Below are positions 1-34,077 of a stretch of 34,077 nucleotides of DNA, piece after piece (within the stretch, counting starts at the first letter, position 1; each line of letters starts with the position of its first letter). The DNA is taken from the IMG/VR virus record IMGVR_UViG_3300034061_000055, positions 1-34,077 of that record. One strand, 5' to 3'. The DNA is from a virus. The translations under genes and the position numbers were made by a program. The notes beneath the pieces are model-generated. The model searched no databases. It was not told the DNA's origin and saw only the letters and a program-made list of their open reading frames with translations.

Positions 1-81
1 TACTTGTTGTTCAGGAGTCATATCCTCGAACTGGTACTCTACTCCGTCAATCGTCAATGGGGTTTTTGTGTTGTTGCCCAT
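1..81 (-). CDS. DUF6447-like small protein, partial duplicate copy
   Basis: This is the start-codon end of the 73-residue gene whose full copy lies at 33810-34031. Only 27 codons fit before the window edge. It is the same gene seen twice through the terminal overlap, not a second gene, and should not be counted twice. Confidence 0.9.
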   Translation of the reverse strand, partial: MGNNTKTPLTIDGVEYQFEDMTPEQQV

Positions 82-97
82 GATTTTCCTTTAATGT

Positions 98-119
98 GCC
101 ACTAAGTTCAGGTAGTGGC
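98..119 (-). other. Intergenic hairpin between fibre-region genes and lysis module
   Basis: A perfect 7-bp stem, GCCACTA (98-104) with TAGTGGC (113-119), encloses an 8-base loop. It sits in the roughly 50-base space between the 98-residue gene and the next leftward gene (start at 81). No T-run follows on the minus strand, so it is not a standard intrinsic terminator. A processing or mRNA-stabilising hairpin before the lysis genes is possible. The same hairpin occurs in the other repeat copy. Confidence 0.5.
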
Positions 120-131
120 TTCCTGTTTAAC

Positions 132-428
132 TTATGCTTGCCAAGGAGTTCCGCTGGCTTTTACAGGGTTCTTCAGCAAAGCAATCTGAGCCGCCAAAGA
201 AGCCTCTGTCGCTGCTTTGTCAACAGATTCCCACACCCATTCCAAAACAGTAGCTTCTGTGAGGTTTGCGTAAGGAATGGTAGGAGTGCCTTCAGCCCAT
301 GAGACTGTTGCGTAGGCAGAGGCAGAGTGTTCTCCGTCTACTGCTGTTGCGTTCCAATGAACTACAGAAACAAACCCTGTAGCTACGTCACGTTCCATTG
401 TGTTAATTGACCAGTTAAATGTAGTCAT
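132..428 (-). CDS. Small phage protein following the tail fibre gene
   Basis: This 98-residue acidic soluble protein has a mixed beta/alpha pattern. The first half is W/T/V-rich (FNW near residue 5, VVHWNATAV near 22-30) and the C-terminal half looks helical (about 57-85). Phages of this type often carry a similar small protein just after the fibre gene, sometimes annotated as a DUF; I do not know its function. It lies 11 bp downstream of the tail fibre in the same late transcript, which suggests a fibre-associated or assembly role. No signal peptide or membrane segment is visible. Confidence 0.75.
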   Translation of the reverse strand: MTTFNWSINTMERDVATGFVSVVHWNATAVDGEHSASAYATVSWAEGTPTIPYANLTEATVLEWVWESVDKAATEASLAAQIALLKNPVKASGTPWQA

Positions 429-439
429 GATGTTTTCCT

Positions 440-2461
440 TTAGTTAGATTCGAGTTGTGCCACACGGACACGGAGAGCTTTAATTTCAGCAACAAGGTCA
501 GCAATGACTTCAGATGTTGCGGCTTGCATTGATTGATAAACTGGTTTTCCGTCTGCATCTACAGCGTCTTTTGTACCAGTAACGCTGTCGGCATATATCT
601 CTTGAAACTTATGAGCCAAGAAACCACGAGTGCGTGAGCCGTTAGAGTTCCATGTGTATTCAACAGGCTCAAGAGCATCAATTCGTGCGCCTTGCCCTGT
701 CACAGCACCAATAACAGTTTTTAATCTGTAATCTGATGTGACATTGTAAGTTGTTAATGTTGAAGTAACAGAAATTGAACCAACAAAACTGCTCCAACTA
801 CCATACACAAACTGCACCGCATTTCCATCCGAGTCACGCCTAGCATGAAGAACTGTTCCTCCGTTAGCACCTGCTGATGTATATGCAGTAATAGTTCTGT
901 TGTTTCCAGTTACACCAATTCCAGACAAGGAAGTCGCAGTATCCGATGTTTGCCCCACCAGCAAGTTACCGCTTGAGTCTATACGGGCACGCTCGCTAGG
1001 TCTGGTTGAATCAGACGATCCATCTGGGCGTGTCTTAAACAACAAACTAGCGCCAACCGAACCTGCGCTAAATTCTTCAAAACCAATTGCCGCACTTGCC
1101 TGGGAAACAGAGTCGTAATAGCCAAAACCAATATCACCTTTGGCTTGAACACCACCAGCGCCACCATTTACATTGATGCGCAAAACTTCTACATCATTTG
1201 TGGAGCTGTAAAGGGTAAGCAACTTGTTGGGTGCAGTTGTACCAATACCCAAATTCCCACCCGAATCCAAAGTCATTGCCTGAGTAAAGGTAAAGGCGTT
1301 TCCTGCTGTGCCTGATGGGGCGTTATGCCAAGAATGAACACCAGATGTTTGCTCATATCTTGTAGCAAAGTTTGTGGCAATGTAGTTATATGCACCACTT
1401 GATGTTCTATACGCATTGGTAAGAATTTGTGTTTCTGGTGTATCAGTTCTGCCACTTAAACTTGATGTAGAGCCTATTTGAAAAGCACGATAAACACTAT
1501 TCCAAGCACTAGGAGTAACTCCCAAGCCTAGATTGCCTGATGAGTCGAGGCGGGCGGCTTCTGTTGCGTTTGTAATAAAAAGCAGATTGGAAGCGGCTTC
1601 AGTTCCCATTACCATAGAACCAGTTTGTGCCATTACAGAATTGCCGCCACGAGGCGCATTAGCACCTGAGCCAATTAAAATGTAGTTGGATGCACTAGAA
1701 CTATCCGCAATTCTTGTTTGACCAGATACATGAAGTTTTGCCGCAGGACTACTTGTACCAATACCCAGACCTGTGCTGGTTAGGCGCATTTGTTCTGAGC
1801 CAGCGACAGACCAAATTGCAACGCCTGTTGAGCCAATACTGTATCGAGTAGAGCCATCTACGCCAAAATCAAGCGACCCAGAGTTTGCAAAAACATACTC
1901 AGAATTGCCGCTGTCTGCGGCATTAGAAAATCCAATAAAACCGCCACGAGGTAACTGTAAGTTTCCGCCACTAGTAACCGCAGTATCAATTAATAACTTG
2001 TTGGTTGAACTAGTTGTTCCAAGTTTTAAATTAGTACCATCAAAAGTAAATACAGAACCGCTTGTAACAACCTTAGAGCCGTTTAAATACGCTACTCCGT
2101 TAGCAGTACCTCCAGAGAGGGTTACGTTGCCTGAAGCCGCTAAAGTAGTGAAAGCACCAGCCGCAGCCGCAGTACCACCAATAGCAGGAGGGCTTGCTAG
2201 GTAAGTTGAGAAGCCTGTGCCTGATACTGTAGAACTTGCCGATAGAGTAGTAAACGCACCAGCCGCAGCAGTAGATGTTCCTACAGGGCCGTTAAACGAG
2301 TCACCAACAGCACCTGTCTGAAAGTCTTTCAGTTGAGCCATTAACTCACGAATAGCATCGTTGATACCAGAGGGCGCACATCCCTCGGCTATGTTGATCG
2401 AGTCAATGTCTGTGTTATTCGCAGGGGTTGCGCTAAATTCCGAGATTTTTGTCTTTGGCAT
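440..2461 (-). CDS. Tail fibre with C-terminal S74 intramolecular chaperone
   Basis: This 673-residue protein is probably the host-recognition fibre. The N-terminal region starts MPKTKISEF and contains GINDAIRELM (about 33-42), a phage-fibre virion-attachment style. The middle is a low-complexity Gly/Ser/Thr beta-structured shaft with recurring modules (LTSTGLGIGTSSP, LDSSGNLGLGVTP, LDSGGNLGIGTTAP, IDSSGNLLVGQT). The last ~98 residues match the Peptidase_S74/endosialidase chaperone domain. It begins SDYRLK at S576 with K581 (the expected Ser/Lys pair), then GFLAHKFQEI and a terminal coiled coil. Known members trimerise the fibre and cut themselves off before the Ser. It ends the tail gene run, 3 bp after the 633-residue gene. 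Confidence 0.9.
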   Translation of the reverse strand: MPKTKISEFSATPANNTDIDSINIAEGCAPSGINDAIRELMAQLKDFQTGAVGDSFNGPVGTSTAAAGAFTTLSASSTVSGTGFSTYLASPPAIGGTAAAAGAFTTLAASGNVTLSGGTANGVAYLNGSKVVTSGSVFTFDGTNLKLGTTSSTNKLLIDTAVTSGGNLQLPRGGFIGFSNAADSGNSEYVFANSGSLDFGVDGSTRYSIGSTGVAIWSVAGSEQMRLTSTGLGIGTSSPAAKLHVSGQTRIADSSSASNYILIGSGANAPRGGNSVMAQTGSMVMGTEAASNLLFITNATEAARLDSSGNLGLGVTPSAWNSVYRAFQIGSTSSLSGRTDTPETQILTNAYRTSSGAYNYIATNFATRYEQTSGVHSWHNAPSGTAGNAFTFTQAMTLDSGGNLGIGTTAPNKLLTLYSSTNDVEVLRINVNGGAGGVQAKGDIGFGYYDSVSQASAAIGFEEFSAGSVGASLLFKTRPDGSSDSTRPSERARIDSSGNLLVGQTSDTATSLSGIGVTGNNRTITAYTSAGANGGTVLHARRDSDGNAVQFVYGSWSSFVGSISVTSTLTTYNVTSDYRLKTVIGAVTGQGARIDALEPVEYTWNSNGSRTRGFLAHKFQEIYADSVTGTKDAVDADGKPVYQSMQAATSEVIADLVAEIKALRVRVAQLESN

Positions 2462-2464
2462 GGT

Positions 2465-4366
2465 TTACTCCGTTAATCCAAATGCAGCACCATATCCTAA
2501 AGATAGTGCCTTACGTTGTAATTCTCTGTTAAGAGGCTCTACAGTCATAACTGATGCTTTTCTCATCAATGTCGCAGCAAGTTTAGGGTCTAGCATTGCG
2601 CTAACCAATAACTCACGAATGGCATCGTCTGTGCCGTTATAAAGCCAATTCATCGGTGCAGATACCTTTTGCAGAGCAATAGGAACATCACCAAACATTT
2701 GCTTACCAACCATTCCACCAATCACATTGGCAGTACTCATGTTCTTAAATGTATCTGAGCCAGCAGGTCTTGTTGCTCTTGGCAATACACCACTATCTAA
2801 GTCTTCAGCAACACGCTTTAAAACCGCCAATTGAGTCTTAGATAAATTTGTTTCTTTTTCTGCCGCACGAATAGCACGAGTAAATGCAGGTTGAGAAATC
2901 AGATAATCGTTAACTCTTGATGGGTCAGGAGTAGTAGAAAGAACCTTACCTTTGAACTCTTGAGACGCTTCAAGTCGCTCAATACCACGACTCGAAGCAG
3001 CATACTTACTCAAATAGTCTTTGTATCCAGTAGCACCAGCTTCAATGGCATCATCTACTGAACGAATAACTGCTTTAAGTGGCTCTTGTGCAGCTTTATA
3101 AGCACCAGCAGTAGGGCCACCTCTATCAGATTTATCTAACAATCCTTGAGCAGCAAGTCTTAAATCTTTGCGAATCTCATATAGTTCAGCAGGAGTAGAT
3201 GCACGAGCAATGTCGTCTTTAGCATCCTGCATTACAGCCATAACTGTCTTGCGCTTACCTACTGGTGAAGCAAGAATGTCATCAATAGTCTTGTTAACAG
3301 TCAAAGCAACACCTGACTGGAATATGTCTGGTGTAACAGTTGAATTGGCAAATGCTTGTTCACGCAATGGGTCAGCCACATCGTCACGCTTCTTATATGC
3401 CGCTTTTAATACATCTTCATCTTTGGCAAGACGATTCAAGATAGCCATTTGCGCCTGATTAGCTTCCATTGCTTGTGTAGCAAAACGACCACCAGTTACA
3501 TCCAATCCCTTGATACCAGACTCAGCACCAATCAAACCAATATCTCTTGTGGCTTGTGCTGTGGTAGGTGTATAACCACCAACTCTAGGAGTAAATGTTT
3601 CAGCAGATTTAATTGCTTGTTCAGGGTTTGCCGCCAAACTACGCAACACATTGCCTGTGATAACTTCACGACCTGCTTGGGTAAATGGGCGCACAACCTC
3701 TCTTGTTGTTCTTGCAACAATTGGGGCAGCACCTGCAGCACCACCTACTGTCATAGCACCAGCCAAACCTGCAGCAGTTTGAGCAGCAGGGCCAAGATCA
3801 CCCTCACGAGCCGCACCTGATGCCAATGCACCACCTGTAGCCGCAGCCGCTTGTGTTCCTAAACTCTTAGTGAAAAAGTCTTGAACAGGAGCAGGTAAGT
3901 TTCTAACCACAGCCGCAGGGCCAGCAACACCAAACCCTGCACTTGTAATGTCTTGCACTACACGCTCTTGTGGTGTTTGTGGAGATGGCACACCTATCTG
4001 AGTCATCAGGCTTTGTAGACCTTGACTAGATGGTTGCATGACTTGTCTGCCAGCAATGGTGTTAATTAACCCTGTAAGAGCATCAGCACCAATAAGAGGT
4101 AAAGACAAAGCACCAGTAACAGCGGCTCTACCTGTTAATCCTAACTGGCGACCAAAATCTCTAGCACTTCCTACTTGCATTTGTTCTGCACGAGGAGAAG
4201 TGGTAATTTCCTTAATGGCTTCTTCTCTGGTCAGTCTCTTAGGGGGCTTTGGTTGCTCAACAACCTTCTCACCACTAAGAATAGCCAAACCTGCATCAGA
4301 GACTTTAGACAAGTCACCTGCTTGCAATGCCATCAAATCTTGGTCTGACAGTTTAGTTAAGTCCAT
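2465..4366 (-). CDS. Large internal virion protein, candidate DNA-ejection protein
   Basis: This is a 633-residue protein. The N-terminus has two tandem short motifs (LSDQDLMALQAGDLSKVSD). A long Gly/Ala-rich hydrophobic stretch follows (about 150-215, with clusters such as AAAATGGALASGAA), and the rest is helical and charged. The Ala/Gly-rich amphipathic core, size and place between neck and fibre genes resemble the ejection proteins of P22-like podoviruses (gp7/gp20/gp16), which leave the capsid to form a conduit across the envelope. No catalytic motif was recognised. It joins the preceding gene through a TAATG overlap at 4366, so the two products are probably made in linked amounts. Confidence 0.65.
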   Translation of the reverse strand: MDLTKLSDQDLMALQAGDLSKVSDAGLAILSGEKVVEQPKPPKRLTREEAIKEITTSPRAEQMQVGSARDFGRQLGLTGRAAVTGALSLPLIGADALTGLINTIAGRQVMQPSSQGLQSLMTQIGVPSPQTPQERVVQDITSAGFGVAGPAAVVRNLPAPVQDFFTKSLGTQAAAATGGALASGAAREGDLGPAAQTAAGLAGAMTVGGAAGAAPIVARTTREVVRPFTQAGREVITGNVLRSLAANPEQAIKSAETFTPRVGGYTPTTAQATRDIGLIGAESGIKGLDVTGGRFATQAMEANQAQMAILNRLAKDEDVLKAAYKKRDDVADPLREQAFANSTVTPDIFQSGVALTVNKTIDDILASPVGKRKTVMAVMQDAKDDIARASTPAELYEIRKDLRLAAQGLLDKSDRGGPTAGAYKAAQEPLKAVIRSVDDAIEAGATGYKDYLSKYAASSRGIERLEASQEFKGKVLSTTPDPSRVNDYLISQPAFTRAIRAAEKETNLSKTQLAVLKRVAEDLDSGVLPRATRPAGSDTFKNMSTANVIGGMVGKQMFGDVPIALQKVSAPMNWLYNGTDDAIRELLVSAMLDPKLAATLMRKASVMTVEPLNRELQRKALSLGYGAAFGLTE

Positions 4367-5610
4367 TATCTGCCCCTTCTACGAGCAATCTCAGCCTGAA
4401 TTTCATCAGCAGTTGGCATTAACTGAACAGGTGCTGTCAATGCGTCTGCAAGAGGGTTTAACAGTAAAGACCCATTACCACCTAATTGCAGAGAGATGTT
4501 TGCATAAGGTGCTTTTTGTGCTTCAAGATTACGAGCCTTTGACTCAACAACCTTAGACGCTACTGCAAGCAAACCTGCTCGTTCTTCTGGTAGTAATGAT
4601 TGACCATTTAATGCTCGTTGAGCATAGCCTTTAATTGATTGTGGGATAGAACGATTACCAAGGATAGTAGCTTTATCACCCTCTTGAACAGCACCAGATG
4701 GGTCATAAATCTTACCAATTGCGTAAATCAATGCACCATCAGCAGCTTTATTCCCTGCATTTCCTTCAGCAACAGCAGATTTTGCAGCCTTAAATCTATC
4801 AGCAACTTCCATTGCGCCAGTATCTTTAACAACACCACGCCAATCTTTTAAAACATCAGATTGTGCTTTTGCTACTGCTGTTGGGTCTTTTAAATCAACC
4901 GAAAACTTTGGTGCTTTTGCTGCTGTTTGTGTTTCTAAAAACTTAGCATAAGCAGGATTTTGTTGTGCCGCAAGGAACTCTCGCATAGATGTTGGAACTT
5001 GCTCAGGCTTTGGTGCGCCTTGAGCAACATTCTCAATTTTGTTCGTAATTGGATTAATACGAATAAGATTTGCACCTTCAGGCAATGTAGTAGTCTTGCC
5101 ACTCATGGCTTCTTGTGCAGCCAACAATTCAGTAAGTGACTTACGACCTTCTGGTGTAGCCATCAATCTAGGAGCAAGAGCCTCCAATCCACCACCTGCT
5201 GCTTGTGGCATATTTGGCCCTGCAATCTCTTGACCCATCAAGTTAGTCAATGGAGTCTCAGCAAAAGTCTCAGGGCGATATGCTTGAGAAATCAAACTCT
5301 CAACACCTTGCTGGCGCATCAATGCTTGCTGTTCTAGTTGACGCTTGCGATTCATCTCTTGAATCTGTGCGTTTTGCAGTTGTTGTTGCAGACCACCTTG
5401 CATGGCAGTTCTGTAGGCTTGTTGACCTTGCTGAAGTCCCTCAACGATAGAAGCACCACCTCTACCACCTTGGAACAGACGACCTGCTAATGCGTAGAGT
5501 GCTTGGGCTTGGGCATCGTCACGGCTACGCTTTATGTCTTCTGGAGACATACCCAAAAGACCCATTGTGTCCTGACCGCTAGTGCCGAAAATGTCTAATA
5601 GTCCTGCCAT
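4366..5610 (-). CDS. Internal virion / ejection-type protein
   Basis: This 414-residue protein begins MAGLLDIFGTSG. Residues about 75-125 form a Gln-rich helical, coiled-coil-like segment (QQQLQNAQIQEMNRKRQLEQQ region), followed by a charged region with several helices. It has no signal peptide and no recognised enzyme motif. It sits 10 bp from the 270-residue gene and overlaps the 633-residue gene by one base. The three form a block with the composition of podoviral ejection or internal core proteins. Assignment rests on position and composition. Confidence 0.6.
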   Translation of the reverse strand: MAGLLDIFGTSGQDTMGLLGMSPEDIKRSRDDAQAQALYALAGRLFQGGRGGASIVEGLQQGQQAYRTAMQGGLQQQLQNAQIQEMNRKRQLEQQALMRQQGVESLISQAYRPETFAETPLTNLMGQEIAGPNMPQAAGGGLEALAPRLMATPEGRKSLTELLAAQEAMSGKTTTLPEGANLIRINPITNKIENVAQGAPKPEQVPTSMREFLAAQQNPAYAKFLETQTAAKAPKFSVDLKDPTAVAKAQSDVLKDWRGVVKDTGAMEVADRFKAAKSAVAEGNAGNKAADGALIYAIGKIYDPSGAVQEGDKATILGNRSIPQSIKGYAQRALNGQSLLPEERAGLLAVASKVVESKARNLEAQKAPYANISLQLGGNGSLLLNPLADALTAPVQLMPTADEIQAEIARRRGR

Positions 5611-5620
5611 GATTTTTTCC

Positions 5621-6433
5621 TTATATGCCCTTCAAGAAGTTCCACCCCTTGCTCAACCAGCCAGTATTCTTTTCAATACCACCCAACATGGCAGCAGTTC
5701 CTAATAGGTTTTGGAAGTTAGATGGCTCTTGGAAACTGGTCATTGTGTTTTGACGACCTAATGGGTTTCCATAAACACTAGACAAGAAAGTAGCTAAATT
5801 CTGTTGTGGCTGAGTTTGTTGGAAGTTGAATCTAGCAATATCAGCTTGTTGTTGTTGGCCTGTGTAGCCTTCACGCATCTGACCTGCTTTGAGCATATTC
5901 TGAATGTCTTGGTAGTCAGCTTGAGCCATCTCAGGTGCAGCCATAGTAGCGGCTTGTTGGCGACCACGCTCTGCTTCGTAATTCTGATAAGCCAATGCTC
6001 CAGCAGTATCAGCCAAACTCTTAGCAAACTGACCACTAGCACGATCTTGCAATGTCTGCATAGCACCACCGCCATAGCGACCAGCACGAGATGCCGCAGA
6101 ACCTACATCACCTAATGTCTGCTCAAACCTAGACTGAGCCGCTTGTGCAGCAGGTTGAAACGCACCCTGAAAGAATGGATTGCCTTGCAAGAAACCACCA
6201 GAGATAGTGTTTTGCAATTGACCTTGTGCAGACGAAAGCAAGGGATTACCCTGAGAAGCACGAGCCTCTAAAGCCTGTATTCCAGTTTGAGTGGTTTCTG
6301 AGGGGCTTACATAAGTCTGACCAGAATAGTACTGAGGGCCACCAGCTTGGTATAGCTTTTGTGCCTCAGTCAAACCATACGATAAGAATGGTTGAATTGT
6401 TGGGTCAATGTTGGATTTAGTTTCTACAGCCAT
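5621..6433 (-). CDS. Gln/Gly-rich internal virion protein
   Basis: The protein is 270 residues long and rich in Gln, Ala, Gly and Tyr. It starts MAVETKSNIDPTIQPFLSYG and ends with a short hydrophobic segment after GWLSKGWNFLKG. Repeated QGN(P)-type patches lie at about 55-95 and a helical AERGRQQAATMAAPEMAQAD stretch near 150-170. Small proteins of this composition often lead the ejection-protein block of podoviruses. It is the first of three adjacent leftward genes of that type. A 65-bp gap upstream separates it from the jelly-roll-like protein gene. No enzyme motif is visible. Confidence 0.6.
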   Translation of the reverse strand: MAVETKSNIDPTIQPFLSYGLTEAQKLYQAGGPQYYSGQTYVSPSETTQTGIQALEARASQGNPLLSSAQGQLQNTISGGFLQGNPFFQGAFQPAAQAAQSRFEQTLGDVGSAASRAGRYGGGAMQTLQDRASGQFAKSLADTAGALAYQNYEAERGRQQAATMAAPEMAQADYQDIQNMLKAGQMREGYTGQQQQADIARFNFQQTQPQQNLATFLSSVYGNPLGRQNTMTSFQEPSNFQNLLGTAAMLGGIEKNTGWLSKGWNFLKGI

Positions 6434-6497
6434 CTTTTACTCCTAGAGTTTCGGATTCCAAGATGGGTCATCCATAGAATCCATTATAAATTGAAAG

Positions 6498-7289
6498 TTA
6501 ACCAATAACAACATATTTGTAAGTCTTATTGGCGGTTGAATTTGCAAAATGCGTGATCGTTGCAGTACCTTGTCCTTGGCTACTGGCGTAAACACCATTA
6601 AAAGTAGCACTTCCAGAGCCACCCACTAAATTCATAGTAGCTATGGCTGATGGCACAGCAGGTCTGGTTGGACTTGTGCTTGTATCGAAATGCTCAATAG
6701 ATACACCAACGTCAGCAGTTCTCCAGACAATCTCAACGTAATCATTAGCAGCCATGTCAACAAAGAAATTCAATGCAGCAATCATATGGCTAGGGTCACC
6801 TGAACTTTTCCTTGCAGGAGGGTGAAATCTACTGTTTGAGTTTGCGATATTTGTTCCATTCTTGCGAAACCAAACATCAACGTCATGTCCATCGTTTGTG
6901 GTGTTCTTAAACTGAATGGAAAACTGTAAATTGTAAAGTCCTGCGTTTGCAACATTTAGTCTTGAACTATTTGATAACGTAACTCCATTAGAGAAGTCAG
7001 TTGTATTAAACGTAATAGGATAAGCAACAGTCGTACTAGCAGCAGTCTGGTCTGTAGAGTCCTGAAAAGCCCCATAGGGAATAGAATCAGCAAAGGCAGC
7101 AGCAGAGGTAGGAGCAAACAAAATAACGCTGTTTCCACCTATCCTAAGATCATTCAAAGTGGTTGTCGTAGCACCACCAGTAGCCAGAGTTATTGAGCCT
7201 GTGTTGTTAGTCTTTCCATCCATGATTCCACGGACAATCTCAGCAGTCTGTCGCTGATCTCCACCAAACGGAGGAAGCGTTCTAAACAT
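6498..7289 (-). CDS. Virion protein with C1q/TNF-like beta-sandwich character
   Basis: This 263-residue protein starts MFRTLPPFGGDQRQTAEIV. From about residue 75 the pattern (YGAFQDSTDQ, YPITFNTTDFSNG, LNVANAGLYNLQFSIQF, VDVWFRKNGTNIANS) resembles the C1q/TNF-like jelly-roll domains of many phage structural and receptor-facing proteins. It is probably a minor tail or head-decoration protein. Its start codon overlaps the stop of the gp10-like gene at 7289. The family resemblance is from sequence style only; a structure prediction would settle it. Confidence 0.6.
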   Translation of the reverse strand: MFRTLPPFGGDQRQTAEIVRGIMDGKTNNTGSITLATGGATTTTLNDLRIGGNSVILFAPTSAAAFADSIPYGAFQDSTDQTAASTTVAYPITFNTTDFSNGVTLSNSSRLNVANAGLYNLQFSIQFKNTTNDGHDVDVWFRKNGTNIANSNSRFHPPARKSSGDPSHMIAALNFFVDMAANDYVEIVWRTADVGVSIEHFDTSTSPTRPAVPSAIATMNLVGGSGSATFNGVYASSQGQGTATITHFANSTANKTYKYVVIG

Positions 7290-8734
7290 TATCTAACTCC
7301 CTGACCTTGGAAATCTACATCCAAGGCAACAGCAGTTTTCCATTGACCAGTAGGTGTTATTTGAAACTGGTGATAGTTTCCATTAGACCTGAGAGATACC
7401 CTGTTTTCAGAATCAGCCGCTACAGCAGTACCAAAACTAGGTTGTTCACTTAGAAGTGTCCTAGAAGCAACAGCCACATTAGCAGAGCCTCCATCAATCA
7501 AAGGTCTAGCTAGGGTTACTACTGATCTACCACCTGCATTTAAATCACCAGTTACGATGTTGGCAGTAGCGTTAGCACCATTGTAGGTAACAACATAAGC
7601 ACCACTTGTACCACCAAGGAAGTACTTACCACCCATATAAAGGATAGAGTCCAAACTAACAGTCAAAGCATCAATGCTGTTAGAAATCGAATCTAAACCT
7701 TCAAGCGTAGTGGCAGACGTAGAAGCATCAGAGATAAAGTCAGTCCCTGCATTACCATAAGTCCACTTCTTGGTGTTGAAGTTGTAAATGATGAGTTGAC
7801 GCTGTGCAAATGAAGTCTTGAAGTTCCAGATAACCAACTTGCGTACAGGGTCAACAGCCGCTGACATTGTGTCAAAACCACTCTCATCTGCATTTGAAAA
7901 GAACCAACGATCTACCTTCTCTGAGCCAATGGCAGTCACATTCTGACCATCGCACATATAAAAACCATCGTCTGACAAGAAAAAGGTTACACCCTGAACT
8001 TGAGCAATAGAACCTGCTGCAATACATCCCTTACCACGAGAGATATTGTCAAACTGGAAAATAAATGGAGTGCCGATATAACTCATTCGAGAGATACCTT
8101 TTTCCATTAAAACAAGACCAAACTCACCACCACGAATCCCAACAATCTGACCGCCATCAGGAATGTCTTGAAAGTCAGCTTGTGTTACTTGGCTAGAACC
8201 CCATGTAGTCTCATCATTAATACCAGACCAACGAACACGAGCAGGGTAAACAGTAGAACTCTCAGTCGTAAATGCAGTAACCACAAAGTCACGAACTACT
8301 GTCAAAAACTTACATCTAGGCGCACCAGCCGCTAAGTCAGCAAATGCCGTAGAAGTACCCAAGGTGTAGGCTTGTATTGGGTCACTATTGTTAGTTCCAA
8401 TAATCACATTACCAAACTGAGTAAATCTAAATCTATCGTTACTTGCGTTAGGTGTGTAACCACCAGTTTTAGAAACATTGGTCAAAGCACCAACACCAGA
8501 AACATCGAATATCTTGGTTGAGCCAGCAGCAAACAACTTAGTAGCGTTTACTGGGGTTTTCCCTGCTACCAATGTAGTCAAGTTTTCAGAAGCAGCCGCA
8601 GAGAATGTAGCCGCTGTTGGGAATGGGCCATAACCAATAGCTTGAGAAACTACGTTCTTTGCATCCACCAAAGCACCAGAGATGCTAGGCTGGTCAGGCA
8701 TCCACTCACCAAATACTAATTTTGTCGTAGCCAT
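7289..8734 (-). CDS. P22 gp10-like neck / DNA-stabilisation protein
   Basis: The protein is 481 residues, close to P22 gp10 (472). It is beta-rich throughout, with blade-like repeats (RFRFTQFGNVIIGTN about 103-117, PARVRWSGINDETTW, FFLSDDGFYMCDGQNVTAIG, KLVIWNFKT). This matches the propeller-like neck proteins that close the portal channel after packaging and carry the tail. It overlaps the repeat-protein gene by 19 bases. With the P22-type portal it supports a podovirus-like particle. The gp10 assignment is an inference from length, fold pattern and context. Confidence 0.6.
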   Translation of the reverse strand: MATTKLVFGEWMPDQPSISGALVDAKNVVSQAIGYGPFPTAATFSAAASENLTTLVAGKTPVNATKLFAAGSTKIFDVSGVGALTNVSKTGGYTPNASNDRFRFTQFGNVIIGTNNSDPIQAYTLGTSTAFADLAAGAPRCKFLTVVRDFVVTAFTTESSTVYPARVRWSGINDETTWGSSQVTQADFQDIPDGGQIVGIRGGEFGLVLMEKGISRMSYIGTPFIFQFDNISRGKGCIAAGSIAQVQGVTFFLSDDGFYMCDGQNVTAIGSEKVDRWFFSNADESGFDTMSAAVDPVRKLVIWNFKTSFAQRQLIIYNFNTKKWTYGNAGTDFISDASTSATTLEGLDSISNSIDALTVSLDSILYMGGKYFLGGTSGAYVVTYNGANATANIVTGDLNAGGRSVVTLARPLIDGGSANVAVASRTLLSEQPSFGTAVAADSENRVSLRSNGNYHQFQITPTGQWKTAVALDVDFQGQGVR

Positions 8735-9606
8735 GTGTTACTTCCTTGAGCCTGAATTGTCCATGTATTGTCATTAGCAGACACAGGTGTCCATGTGTTT
8801 GAGTCACTTGAAACTGTTGTCCAAGTATTTGAATTTGTAGAAACTGGAGTCCAAGTGTTATCGTCTTCTGGTACTGGTGTCCAGTTCTCACCAAGGATTA
8901 CACCTTTTGCTGTGATCGTAGCCGTACCATTTACAGACGCTACTCCTGCGTAAATTGCGGAAGCAGAGGCCGTAAAATCTGCATTACAAGTAATACCTGC
9001 AATAGCATTTTGGACTCTGATTGCAGAAGCAGTTACAGTTGCAGTTGCATCTATGATACCAACAGCATCTCGAACACGAATTCCTGTAGCACTAACAGTT
9101 GCGCTACCAGTTATAGACGCTACGCCTTCAGCAACCACACCACCATTAGCTGTTACTGTTGCATTGCCAGTAATCGAGGCAACACCATCCTTAATGATGC
9201 CACCAACAGCAGTTACAGTCGCATTACCCTCAATGCTTCCACTACCAAACTGAACTCTTGTTCCATCCGCAGTAACTGTTGCATTAGCGTCAATAGCACC
9301 AGAGCCAAACTGAACCCTGATTGCATCACAAGAAGCACTAGCTGAACCTGTAATGCTTGCACTAGCTAATTGAACCCTGACAGCATCAGCCGTAACTGTT
9401 GCCGTTCCATCTACTACCGCTACACCAAACTGAACCCTTACCGCATCAGCCGTAACAGTCGCAGAAGCACTCACAGACCCATAGGCATCCCATAGGGTAA
9501 CTGAAGTGGTGTAGAGTGGACTATCGAGTGTGAGTGTTAAGTCATCAATGCTAGACTTTAAATTGTCTAGCGAGTCAATTGTCCACGGAGGCAGTAAATC
9601 AGCCAT
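8716..9606 (-). CDS. Tandem-repeat beta-structured virion protein
   Basis: The 296-residue protein is built mostly of repeats. Residues 1-47 are unique (MADLLPPWTIDSLDNLK...). Residues 48-242 contain nine 20-residue repeats plus a truncated tenth, of consensus near xATVTADxxRVQxxxAxIxG. Residues 241-296 are a second array of 10-residue repeats, NTWTPVSxNS. The regular small-residue alternation suggests a stacked beta fibre or Ig-like stalk. Its place between a small neck gene and the gp10-like gene suggests an exposed tail or appendage protein. I do not recognise a named family. Confidence 0.7.
   Translation of the reverse strand: MADLLPPWTIDSLDNLKSSIDDLTLTLDSPLYTTSVTLWDAYGSVSASATVTADAVRVQFGVAVVDGTATVTADAVRVQLASASITGSASASCDAIRVQFGSGAIDANATVTADGTRVQFGSGSIEGNATVTAVGGIIKDGVASITGNATVTANGGVVAEGVASITGSATVSATGIRVRDAVGIIDATATVTASAIRVQNAIAGITCNADFTASASAIYAGVASVNGTATITAKGVILGENWTPVPEDDNTWTPVSTNSNTWTTVSSDSNTWTPVSANDNTWTIQAQGSNTWLRQN
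8719..8886 (-). repeat. 30-bp coding tandem repeats (NTW array)
   Basis: Five to six in-frame units of ten codons encode NTWTPVSxNS-like repeats ending in NTWLRQN. Words such as GTCCATGTGTTTGAGTC and GTCCAAGTATTTGAATT recur on the plus strand. This is a second repeat type fused to the C-terminus of the 20-residue array. Confidence 0.8.
8881..9465 (-). repeat. 60-bp coding tandem repeats (about ten units)
   Basis: In-frame units of 20 codons encode variants of TATVTADAVRVQLASASITG. The GCATCAGCCGTAAC and AAACTGAACCCT-type words recur on the plus strand, so homology is visible at DNA level and the array could change length by recombination. The repeats are diverged rather than identical. Confidence 0.8.
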
Positions 9607-9607
9607 C

Positions 9608-9994
9608 TCACGCTAAAGTAACGCTCAATGAACCAGAGGCAATGCGAAACACATCACCAGTAGCAATGGTCTTAGAAGCGTCAAGTGCTGTGTGATACAG
9701 CAAGTTGCCTGTAGTCAGAGCATCACGAATACCAATGTGTGTAACAGTACCCCATGAGCCACCAGCTTGAGGGAACTCAACAGCCGCAGAGTTGGTAGTC
9801 GCACCATTGCTAGGCGCACCAAACGTCACAGCTTGACGAGCATAAGCCGTACCTGATACCTCAGTACCTGTATCAGCATCTGTTGGGTCAGAGGTGTACA
9901 AAGCCACATACACAGTCGTTGGTGCTGTGTAGCTAGTTGCTCTCAAAGTTACATTGATGAGAGCATTTTCGAGATAATTGCTAAATTCAGCCAT
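9608..9994 (-). CDS. Small virion structural protein (VALYTSDP type)
   Basis: The 128-residue protein contains PTTVYVALYTSDPTDADTG (about 25-43), then AYARQAVTFGAPSNG and GTVTHIGIRDALTTGNLLYH. This pattern is common in small beta-sandwich phage structural proteins that are usually annotated as tail or neck proteins of unknown role. It lies 4 bp after the adaptor-like gene and 1 bp before the repeat-protein gene. That context suggests a neck or tail component. No enzymatic residues stand out. Confidence 0.65.
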   Translation of the reverse strand: MAEFSNYLENALINVTLRATSYTAPTTVYVALYTSDPTDADTGTEVSGTAYARQAVTFGAPSNGATTNSAAVEFPQAGGSWGTVTHIGIRDALTTGNLLYHTALDASKTIATGDVFRIASGSLSVTLA

Positions 9995-9998
9995 AGTT

Positions 9999-10619
9999 TC
10001 ACCTTGCAGTAAGTTTCATTGCCAATGGGACACCAGAGTATTGACCTTCTTCGTCAGACTTGGTAAGGGAGGAGATCGCTCTGTCGTACATAGTTCCCCA
10101 TGTATTGATTCGAGCGTCATTCATTAAATATGGTTCTGCCTCAATCAATGCCGCATAAAGTAAAGCATCAGGTGCGATATTTAAAAACACATTAGATGCG
10201 TTACTGCTTGACAGATATGGAGGAGCAGCAAAGTACAACATTCTCAATGTGTAAACGCCATCAGGAGGAGGCGACAGTAAGAACTCGTTAGCCAGAATTG
10301 TGTAAGACTTAGGAACACCAACTTCTGATGCTCTTGGGTCATTAGACAAAGCAGATGGGCTAGAGTAACTCAATGGCTGAATTGGGTTTGTCAATGCGAC
10401 AAAATCACGAATCTCGATAAAATCAGCAGGTAACTCAACAGTACCATCACCAGATACTGTAGCTGTTGTTACAGATTTGAGCATCTGACGAATACGCAGT
10501 TCTCTACGCAGACGATTCTCAGCAAATGTAATGAAGTCTGGAATCTGGTTAGTCAGATCAGACCTAGCCAGATAACCTGCAATCGAGGTCTTTAAATCAG
10601 AGTAAGTTGCGAAACTCAT
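9999..10619 (-). CDS. Head-tail adaptor (head completion) protein
   Basis: This 206-residue, mostly helical protein starts MSFATYSDLKTSIAGYLAR. The pattern LTNQIPDFITFAENRLRRELRIRQM (about 22-46) is typical of adaptor proteins that dock below the portal in SU10-like and related podoviruses. A later part carries VELPADFIEIRD and ALLYAALIEAEPYL. It overlaps the upstream 101-residue gene by 4 bases. The position after portal, scaffold and capsid fits a connector ring role. Confidence 0.65.
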   Translation of the reverse strand: MSFATYSDLKTSIAGYLARSDLTNQIPDFITFAENRLRRELRIRQMLKSVTTATVSGDGTVELPADFIEIRDFVALTNPIQPLSYSSPSALSNDPRASEVGVPKSYTILANEFLLSPPPDGVYTLRMLYFAAPPYLSSSNASNVFLNIAPDALLYAALIEAEPYLMNDARINTWGTMYDRAISSLTKSDEEGQYSGVPLAMKLTAR

Positions 10620-10921
10620 ACTACTCCTGTCCTAGTGCGCCATGCACGATTCATTGGGTCATTCAACCAAGCAGCAAAACGCTTGTCATCAAGAACAGCA
10701 TAACCACGCATGATGCCTTGTTTGTTTAGATCATCAATAACTGTTAAAGGGATAGACGCAACCTTATTGCCAAACATATGGTCAGACCATCTTGCTCGCT
10801 CATCAAAGGAGTTATATTCCTTTTTGTTCTGCTCAACAATGTCAGTAACATCCTGACGAGTTTGAATAATGATGCCACCTTCGCCATCGGCATGAACAGC
10901 AGTTTGTCTAATGTTTTCCAT
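10616..10921 (-). CDS. Small head-region protein of unknown function
   Basis: A 101-residue soluble protein (MENIRQTAVHADGEGGIII...) with an acidic helical middle (VTDIVEQNKKEYNSFDERARW, about 25-45) and a basic C-terminus (RAWRTRTGVV). It lies between the capsid-downstream HNH gene and the adaptor gene and overlaps the adaptor start by 4 bases, so it belongs to the head assembly block. I do not recognise the family. Confidence 0.7.
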   Translation of the reverse strand: MENIRQTAVHADGEGGIIIQTRQDVTDIVEQNKKEYNSFDERARWSDHMFGNKVASIPLTVIDDLNKQGIMRGYAVLDDKRFAAWLNDPMNRAWRTRTGVV

Positions 10922-10957
10922 ACCTTAATTCTATCAGTTTGTGTAGAAAAAACACAT

Positions 10958-11527
10958 TTATTTTATGTGTCCCCAAGTTCTTCCAATCCTTACACCTCTT
11001 ACACAACTAGGAGAAACTTCTAGTAGTTTTGCTAGTTTTGCATGAGGAAGATCGCTTGATCTTATAAACCTTACTTTTTCTTCATCTAAGACTGATTTTC
11101 CATTTTCAGTACCTAGTGGAGCAACAACACGCCTTCTTCCTTTTGCAAGCATATCTTGCGTGTTTTCCTTTGGTGTTCCAATCATCAAATGTTCTGGATT
11201 TGTACATTCAGGATTGTCACACTTGTGCATAACAAACATACCTTCTGGAATCTTTTGCTTGTTATGAAGTTCCCAAGAAAATCGATGGGCTAGTGTATAT
11301 CCTTCAGATTTCTTACCAGTTGATATACGACCATATCCATTTGCTTTGTTTCCAACCCATGACCAACAAGATTCTTTTTTTACAATAAATTTCCAGAATC
11401 TTTCTTCAATTGGTGCTTGATTTTTAATTCCATCGTGAGGATTACCATGTCTTCTAACTCTGAGATAGTGCATATTGCACATTCCAAGTTTTGATACTTC
11501 TCGATCACAATTTTCAACAATACACAT
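10958..11527 (-). CDS. Free-standing HNH homing endonuclease downstream of capsid gene
   Basis: The 189-residue protein (ATG at 11527; an upstream in-frame ATG at 11551 lies inside a hairpin) starts MCIVENCDREVSKLGMCNMH, a small Cys/His zinc knuckle. The core HNH segment carries HRFSWELHN, then FVMHKCDNPECTNPEHLM and GTPKENTQDM, as in phage homing nucleases. The C-terminus (KLAKLLEVSPSCVRGVRIGR) looks like a DNA-binding NUMOD-type helix-turn-helix. Its codon use is more A/T-rich than the neighbouring capsid gene, as expected for a mobile insertion. Its GGGGG ribosome site lies in the stem of the terminator upstream. Confidence 0.85.
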   Translation of the reverse strand: MCIVENCDREVSKLGMCNMHYLRVRRHGNPHDGIKNQAPIEERFWKFIVKKESCWSWVGNKANGYGRISTGKKSEGYTLAHRFSWELHNKQKIPEGMFVMHKCDNPECTNPEHLMIGTPKENTQDMLAKGRRRVVAPLGTENGKSVLDEEKVRFIRSSDLPHAKLAKLLEVSPSCVRGVRIGRTWGHIK

Positions 11528-11560
11528 AAAAATGCCCCCATGAATTAACATGAGGGCATT
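11527..11560 (-). terminator. Terminator after capsid gene that also sequesters the HNH ribosome site
   Basis: On the minus strand AATGCCCTCATG pairs with CATGGGGGCATT (12 bp with one G-T wobble, loop TTAATT), followed by TTTATG. Plus-strand arms are 11531-11542 and 11549-11560. It lies about 20 bases after the capsid stop. The same stem contains GGGGG, spaced 7 bases from the HNH start codon, and the ATG itself is part of the short T-run. Confidence 0.8.
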
Positions 11561-11563
11561 GTA

Positions 11564-11577
11564 TCACATCAATGTGA
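11564..11577. other. Short perfect dyad downstream of capsid stop
   Basis: TCACAT-CA-ATGTGA is a 6-bp inverted repeat with a 2-base centre, lying between the capsid stop (11581) and the terminator. It could be a small protein-binding site or simply a second hairpin protecting the capsid mRNA 3' end. Only the symmetry is seen. Confidence 0.35.
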
Positions 11578-11580
11578 GTA

Positions 11581-12531
11581 TTATGGCGTTAAATCCGCGA
11601 TAATTCCGTGAGCAGCTTGGTTACGAACTTCCAAGGTGTACTCGCACAGCAATTGTGTAGACTCATTGTCACCAGTTACAGCCAACTCGTTGGTCTGGAA
11701 TGGGCGCAAGAAAGCAACAGCAGCCATGTCAGGGTCAAGCACAAATGCTGTCTCGTCACAGTTATTGGTAGAAGTCATAAAGCGGTTGGGAACAACAGAA
11801 ACTGTTCCGAAGTCGCTCAAATAAACATCCGCAGCCGCCACGATAGTGGTAGGAGCATTGCTTGGGGCCATGAAGCGTTGAGCAGCGATACCAGCAAAAG
11901 CAGAAACAACTTGCTTGTGTGCAGGGTTGACCATCAACACTTTAGGATTGCCACCAGAAGCGTAAACGCTACGAATGACAGTCTTCAACAAGGCTTCTTC
12001 AAAGGTACGATTTGTACCATTAACACGAGCAGTTGTTCCCAAGTTACCAGCAACACCATCAGTACCGCCAGAGTAGTTGGTGTTCAACCATGCTTGCAGA
12101 CCACCCAATTTACGAGCAGTAGTAGAGTTGCCGTTAGCAGCAATCTGGTTGCTCAACAGGGTTGTTTCCATGTCACGCTTGATTTCGCTAGAAGCCTTGG
12201 CAAGTTGATAAGCCTTTTCAGACTTACGACCAGCTTTGTCAACAGCTTGCAAAGTGCCAGAAATCTTCACAGTTTTCTGTGCGATTTGGCAACGATTACC
12301 AACACGAGTGGTTGGAGACATAGTAGCGTCAGAAGCGGTGTCGCCTTCAACAGCAAAGTTAGACAGGGTTGCCGCTGCAAGACTATCCGTTTGCCACTCG
12401 TGCAAAACAGCAGTAGCCTTTGTCTTGCCAATGGAAGACATGAACGGGGTGTCTGTTGGTGAAATCGAGTAGATAACATCCGAGAGGTCTTCACGCATAC
12501 CGATTGCGGTATATGTTTGATAGGTAGCCAT
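11581..12531 (-). CDS. Major capsid protein (SU10-like)
   Basis: The 316-residue protein starts MATYQTYTAIGMREDLSDVI, then SPTDTPFMSSIGK (about 24-36). The mid part TRVGNRCQIAQKTVKISGT (96-114) and ELAVTGDNESTQLLCEYTL near the C-terminus fit the SU10_MCP/DUF5309 family of HK97-fold capsid proteins. The length is normal for the family and the protein lacks a separate protease. A scaffold gene directly precedes it and a strong terminator follows, so capsid mRNA may be kept separate and abundant. Codon use is more G/C-rich at third positions than in its neighbours, as expected for a highly expressed gene. Confidence 0.9.
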   Translation of the reverse strand: MATYQTYTAIGMREDLSDVIYSISPTDTPFMSSIGKTKATAVLHEWQTDSLAAATLSNFAVEGDTASDATMSPTTRVGNRCQIAQKTVKISGTLQAVDKAGRKSEKAYQLAKASSEIKRDMETTLLSNQIAANGNSTTARKLGGLQAWLNTNYSGGTDGVAGNLGTTARVNGTNRTFEEALLKTVIRSVYASGGNPKVLMVNPAHKQVVSAFAGIAAQRFMAPSNAPTTIVAAADVYLSDFGTVSVVPNRFMTSTNNCDETAFVLDPDMAAVAFLRPFQTNELAVTGDNESTQLLCEYTLEVRNQAAHGIIADLTP

Positions 12532-12548
12532 AATTTAATACTCCAAAA

Positions 12549-13472
12549 TTAAAAGAATCGTTCAAATGCTTTGGCAGCGTCTGAGACTTTTCCTGTCTCA
12601 CGCAACCTTTGCATCGCCTGTTTATCACTTGACGACTTAGTAGGAGGGGCAGAAGTTCCTGATCGCATCATTTTAGGAGCAGCTTGAAGTTTCTTGTTTA
12701 CCTCTGGCTTGCTCTTTTGAAGTTGCTGATACTTCATCCCGTTATACAAAGTCACCACAGCACGACTGTCATATAGTTGACTGAGTTCTTGGTCTGACCA
12801 CCCAATAGACTTCGCATAGTCACGGATTTGTTTCCGAACCGCATCACCCTGTGGAGTGGCTAACTCAGGAATCAAACTGGTTAGCTTCTCAGACTCTTGA
12901 CGGAGATGGTTTTGCAGAGAGGTCTGTTGCTCAGATTGTTGCTGTTGGGCAAGTCTTTGCTGTTCATTCCTAACTACTGCTAATTGCTTCTCTCGCTGAC
13001 TCTGTTCAGCAACCGCCACGGCATAGCCAATGGGGTCTGTTTCCTTTAGAACATCTAAGTTAACACCCTGATTTTGCTGCGAAAGGAAGCTATCCAACGC
13101 TTGCAACTTCTGAGCATATGCTTGTCGCTCTTGTTTCACATACTCTAAGTGTTGACGTTCAGCTTCTAAAGCCTTACGTTGTTCAGCTAGAGCCTGAGAC
13201 TTTTTAGTGTAATCTGCACCTTGTTGATAACCCTTAATGAGTTCGTCAAGTTCTACCTCAACTTCCTCACCACTTGCCTTGACTTTATATCTAGGCTTGG
13301 GTTCTTCAGATTCCTCTGAGTATTCAACTTCATCAGTCTCTTGTTGGTCTTCTAGTTGACCTTCGGTTTGGCCTTGTTCGGCTTCCTCAGAATCACCCAT
13401 CATCCCTTCAAACGCTGAAGCGGCTTGGTTTACATCTAGGCTTTCACTCCCTTGTGGGTTGGTGTTTTCCAT
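12549..13472 (-). CDS. Capsid scaffolding protein
   Basis: A 307-residue very acidic and Gln-rich protein. Residues 1-65 are Glu/Asp/Gly/Gln-rich and disordered (EEAEQGQTEGQLEDQQETDE). Residues 80-200 form a long coiled coil (KSQALAEQRKALEAERQHLE, QQRLAQQQQSEQQTSLQ). The C-terminus is basic (KKLQAAPKMMRSG, about 259-271) and could bind the capsid protein. It sits 17 bp before the capsid gene, the usual place of phage scaffolds, which direct procapsid assembly and then leave. Confidence 0.85.
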   Translation of the reverse strand: MENTNPQGSESLDVNQAASAFEGMMGDSEEAEQGQTEGQLEDQQETDEVEYSEESEEPKPRYKVKASGEEVEVELDELIKGYQQGADYTKKSQALAEQRKALEAERQHLEYVKQERQAYAQKLQALDSFLSQQNQGVNLDVLKETDPIGYAVAVAEQSQREKQLAVVRNEQQRLAQQQQSEQQTSLQNHLRQESEKLTSLIPELATPQGDAVRKQIRDYAKSIGWSDQELSQLYDSRAVVTLYNGMKYQQLQKSKPEVNKKLQAAPKMMRSGTSAPPTKSSSDKQAMQRLRETGKVSDAAKAFERFF

Positions 13473-13490
13473 TTGTCATCTCAAAAATCG

Positions 13491-13530
13491 CTAGAAACCT
13501 TCTAGACGGAGGTGTGGCTTTTATACCACA
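13491..13530 (-). other. Two small hairpins in the gap before the scaffold gene
   Basis: In the 62-bp gap, TGTGG (13513-13517) pairs with CCACA (13526-13530). Then a perfect CTAGAA-ACC-TTCTAG palindrome (13491-13505) is followed on the minus strand by CGATTTTTG. The second resembles a weak intrinsic terminator, or a processing site that could raise scaffold and capsid expression relative to the upstream genes. No convincing promoter was seen in this gap. Confidence 0.4.
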
Positions 13531-13534
13531 GAAT

Positions 13535-13774
13535 CTACAAAATCTTCCACTTCTTCTCTTTGATTAGAGTTTCCGAGGCCAAGCCTTCTAGGTGTCCTGT
13601 AATCAATTCAATTGTCTTTATGTGTCTGTAAGCATCTTCACGCTTATCAGATTCTTCACCACTTGTGTTAATTATTGCACTAATCTGTTGTTTTTTCAAG
13701 TTATCTATGACTTCTTTGAAAAAGTCATCATTAAGCAGGTTTCTGGCCCATTGTGCTGTTAGTTGTTTGTCCAT
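13535..13774 (-). CDS. Small helical head-region protein
   Basis: A 79-residue, mostly helical charged protein (MDKQLTAQWARNLLNDDFFKEVIDNL..., then DAYRHIKTIELITGHLEGLA at about 47-66). It overlaps the 3' end of the 944-residue gene by 44 bases in another frame. Small proteins with this pattern are common between portal and scaffold genes in related phages but have no established function. An adaptor or assembly helper is possible. Confidence 0.7.
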   Translation of the reverse strand: MDKQLTAQWARNLLNDDFFKEVIDNLKKQQISAIINTSGEESDKREDAYRHIKTIELITGHLEGLASETLIKEKKWKIL

Positions 13775-16565
13775 ACTGATTCTGTATTCCTGAAATTACA
13801 TCGTTAATGGTAAGTGCTTGGCTAGGCATCACATCTCTACCCGTTCCCAAGATGCTCATCAGTCTGTCGTAACTCATGTTGCTTGGTTGGTTAAACTGTA
13901 CTGGAGCAGGAACTTTGCCATAGTTAGGGTCTAGGAACTTCTCCCATTGAGTGCCACGCAATAACTCACGGCTACCAAAATTAATCGGTGTTAATGGAGT
14001 GAATGGTTTAGTACCTATAGGTTTAATTGGGCTTGTCCAATCGCTAGGTATAGGTACTATTGGGAATCCTGTTTCGCCAGTTTGACCAGCACCTAATACA
14101 CTTGTCGCCAACAAACCAAGACGAGCCAACTCAGCCAACTCAGCGGCTGTCCAACTTTTCTCTTTTTCCTTTTCTGGCTCTGTTTTAACAGGCTCTGTAG
14201 GAACACTTGTAGGTGCTGTTGGAGACATGACAAGAGGAATAGATGGAGGTTCTTCTTGTGGCTTCTCTGCTGGTGTACTAATTACTACTTCAGGAGGTGT
14301 AGAGATAGCACTAATAACATTTGCTATTGTTGTTGGCTTTTCTGGTTCAGCAGTAATCTGAACAGTCTCAAGAGGCTGAGTTACATTGGTTTGTAATGCA
14401 GTATTGACAGCGTTTAAGACATTTGGTGCTACTTGCTCTGTTGGTCTTTGTGTTGTTATTTCAACAGGGGTAGGTGCTGGCTCAACAATAGGTGTAACTA
14501 CTGGTTGTGCTACAGGTGTTGGTTGTAAAGCAATAGAAGTAATTAAATCACTAATTGTTGGAGTTGTAGTCGGAGCAGGTGCAACAATTTGGACATTTTC
14601 TAATGGTTGCGCTACAGGAGGAGTGACTGCTTGTTGTTGAACAATAGCACTAATTACGTCACTAATATTTGGGGCTACAGCAGGAGCAGAAATCTGAACA
14701 GTCTCTAAAGGCGCATTAGTAATAGTTCCAGTAAAAGGTGTTGGCTCAGTTACTGGTGTAACTACTGGTTCTGTTACAGGAGGAGTAATCGTTGGCTCTA
14801 CAACAGGCGTAATCGTTGGTTGTTGAGCAATAGTGCTAATTACATCACCAATGGTAGATGGCGCAGATGGGGTTGTAATAACAAGATTATCAGCGGCTAC
14901 TGGTGCGACTGATGCTACTGTAGGAGATATTGCATTGATTGCTCGGCTAACAATAGCGTCAGGATATCCAGATGTGGTTAATATTTCTGAGATTTGATCT
15001 GTCGGAATACCACTAGCAGCTAACTGTTGAGCATCAGCAATAGCAAGTCCACGATCTGTGAGTCCTGTTGGCGCATCACTCATATATCCTGACAAAGCAC
15101 CACCAGCACCACCAAGCAAAGCACCTTTGCCAATATCTTGGTCAGTTAGGGCAGCAGTACCACCACCAATCAATGCACCACCTAAAGCACCAGCAGCCAC
15201 TTGATTAGCACCTGCTCCTAACAAGGTATTACCTAGCATACTAGGCGCACCCATAGCCGCTAAAGCTAGTGAAGCAATAGGAACTACAGCTTTTGCAATC
15301 GGGTCAGCACTTGATGCACCCTGAGTGTAGAAAATTGGTAAGCCTTGAGCATCAAACTGAACACCATATCCAGTATTGCCCTTACCCTCATAAGTTCCAC
15401 CAAAGAACTCACCTTTTTGGCGTTCTGTGTAAGTGTTAGGTACTGCTTGACCAGTTACCTTATTGCCATAGGTTTGTTCAGTTACAGTCCCATAAATTGG
15501 CGCACCCCATTCCTCATAACCAACAACCTTTTCAACTTGTTGGGTTATAGGGCCAAACTGACTAATGTCTGTGATTCCTGTTTCAGCAAGAATACGAGCC
15601 ATGTCCTTAGTAGCGTCATCAGCACCATAGCCACCTGACCATTGAGAAGTGTTGCTTCTAGCTTTGATCTGACCAACTAGGTTGTTAATGATTGTGTTTT
15701 TATCTGGTTGTGCAGGTTGAGCAGCAATCTGATTAATTACTTCTTGTGTAGTAATTGGTGCTTGAGCAGTTTGACGTTGTGCCTCTGCTTGTACCCTTGC
15801 GGCTTCTTGTTCTGCAATTAATCTATTGCTTATTGCTTCTTGGCGAGATTGATTTTCTCGGTAAACTCTTTGTTGGTCTTCATAGGCTTGTTGTTCAGCC
15901 GCTAATTGAGCCTGTTGTTGCATTTCTGCCATCCTTTGGGCTTGTTGCTGGGCTTCAATTTGTGCTTGACGTTGAGCCTGTTGTTGCGCTTGCGCTCTGG
16001 CTTGTTCTTCAGCCTGTGTTCTTGCTTCTGCTTGCTGTTGCGCTTGACGTTGTGCCTCGGCTTGCGCTCTAGCTTCTGCTTGGGCTTGAGCCTGTGCTTG
16101 GGCTTGAGCTTGAGCTTGAGCTTGTCTCTGTGCTTCAGCTTGTCTTACGGCTTCTTGCTCTGCGGCTAATCTAGCGGCATTTTGAACACGAATTTCTTCC
16201 TGACGAATTTGCGCCTGTCTAGCTTGTTCTGCAAGTTGTGCTTGTCTTGAAACTTCAGCAGCTATTTGAGCCTGTCTTTGTGCTTCAGCCTGTTGTGCTT
16301 GTCTTGCAACTTCTTGTTCTAAAGCTAACCTAGCTGCATTTTGTGCTCGTAGTTCTTCTTGGCGAGCTTGTGCTTGTCTGTAAACTTGTTCTTCGTAGGC
16401 TCGTTGTTCAGCGGCTATTTGAGCCTGACGCTGTGCTTCAGCTTGTTGTCTTGCTATTGCCTCTGTATCTATTTGTGGTTGCTGAATTTGCATAAGCAAG
16501 TCATCAAGAGACATAGCACCATCTTCATCGTTGAACGATCTAAATCTGTCTCTTTGTGTTGCCAT
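13731..16565 (-). CDS. Giant Gln/Ala coiled-coil and Pro-repeat virion protein
   Basis: The 944-residue protein falls into blocks. Residues ~30-270 are an extreme Q/A/R/E coiled coil (QAQAQAQAQAQ, ARQAQQAEAQRQAQ). Residues ~290-410 are globular. A Gly/Ala hydrophobic segment at ~420-490 (ALGGALIGGGTAAL) may insert in membranes. Residues ~530-780 are Pro/Thr/Val-rich with recurring PLETVQI and ISDVIS-I motifs. The globular C-terminus (~790-944) ends with another INDVISGI copy. Its place between portal and scaffold suggests an internal head or ejection protein. No catalytic site was recognised. The +-strand open frames opposite the Q/A region are shadows of this low complexity. Confidence 0.8.
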   Translation of the reverse strand: MATQRDRFRSFNDEDGAMSLDDLLMQIQQPQIDTEAIARQQAEAQRQAQIAAEQRAYEEQVYRQAQARQEELRAQNAARLALEQEVARQAQQAEAQRQAQIAAEVSRQAQLAEQARQAQIRQEEIRVQNAARLAAEQEAVRQAEAQRQAQAQAQAQAQAQAQAEARAQAEAQRQAQQQAEARTQAEEQARAQAQQQAQRQAQIEAQQQAQRMAEMQQQAQLAAEQQAYEDQQRVYRENQSRQEAISNRLIAEQEAARVQAEAQRQTAQAPITTQEVINQIAAQPAQPDKNTIINNLVGQIKARSNTSQWSGGYGADDATKDMARILAETGITDISQFGPITQQVEKVVGYEEWGAPIYGTVTEQTYGNKVTGQAVPNTYTERQKGEFFGGTYEGKGNTGYGVQFDAQGLPIFYTQGASSADPIAKAVVPIASLALAAMGAPSMLGNTLLGAGANQVAAGALGGALIGGGTAALTDQDIGKGALLGGAGGALSGYMSDAPTGLTDRGLAIADAQQLAASGIPTDQISEILTTSGYPDAIVSRAINAISPTVASVAPVAADNLVITTPSAPSTIGDVISTIAQQPTITPVVEPTITPPVTEPVVTPVTEPTPFTGTITNAPLETVQISAPAVAPNISDVISAIVQQQAVTPPVAQPLENVQIVAPAPTTTPTISDLITSIALQPTPVAQPVVTPIVEPAPTPVEITTQRPTEQVAPNVLNAVNTALQTNVTQPLETVQITAEPEKPTTIANVISAISTPPEVVISTPAEKPQEEPPSIPLVMSPTAPTSVPTEPVKTEPEKEKEKSWTAAELAELARLGLLATSVLGAGQTGETGFPIVPIPSDWTSPIKPIGTKPFTPLTPINFGSRELLRGTQWEKFLDPNYGKVPAPVQFNQPSNMSYDRLMSILGTGRDVMPSQALTINDVISGIQNQYGQTTNSTMGQKPA

Positions 16566-16567
16566 GA

Positions 16568-18700
16568 TTAACCTTTGATCTCGACATTAGAAGTGATACC
16601 AGCACCCACCTTCATAGCTTTCAATTGAGCCTCAACCTCAAACTCTTGTTGCTTCATAGCAAAGTAAGCCTGTTGTTTCTCACGCTCAAGCATCAACTTA
16701 GCAGCCTCTTTCTCACGCATTAACTGCATCTCAAGGCTTGCCTTTTGTTGAGCCATCTGCATATCAATCTGCATTTGCTGTTGTTGCAATTGCATATCAG
16801 CTTGGGCTTTCTGTTGGTTAGCCTGAATCTCAGCCTGAGTCCTAGCCATCAAAGCCTCAACTTCTGGAGGCATCTGTTGCTGTTGTGGAGGAGGGTTAGA
16901 CAATGCTTGATCTTGCTCTGGTGTGATCGCTTTGTAGAACTCACCAGAATCCTTAAACCCTGCCAACTCAACCATCCGACCCAAGGTAGAACGATACTGA
17001 GCAGGTGAGACATAAGGATTAGCAGGGCCGTACTGTGCAATCAATTGCTCTTGTTTAGCAAGAACCATCTGAAGCATAGCCATTTGCTCTTGTCTGTTAC
17101 CAGCACCTAAACCTACATTAATCGCTACATCGTATTGGTTAGCCCATGTGCGAGGGTCAAACTCTACGAACTCACCTCTCATACGAACCAAACGAGGCTT
17201 ATCTTGGTACTTGCACAAGAGATGCAAGATGCCCTTAAACAGAGACTTAACACCTGTCTCAGCAAACAAACGAGCCATCAGTTCAATCTTACCTGCGCCA
17301 GCTTGTTGCATAGAAGCAACAGCAGCAGCAGTCACGTTCTGCAAGATAGATGGGTCTAAACCCTGAGAAGCATCAGATACACCAGTACGCTTGGATTGCA
17401 TTGTGTCCAAGTACTGAAGCATTGGGAAAGCAGCAGTAGCTACGTTCTGCACAACCAATTGAGATACAGCACCCTGAGACTTAGCACGAATAACACCACC
17501 AGCGGTAGATGTAAGCAAGTCGTCTAGGTTTACTTGACCTTCAACAGCAACTACTCGTGCATTGTTTGTCAGATAAAGGTTATCAAGAATCTGACGAGTG
17601 ATCGTAGTCTTGATTAGCTGAATGTCTGTGGTTCTGTCAGCAAGGGAGTTACCAAAGAACTTGTGTGGAATTGGGATGGGGCAGATTGAGTGGAAAGGAA
17701 CATAGTCCACTTCCTCGACCATCTCTTTACCCTTCTCATCTTGAAGAATCTCGTTGGATGCGTAGAACACCTGAACGAGTGAGGCAATACCCTTACCATT
17801 TACATCAGTCTTTACATAGCACTCAAAGACCTCAATCTCTTGCATGGATGGGTCATCAGTCTGTACTTGGTAAGGTTGCTCACCAGCAGAGAATCGAGCC
17901 ACACGCTCTGGAGTGTATGCAAGAGCATCATCCATTTGCAGACCTTCTACCTGCTTCTTGTTAAAACCCATAGCAACCAAGTCACTACGAGTCAGCATCT
18001 GTCTGTGGGCTACAAATGGACTATCAGCAATCGTTCTAGCCTTCTTGCTAATCAGGAATTCTTCAGGAGGTACGTTCTCAATGCGAACCCGACCAACCAT
18101 CTTTTTCTGTTGAACAACAACATTGTGGATTTGGTTAATCATTGGCATACCCATCGGGTCAATTATGGGATTACCCATTTGATCTAGGATGGGGAATTCT
18201 TCTGTATCCTGCTCGACAATCTCCATTGAGTCGTCAGACATAAGCATTGCCAACTCATCGTTAGACAGGTTGAAATAACGCTCTTTGGTAATGTCTTCCT
18301 CGTCAGACCAGTATGCTTTAACTACGCCATTTTTCTGAAGCAAAGCATCCTTAAACCAATCATGCAGAATGGCTACACCCTCATTGTCACGCAAAAATAC
18401 CCAGCTACAATAGTCTGTGGCCTGTTTTGCGCTGGCTTCATCACGAGGGCCTTGTGGCTCAAAAACAACAATGTTGTCTGAACCTGTAAAGATACGAACT
18501 AAAGAGGGTAGAGCACCATCAATTGCTTCAGCTACCTCGCCTGTAACGATCTGAGACTTTCCCTCGACTTCATTCCCGTAAGGTTGACGTAAGTAAGCCT
18601 CTAGTGCTTGTTTGCGCTGCTCTACAGTCTCACTCTCAATAAATCCGATTGAGTCGTCAATTTCTGCCTGTAGTATCGACTTCAAGTCGTTCGTTTCCAT
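16568..18700 (-). CDS. Portal protein (P22-type)
   Basis: The 710-residue protein is close to P22 gp1 (725). It forms the dodecameric ring at the packaging vertex. Visible features are the N-terminal QALEAYLRQPYGNEVEGKSQ (about 28-47), VEDRVPPEEF-like NVPPEEFLISKKART, the DQGLDP-type helix segment SDASQGLDPSILQNVTAAAV, and a long Gln/Met-rich C-terminal helical barrel (QAQADMQLQQQQMQIDMQ). I chose the ATG at 18700 because AAAGGA lies 5 bases upstream; an ATG two codons earlier is weaker. Terminase lies upstream and the scaffold-capsid block downstream. Confidence 0.9.
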   Translation of the reverse strand: METNDLKSILQAEIDDSIGFIESETVEQRKQALEAYLRQPYGNEVEGKSQIVTGEVAEAIDGALPSLVRIFTGSDNIVVFEPQGPRDEASAKQATDYCSWVFLRDNEGVAILHDWFKDALLQKNGVVKAYWSDEEDITKERYFNLSNDELAMLMSDDSMEIVEQDTEEFPILDQMGNPIIDPMGMPMINQIHNVVVQQKKMVGRVRIENVPPEEFLISKKARTIADSPFVAHRQMLTRSDLVAMGFNKKQVEGLQMDDALAYTPERVARFSAGEQPYQVQTDDPSMQEIEVFECYVKTDVNGKGIASLVQVFYASNEILQDEKGKEMVEEVDYVPFHSICPIPIPHKFFGNSLADRTTDIQLIKTTITRQILDNLYLTNNARVVAVEGQVNLDDLLTSTAGGVIRAKSQGAVSQLVVQNVATAAFPMLQYLDTMQSKRTGVSDASQGLDPSILQNVTAAAVASMQQAGAGKIELMARLFAETGVKSLFKGILHLLCKYQDKPRLVRMRGEFVEFDPRTWANQYDVAINVGLGAGNRQEQMAMLQMVLAKQEQLIAQYGPANPYVSPAQYRSTLGRMVELAGFKDSGEFYKAITPEQDQALSNPPPQQQQMPPEVEALMARTQAEIQANQQKAQADMQLQQQQMQIDMQMAQQKASLEMQLMREKEAAKLMLEREKQQAYFAMKQQEFEVEAQLKAMKVGAGITSNVEIKG

Positions 18701-18839
18701 GTGCATCCTTTGGAGGGCGACCTAGTTTCGGTCTTGTCGGTAATTGTAATGCTTTTACCACATTTTCTAACATTTCAAGACGAGTTTCAAGTTCTTTTAT
18801 CTTTGGGGCAAGATTAACCCCTTGGCGTTCTACATACAT
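18657..18839 (-). CDS. Small coiled-coil protein between terminase and portal
   Basis: A 60-residue protein starting MYVERQGVNL at 18839, where its ATG overlaps the large-terminase stop as TAATG. A short leucine heptad run (KIKELETRLEMLENVVKAL, about 13-31) is followed by the basic KLGRPPKD AT-hook-like motif near residues 38-45. It overlaps the portal start by 44 bases. The combination suggests a small oligomeric DNA- or terminase-binding packaging accessory. That role is inference. Confidence 0.65.
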   Translation of the reverse strand: MYVERQGVNLAPKIKELETRLEMLENVVKALQLPTRPKLGRPPKDAHGNERLEVDTTGRN

Positions 18840-20101
18840 TACACAATCCATTTCGGTGCTTTGTTAATCGGCTTATCCCAAGTGCTATGACCTTCATCAA
18901 GTCCAAGGGCTAAGTATCTGAAACTGTCACTTCCATGACTAGACCAATCGTGTAGTGGTCTTTCATAGAATATCTTACGCTTTTCATCGTAGTCTCTGCG
19001 GTAGTTTCTCAGGCAGTTCAATCCTGTCTGTACCTTTGGCACGTTAAACCAACATCTCGGTAAGATACGCCTTACAGCCTGAATACCATCGTCTAGGCTC
19101 ATTCTGGGTGCTATTTTGATCTCTAGGCCAGCTTCCTCAAGCATTTCTAGTCTGCTCTTACCTGTGCCTAACTCCCTCACCCTAACGTCATGGGGCAAGA
19201 TATGTTCAGCCTTTGAGTAGTCGTTATCCTTAATCCACTTCACATAGTGGTCTAAGCCTACCCCATGATTCTCGTAGTAGTCGATCAATCTGATCTCTGT
19301 TCCTACTAACTGAGCCACCCAGATAGAAGTAGAGTCACCCATACCCAAATCCCAAGCGGTAAAGGTTCTGCTAAGTTCCTCCCAAGGAATCTCTTGCATA
19401 TGCTTCTTATCTTCTAACTCGTTAAGAATTTGCCCGTAGTAAGAACCCTCTACAGCAGCGTCAAAGCTACACTCAAACTCTTGGCGGTATTTATCCTCAC
19501 CCATCTCATTGCGAGCCGCCTTTAGTTCTGTGTCATCCACTACACCTGTCTCAGAGGCTTTGAACTCTAGCAAACCCCAACCATCCTCTTTTTCTGCTCT
19601 GTCTCGCAGTTCTTTGAAGTGGTTGTGTCCCTTTGGTGTACCAATAAATAAACACCAGCCTTTTCTGTCAGCTAGTGCAGGGCGAATAATGTCAGTCCAT
19701 ATCTTTGGGTTTTGATCGCCAATCTCATCTAGGATTACTCCATCAAAGTACTGACCACGCAAAGACTCAGGATTGTCTGAGCCAAACAACTGGATGCGCC
19801 TACCCCAGAAGTCAACTCGTAACTCAGAGATGTTGCTAGTGCCACCCAGAGGCTCTGCATACTTCACAAGGTAGTCCCATGCCACCCTCTTGGCTTGTCC
19901 ATATGTAGGGGCTATATAAGCGTATCTAGGGGCTTCCTTTTGGTTAAGGATAGCTTCCTTGATTAGATGGTTGATAGCAGAGACAGTCTTGCCCATACGC
20001 CTGTGGGCAACAACAACACCAAAACGCTTACTGTCCATCAGTTCATGGATAGCAAGTTGTTGTTCTCTAGGTTTGTAGGCTATCTCGATTACTTCTGCCA
20101 T
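18839..20101 (-). CDS. terL: Terminase large subunit
   Basis: This 420-residue DNA-packaging motor has an N-terminal ATPase with a Walker A-like VVAHRRMGKT (30-39) and Walker B GVILDE (121-126, catalytic Glu126), then a coupling-type motif GTPKG (154-158). The nuclease domain begins near TAWDLGMGD with Asp251 as an expected metal ligand, and further acidic residues follow toward the C-terminus. It uses ATP to pump DNA through the portal and cuts it at the end of packaging. The P22-like portal and permuted assembly suggest headful packaging. It overlaps the small subunit gene by 13 bases. Confidence 0.95.
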   Translation of the reverse strand: MAEVIEIAYKPREQQLAIHELMDSKRFGVVVAHRRMGKTVSAINHLIKEAILNQKEAPRYAYIAPTYGQAKRVAWDYLVKYAEPLGGTSNISELRVDFWGRRIQLFGSDNPESLRGQYFDGVILDEIGDQNPKIWTDIIRPALADRKGWCLFIGTPKGHNHFKELRDRAEKEDGWGLLEFKASETGVVDDTELKAARNEMGEDKYRQEFECSFDAAVEGSYYGQILNELEDKKHMQEIPWEELSRTFTAWDLGMGDSTSIWVAQLVGTEIRLIDYYENHGVGLDHYVKWIKDNDYSKAEHILPHDVRVRELGTGKSRLEMLEEAGLEIKIAPRMSLDDGIQAVRRILPRCWFNVPKVQTGLNCLRNYRRDYDEKRKIFYERPLHDWSSHGSDSFRYLALGLDEGHSTWDKPINKAPKWIV

Positions 20102-20355
20102 TGGACACTTATCTGAATGTCTTTACCTTCTTCTCCAGTTACCTGAAGTGGTAAGACTTTACCGATTAGTCCCATGAAAGCCTGTGGATGGCTCTCTGCC
20201 TTGTCGATTAGATATGCAACACCACCAGCACCCTCTAGTGCTTCTAAGATCATCTCTCTGATGACAGCGTTACCTTTGTCTAGGCTACCTTTAGGTCTTC
20301 CTGCGCCATCTCGTGCGCCACCTCGATTTGAAAGGTTTGATTGTTTTTCAATCAT
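20089..20355 (-). CDS. terS: Terminase small subunit (probable)
   Basis: The 88-residue protein has an N-terminal basic RGGARDGAGRPKGSLDKGNA motif (11-30) often seen in small terminases and packaging regulators, then a helical segment and a C-terminal beta tail (EEGKDIQISVQWQK). It overlaps terL by 13 bases, the usual position. The start has a strong GAGGAG ribosome site. It should recognise the packaging site, often located within its own gene. Assignment is from position and motif. Confidence 0.75.
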   Translation of the reverse strand: MIEKQSNLSNRGGARDGAGRPKGSLDKGNAVIREMILEALEGAGGVAYLIDKAESHPQAFMGLIGKVLPLQVTGEEGKDIQISVQWQK

Positions 20356-20395
20356 GTTTGACTCCTCTAGGGTTGGTCAAGGTTAAGTTAATACT

Positions 20396-21796
20396 TTATT
20401 CTAACAGACTTGTAATTGGTCTATCGTTGATCTCTTTAATTGTAAGCAAATCTTGATACTTAGGAAATACAACAAAGTTTGATGTATTTATTTGTGGCTC
20501 AATCAATTCTGCTTTGTATTGAGGAATGGTTTTAATAAAATCTTGAGCCTCTTTCAAAGATGGGAAATCATATCCACCAAATTCAGGGATGTTTACCACC
20601 CATTTTGGTGTAACACCACGACTTGCTTGATCTAAATAACGAATACCTGTAATACCTAAATTTTGCAACTCATTAGAAGCCAATAATCCTTGGCTTTTTA
20701 ATTTGTTATAAACCGCCTCTCCAGATAAGTCTAAAGGTTGTTTAGGTAAGTCTGTTGAACCATCATTTAAAAGAGCATTTAACAAAGCATCTTCATACTC
20801 TGACACTTTTGCCTTATCAACTTGATAACCTAACTGTTCTAGTGCCGCACGAACTTCTGGAGTCTGTTGGCTAAGTGGCTTATCCCAATCAAGCATCTTA
20901 GGTATTGCTTCATCAGGCAAATCTACTTTGTATAAAAACCCTGAGCCTGTGTAATTTACATCACCTTTTTTAGCAACATCAAGTAATTCTTTATATGCGC
21001 TAATCTTTTCTTTTGCGTAGTCAGGAAAAGGATAAGTCTTATCGTTTGTAAGTTCTTCCCACCTATTTAACTTTGTTTTTGCAAGGTCAATAAATTCTTT
21101 TTTACCTGTTTTGGCAGCTTCTAAAAACTCCGCACTTACCTCAACATTGAAATCTGTTAATGGCTTACCACCAACATTAACCATCTTTAATTTTGAATTT
21201 AAATCTGATACTTGGCTTTCTTTAGCTAATTGCCTACGATAAGCCTCACCAGTACCACGAGCTTCAGCTAAATAAGCACCTTCACCATAAGAAGCGTTAC
21301 CCTCACCAGTTCTAGCCTTAGATGGGTCAAATTTATTGAAAGGGCCATGTGGCGAACCATGATAAACATCAAGCAAACTACGAGTATTTGAACCCATTGC
21401 TTGAACCATCTCGGCTGGCAAGCCACCACGCTCAAGAATCTGCGGGACTACTCTTTCAGCTACTCGCTCACCTGCACGACCAACAGCCATAGCAGCCTTA
21501 TTTGCACCCGATGGTACTGGCGACAGAGTTAGCAATGCGTCAGCAGTCTCAGACTTCAGCAATGGTACGTTAGCCCTGTTGACGTTGGTCAATGCGTCTA
21601 ACAAGCCTCTAGGACTATTTGCGTAAGCTGCTCTCTCAAGTGTCTTAGGGATTCCTGTGCTTTCCAACAAATTACCCAGACCTTGCAGTTGCTGAGTGCG
21701 CCTCTTGTCTTGCATAAAAGCAAGCAAACCTTGGACAGCATCGTTGGTTAACCCTGTAAGTGGGTTAGCGTACGGAGTAGCCCTAAGTTCAGCCAT
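20396..21796 (-). CDS. ADP-ribosyltransferase-like protein (ART-PolyVal type)
   Basis: The 466-residue protein has a helical N-terminal part (1-140). Then comes a domain resembling the ART domains of phage polyvalent proteins: VYHGSPHGPFNKFD (144-157), GNASYGEGAYLAEARGTGEA (166-185), GFLYKVDLPDEA (286-297), MLDWDKPLSQQ (301-311), GITGIRYLDQASR (381-393) and NFVVFPKYQDLLTI (440-453). In that family the H-G, Y-G-GAYLAE and late F/D-x motifs line the NAD pocket. It would transfer ADP-ribose to a host target, possibly injected with DNA. It is fused in the late operon between a DUF6496-like gene (TAATG overlap) and the small terminase. The activity is inference. Confidence 0.7.
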   Translation of the reverse strand: MAELRATPYANPLTGLTNDAVQGLLAFMQDKRRTQQLQGLGNLLESTGIPKTLERAAYANSPRGLLDALTNVNRANVPLLKSETADALLTLSPVPSGANKAAMAVGRAGERVAERVVPQILERGGLPAEMVQAMGSNTRSLLDVYHGSPHGPFNKFDPSKARTGEGNASYGEGAYLAEARGTGEAYRRQLAKESQVSDLNSKLKMVNVGGKPLTDFNVEVSAEFLEAAKTGKKEFIDLAKTKLNRWEELTNDKTYPFPDYAKEKISAYKELLDVAKKGDVNYTGSGFLYKVDLPDEAIPKMLDWDKPLSQQTPEVRAALEQLGYQVDKAKVSEYEDALLNALLNDGSTDLPKQPLDLSGEAVYNKLKSQGLLASNELQNLGITGIRYLDQASRGVTPKWVVNIPEFGGYDFPSLKEAQDFIKTIPQYKAELIEPQINTSNFVVFPKYQDLLTIKEINDRPITSLLE

Positions 21797-21960
21797 TACT
21801 TCATCCTGCCCATTTTCTTAGCAGCTTCTGCCATAGCAATCGCAATAGCTTGGCGAGGATTCTTAACAACCTTGCCACCCTTACCAGAGTGCAGAGTACC
21901 TTCTTTGTACTCACCCATGACCTTGCCAACTTTTTTCTGACCAGCTTTTGTCATTTTCAT
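21796..21960 (-). CDS. DUF6496-like small basic protein
   Basis: A 54-residue Lys/Gly-rich protein: KVMGEYKEGTLHSGKGGK (13-30), then VVKNPRQAIAIAMAEAAKK (31-49). This pattern is the signature of DUF6496-like proteins, whose function is unknown; a DNA-binding role is plausible from the charge. Its ATG overlaps the HNH stop (ATGA) and its TAA overlaps the next ATG (TAATG), so it is tightly coupled on both sides. Confidence 0.8.
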   Translation of the reverse strand: MKMTKAGQKKVGKVMGEYKEGTLHSGKGGKVVKNPRQAIAIAMAEAAKKMGRMK

Positions 21961-22412
21961 GTTTTATTCTTCCAGTAATTTTTAGGCATCCTATTTTGAG
22001 CCTGTTGCAAAACTGTTGCCCATCTTACATTATTTGGCTCATAGTGTCCAAGTGGGTCAATCCTATCAATCGTCATTCCTCTTGGTCTTAAACCAATGCA
22101 ATCTACTAATTCTTGCAAAGAGTTAAATCTGAACTCTACATTCTCATAACATGGATGATGTTTTACACCCATTTTGCACCTTTGTTTTGCTTTGTAATAA
22201 CTTGAACTTGTGTAATGAAGTTCTTTATTATTTCTTACTCCTGTGCCTTTTCTTGGATGGTCTTTGTTATCAAATCGAATCCTGTTGTGGCAAGGCTTGC
22301 AAATCAAAGGCTTTCCAGCTTTTGTGACTCTGGCAATAACATCACGCCTAACTGCCCTTGCTTCATTGCAATTTGGACAAGTAACAACATCACTTAAATT
22401 TCCATTTGGCAT
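21957..22412 (-). CDS. Free-standing HNH endonuclease with N-terminal zinc finger
   Basis: The 151-residue protein has CPNCNEARAV (12-21) plus CKPCHNRIRF (38-47), forming a four-Cys zinc finger. The C-terminal catalytic segment carries TIDRIDPLGHYEPNNVRWAT (positions ~114-133), the hallmark of phage HNH/homing nucleases. A GGAGGT ribosome site precedes the start. It is inserted between two small late genes and may be mobile. It overlaps the next gene by 4 bases, so insertion has preserved or created translational coupling. Confidence 0.85.
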   Translation of the reverse strand: MPNGNLSDVVTCPNCNEARAVRRDVIARVTKAGKPLICKPCHNRIRFDNKDHPRKGTGVRNNKELHYTSSSYYKAKQRCKMGVKHHPCYENVEFRFNSLQELVDCIGLRPRGMTIDRIDPLGHYEPNNVRWATVLQQAQNRMPKNYWKNKT

Positions 22413-22453
22413 ATAACCTCCGTTTGAGAGATTGTATCACCATTTGGTTATTG

Positions 22454-22705
22454 CTACCACTTAATTTTGTTACTCCACCAAGCTGCACTCATCTTACCCT
22501 TGGCGATATTCTCCGCATGACGAGCCTTGAACGCTTCGTTACGCTTCGTGCCATCAGCAGAACCTTTTACGCCTTGTTGACCAAAGCGGATTAGCTTAAC
22601 ATCCTCACCAGACTTTGCTAAAACAGCGTGAGACTTGGTTGGATGGTCAGGAGTTCTCTTAGGCTTGTTATAGCCAGAAAACTGCTCTGTGCCTCGTTTA
22701 ATCAC
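22454..22705 (-). CDS. Small basic phage protein with RFGQQG motif
   Basis: An 83-residue protein read from a GTG start (GTGATTAAACG). It contains KLIRFGQQGVKGSADG (37-52) and KRNEAFKARHAENIAKGKMS (54-73), ending AAWWSNKIKW. This signature recurs in aquatic phage genomes as a protein of unknown function near packaging genes. The GTG overlaps the stop of the 41-residue gene (GTGA), supporting the unusual start. Confidence 0.75.
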   Translation of the reverse strand: MIKRGTEQFSGYNKPKRTPDHPTKSHAVLAKSGEDVKLIRFGQQGVKGSADGTKRNEAFKARHAENIAKGKMSAAWWSNKIKW

Positions 22706-22827
22706 TTTTTAGGCTTCTTTGCTTTGTTTTTTGCAGTACGCTCACCACGCACAGGCATGGGTTTAGGCTTCTTCTGCATCAACTTCTGCATCATTTCCAA
22801 CGCTTGCTGATTTGTCGTTCCCATCAT
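22702..22827 (-). CDS. Very small basic protein
   Basis: A 41-residue protein beginning with two consecutive ATGs (22827 or 22824). It has a Met/Gln helix (NQQALEMMQKLMQ, 6-18) then a Lys/Pro/Arg-rich tail (KKPKPMPVRGERTAKNKA). It overlaps the 3' part of the Cys-rich gene by 65 bases in another frame, and the next gene's GTG by 4. Overlap pattern and absence of any other gene in that gap support it; no function is known. Confidence 0.5.
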   Translation of the reverse strand: MMGTTNQQALEMMQKLMQKKPKPMPVRGERTAKNKAKKPKK

Positions 22828-23269
22828 ATTCATCCTCGGTTATTGGCCCACCTGCAATCCATGCCTCACAAGTTCTCTTGGAAGCACACTTAAAATCGAA
22901 TACTTCGCAGTAACCTAAGTCACCAGCGTCAATCACTTCCCAAGCATCCATCTCCTCGCCATTCATCTCCAAGCCACTCTCAATGCAAGCAAGCATCTTA
23001 GGTGTTTGGATAAAGGCTGAACAGTTACCACAGCGAGACTTCTTAGCCTGAACTGGTGAGTTTCTCCAAGTCTTACTGATCTCACGCCAGTAATCCATGT
23101 TGGCCTCGTTAGGATTCATTGGGCCATAGTTAGCCTTGTCGATGGCCTTTTGACGATTCTCAAGATTGACCTCTACATCACCTGTAGCAACAGGACAAGC
23201 CTTGCCACTTTTCTCTTGGCTTTGTATCTCAATTTCAATCTTAACGGATGGTTCTAGCAAGCCTGTCAT
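22763..23269 (-). CDS. Cys-rich metal-binding-type protein, first late gene
   Basis: The 168-residue protein is read from ATG at 23269, because GAGG lies 6 bases upstream; an ATG four codons earlier lacks a site. It has KACPVATGDVEVNLENRQKA (23-42), then SRCGNCSAF (about 78-86), GYCEVFDFKC and RTCEAWIAGGPIT. Several conserved Cys suggest a bound metal or iron-sulphur group. This family is frequent in aquatic phages but its role is unknown. The acidic C-terminus (DAEVDAEEA) resembles a disordered tail. It is the first gene after the early terminator and candidate late promoter. Confidence 0.7.
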   Translation of the reverse strand: MTGLLEPSVKIEIEIQSQEKSGKACPVATGDVEVNLENRQKAIDKANYGPMNPNEANMDYWREISKTWRNSPVQAKKSRCGNCSAFIQTPKMLACIESGLEMNGEEMDAWEVIDAGDLGYCEVFDFKCASKRTCEAWIAGGPITEDEYDGNDKSASVGNDAEVDAEEA

Positions 23270-23292
23270 GGCAATCCTCATGGAGTTTGTTC

Positions 23293-23321
23293 ATTATCCC
23301 ATAAAAAAAAAGAGAGAACAA
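23293..23321 (-). promoter_or_regulatory. Candidate late promoter overlapping the early terminator
   Basis: Minus-strand TTGTTC (23316-23321) and GATAAT (23293-23298) are separated by exactly 17 bases, near sigma-70 consensus. The predicted start (~23286) gives a short leader containing the GAGG site of the Cys-rich gene. The -35 lies within the terminator hairpin loop and stem and the spacer is its T-run. Confidence 0.5.
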
Positions 23322-23329
23322 GTCTCTCT
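23302..23329 (-). terminator. Strong intrinsic terminator of the second early operon
   Basis: On the minus strand AGAGAGA, loop CTTGT, TCTCTCT is followed by a run of eight further Ts. Plus-strand arms are 23311-23317 and 23323-23329. It lies 24 bases after the stop of the Ref-like nuclease gene. It would stop leftward early transcription before the late genes. Confidence 0.85.
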
Positions 23330-23352
23330 AAAACTCATGGCAACGAGTGCCT

Positions 23353-23610
23353 CTATCCTATCAACTTTCTCAGGGTTTCGTTTAAAACTGACATTTCTGT
23401 GTGTTTATAAACCGACCAAATTCTTGCTTGCCCATGAATTCCATTGTGGCTACCTTGATGGCAGTCCTTACATAGCGGAATACAAAGATACTGCTGATGC
23501 TGCTCAATGTGATGAGCATCTGATGGCCCTGCCTGACCACAAACCCCACAAGGCATCTCTTTCACCCTTGCAAGGTGTAGTCTCTCACGGCTAGAAAGTT
23601 TGTTATTCAA
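23353..23610 (-). CDS. Ref-like HNH nuclease
   Basis: The 85-residue protein has a compact Cys/His layout: CGVC (21-24), GPSDAHHIEQHQ (28-39), LCIPLCKDCHQGSHNGIHG (42-60). This resembles the phage Ref/RecA-dependent HNH nuclease family. The paired zinc-binding Cys and the HH and CH residues fit a beta-beta-alpha metal site. Such proteins cut DNA during recombination. It overlaps the previous gene by 8 bases and is the last gene of the operon before the terminator. Confidence 0.8.
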   Translation of the reverse strand: MNNKLSSRERLHLARVKEMPCGVCGQAGPSDAHHIEQHQQYLCIPLCKDCHQGSHNGIHGQARIWSVYKHTEMSVLNETLRKLIG

Positions 23611-24061
23611 TCTCTACCACCAGATTCCCATTTGACTTTATGTAGTCTTTTGTTTTCTGAATGTATCTCTCAAACTCTGATCTTGAGATACTTCCTTGTT
23701 GCAAATCAGCATAACTAATTAGTTCCCTGATCGCTTGTATCGTTTGCCCATCCAAACCCATCTTTTTTGTTTCTTGAAAACGTAAAGCGGCTTTATGTAG
23801 TCCTTCTTGAGCCTTCTCACATACAGGTAGTACTTCTGGGCCTACTCCATTCTTTCCCATCATCTCAGACAGGTTTAACACATCCACCAAGGTACGCCAA
23901 TCTAGGATAGTTCCAGAGCCTTTAGTCATTGCGTCTAGTGCTGAATACTCAAGGAGTCTCAGTTTGTCCAGCTTGTCCCTCTGGGTTATCGATGCTCCGA
24001 TTATCCCGTGAGAGATCGGGTCTATCAGATTCCAATGCTTTCTCTTTGTTTTCTTTCTCAT
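23603..24061 (-). CDS. Helical early phage protein (KRKHW type)
   Basis: The 152-residue protein starts MRKKTKRKHWNLIDPISHGI at 24061; another ATG seven codons upstream exists. Basic first residues are followed by a mostly helical protein (LDKLRLLEYSALDAMTKG, EEVLPVCEKAQEGLHKAALR-like region, a C-terminal helix). Proteins with this N-terminal signature are common in phages of Gram-negative hosts, with unknown function. Its 5' end overlaps the 3' part of the 65-residue gene by 113 bases in a different frame. Confidence 0.75.
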   Translation of the reverse strand: MRKKTKRKHWNLIDPISHGIIGASITQRDKLDKLRLLEYSALDAMTKGSGTILDWRTLVDVLNLSEMMGKNGVGPEVLPVCEKAQEGLHKAALRFQETKKMGLDGQTIQAIRELISYADLQQGSISRSEFERYIQKTKDYIKSNGNLVVEIE

Positions 24062-24146
24062 TGTCTCTGCCAAATATGGCATCCCATCTATTTGAGTATT
24101 CTTGATTGCTTACAGAAAACGGCCTTTGAGTTGACCCCTTGCTCAT
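23949..24146 (-). CDS. Small early protein overlapping the next gene out of frame
   Basis: A 65-residue protein beginning MSKGSTQRPFSVSNQEYSN and containing RWDAIFGRDNE (20-30), a signature seen in small proteins of many phages. The second half is disordered and charged. Its ATG overlaps the preceding stop as ATGA, supporting real translation. Only the first ~28 residues have exclusive DNA; the rest is also the start of the 152-residue gene. A functional short N-terminal module with a dispensable tail is likely. Confidence 0.7.
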   Translation of the reverse strand: MSKGSTQRPFSVSNQEYSNRWDAIFGRDNEKENKEKALESDRPDLSRDNRSIDNPEGQAGQTETP

Positions 24147-24394
24147 TTTTTCATACCCCTTACAAAAGCAGCGAAACTCTGTGCAGTATCACCAAATGAC
24201 TTCATTAAGCTGAACTCATGGGCTACCTCATCTAGAGTCTTGTTGCGTACAGGACAGTTCCTGCCTTGGGTACAGTCATAAGTGCAGCAATCCATGCCAC
24301 TAGATTTGTTTGCTCTCAATATCTGCTTTCCAAGGTTACTGTTTCGCTCAACCATGTTAAAGGCTTCGTCTTCTTCTTTTGTCCATTCAGTCAT
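24143..24394 (-). CDS. Small early protein with Cys cluster
   Basis: The 83-residue protein has an acidic helical N-terminus (MTEWTKEEDEAFNMVER) and a CCTYDCTQGRNCPVR cluster (36-50) that may bind metal. It begins and ends at ATGA overlaps with its neighbours. The function is unknown; the family-like combination DCCTxDCxQGRNCPxR is common among small phage early proteins. Confidence 0.75.
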   Translation of the reverse strand: MTEWTKEEDEAFNMVERNSNLGKQILRANKSSGMDCCTYDCTQGRNCPVRNKTLDEVAHEFSLMKSFGDTAQSFAAFVRGMKK

Positions 24395-24606
24395 GCTTGT
24401 CCCCTTGCTCGGATGGCTTGATCTACTCGATTCGAGAGGCCACGATCAGCGCCAAGTAGTGCAATCCCTGCCCAATAAGCACACGCCTCACGCTCATTCT
24501 GTGCTACAAGAAAAGCAAAGCGTTCAAACATTAATTTGCATTTATCAATTTCTTCATCAACAAAACCAACCTCTTTTGCTATCTTAATAATTTCATCATT
24601 CGTCAT
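24391..24606 (-). CDS. Small early protein
   Basis: The 71-residue protein starts MTNDEIIKIAKEVGFVDEEI at 24606, where the ATG overlaps the stop of the 49-residue gene (ATGA). An in-frame ATG at 24642 would place 12 extra residues in that gene and is less likely. The C-terminal NEREACAYWAGIAL (37-50) pattern recurs in phage early proteins. All helical; function unknown. Confidence 0.75.
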   Translation of the reverse strand: MTNDEIIKIAKEVGFVDEEIDKCKLMFERFAFLVAQNEREACAYWAGIALLGADRGLSNRVDQAIRARGQA

Positions 24607-24752
24607 GTCTTCACCTGTAAAGATATAGGTATATAGATGCAAGCCTTGTCTTTGCTGTTAATGACATGAACTGTCGTTTTATGCTCAGACAATGGCCTTT
24701 TGCAGTTTGCACACTTTGCATCTGGATGCGCTGGTTTGCAGCCTAAAAGCAT
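24603..24752 (-). CDS. 49-residue zinc-knuckle-like protein
   Basis: MLLGCKPAHPDAKCANCKRP (residues 1-20) carries Cys5, His9, Cys14 and Cys17, a possible zinc knuckle. The start forms TAATG with the previous stop and its TGA forms ATGA with the next start. This fills the gap between two coupled genes exactly, which supports it strongly despite its size. Function unknown; it may be a nucleic-acid-binding early protein. Confidence 0.65.
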   Translation of the reverse strand: MLLGCKPAHPDAKCANCKRPLSEHKTTVHVINSKDKACIYIPISLQVKT

Positions 24753-25009
24753 TAGACGCACCTCATGTCATAGTCAACAGTTTTGGCATGATCTGCCTCA
24801 TCTAAAAGGTGCTTAGAAAGACGCATAGAGCCTTCGATCTCTAAATCACGATACTGTTCAGCAGTAAAGATACCCATCAGCGAAATCTTTTCGTAGATCA
24901 CATCTGAAATATTCTCGTTATAAATACCTTCTTCGTCTTGCTCGTACTCCATGACCACAGTAACGATTACAGAGCCTTCACCAACAGTTGTGTCAAATTT
25001 GTATTGCAT
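24752..25009 (-). CDS. Small acidic early protein
   Basis: The 85-residue protein is read from MQYKFDTTVGEGS at 25009, behind AAGGATAAAGA. A longer open frame back to 25153 exists but would overlap the whole preceding gene. A beta-rich first half (SVIVTVVMEYEQDEEG, 13-28) is followed by helices and the final KTVDYDMRCV. The function is unknown. Its ribosome site overlaps the stop codon of the preceding gene. Confidence 0.7.
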   Translation of the reverse strand: MQYKFDTTVGEGSVIVTVVMEYEQDEEGIYNENISDVIYEKISLMGIFTAEQYRDLEIEGSMRLSKHLLDEADHAKTVDYDMRCV

Positions 25010-25019
25010 TTCTTTATCC

Positions 25020-25175
25020 TTAATAGTAGCAAGCAGTTTCACTAGCATCCATCTTGTCTTGATAGTGCATCCAACCATCAATCCAGTCTTTTGATTTTGT
25101 TTTATCGCAAGACTCACACAATGCTGCAGCATCAAAACCTTTGCGAAACTCAATACAAGTAAAGTATTTGCTCAT
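25020..25175 (-). CDS. Small early protein, first gene of second early operon
   Basis: The 51-residue protein is read from MSKYFTCIEFRKGFDAAALC at 25175 behind AAGGATAAAGAAA. Cys at about 21 and 24 (CESC) and the pattern DWIDGWMHYQDKMD follow. It is the first gene after the repeated promoter module, with a leader of about 40 bases. Function unknown; it is likely expressed very early. Confidence 0.65.
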   Translation of the reverse strand: MSKYFTCIEFRKGFDAAALCESCDKTKSKDWIDGWMHYQDKMDASETACYY

Positions 25176-25222
25176 TTTCTTTATCCTTAAAAGTACCCTT
25201 GCGAACTGCTTAGGCTGACGTA

Positions 25223-25279
25223 AGTATAGCAAACTAAACAAACCTGTGCAGTTTATTTACTAGGTACTTTCCCTACTCT
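25223..25279 (-). promoter_or_regulatory. Leftward early promoter, second copy of the control module
   Basis: Minus-strand TGC-TATACT extended -10 (hexamer 25223-25228) has TGCACA (25245-25250) 16 bases upstream. It shares TAGGGAAA, TAGTAAATAA, the 17-base GTTTAGTTTGCTATACT and ACGTCAGCC with the rightward promoter near 29,043, in the same order and near-equal spacing. It should start the 25,175-23,353 operon and be controlled by the same factor. Confidence 0.75.
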
Positions 25280-25605
25280 GTAGTTTTTACGCCAAGACGC
25301 TCACTTGCTTGCTCTGATCTCCAAATATCTGCCTTCATCTGGGCAGCAGTCAGCATCCACTTTAAAGTTTCTTCTTTCTCGATAGCCGCCATTAGCCCTT
25401 TAAGCAAATCAGCATATTCGTAGTGGGCATAGGCTTCTCTCTCTTGGGCTACAGCAGAGTCAATCCCTCTAGCCATAGCATCCTTCATCAGCAAGGCTTT
25501 CTTTGTTTTACGAAACTCCTCAAGGTAGATTCTTTGTGCTTTAGCCTCTGCATATTTGCATGAATTTTCAATGATGAACTCAATGGCTTTGTAAGGTGCT
25601 TTCAC
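25273..25605 (-). CDS. Helical early phage protein
   Basis: A 110-residue, almost fully helical, Lys/Glu-rich protein. KAIEFIIENSCKYAEAKAQR (6-25) and RIYLEEFRKTKKALLMKDAM (25-44) are followed by AVAQEREAYAHYEYADLLKG. This is a frequent phage early protein type of unknown function, possibly a small oligomer. It overlaps the nuclease gene by 4 bases and is the last gene before the second early promoter; the promoter module lies just beyond its stop. Confidence 0.75.
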   Translation of the reverse strand: MKAPYKAIEFIIENSCKYAEAKAQRIYLEEFRKTKKALLMKDAMARGIDSAVAQEREAYAHYEYADLLKGLMAAIEKEETLKWMLTAAQMKADIWRSEQASERLGVKTTE

Positions 25606-25868
25606 TTGACTACTCCGATCATCCTAAGAGCAGCTTCTGGGTTATCTATTCTTGCCAAGGTACTTCCAGACCAATTCTCAAAAAAGTCGGCTTGTAGCTT
25701 GGTTAAACGCTTTCTAGAGTCTGTTTTTATCTCCACCAAAAAAGTGTGGTTTTTGTACCCAACCAAAAGATCAACAGGTAAACCAATAATCCAAACGTAT
25801 GCGCCAGCACCTCGCAAGGCTGAGACTATCTGTTCTTGGTTAGCATCTACCCTAGCTGCGTATCTCAT
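25602..25868 (-). CDS. VRR-NUC / PD-(D/E)XK small nuclease
   Basis: The 88-residue protein has a compact restriction-like fold signature: GLPVDLLVGY (29-38, Asp33), FLVEIKTD (43-50, Glu46 and Lys48) and LTKLQADFFENW (55-66, Gln59). This D...ExK...Q arrangement matches VRR-NUC-like stand-alone phage nucleases, which may resolve branched DNA in replication or recombination. It overlaps both neighbours by 4 bases. Confidence 0.85.
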   Translation of the reverse strand: MRYAARVDANQEQIVSALRGAGAYVWIIGLPVDLLVGYKNHTFLVEIKTDSRKRLTKLQADFFENWSGSTLARIDNPEAALRMIGVVK

Positions 25869-26074
25869 TCGAGTGTCCCATCCTTAATTCTGTTCATATA
25901 AATTCTTATTCGATCTCTAGCACCAGAGCCATAGATTCGTTCTGCTCTCTCTAGCCGACCACGCACAAAGTCTCTATCTTTGTTTGTCTCCCAAGTGCGA
26001 TAAAGTTCCCGAGCTTCTGCAATTTCGAGGATTACCCTATCGTTTGGACTTTCTAGGTTTCTTCTGGAATACAT
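25865..26074 (-). CDS. Small Arg-rich early protein
   Basis: The 69-residue protein is helical, with many Arg/Glu pairs (EIAEARELYRTWETNKDRDF, about 17-36, and RGRLERAERIYGSGARDRI). It is probably nucleic-acid or protein binding. Its start lies within the end of the 40-residue gene and its stop overlaps the nuclease start. No family is recognised. Confidence 0.7.
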   Translation of the reverse strand: MYSRRNLESPNDRVILEIAEARELYRTWETNKDRDFVRGRLERAERIYGSGARDRIRIYMNRIKDGTLE

Positions 26075-26175
26075 AAGTCACCAGTTAATTCCAATGCTTT
26101 GTTTATCAGGTGTAGAGGATATGGGATACCTTCACGCACCTTGTCTAGTAGTTTCATTGCGTCAAAGTAATTCAA
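26053..26175 (-). CDS. 40-residue early protein with TTG start
   Basis: Read from TTG at 26175, which overlaps the methyltransferase stop as TTGA. The product begins MNYFDAMKLLDKVREGIPYP and ends ELTGDLCIPEET. An ATG six codons later (26157) is an alternative start. The phrase ...LINKALELTGDL is familiar from small phage early proteins. Function unknown. It overlaps the 69-residue gene by 22 bases. Confidence 0.6.
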   Translation of the reverse strand: MNYFDAMKLLDKVREGIPYPLHLINKALELTGDLCIPEET

Positions 26176-26840
26176 AACATTGACTCCTGAACTTGTTTAA
26201 CAGGCTCATGCTCAAACAATTGTGCTTGTGAAATAGCTTGCTCTATGCGCTTACAAGCAATGTCAAAATACTTTGGCTCTCTTTCAATGCCAATAAATTT
26301 TTTACCCATTTGCATTGCAGCAACACCAGTAGTTCCGCTTCCCATGAATGGGTCAAGAATAGTTTTTGGAGATGGTTTACATTGCTCAATACACCATTTC
26401 ATAACAGCTATTGGTTTTTGTGTTGGATGTTCTTTCACATCTTTTAACGCCATTGCTCTTGAATAATTTATTCTTCTTGCGGCTTTGTGTTGATTTGTCC
26501 AAGCTAACTCAAAATCTGCTAATGAAAATCCATCTTGACATTTATCCCAAGAAAGCCAACCCATTGATGGAGGCAACCAGTCTGTAAAGTAGTTTCCACC
26601 CCAAACAATGACGATTTTTCCTTTTTCTAGAAATAAATCAAATGTTTGTTTTTCTGGTCTAACTTTATCCCAATGCAATTTTTCAAAGTTATTCCAACCT
26701 GCCATTCCACGACCACCTGCACTTTCAGCATTTATTCCATAAGGAGGGTCAGTAATGACAGCATCAACTTTGTCAATCAATGGCAAAACTTCTAAGCAAT
26801 CACCTAAATAAAGCGTTGCGTTACCAATTTCAACTTTCAT
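26172..26840 (-). CDS. DNA N6-adenine / N4-cytosine methyltransferase (beta order)
   Basis: The 222-residue protein has the catalytic DPPY (31-34) near the N-terminus, HPTQKP (138-143) and the AdoMet-binding DPFMGSGT (163-170) near the C-terminus. The catalytic motif before the AdoMet motif is the beta-class arrangement. It transfers a methyl group to exocyclic amino groups, perhaps guarding phage DNA against host restriction. No cognate nuclease lies beside it. It follows dcm, which overlaps its start by 11 bases, and it directly abuts the stop of the second frame inside dcm. Confidence 0.9.
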   Translation of the reverse strand: MKVEIGNATLYLGDCLEVLPLIDKVDAVITDPPYGINAESAGGRGMAGWNNFEKLHWDKVRPEKQTFDLFLEKGKIVIVWGGNYFTDWLPPSMGWLSWDKCQDGFSLADFELAWTNQHKAARRINYSRAMALKDVKEHPTQKPIAVMKWCIEQCKPSPKTILDPFMGSGTTGVAAMQMGKKFIGIEREPKYFDIACKRIEQAISQAQLFEHEPVKQVQESMF

Positions 26841-27561
26841 TTAAGATTCTCCAGGCACTTGCAACCACTCTTGGAACTTGTGCGTTTCCAATGGCTTTAA
26901 TTCTGTCCACTTGTCCGGGAAGTCCATTATAAGTTCGGCATAATCCGGGTGAAAATATTGAGCGCAATCCGGACTCATTCTTACCCACTCCGTTGTAAAA
27001 CTTCCCTTGTATTCTTGGCTTCCATAAAATCTTTTTTTCGCTGCTCCTCTCCACATACTTGTTACTGGAGTTGGTAGCCAACACCCAAATTCGTTCTCTC
27101 CTATGAGGTAATCCAATCGAGTCTGCTCCCAACACTCCCCATTTCGCATCAAACCCCATTTTGGCCAAGTCTCCGAGAACTCGGTCAAGTCCCCTACTAG
27201 TGAGTATTGGTGAGTTTTCCACGAACACGAATCTAGGTTGAACTTCGCAAATGATCCTCGCCATTTCTCTCCACATTCCAGAGGCTTCTCCATCAATTCC
27301 TGCCCCTTTTCCTGCGGAACTAATGTCTGTACATGGAAATCCTCCAGATACAACATCAACAATTTCTCGCCAAGGTTTTCCGTCAAAGGTTTGTACGTCA
27401 TCCCAAATTGGGAAAGGCGGGAGAAGTCCGTCATTTTGTCGGGCGCACAGTACGCTTGCTGGGTAGGCTTCCCATTCGACTGCACAAACTGTTCTCCAAC
27501 CAAGGAGGTGTCCACCAAGGATGCCTCCACCAGCGCCTGCGAAAAGAGCCAACTCATTCAT
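26830..27561 (-). CDS. dcm: DNA C5-cytosine methyltransferase
   Basis: The 243-residue protein shows the C5 series in order: LFAGAGGG (6-13), GGFPCTDIS (73-81, catalytic Cys77), VEN (114-116), LPHRRERIWVLA (151-162) and IGNAQVP (224-230). It is short for the family, with a small target-recognition region between about 165 and 215. It overlaps the replication gene as ATGA and the downstream methyltransferase by 11 bases. The gene carries a second, nearly full-length +1 open frame. Confidence 0.95.
   Translation of the reverse strand: MNELALFAGAGGGILGGHLLGWRTVCAVEWEAYPASVLCARQNDGLLPPFPIWDDVQTFDGKPWREIVDVVSGGFPCTDISSAGKGAGIDGEASGMWREMARIICEVQPRFVFVENSPILTSRGLDRVLGDLAKMGFDAKWGVLGADSIGLPHRRERIWVLATNSSNKYVERSSEKKILWKPRIQGKFYNGVGKNESGLRSIFSPGLCRTYNGLPGQVDRIKAIGNAQVPRVVASAWRILNES
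26841..27557 (-). CDS. Second reading frame inside dcm, candidate overprinted gene
   Basis: A 238-codon open frame, same strand, starting 4 bases after the dcm ATG and ending one base before the ATG of the next methyltransferase (TAAATG). The predicted protein is Trp- and Cys-rich: LDSCSWKTHQYSLVGDL (108-124 region), FSETWPKWGLMRNGECWE, GCWLPTPVTSMWRG and IMDFPDKWTELKPLETHKF. Separately encoded phage proteins with SCSWKT..SETWP..G-MRxGECW, LPTP and FPxxWTxLKPLET motifs appear familiar to me as an unannotated family adjacent to, or fused with, C5 methyltransferases. That memory is not a database result. Expression is unproven. Confidence 0.5.
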   Translation of the reverse strand: MSWLFSQALVEASLVDTSLVGEQFVQSNGKPTQQAYCAPDKMTDFSRLSQFGMTYKPLTENLGEKLLMLYLEDFHVQTLVPQEKGQELMEKPLECGEKWRGSFAKFNLDSCSWKTHQYSLVGDLTEFSETWPKWGLMRNGECWEQTRLDYLIGENEFGCWLPTPVTSMWRGAAKKRFYGSQEYKGSFTTEWVRMSPDCAQYFHPDYAELIMDFPDKWTELKPLETHKFQEWLQVPGES

Positions 27562-28307
27562 ACACCGCCTTTCATTTGTTTAGCAAATTGACGAATGTAG
27601 TCAGGCATAGGTGCAGCCTTCTTTTCGTCAGCTTTAATCTTTTCTAACGCAGGGTCAGGCTCATTCTTTGATGGAACTGTGAGCCTAACAATGTCAGCAG
27701 GATTTTGTTTTGGTGCATGAGTACTTCTCACCCAATTACGCCATGTAGCAAACCAATCTAGCTTCACACCTTTTTGACCAGCTTGGGATATCCAGTAATC
27801 CTTGAATTGGTCAAATGTTTTGGCAGGGTTAAGTTCTGGTCTTTGCTCAACACAAAAGTCTTCCCATTCTTTTGTTAAACAAGAATCAGAAGCGAGGCGT
27901 TTGCCGAGTGTCTTCTTCTCTTGGTTATTGGTTATTGGTTTATGGTTATTGGTTGCTATTGGGGTAGCATTAGGGGGGCTATTAGCCTCCTCATTAGGGG
28001 GTGTTCCCCACCTCTTAGCCGCCCCACGTTTTCCAGCCGCAGAGAACTCTTTGTATTGCTTAATCTCTTTATCAGCCCTTGGATTAACAAAACCTTCTGG
28101 TGTTGAAATAAAGAACTCATTGAGGACAGTCATTACATCTTCCTCATGGTCACGCATACCAATCTGACGAGCAATATCTCTATGCTTTATTGGTTGCTCA
28201 TGCAAGAAATAGAAATCAAGCAAACGTCTGTAAGCCAAGTCCTCGTAATGAGAAAGATGGTGCGTGTGACTCTTGTAGTCACCTATGTGAAACTGATAGT
28301 AGTGCAT
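27558..28307 (-). CDS. DUF1376-type replication protein
   Basis: The 249-residue protein begins with the DUF1376 pattern MHYYQFHIGDYKSHTHHLS and YEDLAYRRLLDFYFLHEQP (about 21-39), a winged-helix of phage initiators. A Gly/Lys-rich linker (KRGAAKRWGTPP) and a disordered Asn/Pro region (110-135) follow, then a DnaT-like C-terminal domain (FDQFKDYWISQAGQKGVKLD, WRNWVRS). It probably loads host helicase at the phage origin, which may lie in its own linker DNA. It precedes dcm in the leftward early operon. Confidence 0.8.
   Translation of the reverse strand: MHYYQFHIGDYKSHTHHLSHYEDLAYRRLLDFYFLHEQPIKHRDIARQIGMRDHEEDVMTVLNEFFISTPEGFVNPRADKEIKQYKEFSAAGKRGAAKRWGTPPNEEANSPPNATPIATNNHKPITNNQEKKTLGKRLASDSCLTKEWEDFCVEQRPELNPAKTFDQFKDYWISQAGQKGVKLDWFATWRNWVRSTHAPKQNPADIVRLTVPSKNEPDPALEKIKADEKKAAPMPDYIRQFAKQMKGGV
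27921..28001. repeat. Iteron-like repeats in the replication gene, candidate origin
   Basis: Plus strand TTGGTTATTG (27921-27930) is followed by GTTATTGG, GGTTATTGG and GGTTGCTATTGG, giving at least four close copies by 27962. CATTAGGGGG occurs twice (27968-27977, 27992-28001). They encode the disordered linker of the initiator. Lambda and related phages place origins in this position of the initiator gene. Confidence 0.5.
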
Positions 28308-28351
28308 TTCTGCATCCTCGCAAACCCTCCAAAAAGAAACAATCGGCAGGC

Positions 28352-28389
28352 GGGAGGTTCGCTTTTCGGTTGGGTAGCAACTCCCAACC
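28352..28389 (-). other. Competing hairpins upstream of the replication gene
   Basis: GGTTGGG (28368-28374) pairs perfectly with CCCAACC (28383-28389). GGGAGGTT (28352-28359) can instead pair with AACTCCC (28379-28385) with one bulge. The two share bases, so they exclude each other. The region lies in the leader of the replication gene. No T-run follows, so it is not a plain terminator. A switch or attenuator role is speculation. Confidence 0.35.
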
Positions 28390-28408
28390 TAGCCGTGTTT
28401 CAAACAAT

Positions 28409-28441
28409 TGTAAACTTAAAAAAGCCTACTGTAAACTTAAA
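28409..28441. repeat. Two direct repeats of TGTAAACTTAAA, 21 bp apart
   Basis: TGTAAACTTAAA occurs at 28409-28420 and 28430-28441, two helical turns apart, on the same face of DNA. They straddle the stop of the upstream HTH gene. Spacing suggests protein-binding sites, perhaps of the HTH protein controlling the replication gene. Confidence 0.5.
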
Positions 28442-28799
28442 TAAATTGATTGTTGGTAATTTCTTTTTTGACTGGTCTGCCAAGCAATCGTTTAGCTTGT
28501 GCGTTCATCACAGCGTACTCAGCTTTACTAAAGATACCCTTGGCATTGCGAATGTCAAAAGGGTTCAGTAAGCAGCGAGTTTCGTCTTTTGGCCTGTTTT
28601 CAATCAAGTGGTCAGCAAGGGTGTACTTAGCCACTCTGTAGCGACCAACCAGAACCTCCTCTGTGGTTAGATCACCTTTGTAGCGTAGTTTCTTAGCTGT
28701 GGACAGCACAGAGGATTTGTGCATCCCTGTTAAGTCACAAACTTCTTGTGAAGTAAGTGGGCCATTCTGGAGGGCTTTAATTATTGCTTCTTGTGTCAT
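28437..28799 (-). CDS. Helix-turn-helix regulator
   Basis: The 120-residue protein has an N-terminal MTQEAIIKALQNGPLTSQEV (1-20) followed by CDLTGMHKSSVLSTAKKLRY (21-40), a winged-helix/HTH of the kind seen in phage regulators. The C-terminus (KGIFSKAEYAVMNAQAKRLL, then a basic GRPVKKEI) may mediate oligomer contacts. It follows the Cro-like gene through an ATGA overlap. Paired operators downstream may be its targets. It could regulate the lytic switch. Confidence 0.7.
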   Translation of the reverse strand: MTQEAIIKALQNGPLTSQEVCDLTGMHKSSVLSTAKKLRYKGDLTTEEVLVGRYRVAKYTLADHLIENRPKDETRCLLNPFDIRNAKGIFSKAEYAVMNAQAKRLLGRPVKKEITNNQFI

Positions 28800-28948
28800 T
28801 TAAACCATTCTGGTCTGAGTTCTTTGAGTTGATAGATTCGTAACAAGGGGATTGTCTTCCAATGCCAGACAGCCGCCCGTTTGATTCCAAGGATACGAGC
28901 AAGCTCACTCTGTGAGCCAGCAAGTTTGATTGCAGTTTGTTTGTCCAT
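28796..28948 (-). CDS. Cro-like / YdaS-type small repressor
   Basis: The 50-residue protein MDKQTAIKLAGSQSELARIL is followed by GIKRAAVWHWKTIPLL. This is a compact HTH (about 11-31) of the Cro/YdaS kind, with the recognition helix around IKRAAVWHW and a C-terminal beta-like tail (RPEWFK). It is the first leftward gene at the divergent control region. Its promoter predicts a start on the first base of ATG. Its stop overlaps the next start (ATGA). It probably represses one or both early promoters. Confidence 0.85.
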   Translation of the reverse strand: MDKQTAIKLAGSQSELARILGIKRAAVWHWKTIPLLRIYQLKELRPEWFK

Positions 28949-28954
28949 CCCTTG

Positions 28955-28983
28955 AGTATAGCAAGGTAAACAGTTTGTTGAAA
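28955..28983 (-). promoter_or_regulatory. Leftward promoter of the Cro-like gene, predicted leaderless
   Basis: Minus-strand TGC-TATACT (hexamer 28955-28960) is an extended -10 shared with the other two early promoters. The -35 region is weak. Six bases, CAAGGG, separate the hexamer from ATG, so transcription should begin at or beside the start codon. An AAACAGTTT near-palindrome lies in the spacer (28968-28976). Confidence 0.65.
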
Positions 28984-28994
28984 GAAAGATACAC

Positions 28995-29056
28995 TAGGGA
29001 AAATACTTAGTAAATAATTGTTGATCTGTGTGTTTAGTTTGCTATACTGACGTCAG
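28995..29056 (+). promoter_or_regulatory. Rightward early promoter and operator module
   Basis: TTGATC (29021-29026), 16-base spacer and extended TGC-TATACT (29043-29048) form a good sigma-70 promoter. The perfect palindrome CTGACGTCAG (29047-29056) covers the start site and is a likely operator. TAGGGAAA and TAGTAAATAA lie upstream (28995-29017) as in the module at 25.2 kb. Transcription begins about 29055, leaving a 43-base leader with AAGGA before the first gene. Confidence 0.75.
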
Positions 29057-29097
29057 CCCACAACAAATCGTAAATGGGTCTTTTTAAGGAAATCAAG

Positions 29098-29187
29098 ATG
29101 AACTTCGAGAAAATCATGGATTACGTTACAGCAATATCAATCGGTGTTGGCATGGCAGTTTTATTGGTTGCATGGTGGTCAACATGA
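29098..29187 (+). CDS. 29-residue membrane protein, first rightward early gene
   Basis: MNFEKIMDYVTAISIGVGMA, then VLLVAWWST. One hydrophobic transmembrane helix (about 10-27) with a short charged N-terminus. AAGGA precedes ATG at good spacing and its stop overlaps the next ATG (ATGA). A small inner-membrane host-takeover peptide is plausible, but function is unknown. Confidence 0.65.
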   Translation: MNFEKIMDYVTAISIGVGMAVLLVAWWST

Positions 29188-29339
29188 ACACAAGATTCTT
29201 AGTCCACGTTCGTAAGATATTTGCCAGCTACGATGCCCCTCCAGAGGTTATTAGAGGCTACCAAAAGCAATGGGTAAGGTCAGTTAGGCACTTAGGTGAT
29301 AAATGGCTTGTAGCGAAGCAAATCCAGAGAATCCAATGA
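29184..29339 (+). CDS. 51-residue basic early protein
   Basis: MNTRFLVHVRKIFASYDAPP is followed by KQWVRSVRHLGDKWLVAKQI. A basic, helical, Trp-containing pattern I associate with small early phage proteins (RxWVRSVRxLGDKWLLA). Start and stop overlap neighbouring genes as ATGA on both sides. Probably DNA- or host-protein-binding; unknown function. Confidence 0.7.
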   Translation: MNTRFLVHVRKIFASYDAPPEVIRGYQKQWVRSVRHLGDKWLVAKQIQRIQ

Positions 29340-29506
29340 CAAGAGAAGACGCAATCAAGGATTTAACAGGGCCACTTTACTGCTGCTACTGTACTGAACC
29401 TAAGACCTACGGCTCATGCTGTGGAGAAAACCACTTTGTAGAGTTTGGCGATCTCTATGAAGAAGATAAAGAAGCAATGATTGAAGAATATTTAAAGGAA
29501 GAATGA
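29336..29506 (+). CDS. 56-residue Cys-rich acidic early protein
   Basis: Read from MTREDAIKDLTGPLYCCYCT at 29336, where ATG overlaps the previous TGA; a longer frame from 29303 exists and is unlikely. Cys pairs (CCYC, 16-19, and SCCGENHF about 27-34) could bind zinc. The C-terminus is strongly acidic. It lies 1 base before the ERF gene. Function unknown. Confidence 0.7.
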   Translation: MTREDAIKDLTGPLYCCYCTEPKTYGSCCGENHFVEFGDLYEEDKEAMIEEYLKEE

Positions 29507-29507
29507 A

Positions 29508-30110
29508 ATGGTACATAAGAAGTTAATGCAAGCACGAATCATGTTGCAAAACGCACCTCTCAAGAAGTCAGGCCACAATAAGTTTGCTGGCTATTCATAC
29601 TTTGAACTCGGTGACTTTATCCCCACGATCAATGCAATCTTTAACGAGGTTGGTTTGTGTGGTGTAGTCTCCTATGATTCAGAGATTGCAAGCCTGACGA
29701 TCACAGACACAGACGATGGTACAAACATCATCATCACTTCACCAATGGCTGATGCTAACCTCAAAGGCTGCCATCCTATCCAGAACCTTGGCGCAGTAGA
29801 AACCTACACCAGACGCTATCTCTGGGTGACAGCAATGGAGATCGTTGAGCATGACGCTCTGGATTCCTCTGCACCTATCAAAGAAGTAATCATTACACCT
29901 ACTCAGGGTGCAATGGAAAGCCTTCCAGAAGATGAACAGAATTATCTAAGAGAGTTAGCAATGGATTTAATTGCTCTCTGTGATAAAGAAGAACCTAAGA
30001 CAGCTTGGGTAAAGTTGGAATCAGAGAACCTAGATGCTGAACAAAAAGTAGCATTGTGGACTCTGCTTCCTAGCAAAGTAAGATCAGCAATTAAGAAAGC
30101 GAAAGAGTAA
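29508..30110 (+). CDS. erf: ERF-family single-strand annealing protein
   Basis: This 200-residue protein carries the ERF superfamily signature: LMQARIMLQNAPLKKSGHNK (4-23), FAGYSYFELGDFIPTINAIF (24-43), then GCHPIQNLGAVETYTRRYLW (about 84-103), as in the ERF fold. The C-terminal ~80 residues are variable and acidic. Such recombinases anneal complementary single strands in phage recombination. Its stop overlaps the SSB-like gene start (TAATG), suggesting a linked recombination pair. Confidence 0.9.
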   Translation: MVHKKLMQARIMLQNAPLKKSGHNKFAGYSYFELGDFIPTINAIFNEVGLCGVVSYDSEIASLTITDTDDGTNIIITSPMADANLKGCHPIQNLGAVETYTRRYLWVTAMEIVEHDALDSSAPIKEVIITPTQGAMESLPEDEQNYLRELAMDLIALCDKEEPKTAWVKLESENLDAEQKVALWTLLPSKVRSAIKKAKE

Positions 30111-30355
30111 TGGAATACGACAACAACAATCGAGGCTCGTTATTTAAGAACGACCGCAAAGACGATGCTAAATTTCCTGATTACAAAGGAAGCATTAATG
30201 TAGATGGTACTGACTACTGGCTATCAGCTTGGATTAAAGTCAGCAAGGATGGAAACAAGTTTATGTCTCTGTCTGTCAAGAACAAAAACGCTGATGCTTC
30301 TTTGCAGCCTAAGAAAAAAAATAAAGAAGAATTTGACGATTCAATGCCGTTTTAA
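30110..30355 (+). CDS. SSB-like small protein with acidic tip
   Basis: The 81-residue protein has MEYDNNNRGSLFKNDRKDDA, then KGSINVDGTDYWLSAWIKVS (26-45) and KFMSLSVKNK (50-59). This beta-strand pattern resembles DUF736-type OB-like phage proteins. It ends EEFDDSMPF, which resembles the acidic, Pro-Phe terminal tip by which SSB recruits partner proteins. It likely coats or organises single-stranded DNA with ERF. Real DNA binding is inference. Confidence 0.75.
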   Translation: MEYDNNNRGSLFKNDRKDDAKFPDYKGSINVDGTDYWLSAWIKVSKDGNKFMSLSVKNKNADASLQPKKKNKEEFDDSMPF

Positions 30356-30369
30356 GTTAATAGGGGAAA

Positions 30370-30436
30370 GCGGATGCTGTGCCAGTTGCGATCAAAAGCC
30401 TCTGATAACGCACAGACGCAGCGAGTACCCGCCTAA
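30370..30436 (+). ncRNA. Candidate structured element between SSB-like and wHTH genes
   Basis: CTGTGC (30377-30382) pairs with GCACAG (30410-30415). Inside, ATCA (30391-30394) pairs with TGAT (30403-30406), and GCG/CGC pairs flank it. A 20-codon frame runs from the ATG at 30374 to the TAA at 30434-30436, immediately followed by AGGAG of the next gene. The unusual base composition and length suggest a folded leader or small peptide. No known family can be named. Confidence 0.4.
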
Positions 30437-30447
30437 AGGAGAAAATA

Positions 30448-30762
30448 ATGGACTATAAAAGAATGTTTGACAGAATCTTTTCTGACTTCCCAAGAGTTAG
30501 GACTACAGACCCTATAACTTCTTTTGAAGCAGCAGAGGCTATTAAACCAGTAGTCGCTCAACATCACCAGATCATCTTAGACTGCCTAAAAACTCATGGT
30601 GCGTTAGGCAAAGATGGTATAGCTTCGTTGTCTGGATTAGATGGTAATCAAGTCGCTAGACGCTTAAACGAAATGAAAATAATTGGCTTGATTGAGTTGA
30701 CAGGAAACACAGTCAAATCTAACTCAGGCAGAAATGAAAGGGAATGGAATGTCGTTCGCTAA
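30448..30762 (+). CDS. Winged-helix DNA-binding protein
   Basis: The 104-residue protein is read from MDYKRMFDRIFSDFPRVRTT, with DPITSFEAAEAIKPVVAQHH (21-40) and then the winged-helix KDGIASLSGLDGNQVARRLN (about 55-74) and EMKIIGLIELTG. The basic C-terminus carries KSNSGRNEREW. A regulator of phage or host transcription is likely. It has a strong AAGGAG ribosome site after the structured gap. Confidence 0.75.
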   Translation: MDYKRMFDRIFSDFPRVRTTDPITSFEAAEAIKPVVAQHHQIILDCLKTHGALGKDGIASLSGLDGNQVARRLNEMKIIGLIELTGNTVKSNSGRNEREWNVVR

Positions 30763-31051
30763 AATTGAGATGGATGTTATTCAATGGGGTGAGGCTAGAC
30801 AGATTGTCCAGAACAGCACACCCTATGCCCAAGCAGTTAAAACTCGTGAGGAACTACAAGAACTGTTCACAGCCATTGCCAAAGGCGACAGGGCTGAAAT
30901 GGCAGACGCTTACGGGGATATTCTCGTAACCCTTGTAATGGGATGTGCTTGTGCTGATCTAGACCTTGTAGAGTGCTTTAAAGGCGCATACGAGGAGATT
31001 AAAGATCGCAAGGGTTATCTCAACAAAGAGGGTATCTTTGTCAAGCAATAA
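30749..31051 (+). CDS. MazG-like NTP pyrophosphohydrolase
   Basis: The 100-residue protein is read from MSFAKIEMDVIQWGE at 30749 behind AAGGGA; an earlier ATG adds five residues. It shows a MazG helical layout: REELQELFTAIAKGD (about 33-47), AEMADAYGDILVTLVMGCA (49-67), EEIKDRKGYLNKEGIFVKQ at the C-terminus. Acidic residues E-E-E and E-D in the two helices are expected to bind Mg2+. Phage MazG-like enzymes may alter nucleotide pools or ppGpp signals. Its stop overlaps the endolysin 3' end. Confidence 0.75.
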   Translation: MSFAKIEMDVIQWGEARQIVQNSTPYAQAVKTREELQELFTAIAKGDRAEMADAYGDILVTLVMGCACADLDLVECFKGAYEEIKDRKGYLNKEGIFVKQ

Positions 31052-31640
31052 GCACTTCTAATGCGTGAGCAATATGTTTCTGCCTATCAGCTAAACCTAT
31101 TGTTCCGCCATTGATCTTTTTAGTCATGGTTACATAGTCTCTGGCATCAGCGTATTGGTTTAGCTTGTGGGTATTCCAGAACCATCCAGCAGTCATGGCA
31201 GCATAGCGAGGTGTAGCTACTAGATCAGGATTAATAACAAAATCCTCACCGCAAGCAGTACCAGCATGATAATAGTTAGCATGACCAGTAAGTTGAATAC
31301 ACCCACGACCACGAAAGCGATAACCATCTCCAGACGACTCATCTCTGTTTCCCATCCTTGATGCGTAAACCTTGTTAGCAATCTTCTTAGGATTCCTAGC
31401 GTATTCGTTAGCCACTTCTATAGTTGGAAACCTAGACTTCCATAGCTTCATCAAAGTCTCAGCACGATAGTTTAAGTTCTCCTCAAGAACTTTAAAGTTA
31501 CCACACTCATGTCCACATTGACCAATAAATGATGCTTGTTGAGCAGGAGTAATAATTCCAAACCTTTGGAATGTCTCGTTTAACGCATCTACCCATTGTT
31601 CACCAATGTGAAGCAGTTTTAGTTTTTCACTTGTTACCAT
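31041..31640 (-). CDS. GH19-type endolysin
   Basis: The 199-residue protein has the GH19 chitinase/lysozyme fold: TPAQQASFIGQCGHECGNFK (31-50, catalytic Glu45), ENLNYRAETL (54-63), and FRGRGCIQLTGHANY (109-123), a hallmark of the family. It hydrolyses cell-wall glycan beta-1,4 bonds, so phage progeny can escape. No signal peptide is visible, so the holin should release it. It is the last gene of the lysis module and overlaps the spanin gene by 14 bases. Confidence 0.95.
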   Translation of the reverse strand: MVTSEKLKLLHIGEQWVDALNETFQRFGIITPAQQASFIGQCGHECGNFKVLEENLNYRAETLMKLWKSRFPTIEVANEYARNPKKIANKVYASRMGNRDESSGDGYRFRGRGCIQLTGHANYYHAGTACGEDFVINPDLVATPRYAAMTAGWFWNTHKLNQYADARDYVTMTKKINGGTIGLADRQKHIAHALEVLIA

Positions 31641-32124
31641 TTAGCAAATCTCTCATCTGATTGTACGAATCCACACACGCATTGAGTGCAGCAGTATTAC
31701 GATCACCCTGCGCTATTATTTCTGCGATGGCTTGGAGGGTTGCTCGCTCGGCATCAGAAGCTGTGTCAGTCTGTCTGTCAGGTTGACTGGTTGTTTCTGG
31801 ATTTGTGGGGGTAATGGGGGTACTTGTGGGGGCTTGTACACAACTTGGGGTGTTGAGCCGCACCCTACCATCCCTAATAGCACGATCAAGAGCAGATTGT
31901 TTCTGAGTGACAACATTGTTAACCTCCAAAAGTTTACCAGCAGTAGTGTTTAATTGTTCGTTGAGTTTCTGTTCTGTCTGACGAGATTCCTCATTCTTGC
32001 GAGCAATCTCAATCTGCATCTCTTTATCCCTGTCTGACCAACCGAAATGATATCCACCTCGGTATGTACCAAACAAGGTTATACAAAGAACAACCAGAAC
32101 CCAAGGTAGTGGTATGCCAAACAT
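31627..32124 (-). CDS. Rz: Rz-type inner-membrane spanin subunit
   Basis: The 165-residue protein starts with a transmembrane signal anchor (PLPWVLVVLCITLFGTYRGG, about 5-24), then a long helical charged coiled coil (about 35-90) and a Pro/Thr linker (TPITPTNPETTSQ) before a C-terminal helix. It works with Rz1 to fuse inner and outer membranes at the end of lysis. A complete Rz1 gene lies inside it in another frame. Confidence 0.85.
   Translation of the reverse strand: MFGIPLPWVLVVLCITLFGTYRGGYHFGWSDRDKEMQIEIARKNEESRQTEQKLNEQLNTTAGKLLEVNNVVTQKQSALDRAIRDGRVRLNTPSCVQAPTSTPITPTNPETTSQPDRQTDTASDAERATLQAIAEIIAQGDRNTAALNACVDSYNQMRDLLNGNK
31716..31916 (-). CDS. Rz1: Rz1-type outer-membrane lipoprotein nested in Rz
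   Basis: The 66-residue protein begins MLSLRNNLLLIVLLGMVGCG. A charged N-terminus, hydrophobic core and lipobox-like GMVGC (Cys19) define a lipoprotein signal. The mature part is Pro-rich (YKPPQVPPLPPQ, 27-38), as expected for Rz1. It is encoded entirely within Rz in another frame, a classical arrangement. It anchors in the outer membrane and contacts Rz. Confidence 0.88.
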   Translation of the reverse strand: MLSLRNNLLLIVLLGMVGCGSTPQVVYKPPQVPPLPPQIQKQPVNLTDRLTQLLMPSEQPSKPSQK

Positions 32125-32609
32125 TAGCCCACCTCTTTACGAGCCATAGCCAATTGCTCTCTATCGTGATCTGCTTCTAGCAATTCAGGAGGAGTAGTTG
32201 GAGGAGGAGGAGGTGTCCATGACTCATCCAAATCAGGGTTCTTAAAGTTTAACCAGTTAGGTGCTGACGATGTTGGCGACCATGAGGCTACAGGTGCTTG
32301 AACTACTGGAGGAGGGGTAGGTGTAGGAGGAGGCGTTGGAGTGCCTTGGATGGCGTTTAAAGCTGTTCCTACACCCTTCTTACCGATAACTCCACCAATA
32401 CCACCCACAATCAGCAGAACAATGTCGTTCAGCATCTTGGTGTATGCCATATCAATCGGGGCCATACTCTTAATAGGCTGGGTCACAAAAGTAACAGAGT
32501 AAAGCAAAGCAATAACAATAAAGCAAAGAATCAATGTGACCATAACGACCACAAAGCCCCATACATAGGTTTCTACTTCTTCAATTGTTGGTCTTTGTTT
32601 CTTGTACAT
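32124..32609 (-). CDS. Membrane protein of lysis module, holin/antiholin-like
   Basis: The 161-residue protein is read from ATG at 32609 (MYKKQRPTIEEVETYVWGF). A TTG upstream would add six residues. It has one strong TM helix (VVVMVTLILCFIVIALLYSV, about 20-39) and a second hydrophobic segment (LNDIVLLIVGGIGGVIG, about 60-76). A Pro/Thr-rich tail (PTPPPTPTPPP) follows. Its TM topology and position suggest an accessory holin or antiholin. It overlaps the spanin gene by 1 base. Confidence 0.65.
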   Translation of the reverse strand: MYKKQRPTIEEVETYVWGFVVVMVTLILCFIVIALLYSVTFVTQPIKSMAPIDMAYTKMLNDIVLLIVGGIGGVIGKKGVGTALNAIQGTPTPPPTPTPPPVVQAPVASWSPTSSAPNWLNFKNPDLDESWTPPPPPTTPPELLEADHDREQLAMARKEVG

Positions 32610-32787
32610 CGTTGACTTTCTTTTCAAGAATAGGGGCTACTAAATACTCAGGGCAAGTCTGGGTAAATAAGCACTTAGGCTTCTGGCAGCTAGCGTGAAC
32701 AAAATTATCGGGGTTTTGGCAGAAGTACCTGTAGCGATCTTCGCATCCAGATAGAAAGAGGACTGATATCAAAAAGATATATCTCAT
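32581..32787 (-). CDS. Small Cys-rich lipoprotein
   Basis: The 68-residue protein begins MRYIFLISVLFLSGCED. The short hydrophobic signal and lipobox (LSGC, Cys15) indicate a membrane-anchored lipoprotein. Mature part has CQNPDNFVHASCQKPKCLFT, with several Cys that may form disulphides in the periplasm. Similar small lipoproteins occur near lysis genes in aquatic phages. It could be a superinfection or envelope modifier. It overlaps its two neighbours by 4 and 29 bases. Confidence 0.75.
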   Translation of the reverse strand: MRYIFLISVLFLSGCEDRYRYFCQNPDNFVHASCQKPKCLFTQTCPEYLVAPILEKKVNDVQETKTNN

Positions 32788-32954
32788 GCCATCACATCCA
32801 CGGCCTTAACCCATTGAGTCTTGATCTCTTGGGCTTTTTGTTGTTCTTGGCATTGACGATTGAGTTCTGCCAACCTTTGCATATTCTGTTGATGGATAAC
32901 CCTATGAGCCTCCCATAGCATCCTAGCGTTCTCTTGATAAGTGGTAATTTTCAT
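32784..32954 (-). CDS. 56-residue helical coiled-coil protein
   Basis: MKITTYQENARMLWEAHRVI is followed by a Gln-rich helix (HQQNMQRLAELNRQCQEQQK, 21-40). The stop overlaps the lipoprotein ATG (ATGA), and the start overlaps the stop of the 49-residue gene. The gap would otherwise be empty, and the two tight overlaps strongly support translation. Function unknown. Confidence 0.65.
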   Translation of the reverse strand: MKITTYQENARMLWEAHRVIHQQNMQRLAELNRQCQEQQKAQEIKTQWVKAVDVMA

Positions 32955-33100
32955 AACCCAATCTTTCCAAGTAAAAGGTTAACAATCTTGTTAGACAAGT
33001 CATCAGGCAAGAACCTGAGAAACCCTAGAAACCACCAAGCAACACACCCATAGCAGAACACCCTGCAAAACAAGTCAAATTGCTTTTGGTACTCGTTCAC
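32951..33100 (-). CDS. 49-residue small membrane protein with GTG start
   Basis: Starts at GTG (33100), overlapping the stop of the 166-residue gene as GTGA, and ends at ATGA overlapping the next start. It has one hydrophobic Cys/Trp-rich membrane segment (CYGCVAWWFLGFLRFL, about 16-31) and an amphipathic C-terminus. It fits a tiny lysis-module membrane protein such as an antiholin. Role inferred only from topology and neighbours. Confidence 0.65.
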   Translation of the reverse strand: MNEYQKQFDLFCRVFCYGCVAWWFLGFLRFLPDDLSNKIVNLLLGKIGL

Positions 33101-33597
33101 CTACCACAACCGCCCTTCGGACATAGGCTCATCAATTCGTTAATGCCAATAAAAACTAAGAGTAGAACAAAAGCAACACCACCAATAATCATGGCTATCT
33201 CTTGCATTTCTTCTTCTTTAGCCTTGGCTTCTTTCTCGGCTCTCTTTAAAGCACTAATCTCTTTAGCATCATCTCTGTCCATCTCTGCTTGACGGGCTTT
33301 GATCTTGTTCCAAACATCGATCTTTCCTGTCTGCATGAACAACATCTTTAATTCTTCTTCAAAGGCTCTGGCTTGCTCTAGTGCCATCTCAATCTGTAGA
33401 GCAGCACCCATGTTCGAGCCTTTCTTCTCCCTCTTTGCTTGAAGCATAGCCTTAGTTGCTTGGCTCTTAGCATCAAACATCTTGCCGATCATGGGGGCAA
33501 GACCGCCTAGATCATTGGCTACCTTACTAGCCTTCTTGACCATCGAAATGGCACTTTGTAGGCCATTTAGAGCAGCAATGGGGTCTAAGGGAATCAC
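33097..33597 (-). CDS. Coiled-coil membrane protein of the lysis module
   Basis: The 166-residue protein has an N-terminal helical part (MIPLDPIAALNGLQSAISMV) and a long charged coil (about 60-130: KREKKGSNMGAALQIEMALE, RAEKEAKAKEEEMQE). A transmembrane helix follows near the C-terminus (IAMIIGGVAFVLLLVFIGI, about 133-151), then CPKGGCGR. It overlaps the holin gene by 4 bases. A tail-anchored virion or lysis regulator is plausible. No family is named. Confidence 0.7.
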   Translation of the reverse strand: MIPLDPIAALNGLQSAISMVKKASKVANDLGGLAPMIGKMFDAKSQATKAMLQAKREKKGSNMGAALQIEMALEQARAFEEELKMLFMQTGKIDVWNKIKARQAEMDRDDAKEISALKRAEKEAKAKEEEMQEIAMIIGGVAFVLLLVFIGINELMSLCPKGGCGR

Positions 33598-33809
33598 TTC
33601 TCAGCTTCCTTGCGAGCAATCTTTAGATGTTGATGCTTAAACCAAATATTAGCAACCAGACCAACAAAGCCGATAATCACACCACAAAGCGCACCAAATT
33701 CATTGGCTGATAAACCAAAGAACACAGCACTACCAGCACCACCATAGGTAGCTACTGAAGCTGTTTTACTTGCTACTGCTGATGCTACTTCTGTAGTGTG
33801 ATTGCTCAT
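33594..33809 (-). CDS. Holin, HP1/P2-like family
   Basis: The 71-residue protein has a short N-terminal TM-like segment (ASVATYGGAGSAVFFGLSAN, about 17-36), then LCGVIIGFVGLVANIWFKHQ (42-61) and a basic tail (LKIARKEAEK). This two-helix layout and the SVATYGGAGSA...GLSANE pattern match Phage_holin_2_3-type holins. It permeabilises the inner membrane for the endolysin. It directly follows the DUF6447-like gene and is coupled to the next gene by a 4-base overlap. Confidence 0.85.
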   Translation of the reverse strand: MSNHTTEVASAVASKTASVATYGGAGSAVFFGLSANEFGALCGVIIGFVGLVANIWFKHQHLKIARKEAEK

Positions 33810-34031
33810 TTACTTTGCCTCTACATCCGTTACTGTATTTAGAGATTGCTTCAACATTGTGAAAAAAGCATCTCTGCCAACTTGAAGCTGGTCAACATTA
33901 AACTTTGCAGACGATAACTTTCTGTCAAGGTCTGCGACATGGTTGATTAGTACTTGTTGTTCAGGAGTCATATCCTCGAACTGGTACTCTACTCCGTCAA
34001 TCGTCAATGGGGTTTTTGTGTTGTTGCCCAT
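33810..34031 (-). CDS. DUF6447-like small protein
   Basis: A 73-residue protein: TPLTIDGVEYQFEDMTPEQQ (8-27), then VLINHVADLDRKLSSAKFNV (28-47) and a final helix. The first part is the DUF6447 pattern, common in cyanophages and aquatic phages, with no known role. An acidic N-terminus and a coiled-coil middle suggest a small oligomer. It precedes the holin by direct abutment. It crosses the repeat copy at the right end of the window. Confidence 0.8.
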   Translation of the reverse strand: MGNNTKTPLTIDGVEYQFEDMTPEQQVLINHVADLDRKLSSAKFNVDQLQVGRDAFFTMLKQSLNTVTDVEAK

Positions 34032-34077
34032 GATTTTCCTTTAATGTGCCACTAAGTTCAGGTAGTGGCTTCCTGTT
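33951..34077. repeat. Direct repeat, right copy (circular assembly overlap)
   Basis: Identical to 1-127. It joins the holin-side end to the tail-fibre-side end of the circle, so transcription runs from the fibre genes straight into the lysis genes. Confidence 0.95.

Follow-up and report, generated by a model that had tools for sequence, protein, structure and literature searches.

A phage C5-cytosine methyltransferase probably divided between two fully overlapping reading frames

The locus described here very probably encodes one heteromeric C5-cytosine DNA methyltransferase, similar to M.EcoHK31I, from two fully overlapping reading frames, judging from sequence comparisons, structural models and analogy with known enzymes. 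The locus lies on the minus strand of a 34,077-nucleotide viral stretch (IMG/VR record IMGVR_UViG_3300034061_000055, hereafter the window). One frame reads as a dcm gene of 243 codons (alpha), and its +1 frame (beta) is open for 238 codons (Table 1). A preliminary description of the window had noted that the beta ATG lies 4 nt after the alpha ATG and that the beta TAA touches the ATG of the next methyltransferase gene, and both junctions are confirmed. The same description credited the dcm frame with all C5 methyltransferase motifs, which is wrong. Alpha contains motifs I-VIII and X only, and the other frame holds a stretch shaped like motif IX. The description had overlooked both the incompleteness of the dcm frame and the second frame's supply of the missing piece.

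The junction sequences leave no spacing between the neighboring genes and the two overlapping frames. The alpha ATG overlaps the upstream stop codon in an ATGA arrangement, and alpha is likely translationally coupled to the upstream DUF1376 gene. At the other end, the downstream N6/N4 methyltransferase begins at 26840. The DUF1376 gene shares 98% identity with its counterpart at locus L042, but alpha next to it shares only 67%. This drop suggests that a recombination boundary lies close to the start of alpha and beta. Elsewhere in the window, a 284-codon ORF with a GTG start (11608-12462, plus strand) lies antisense to nearly all of a 316-aa minus-strand gene (11581-12531).

Table 1. Features of the overlapping locus and its neighbors, in window coordinates
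Feature	Coordinates	Strand	Basis
Upstream DUF1376 / primosomal-type gene; TGA overlaps alpha ATG	27558..28307	-	PF07120, phrog_3992, junction
Double start ATGAATG: alpha ATG 27561-27559, beta ATG 27557-27555	27557..27561	-	sequence; +4 offset; codon 2 bias
Alpha: predicted C5-methyltransferase large catalytic domain, motifs I-VIII and X, without TRD or motif IX; 243 aa	26830..27561	-	PF00145, phrog_363, AF2
Beta: +1 frame nested in alpha; N-terminal extension, FSETWPKWGLMRNGECWE, PTP-type TRD-like region, putative motif IX; 238 aa	26841..27557	-	phrog_1008
Alpha motif IV, GGFPC (catalytic Cys)	27331..27345	-	sequence
Alpha motif VI, FVFVENS (residues 111-117)	27211..27231	-	sequence
Beta conserved block SETWPKWG-L-MRNGECWE	27126..27176	-	sequence; conserved in A5
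Alpha motif VIII, RRERIW (residues 154-159)	27085..27102	-	sequence
Beta LPTP, start of TRD-like region	27066..27077	-	sequence; L360 and L368 carry the block in their alpha frame
Alpha 168-223: linker between VIII and X, place of the M.HhaI small domain	26893..27060	-	AF2 pLDDT < 50
Beta putative motif IX, HPDYAELIMDFPDKW	26907..26951	-	sequence; P-x6-M-x-[FWLY]-P pattern; spacing like LTPRECFRLQGF
Alpha motif X, IKAIGNAQVP	26872..26901	-	sequence; AF2 helix 230-242
Downstream N6/N4 DNA methyltransferase; ATG touches beta TAA, overlaps alpha end	26172..26840	-	PF01555 5.7e-25, junction

Division of motifs between alpha and beta

Alpha matches phrog_363 (1.8e-60) and PF00145 (1.8e-30), the latter confined to residues 4-176. 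Motifs I, IV, VI, VIII and X are all found in this one polypeptide, with GGFPC taken as motif IV. The gap between motifs VIII and X (RRERIW to GNAQVP) spans about 67 residues. In M.HhaI, the corresponding gap is roughly 140 residues. Inspection of the alpha frame revealed no TRD-sized region and no motif IX or LTPRECxRLQGF-like stretch. An AF2 model of alpha with 78 relatives reached a pLDDT of 75. It is confident for the large domain and for the helix of motif X, and it matches M.HhaI (2uyc) with Z 21.1 and rmsd 2.4 across 189 residues. At the low-confidence residues 168-223, alpha shadows the TRD-like region and motif IX of beta. Because the PF00145 match is partial, the VIII-X gap is short and the modeled large domain matches M.HhaI, the dcm frame is best read as the catalytic half of an enzyme. 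The analysis shows computationally that alpha lacks motif IX and a TRD, hence it does not unite these parts in the same polypeptide as a monomeric enzyme does.

The preliminary description had proposed a homology search of the 238-residue product. The search recovers phrog_1008, a 'DNA methyltransferase' family, at 1.2e-15 over residues 38-183, as well as homologues of the beta C-terminal part outside dcm shadows (see below). The C-terminal part consists of PTP, a variable region and then the pattern P-x6-M-x-[FWLY]-P (HPDYAELIMDFPDKW in the window), which is present in 192 of 219 betas. The spacing from P to GFP is the same as in motif IX of monomeric phage enzymes (LTPRECFRLQGF). Four of five such enzymes carry LTPRECFRLQGF or a near variant in frame by pattern match, and in the fifth, which ends at the edge of its stretch, LTEKECWRLQGF was taken by eye as motif IX. 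Staggered betas, a second layout described below, align with the monomeric enzymes in hhalign with IX on IX and X on X, though the match is weak (E 0.0014, probability 17%). The nested betas alone found nothing among the monomeric enzymes. The spacing, the fused homologues and the weak profile match together place motif IX in beta, with motifs I-VIII and X in alpha.

Other searches with beta returned little. Pfam and NCBIfam profiles gave no match, and the first 60 residues have no known relative. Against PDB sequences, the nested-beta profile recovered only a chance-like match (3nng, E 0.015) and the staggered betas none. The AF2 model of beta alone (107 sequences) is poor, with a pLDDT of 51 and a pTM of 0.24, and this low-confidence model matched no PDB structure, including the small domain of M.HhaI or M.HaeIII. 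The SETWPKWG-L-MRNGECWE block aligns with staggered betas at an hhalign E of 1.6e-25, but the FSETWP-PTP match carries little weight as it is mostly alpha shadow in both. Conservation of the beta N-terminal part may likewise be partly alpha shadow.

The correspondence of conserved words between the two frames, emphasized in the preliminary description, holds with one slight displacement. SCSWKT (beta 110-115) faces FVFVENS (alpha 111-117), in exact agreement with that description. WTELKPLET (beta 217-225) does lie opposite IKAIGNA, but the rest of IKAIGNAQVP is uncovered and the stretch actually faced is VDRIKAIGNA (alpha 218-227). Since the shadows of homologous dcm genes are themselves homologous, the mapping of words on words is in part trivial and is not evidence in itself.

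Nested, staggered and fused relatives

Relatives of the locus occur in three layouts, with 87 nested loci, 15 staggered loci (phase +1) and 7 loci flagged as in-frame ORFs. In the staggered form (e.g., BellusTerra gp80/79, Heather gp35/36, L329, L361 and L362), alpha ends after motif VIII and the +1 beta contains the TRD-like region, motif IX and its own motif X. Among the flagged in-frame ORFs, L360 and L368 each read cleanly as one ORF containing motifs I-VIII, the PTP region, IX and X. L302 and L331 were not counted as fusions, since the in-frame reading stops without motif X and both resemble frame-shifted genes.

An HMM of nested betas (Z=1000) matches the in-frame C-terminal part of the single-ORF enzymes (L360 at 1.4e-11, L368 at 1.1e-8) and the portion of the L329 staggered beta outside the alpha ORF (1.2e-12). 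The matches are weaker on annotated staggered betas, such as BellusTerra gp79 (4e-5). L360 matches phrog_363, phrog_116 and phrog_1008 simultaneously. Going by sequence, the matches in L360, L368 and the outside-alpha part of L329 cannot be a dcm shadow. These profile comparisons show computationally that the C-terminal half of beta is homologous to regions fused to alpha or staggered in relatives. In the two fusions (L360:1877-2959 and L368:2284-3543), the +1 frame encodes the beta N-terminal part up to the first PTP repeat, followed by a stop.

The staggered and fused forms are scattered among the nested ones in the alpha-domain tree, where well-supported branches force at least five and at least four label changes. 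For example, staggered L329 groups beside nested L332 and fused L360 beside nested L345. Five monomeric controls fall outside on a long branch. By the topology of this tree, staggered and fused forms have multiple origins within the nested set. Simple frame changes at the flanks of the TRD-IX block would interconvert the layouts.

Among E. coli genomes, a relative was found in only 4 of 5426, and the one inspected, PCP07014, is a pseudogene. In this prophage (L381:1201-1962), alpha has an internal stop and the beta frame a stop at the same place, with both halves lost together as judged from the sequence. At four bacterial loci (L099, L104, L120 and L157), the alpha frame is broken and beta is open or phase-changed, reflecting either sequencing error or decay.

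Beta could be a true overprinted protein that serves a different function, such as anti-restriction or regulation, next to an alpha that acts alone or is a degenerate methyltransferase. Helper proteins often adjoin methyltransferases in phages, and the missing Pfam and structural matches of beta and its N-terminus without relatives would suit such a role. We consider this unlikely, given that alpha lacks motif IX and a TRD, that the C-terminal half of beta stands in frame with alpha at the TRD-IX place in L360 and L368, and that related genes switch frames between the nested, staggered and fused layouts.

Coding signals in the +1 frame

Beta is in phase +1 at all 80 viral loci retrieved with the alpha profile. 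This set contains the nearest relatives and is the only one unbiased with respect to the +1 frame, as the other two were retrieved with beta (81 of 81 viral loci including the window, and 79 of 80 bacterial loci). The +1 frame is open in 149 of 149 non-redundant alphas, compared to 211 of 29,800 synonymous-codon permutations (0.7%). For the window alpha, the frame stays open in 11 of 20,000 such permutations. Openness is no general property of dcm genes, because the five monomeric phage dcm genes examined have 11-32 stops in the +1 frame.

The comparison of synonymous sites proposed in the preliminary description was performed, and third-position change is about half that of neighboring genes at equal identity. 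Among pairs with 85-90% of amino acids identical, the overlap has third-position differences of 0.204 versus 0.426 in 33 neighboring-gene control pairs, and d3/d1 is 1.5 versus 3.6. For pairs with at least 80% identity, d3/d1 ranges from 1.4-1.6 in the overlap versus 3.2-3.6 in neighboring genes. Low third-position change is expected here because the third position of alpha is the second position of beta. A permutation test on +1-frame identity (alpha median z 6.8) was dropped. The N6-MTase and DUF1376 controls often reached z 4-8 as well, in each of the two other frames, owing to incomplete saturation of synonymous sites.

The start region is also constrained. Beta starts at alpha+4 in 196 of 240 loci. 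Of 195 such alpha+4 genes, 192 use AAT as the second codon of alpha and none uses AAC. AAC at this codon would abolish the beta ATG, and elsewhere in alpha AAC is commoner than AAT (1122 vs 851). ATG serves as the start codon in 230 of 240 betas but only in 146 of 240 alphas. Computationally, both frames are shown to be under selection as coding sequence, and beta is with high probability a genuine protein. The conserved frame, the rates at the codon positions, the conserved start codon and homologues that are not shadows support the possibility of a genuine overlapping protein raised in the preliminary description.

Programmed frameshifting might instead join motifs I-VIII of alpha to the TRD-IX part of beta, replacing separate initiation of beta. 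A paper on frameshift prediction counts methyltransferases among the genes with known frameshifts (PMC10885494). In the staggered form, alpha stops just past motif VIII and beta continues in +1, such that a shift would rebuild a monomer. In the nested form, however, the product would lack motif X, which is encoded in alpha, and the conserved beta ATG at +4 together with the AAT-only codon 2 points to independent initiation, making frameshifting very unlikely. It is hardly credible that the +1 frame goes untranslated, as a shadow that stays open through the amino-acid and codon composition of dcm and whose database relatives are shadows of homologous dcm genes: homologous alphas do cast homologous shadows, control genes too show +1 and +2 identity above permutations, and the +1 frame is less stop-prone than +2 (mean 4.7 vs 13.2 expected stops), yet this leaves unexplained the 149 open frames, the halved third-position change, the choice of AAT alone at codon 2, the staggered and in-frame homologues outside any shadow, and the stops in monomeric dcm genes. 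The suggestion of a database family arising merely as a dcm shadow fails on the same homologues (staggered forms, L360 and L368) and stop counts.

Known systems, proposed mechanism and annotation

In EcoHK31I, the gene for the large polypeptide also encodes the small one in an alternative frame, and the window beta is likewise located in an alternative frame inside alpha. M.EcoHK31I (YGGCCR) and its isoschizomer M.EaeI are two-polypeptide C5 methyltransferases, with motifs I-VIII and X in the large polypeptide and IX in the small one (PMC3404938). Compared by description, this is the same motif split as between alpha and beta. The EcoHK31I TRD is located in the large subunit (PMC3404938), whereas the TRD-like region here would be in beta, going by the staggered and fused relatives, with alpha 168-223 being of low confidence. 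Beta also differs in its extent, beginning 4 nt downstream of the alpha start and covering almost the whole of alpha. M.AquI (CYCGRG) is another split C5 methyltransferase with two polypeptides completing one enzyme (PMC3404938), as is proposed for the window. The M.AquI small subunit has the distal TRD half, IX and X, while in the window alpha keeps X and beta is nested. The M.AquI layout is resembled more by the staggered form of mycobacteriophages (BellusTerra gp80/gp79) than by the nested form.

We suggest that alpha folds as the AdoMet-binding large domain, with the catalytic cysteine, motifs I-VIII and the helix of motif X, and that beta reads the DNA sequence and supplies the TRD-like region and motif IX missing in alpha. 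Both are probably translated from starts 4 nt apart behind a single ribosome-binding region and, because of this arrangement, made together. The two polypeptides would then assemble like a monomeric C5 methyltransferase with the small domain coming from a second polypeptide. We infer physical assembly of alpha and beta, a requirement for both and a DNA specificity of the complex. The benefit to the phage would most likely be protection from host restriction, as suggested by the phage setting with an adjoining N6/N4 methyltransferase.

The locus probably belongs to a large class of C5 methyltransferases in phages and prophages, for the most part unannotated, in which the recognition subunit is coextensive with the catalytic one in the +1 frame and its block has repeatedly switched between nested, staggered and fused layouts. 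The two-polypeptide kind is already published. Going by the open literature searched, what is new is the extent in phages, the coextensive layout and the repeated switching. That literature held no report of this phage class, although absence is not proof. The preliminary description had pointed to separately annotated relatives next to C5 methyltransferases, and these exist as phrog_1008 and as the annotated nested genes Lily gp63 and DevRi gp57. The PHROGs 'DNA methyltransferase' families phrog_363, matching alpha, and phrog_1008, matching nested and staggered betas, are kept separate, and PHROGs makes no mention of the one lying within the gene of the other. The pairs gp62/gp63 of Paenibacillus phage Lily and gp56/gp57 of DevRi resemble the window as annotated nested pairs, but their beta starts within alpha (around codon 62-68) and not 4 nt after the alpha start.

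Records usually annotate one frame only. Alpha alone is annotated in Salmonella phage S9-5, Microcystis phage Mel-JY01, mycobacteriophage Spikelee and an Acinetobacter plasmid. In Pseudomonas phage phPA-G (L082), only beta (1501-2229) is annotated, as a hypothetical protein, and the alpha frame (1497-2213) is omitted. Lily gp63 is labeled 'g62 internal gene', and the label on DevRi gp57 reads 'Not called by any program', hence individual annotators spotted the nested gene in these phages. Beta is left out of most genome annotations.

If the proposed two-frame enzyme is real, many 'DNA cytosine methyltransferase' genes of phages, prophages and plasmids would be inactive when cloned or modeled alone. 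Genomes with a lone 'dcm' would carry half the enzyme in their protein lists, and the specificity-setting subunit would be absent from protein databases, as the lack of Pfam and NCBIfam matches illustrates. The locus would also represent a rare long same-strand overlap that can be explained, with both frames being parts of one enzyme and sharing a start region. Unnested and fused relatives show the same parts outside the overlap. Such loci may provide a tractable system for the origin and reversion of nested genes.

What the first reader, a model, noticed from the sequence alone, without database searches (positions are those of the whole stretch)
28946..28983. Predicted leaderless mRNA for the Cro-like repressor
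Only six bases (CAAGGG) separate the extended -10 TATACT from the ATG, so transcription should start at the A of ATG. AAGGG is too close to serve as a normal ribosome site. Lambda cI from PRM is a well-known leaderless precedent. Readthrough or an upstream start would add a different translation mode, a possible regulatory switch.
Basis: partly seen in the sequence, partly recalled or inferred. Interest (0 to 1): 0.5.

Follow-up and report, generated by a model that had tools for sequence, protein, structure and literature searches.

The report
Leaderless cro gene in uncultured phages
A small regulator gene in a probably lytic phage very likely makes a messenger RNA that begins directly at the start codon with no ribosome-binding leader, and this layout is kept in over a hundred related phage sequences; it is a well-supported new example of something already shown in a few other phages.

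Summary
On the minus strand TGC-TATACT (28963-28955) is followed by CAAGGG (28954-28949) and ATG (28948-28946) of a 50-aa P22_Cro/YdaS-type repressor, without a Shine-Dalgarno (SD) sequence. It is not chance. Of 150 distinct related genes (window included), 137 fall in groups A-D. In all 137 a -10-like hexamer lies 5-7 nt before the ATG (128 at 6 nt), and none has an SD match of 4 nt or more. The bases between take 61 forms, while the -10 core is invariant in the 86 aligned genes of groups A and B. Of 9 more distant family members 8 have an SD and none a -10 there; 4 genes (group E) follow an overlapping upstream gene. Lambda cI and Yersinia phage PY54 cro show the same 6-nt geometry. PY54 cro is in the same Pfam family, and published RACE puts its mRNA start at the AUG. 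So this is best read as a (near-)leaderless cro (0-2 nt leader): a new member of a known kind, with PY54 cro a closer precedent than lambda cI. No support was found for the readthrough switch. What is new is the depth of conservation in uncultured phages; no CI or integrase was found in the window.

The parts
28796..28948 (-). Cro-like repressor gene (50 aa), P22_Cro / YdaS family
   Evidence: Pfam PF14549 37.3 bits (cut-off 30.2), PF15943 36.8 bits (cut-off 30); profile of alignment A1 matches P22 Cro 1rzs at E 2e-7
28955..28963 (-). extended -10 element TGC-TATACT
   Evidence: read; positions -14 G, -12 T, -11 A, -9 A, -7 T invariant in 86 aligned group A and B genes; TG before the hexamer in 109 of 137
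28949..28954 (-). discriminator CAAGGG (6 nt), not a conserved ribosome site
   Evidence: 61 distinct sequences at this place in 137 genes, length 6 in 128
28946..28948 (-). ATG start codon and predicted 5' end of the mRNA
   Evidence: ATG in 137 of 137, but ATG was favoured by the start-picking rule and required by the pattern; codon-like variation from codon 2 on
28967..28981 (.). possible operator, imperfect palindrome TAAACAGTTTGTTGA lying about where a -35 would be
   Evidence: AACA-N3-TGTT in 44 of 96 distinct upstream regions of groups A and B, full TCAACA-N3-TGTTGA in 25 of 96; function inferred
28994..29010 (.). possible second operator, CTAGGGAAAATACTTAG between the divergent promoters
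   Evidence: CTA[AG]G-N6/7-CCTA in 68 of 96 distinct upstream regions; function inferred
28437..28799 (-). second gene (120 aa, weak helix-turn-helix hits), start overlaps the cro stop (ATGA): probable translational coupling
   Evidence: coordinates; ATGA at the cro stop in 101 of 109 complete genes of groups A and B, but 4 of 18 in C and 1 of 8 in D
27558..28307 (-). replication gene (DUF1376, primosomal-type) further down the same strand
   Evidence: PF07120 68 bits; phrog_3992 E 1.1e-31
29021..29048 (+). divergent promoter TTGATC-N16-TATACT with TG before the -10
29056..29090 (+). leader of the divergent mRNA: 5' hairpin GCCCA...TGGGT followed by SD AAGGA
   Evidence: read; fold (row L001, -5.4 kcal/mol)

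Best explanation
The gene is the cro-like first gene of the leftward early operon of a tailed, probably lytic podovirus-type phage. It is transcribed from an extended -10 promoter that abuts the start codon, so the mRNA starts at, or within two bases of, the A of ATG and has no Shine-Dalgarno sequence. Ribosomes are expected to load directly on the 5'-terminal AUG (established mechanism for leaderless mRNA, inferred here). The second gene, which overlaps the cro stop, is then reached by translational coupling (inferred). Cro made this way probably represses its own and the divergent promoter through palindromes around them (inferred). Shown by sequence comparison: promoter-to-ATG spacing held nearly constant, no SD, drift in between, coding constraint starting at the ATG. 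Not shown: the mapped start and actual leaderless translation.
For: 137 of 137 genes of groups A-D (window included) have a -10-like hexamer 5-7 nt before ATG, 0 of 137 have an SD match of 4 nt or more; their flanks fall into 19 clusters at 70% ungapped identity. Per-site variation in 86 aligned genes: five -10 positions (the G of the TG included) invariant, discriminator 0.97-1.89 bits per site, codons 2-15 mean 0.11, 0.26 and 0.46 bits at positions 1, 2 and 3. Window: 30 of 46 hand-picked genes have an SD of 4 nt or more, cro has none. Controls: lambda cI and PY54 cro have a -10 at 6 nt and no SD; lambda cro and P22 cro have an SD and no -10 there. PY54 cro start at AUG by RACE, and mutations gathered in its -10 CATAAT. 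The divergent gene at the same locus has a leader with an SD in 124 of 135 loci examined, so both layouts coexist in one phage.
Against: No start site is mapped for this phage or a close relative. G stands at -1 in 70 of 86 and a purine at -2 in 83 of 86, so the start could be 1-2 nt upstream; 36 of 61 discriminators hold an SD-like purine triplet. Four of 150 genes (group E) have no -10 there; in the two translated, cro follows an overlapping upstream reading frame. Five group C genes have only AACAAT. My detector is not a complete classifier: PY54 cI, leaderless in the paper, gave no -10 at its annotated start, and P22 c2 gave 9 nt. It is not specific on single genes either: 6 of the other 45 window genes have a 4-of-6 hexamer at 4-8 nt. 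In the folded first 60 nt the AUG is open in the best structure, but its G is paired in 0.55 of the ensemble.
Confidence: 0.88

Rival explanations
1. The mRNA starts 1-3 nt upstream of the ATG (on G or A of the discriminator), giving a very short leader rather than none. (A variant of the main reading, which allows 0-2 nt.)
For: Purine-rich discriminator ends (-1 G 70 of 86, -2 A or G 83 of 86); 5-nt spacing in 6 genes and 7-nt in 3.
Against: The 6-nt spacing in 128 of 137 puts the preferred start, 7 nt after the -10, on the A of ATG (general knowledge of sigma-70 start choice).
Confidence: 0.25
2. A promoter further upstream makes a leadered cro mRNA that is translated without SD (A/U-rich leader, S1-dependent), and TATACT is only an operator half-site.
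For: A near-identical TTTGCTATACT stands at the divergent promoter, so a repeated operator motif is conceivable. Other -10 hexamers with 5 or more matches occur at 20 nt (17 genes) and 25 nt (5 genes) from the ATG.
Against: An operator has no reason to stay 5-7 nt from the ATG in 137 of 137; the divergent copy is itself at a -10 position, and in some relatives the divergent -10 reads TACAAT. I did not search systematically for a second promoter.
Confidence: 0.06
3. The real start codon lies elsewhere (downstream), so the -10 next to ATG is accidental, as it may be for the HNH gene of this window.
For: For the HNH gene 30 of 40 relatives start at another ATG.
Against: Codon-like variation starts at codon 2; the protein N-terminus aligns with P22 Cro from residue 1 (1-42 to 1-43) and with PY54 Cro from residue 1.
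Confidence: 0.02
4. The leaderless start is part of a two-mode switch in which readthrough adds a leader.
For: None found.
Against: The nearest upstream genes are on the other strand; any longer transcript still lacks an SD.
Confidence: 0.03

Closest known systems
cro of Yersinia phage PY54 (PMC4488713; passages, section 3.6)
   Same: P22_Cro family protein (PF14549, 51.4 bits; 15 of 43 residues identical), one of a divergent pair, -10 exactly 6 nt from ATG, no SD; published RACE places the start at the AUG
   Different: PY54 is temperate with a cI opposite; its Cro binds one operator near cI and, by the authors, does not repress itself. Here no cI was found, and palindromes lie at the cro promoter itself
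cI of phage lambda from PRM
   Same: -10 TAGATT, 6 nt, ATG; no SD
   Different: Different protein; in lambda cI is the gene with this layout, while cro has an 8-nt SD match
paaR2 / ydaS-ydaT of prophage CP-933P (PMC8630535, passages)
   Same: YdaS-type Cro analogue followed by a second regulator and a replication gene; one gene of the divergent pair is leaderless by RACE
   Different: There the CI analogue paaR2 is leaderless, here it is the Cro/YdaS-type gene
-10 motif next to ORFs in Deinococcus-Thermus (PMC12340547, passages)
   Same: -10 a few bp upstream of the ORF drives leaderless mRNA; spacing requirement
   Different: A habit of many genes in a bacterial phylum; here one gene in a phage whose other genes mostly have an SD (30 of 46)

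Membership tests
P22_Cro / YdaS family (PF14549, PF15943) | profile match above curated cut-off | tested here: met
   37.3 vs 30.2 bits and 36.8 vs 30 bits
P22_Cro / YdaS family (PF14549, PF15943) | small helix-turn-helix DNA-binding protein that represses early promoters | not testable with these tools
   sequence relation only, profile match to 1rzs; no binding data
leaderless mRNA gene | promoter -10 placed so that transcription starts at the start codon | tested here: met
   6 nt in the window, 5-7 nt in 137 of 137 genes of groups A-D
leaderless mRNA gene | no Shine-Dalgarno sequence | tested here: met
   0 of 137 with 4 nt or more; 6 group B genes have a 3-nt match, GTG
leaderless mRNA gene | ATG start codon | tested here: met
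   137 of 137, with ATG favoured by the picking rule and demanded by the pattern; 9 of 137 have another possible start codon within 8 codons
leaderless mRNA gene | mapped 5' end within 0-5 nt of the AUG | not testable with these tools
   needs RNA
lambda-type CI/Cro switch | divergent CI-type repressor gene opposite cro | tested here: inconclusive
   none among the window ORFs scanned; not every ORF was scanned, nor each against both libraries
lambda-type CI/Cro switch | cro followed by a second regulator and a replication gene | tested here: inconclusive
   cro - 120-aa protein with only sub-threshold HTH hits - DUF1376 primosomal-type gene
temperate phage | integrase, or relatives in bacterial genomes | tested here: inconclusive
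   no integrase among the ORFs scanned; 0 relatives confirmed from 60 candidate stretches in genome contigs

The most novel reading that the evidence does not exclude
A large lineage of lytic phages keeps a CI-less early switch in which the two divergent early mRNAs use opposite translation modes on purpose: the Cro mRNA has no leader at all, while the divergent mRNA has a conserved 5' hairpin and a strong SD. Ribosome state early in infection would then set the ratio of repressor to the divergent proteins.
Probability: 0.12. Interest if true: 0.6.

Novelty: new member of a known kind. Interest (0 to 1): 0.38.

Why it matters
Leaderless phage regulators are usually cited from single cases (lambda cI, PY54). 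Here the layout is seen held across a diverse set of uncultured phages, with drift of the bases between promoter and start codon. That is a sequence-only demonstration of likely leaderlessness and a ready set of natural variants (5, 6 and 7 nt, 61 discriminators) for testing start-site choice and leaderless translation.

Tried and rejected
Rejected: AAGGG as a conserved ribosome site (other letters in relatives). Not accepted: a second leaderless gene at the HNH endonuclease 10958-11551 (TGATACAAT-GCCCTC-ATG). 10 of the 40 relatives examined share that layout at the same ATG, the other 30 start at another ATG, many behind a hairpin-like leader (L348 of the 41 loci had too little upstream sequence and was left out). 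A leaderless start in the window and its 10 nearest relatives is not excluded. Another window gene, 10616-10921, has TAGAAT at 6 nt; not followed up. Not supported: readthrough switch (gene directions, no SD).

Inconclusive: a protein tree to ask whether leaderless cro arose once: 39 rows, 59 columns, 1 of 36 inner branches well supported; fewest label changes 6, one origin not excluded; one further method call in that script failed by name. Palindrome enrichment is modest: the best 6+6 palindrome was perfect in 40 of 96 regions against 13 of 96 shuffled once each. The alignment of 15 divergent leaders came out poorly and was not used; no covariation statistics were run on the hairpin. The host was not identified: the best portal relatives are Manatee Spring contigs, then Methylophilales phage Venkman at 56%. 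Genome contigs gave nothing. One paper search with four terms gave 0 papers. The habitat of the IMG/VR contigs was not looked up.

One search used the window, the 80 loci and 79 (90 distinct); one search used every locus on file (319 records with the window) and skipped genes with under 40 nt upstream, giving 150 distinct. Groups were assigned by N-terminal letters (A 93, B 18, C 18, D 8, E 4, outgroup 9). Two pairs in the outgroup (L084/L316, L083/L236) are near-copies. In one search the 46 genes were hand-picked from the ORF list, and one (29096) was entered two bases before its start 29098. In one search the ATGA count mixed in one outgroup gene; it was recounted by group, which is the count given here.

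Full report
What is there. The 50-aa ORF at 28796-28948 (minus) matches P22_Cro (37.3 bits, cut-off 30.2) and YdaS (36.8 bits, cut-off 30) in Pfam, and the profile of it and 21 relatives matches solved P22 Cro 1rzs at E 2e-7. Its ATG (28948-28946) is preceded by TGC-TATACT-CAAGGG. The generic scan did not list the site; the TG makes it an extended -10 promoter. The window is a 34,077-base virus record with portal, major head protein, scaffold, spanin, holin and endolysin genes. No integrase or CI-type repressor was seen among the ORFs scanned. A scan of bacterial and archaeal genomes confirmed no relative among 60 candidate stretches. The phage is therefore probably lytic (inference).

Comparison. 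With the window this made 150 distinct genes with at least 40 nt upstream. Groups by N-terminus: A, 93 genes; B, 18; C, 18; D, 8, with a clearly diverged protein; E, 4; outgroup, 9. All 137 of groups A-D have a -10-like hexamer 5-7 nt before the ATG: 128 at 6, 6 at 5, 3 at 7. None has an SD match of 4 nt or more in the right place; 6 group B genes have a 3-nt match. Hexamers with 5 or 6 of 6 matches fall at 5-7 nt in 116 of 137; in the region 30-114 nt upstream the rate is 15 in 12,500 positions, and 335 in 12,500 for 4 or more matches. 94 of 137 read TATACT and 109 of 137 have TG before the hexamer; the weakest are five AACAAT. The flanks fall into 19 clusters at 70% ungapped identity. The bases between -10 and ATG take 61 forms, among them GTTTAG, TCTTGG and CAAAAC; 36 of 61 hold an SD-like purine triplet and 25 do not. 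In 86 aligned group A and B genes (of 92; the rest lack the 6-nt spacing) the -10 positions T, A, A and T and the G of the TG are invariant, while the discriminator has 0.97-1.89 bits per site. Codons 2-15 average 0.11, 0.26 and 0.46 bits at positions 1, 2 and 3, a moderate coding rhythm that begins at this ATG. This is what a promoter tied to a start codon, with no leader between, should look like.

Exceptions and outgroups. The four group E genes lack the -10; in the two I translated, cro overlaps the stop of an upstream reading frame, so it is not the first gene there. Nine more distant genes (Pantoea, Pseudomonas, Acinetobacter and Methylophilales phages, Manatee Spring records and IMG/VR contigs; two near-identical pairs among them) have no -10 there, and 8 of 9 have an SD of 5-6 nt. 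In further named phages with PY54-like Cro proteins the layout is mixed. PY54, P840, phiKO2 and Val-yong3 have a -10-like hexamer at 6 nt and no SD; Salicola CGphi29, AH02 and one Manatee Spring record have an SD; Vibrio K242 and EBPR podovirus 1 are unclear. A tree of 39 rows could not resolve how often the trait changed.

Controls. Lambda cI gives TAGATT-6-ATG and no SD; lambda cro and P22 cro give an SD and no -10; PY54 cro gives CATAAT-6-ATG and no SD. PY54 cI, reported leaderless in the paper, was not detected at the start annotated in the record, and P22 c2 gave 9 nt, where the record marks the RNA start 4 nt before the gene. So the detector misses cases. In the window 30 of 46 hand-picked genes have an SD of 4 nt or more, but 6 of the 45 genes other than cro have a 4-of-6 hexamer at 4-8 nt, 2 of them at 6 nt. 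One of these, the HNH endonuclease 10958-11551, was followed: 10 of 40 relatives share the layout, 30 start elsewhere. One sequence alone can mislead; comparison separates the cases.

Precedent. [quoted passage not shown] PY54 Cro is a P22_Cro member (51.4 bits), identical to the window protein at 15 of 43 aligned residues. PMC8630535 (passages) shows leaderless paaR2 opposite ydaS in CP-933P and argues that YdaS is a Cro analogue. PMC12340547 (passages) describes the -10 next to ORFs in Deinococcus-Thermus. Paper searches on leaderless phage genes. None of the titles listed there concerns this phage group.

How it most likely works. RNA polymerase recognises the extended -10 and starts at the A of ATG, or within two bases of it; the purine-rich ends of the discriminators leave that open. 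Ribosomes load on the 5'-terminal AUG. The first 40 nt are weakly structured (-2.5 kcal/mol), and in the first 60 nt the AUG is open in the best structure, though its G pairs in 0.55 of the ensemble. The ATGA overlap of cro with the next gene (101 of 109 complete genes of groups A and B, 4 of 18 in C, 1 of 8 in D) suggests that the second gene is read by coupling in A and B. Palindromes about the -35 place and between the promoters (44 and 68 of 96 upstream regions of A and B) are likely Cro operators, with modest enrichment over shuffles. The divergent gene is the opposite case: an SD-led start was found for 124 of 135 loci. 110 of the 115 distinct leaders pass a loose fold criterion (last helix of 3 or more pairs, under -2 kcal/mol), with stems such as GCCCAC/GTGGGT, CCCGC/GCGGG, GCCGT/GCGGT and GCCACAA/TTGTGGT, mostly 3-6 nt before the SD. 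Steps after transcription start are inferred.

Verdict. Observation confirmed, leaderless reading strongly supported, regulatory switch by readthrough not supported. New member of a known kind, with unusually deep comparative support.

Noticed in passing
window 29056-29090 (+): Leader of the divergent mRNA has a 5' hairpin right after the predicted start and before the SD; a similar hairpin with different, still pairing stems is predicted in most relatives (110 of 115 leaders by a loose criterion).
   Followed up: partly
window 10958-11551 (-): HNH endonuclease gene: the ORF-list start looks leaderless (TACAAT-6-ATG), but 30 of 40 relatives start at another ATG, many behind a GCCCTC...GGGGGC hairpin and T run, reminiscent of hairpin-guarded homing endonuclease genes (recalled).
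   Followed up: partly
L082 3001-3141 (MW202544.1): The cro-like gene is not annotated in the public record; short antisense ORFs are annotated over it instead. That gene has an SD.
   Followed up: no
window 28994-29010: CTAGGGAAAATACTTAG palindrome between the two promoters; its pattern is found in 68 of 96 upstream regions of relatives.
   Followed up: partly
window 28437-28799 (-): 120-aa protein with weak helix-turn-helix hits stands where CII/YdaT-type regulators stand; best PHROG is Ren-like exclusion protein, E 2.1e-4.
   Followed up: no
L046, L047, L068: These cro-like proteins carry a C-terminal extension of about 40 residues, rich in serine and threonine at its start.
   Followed up: no
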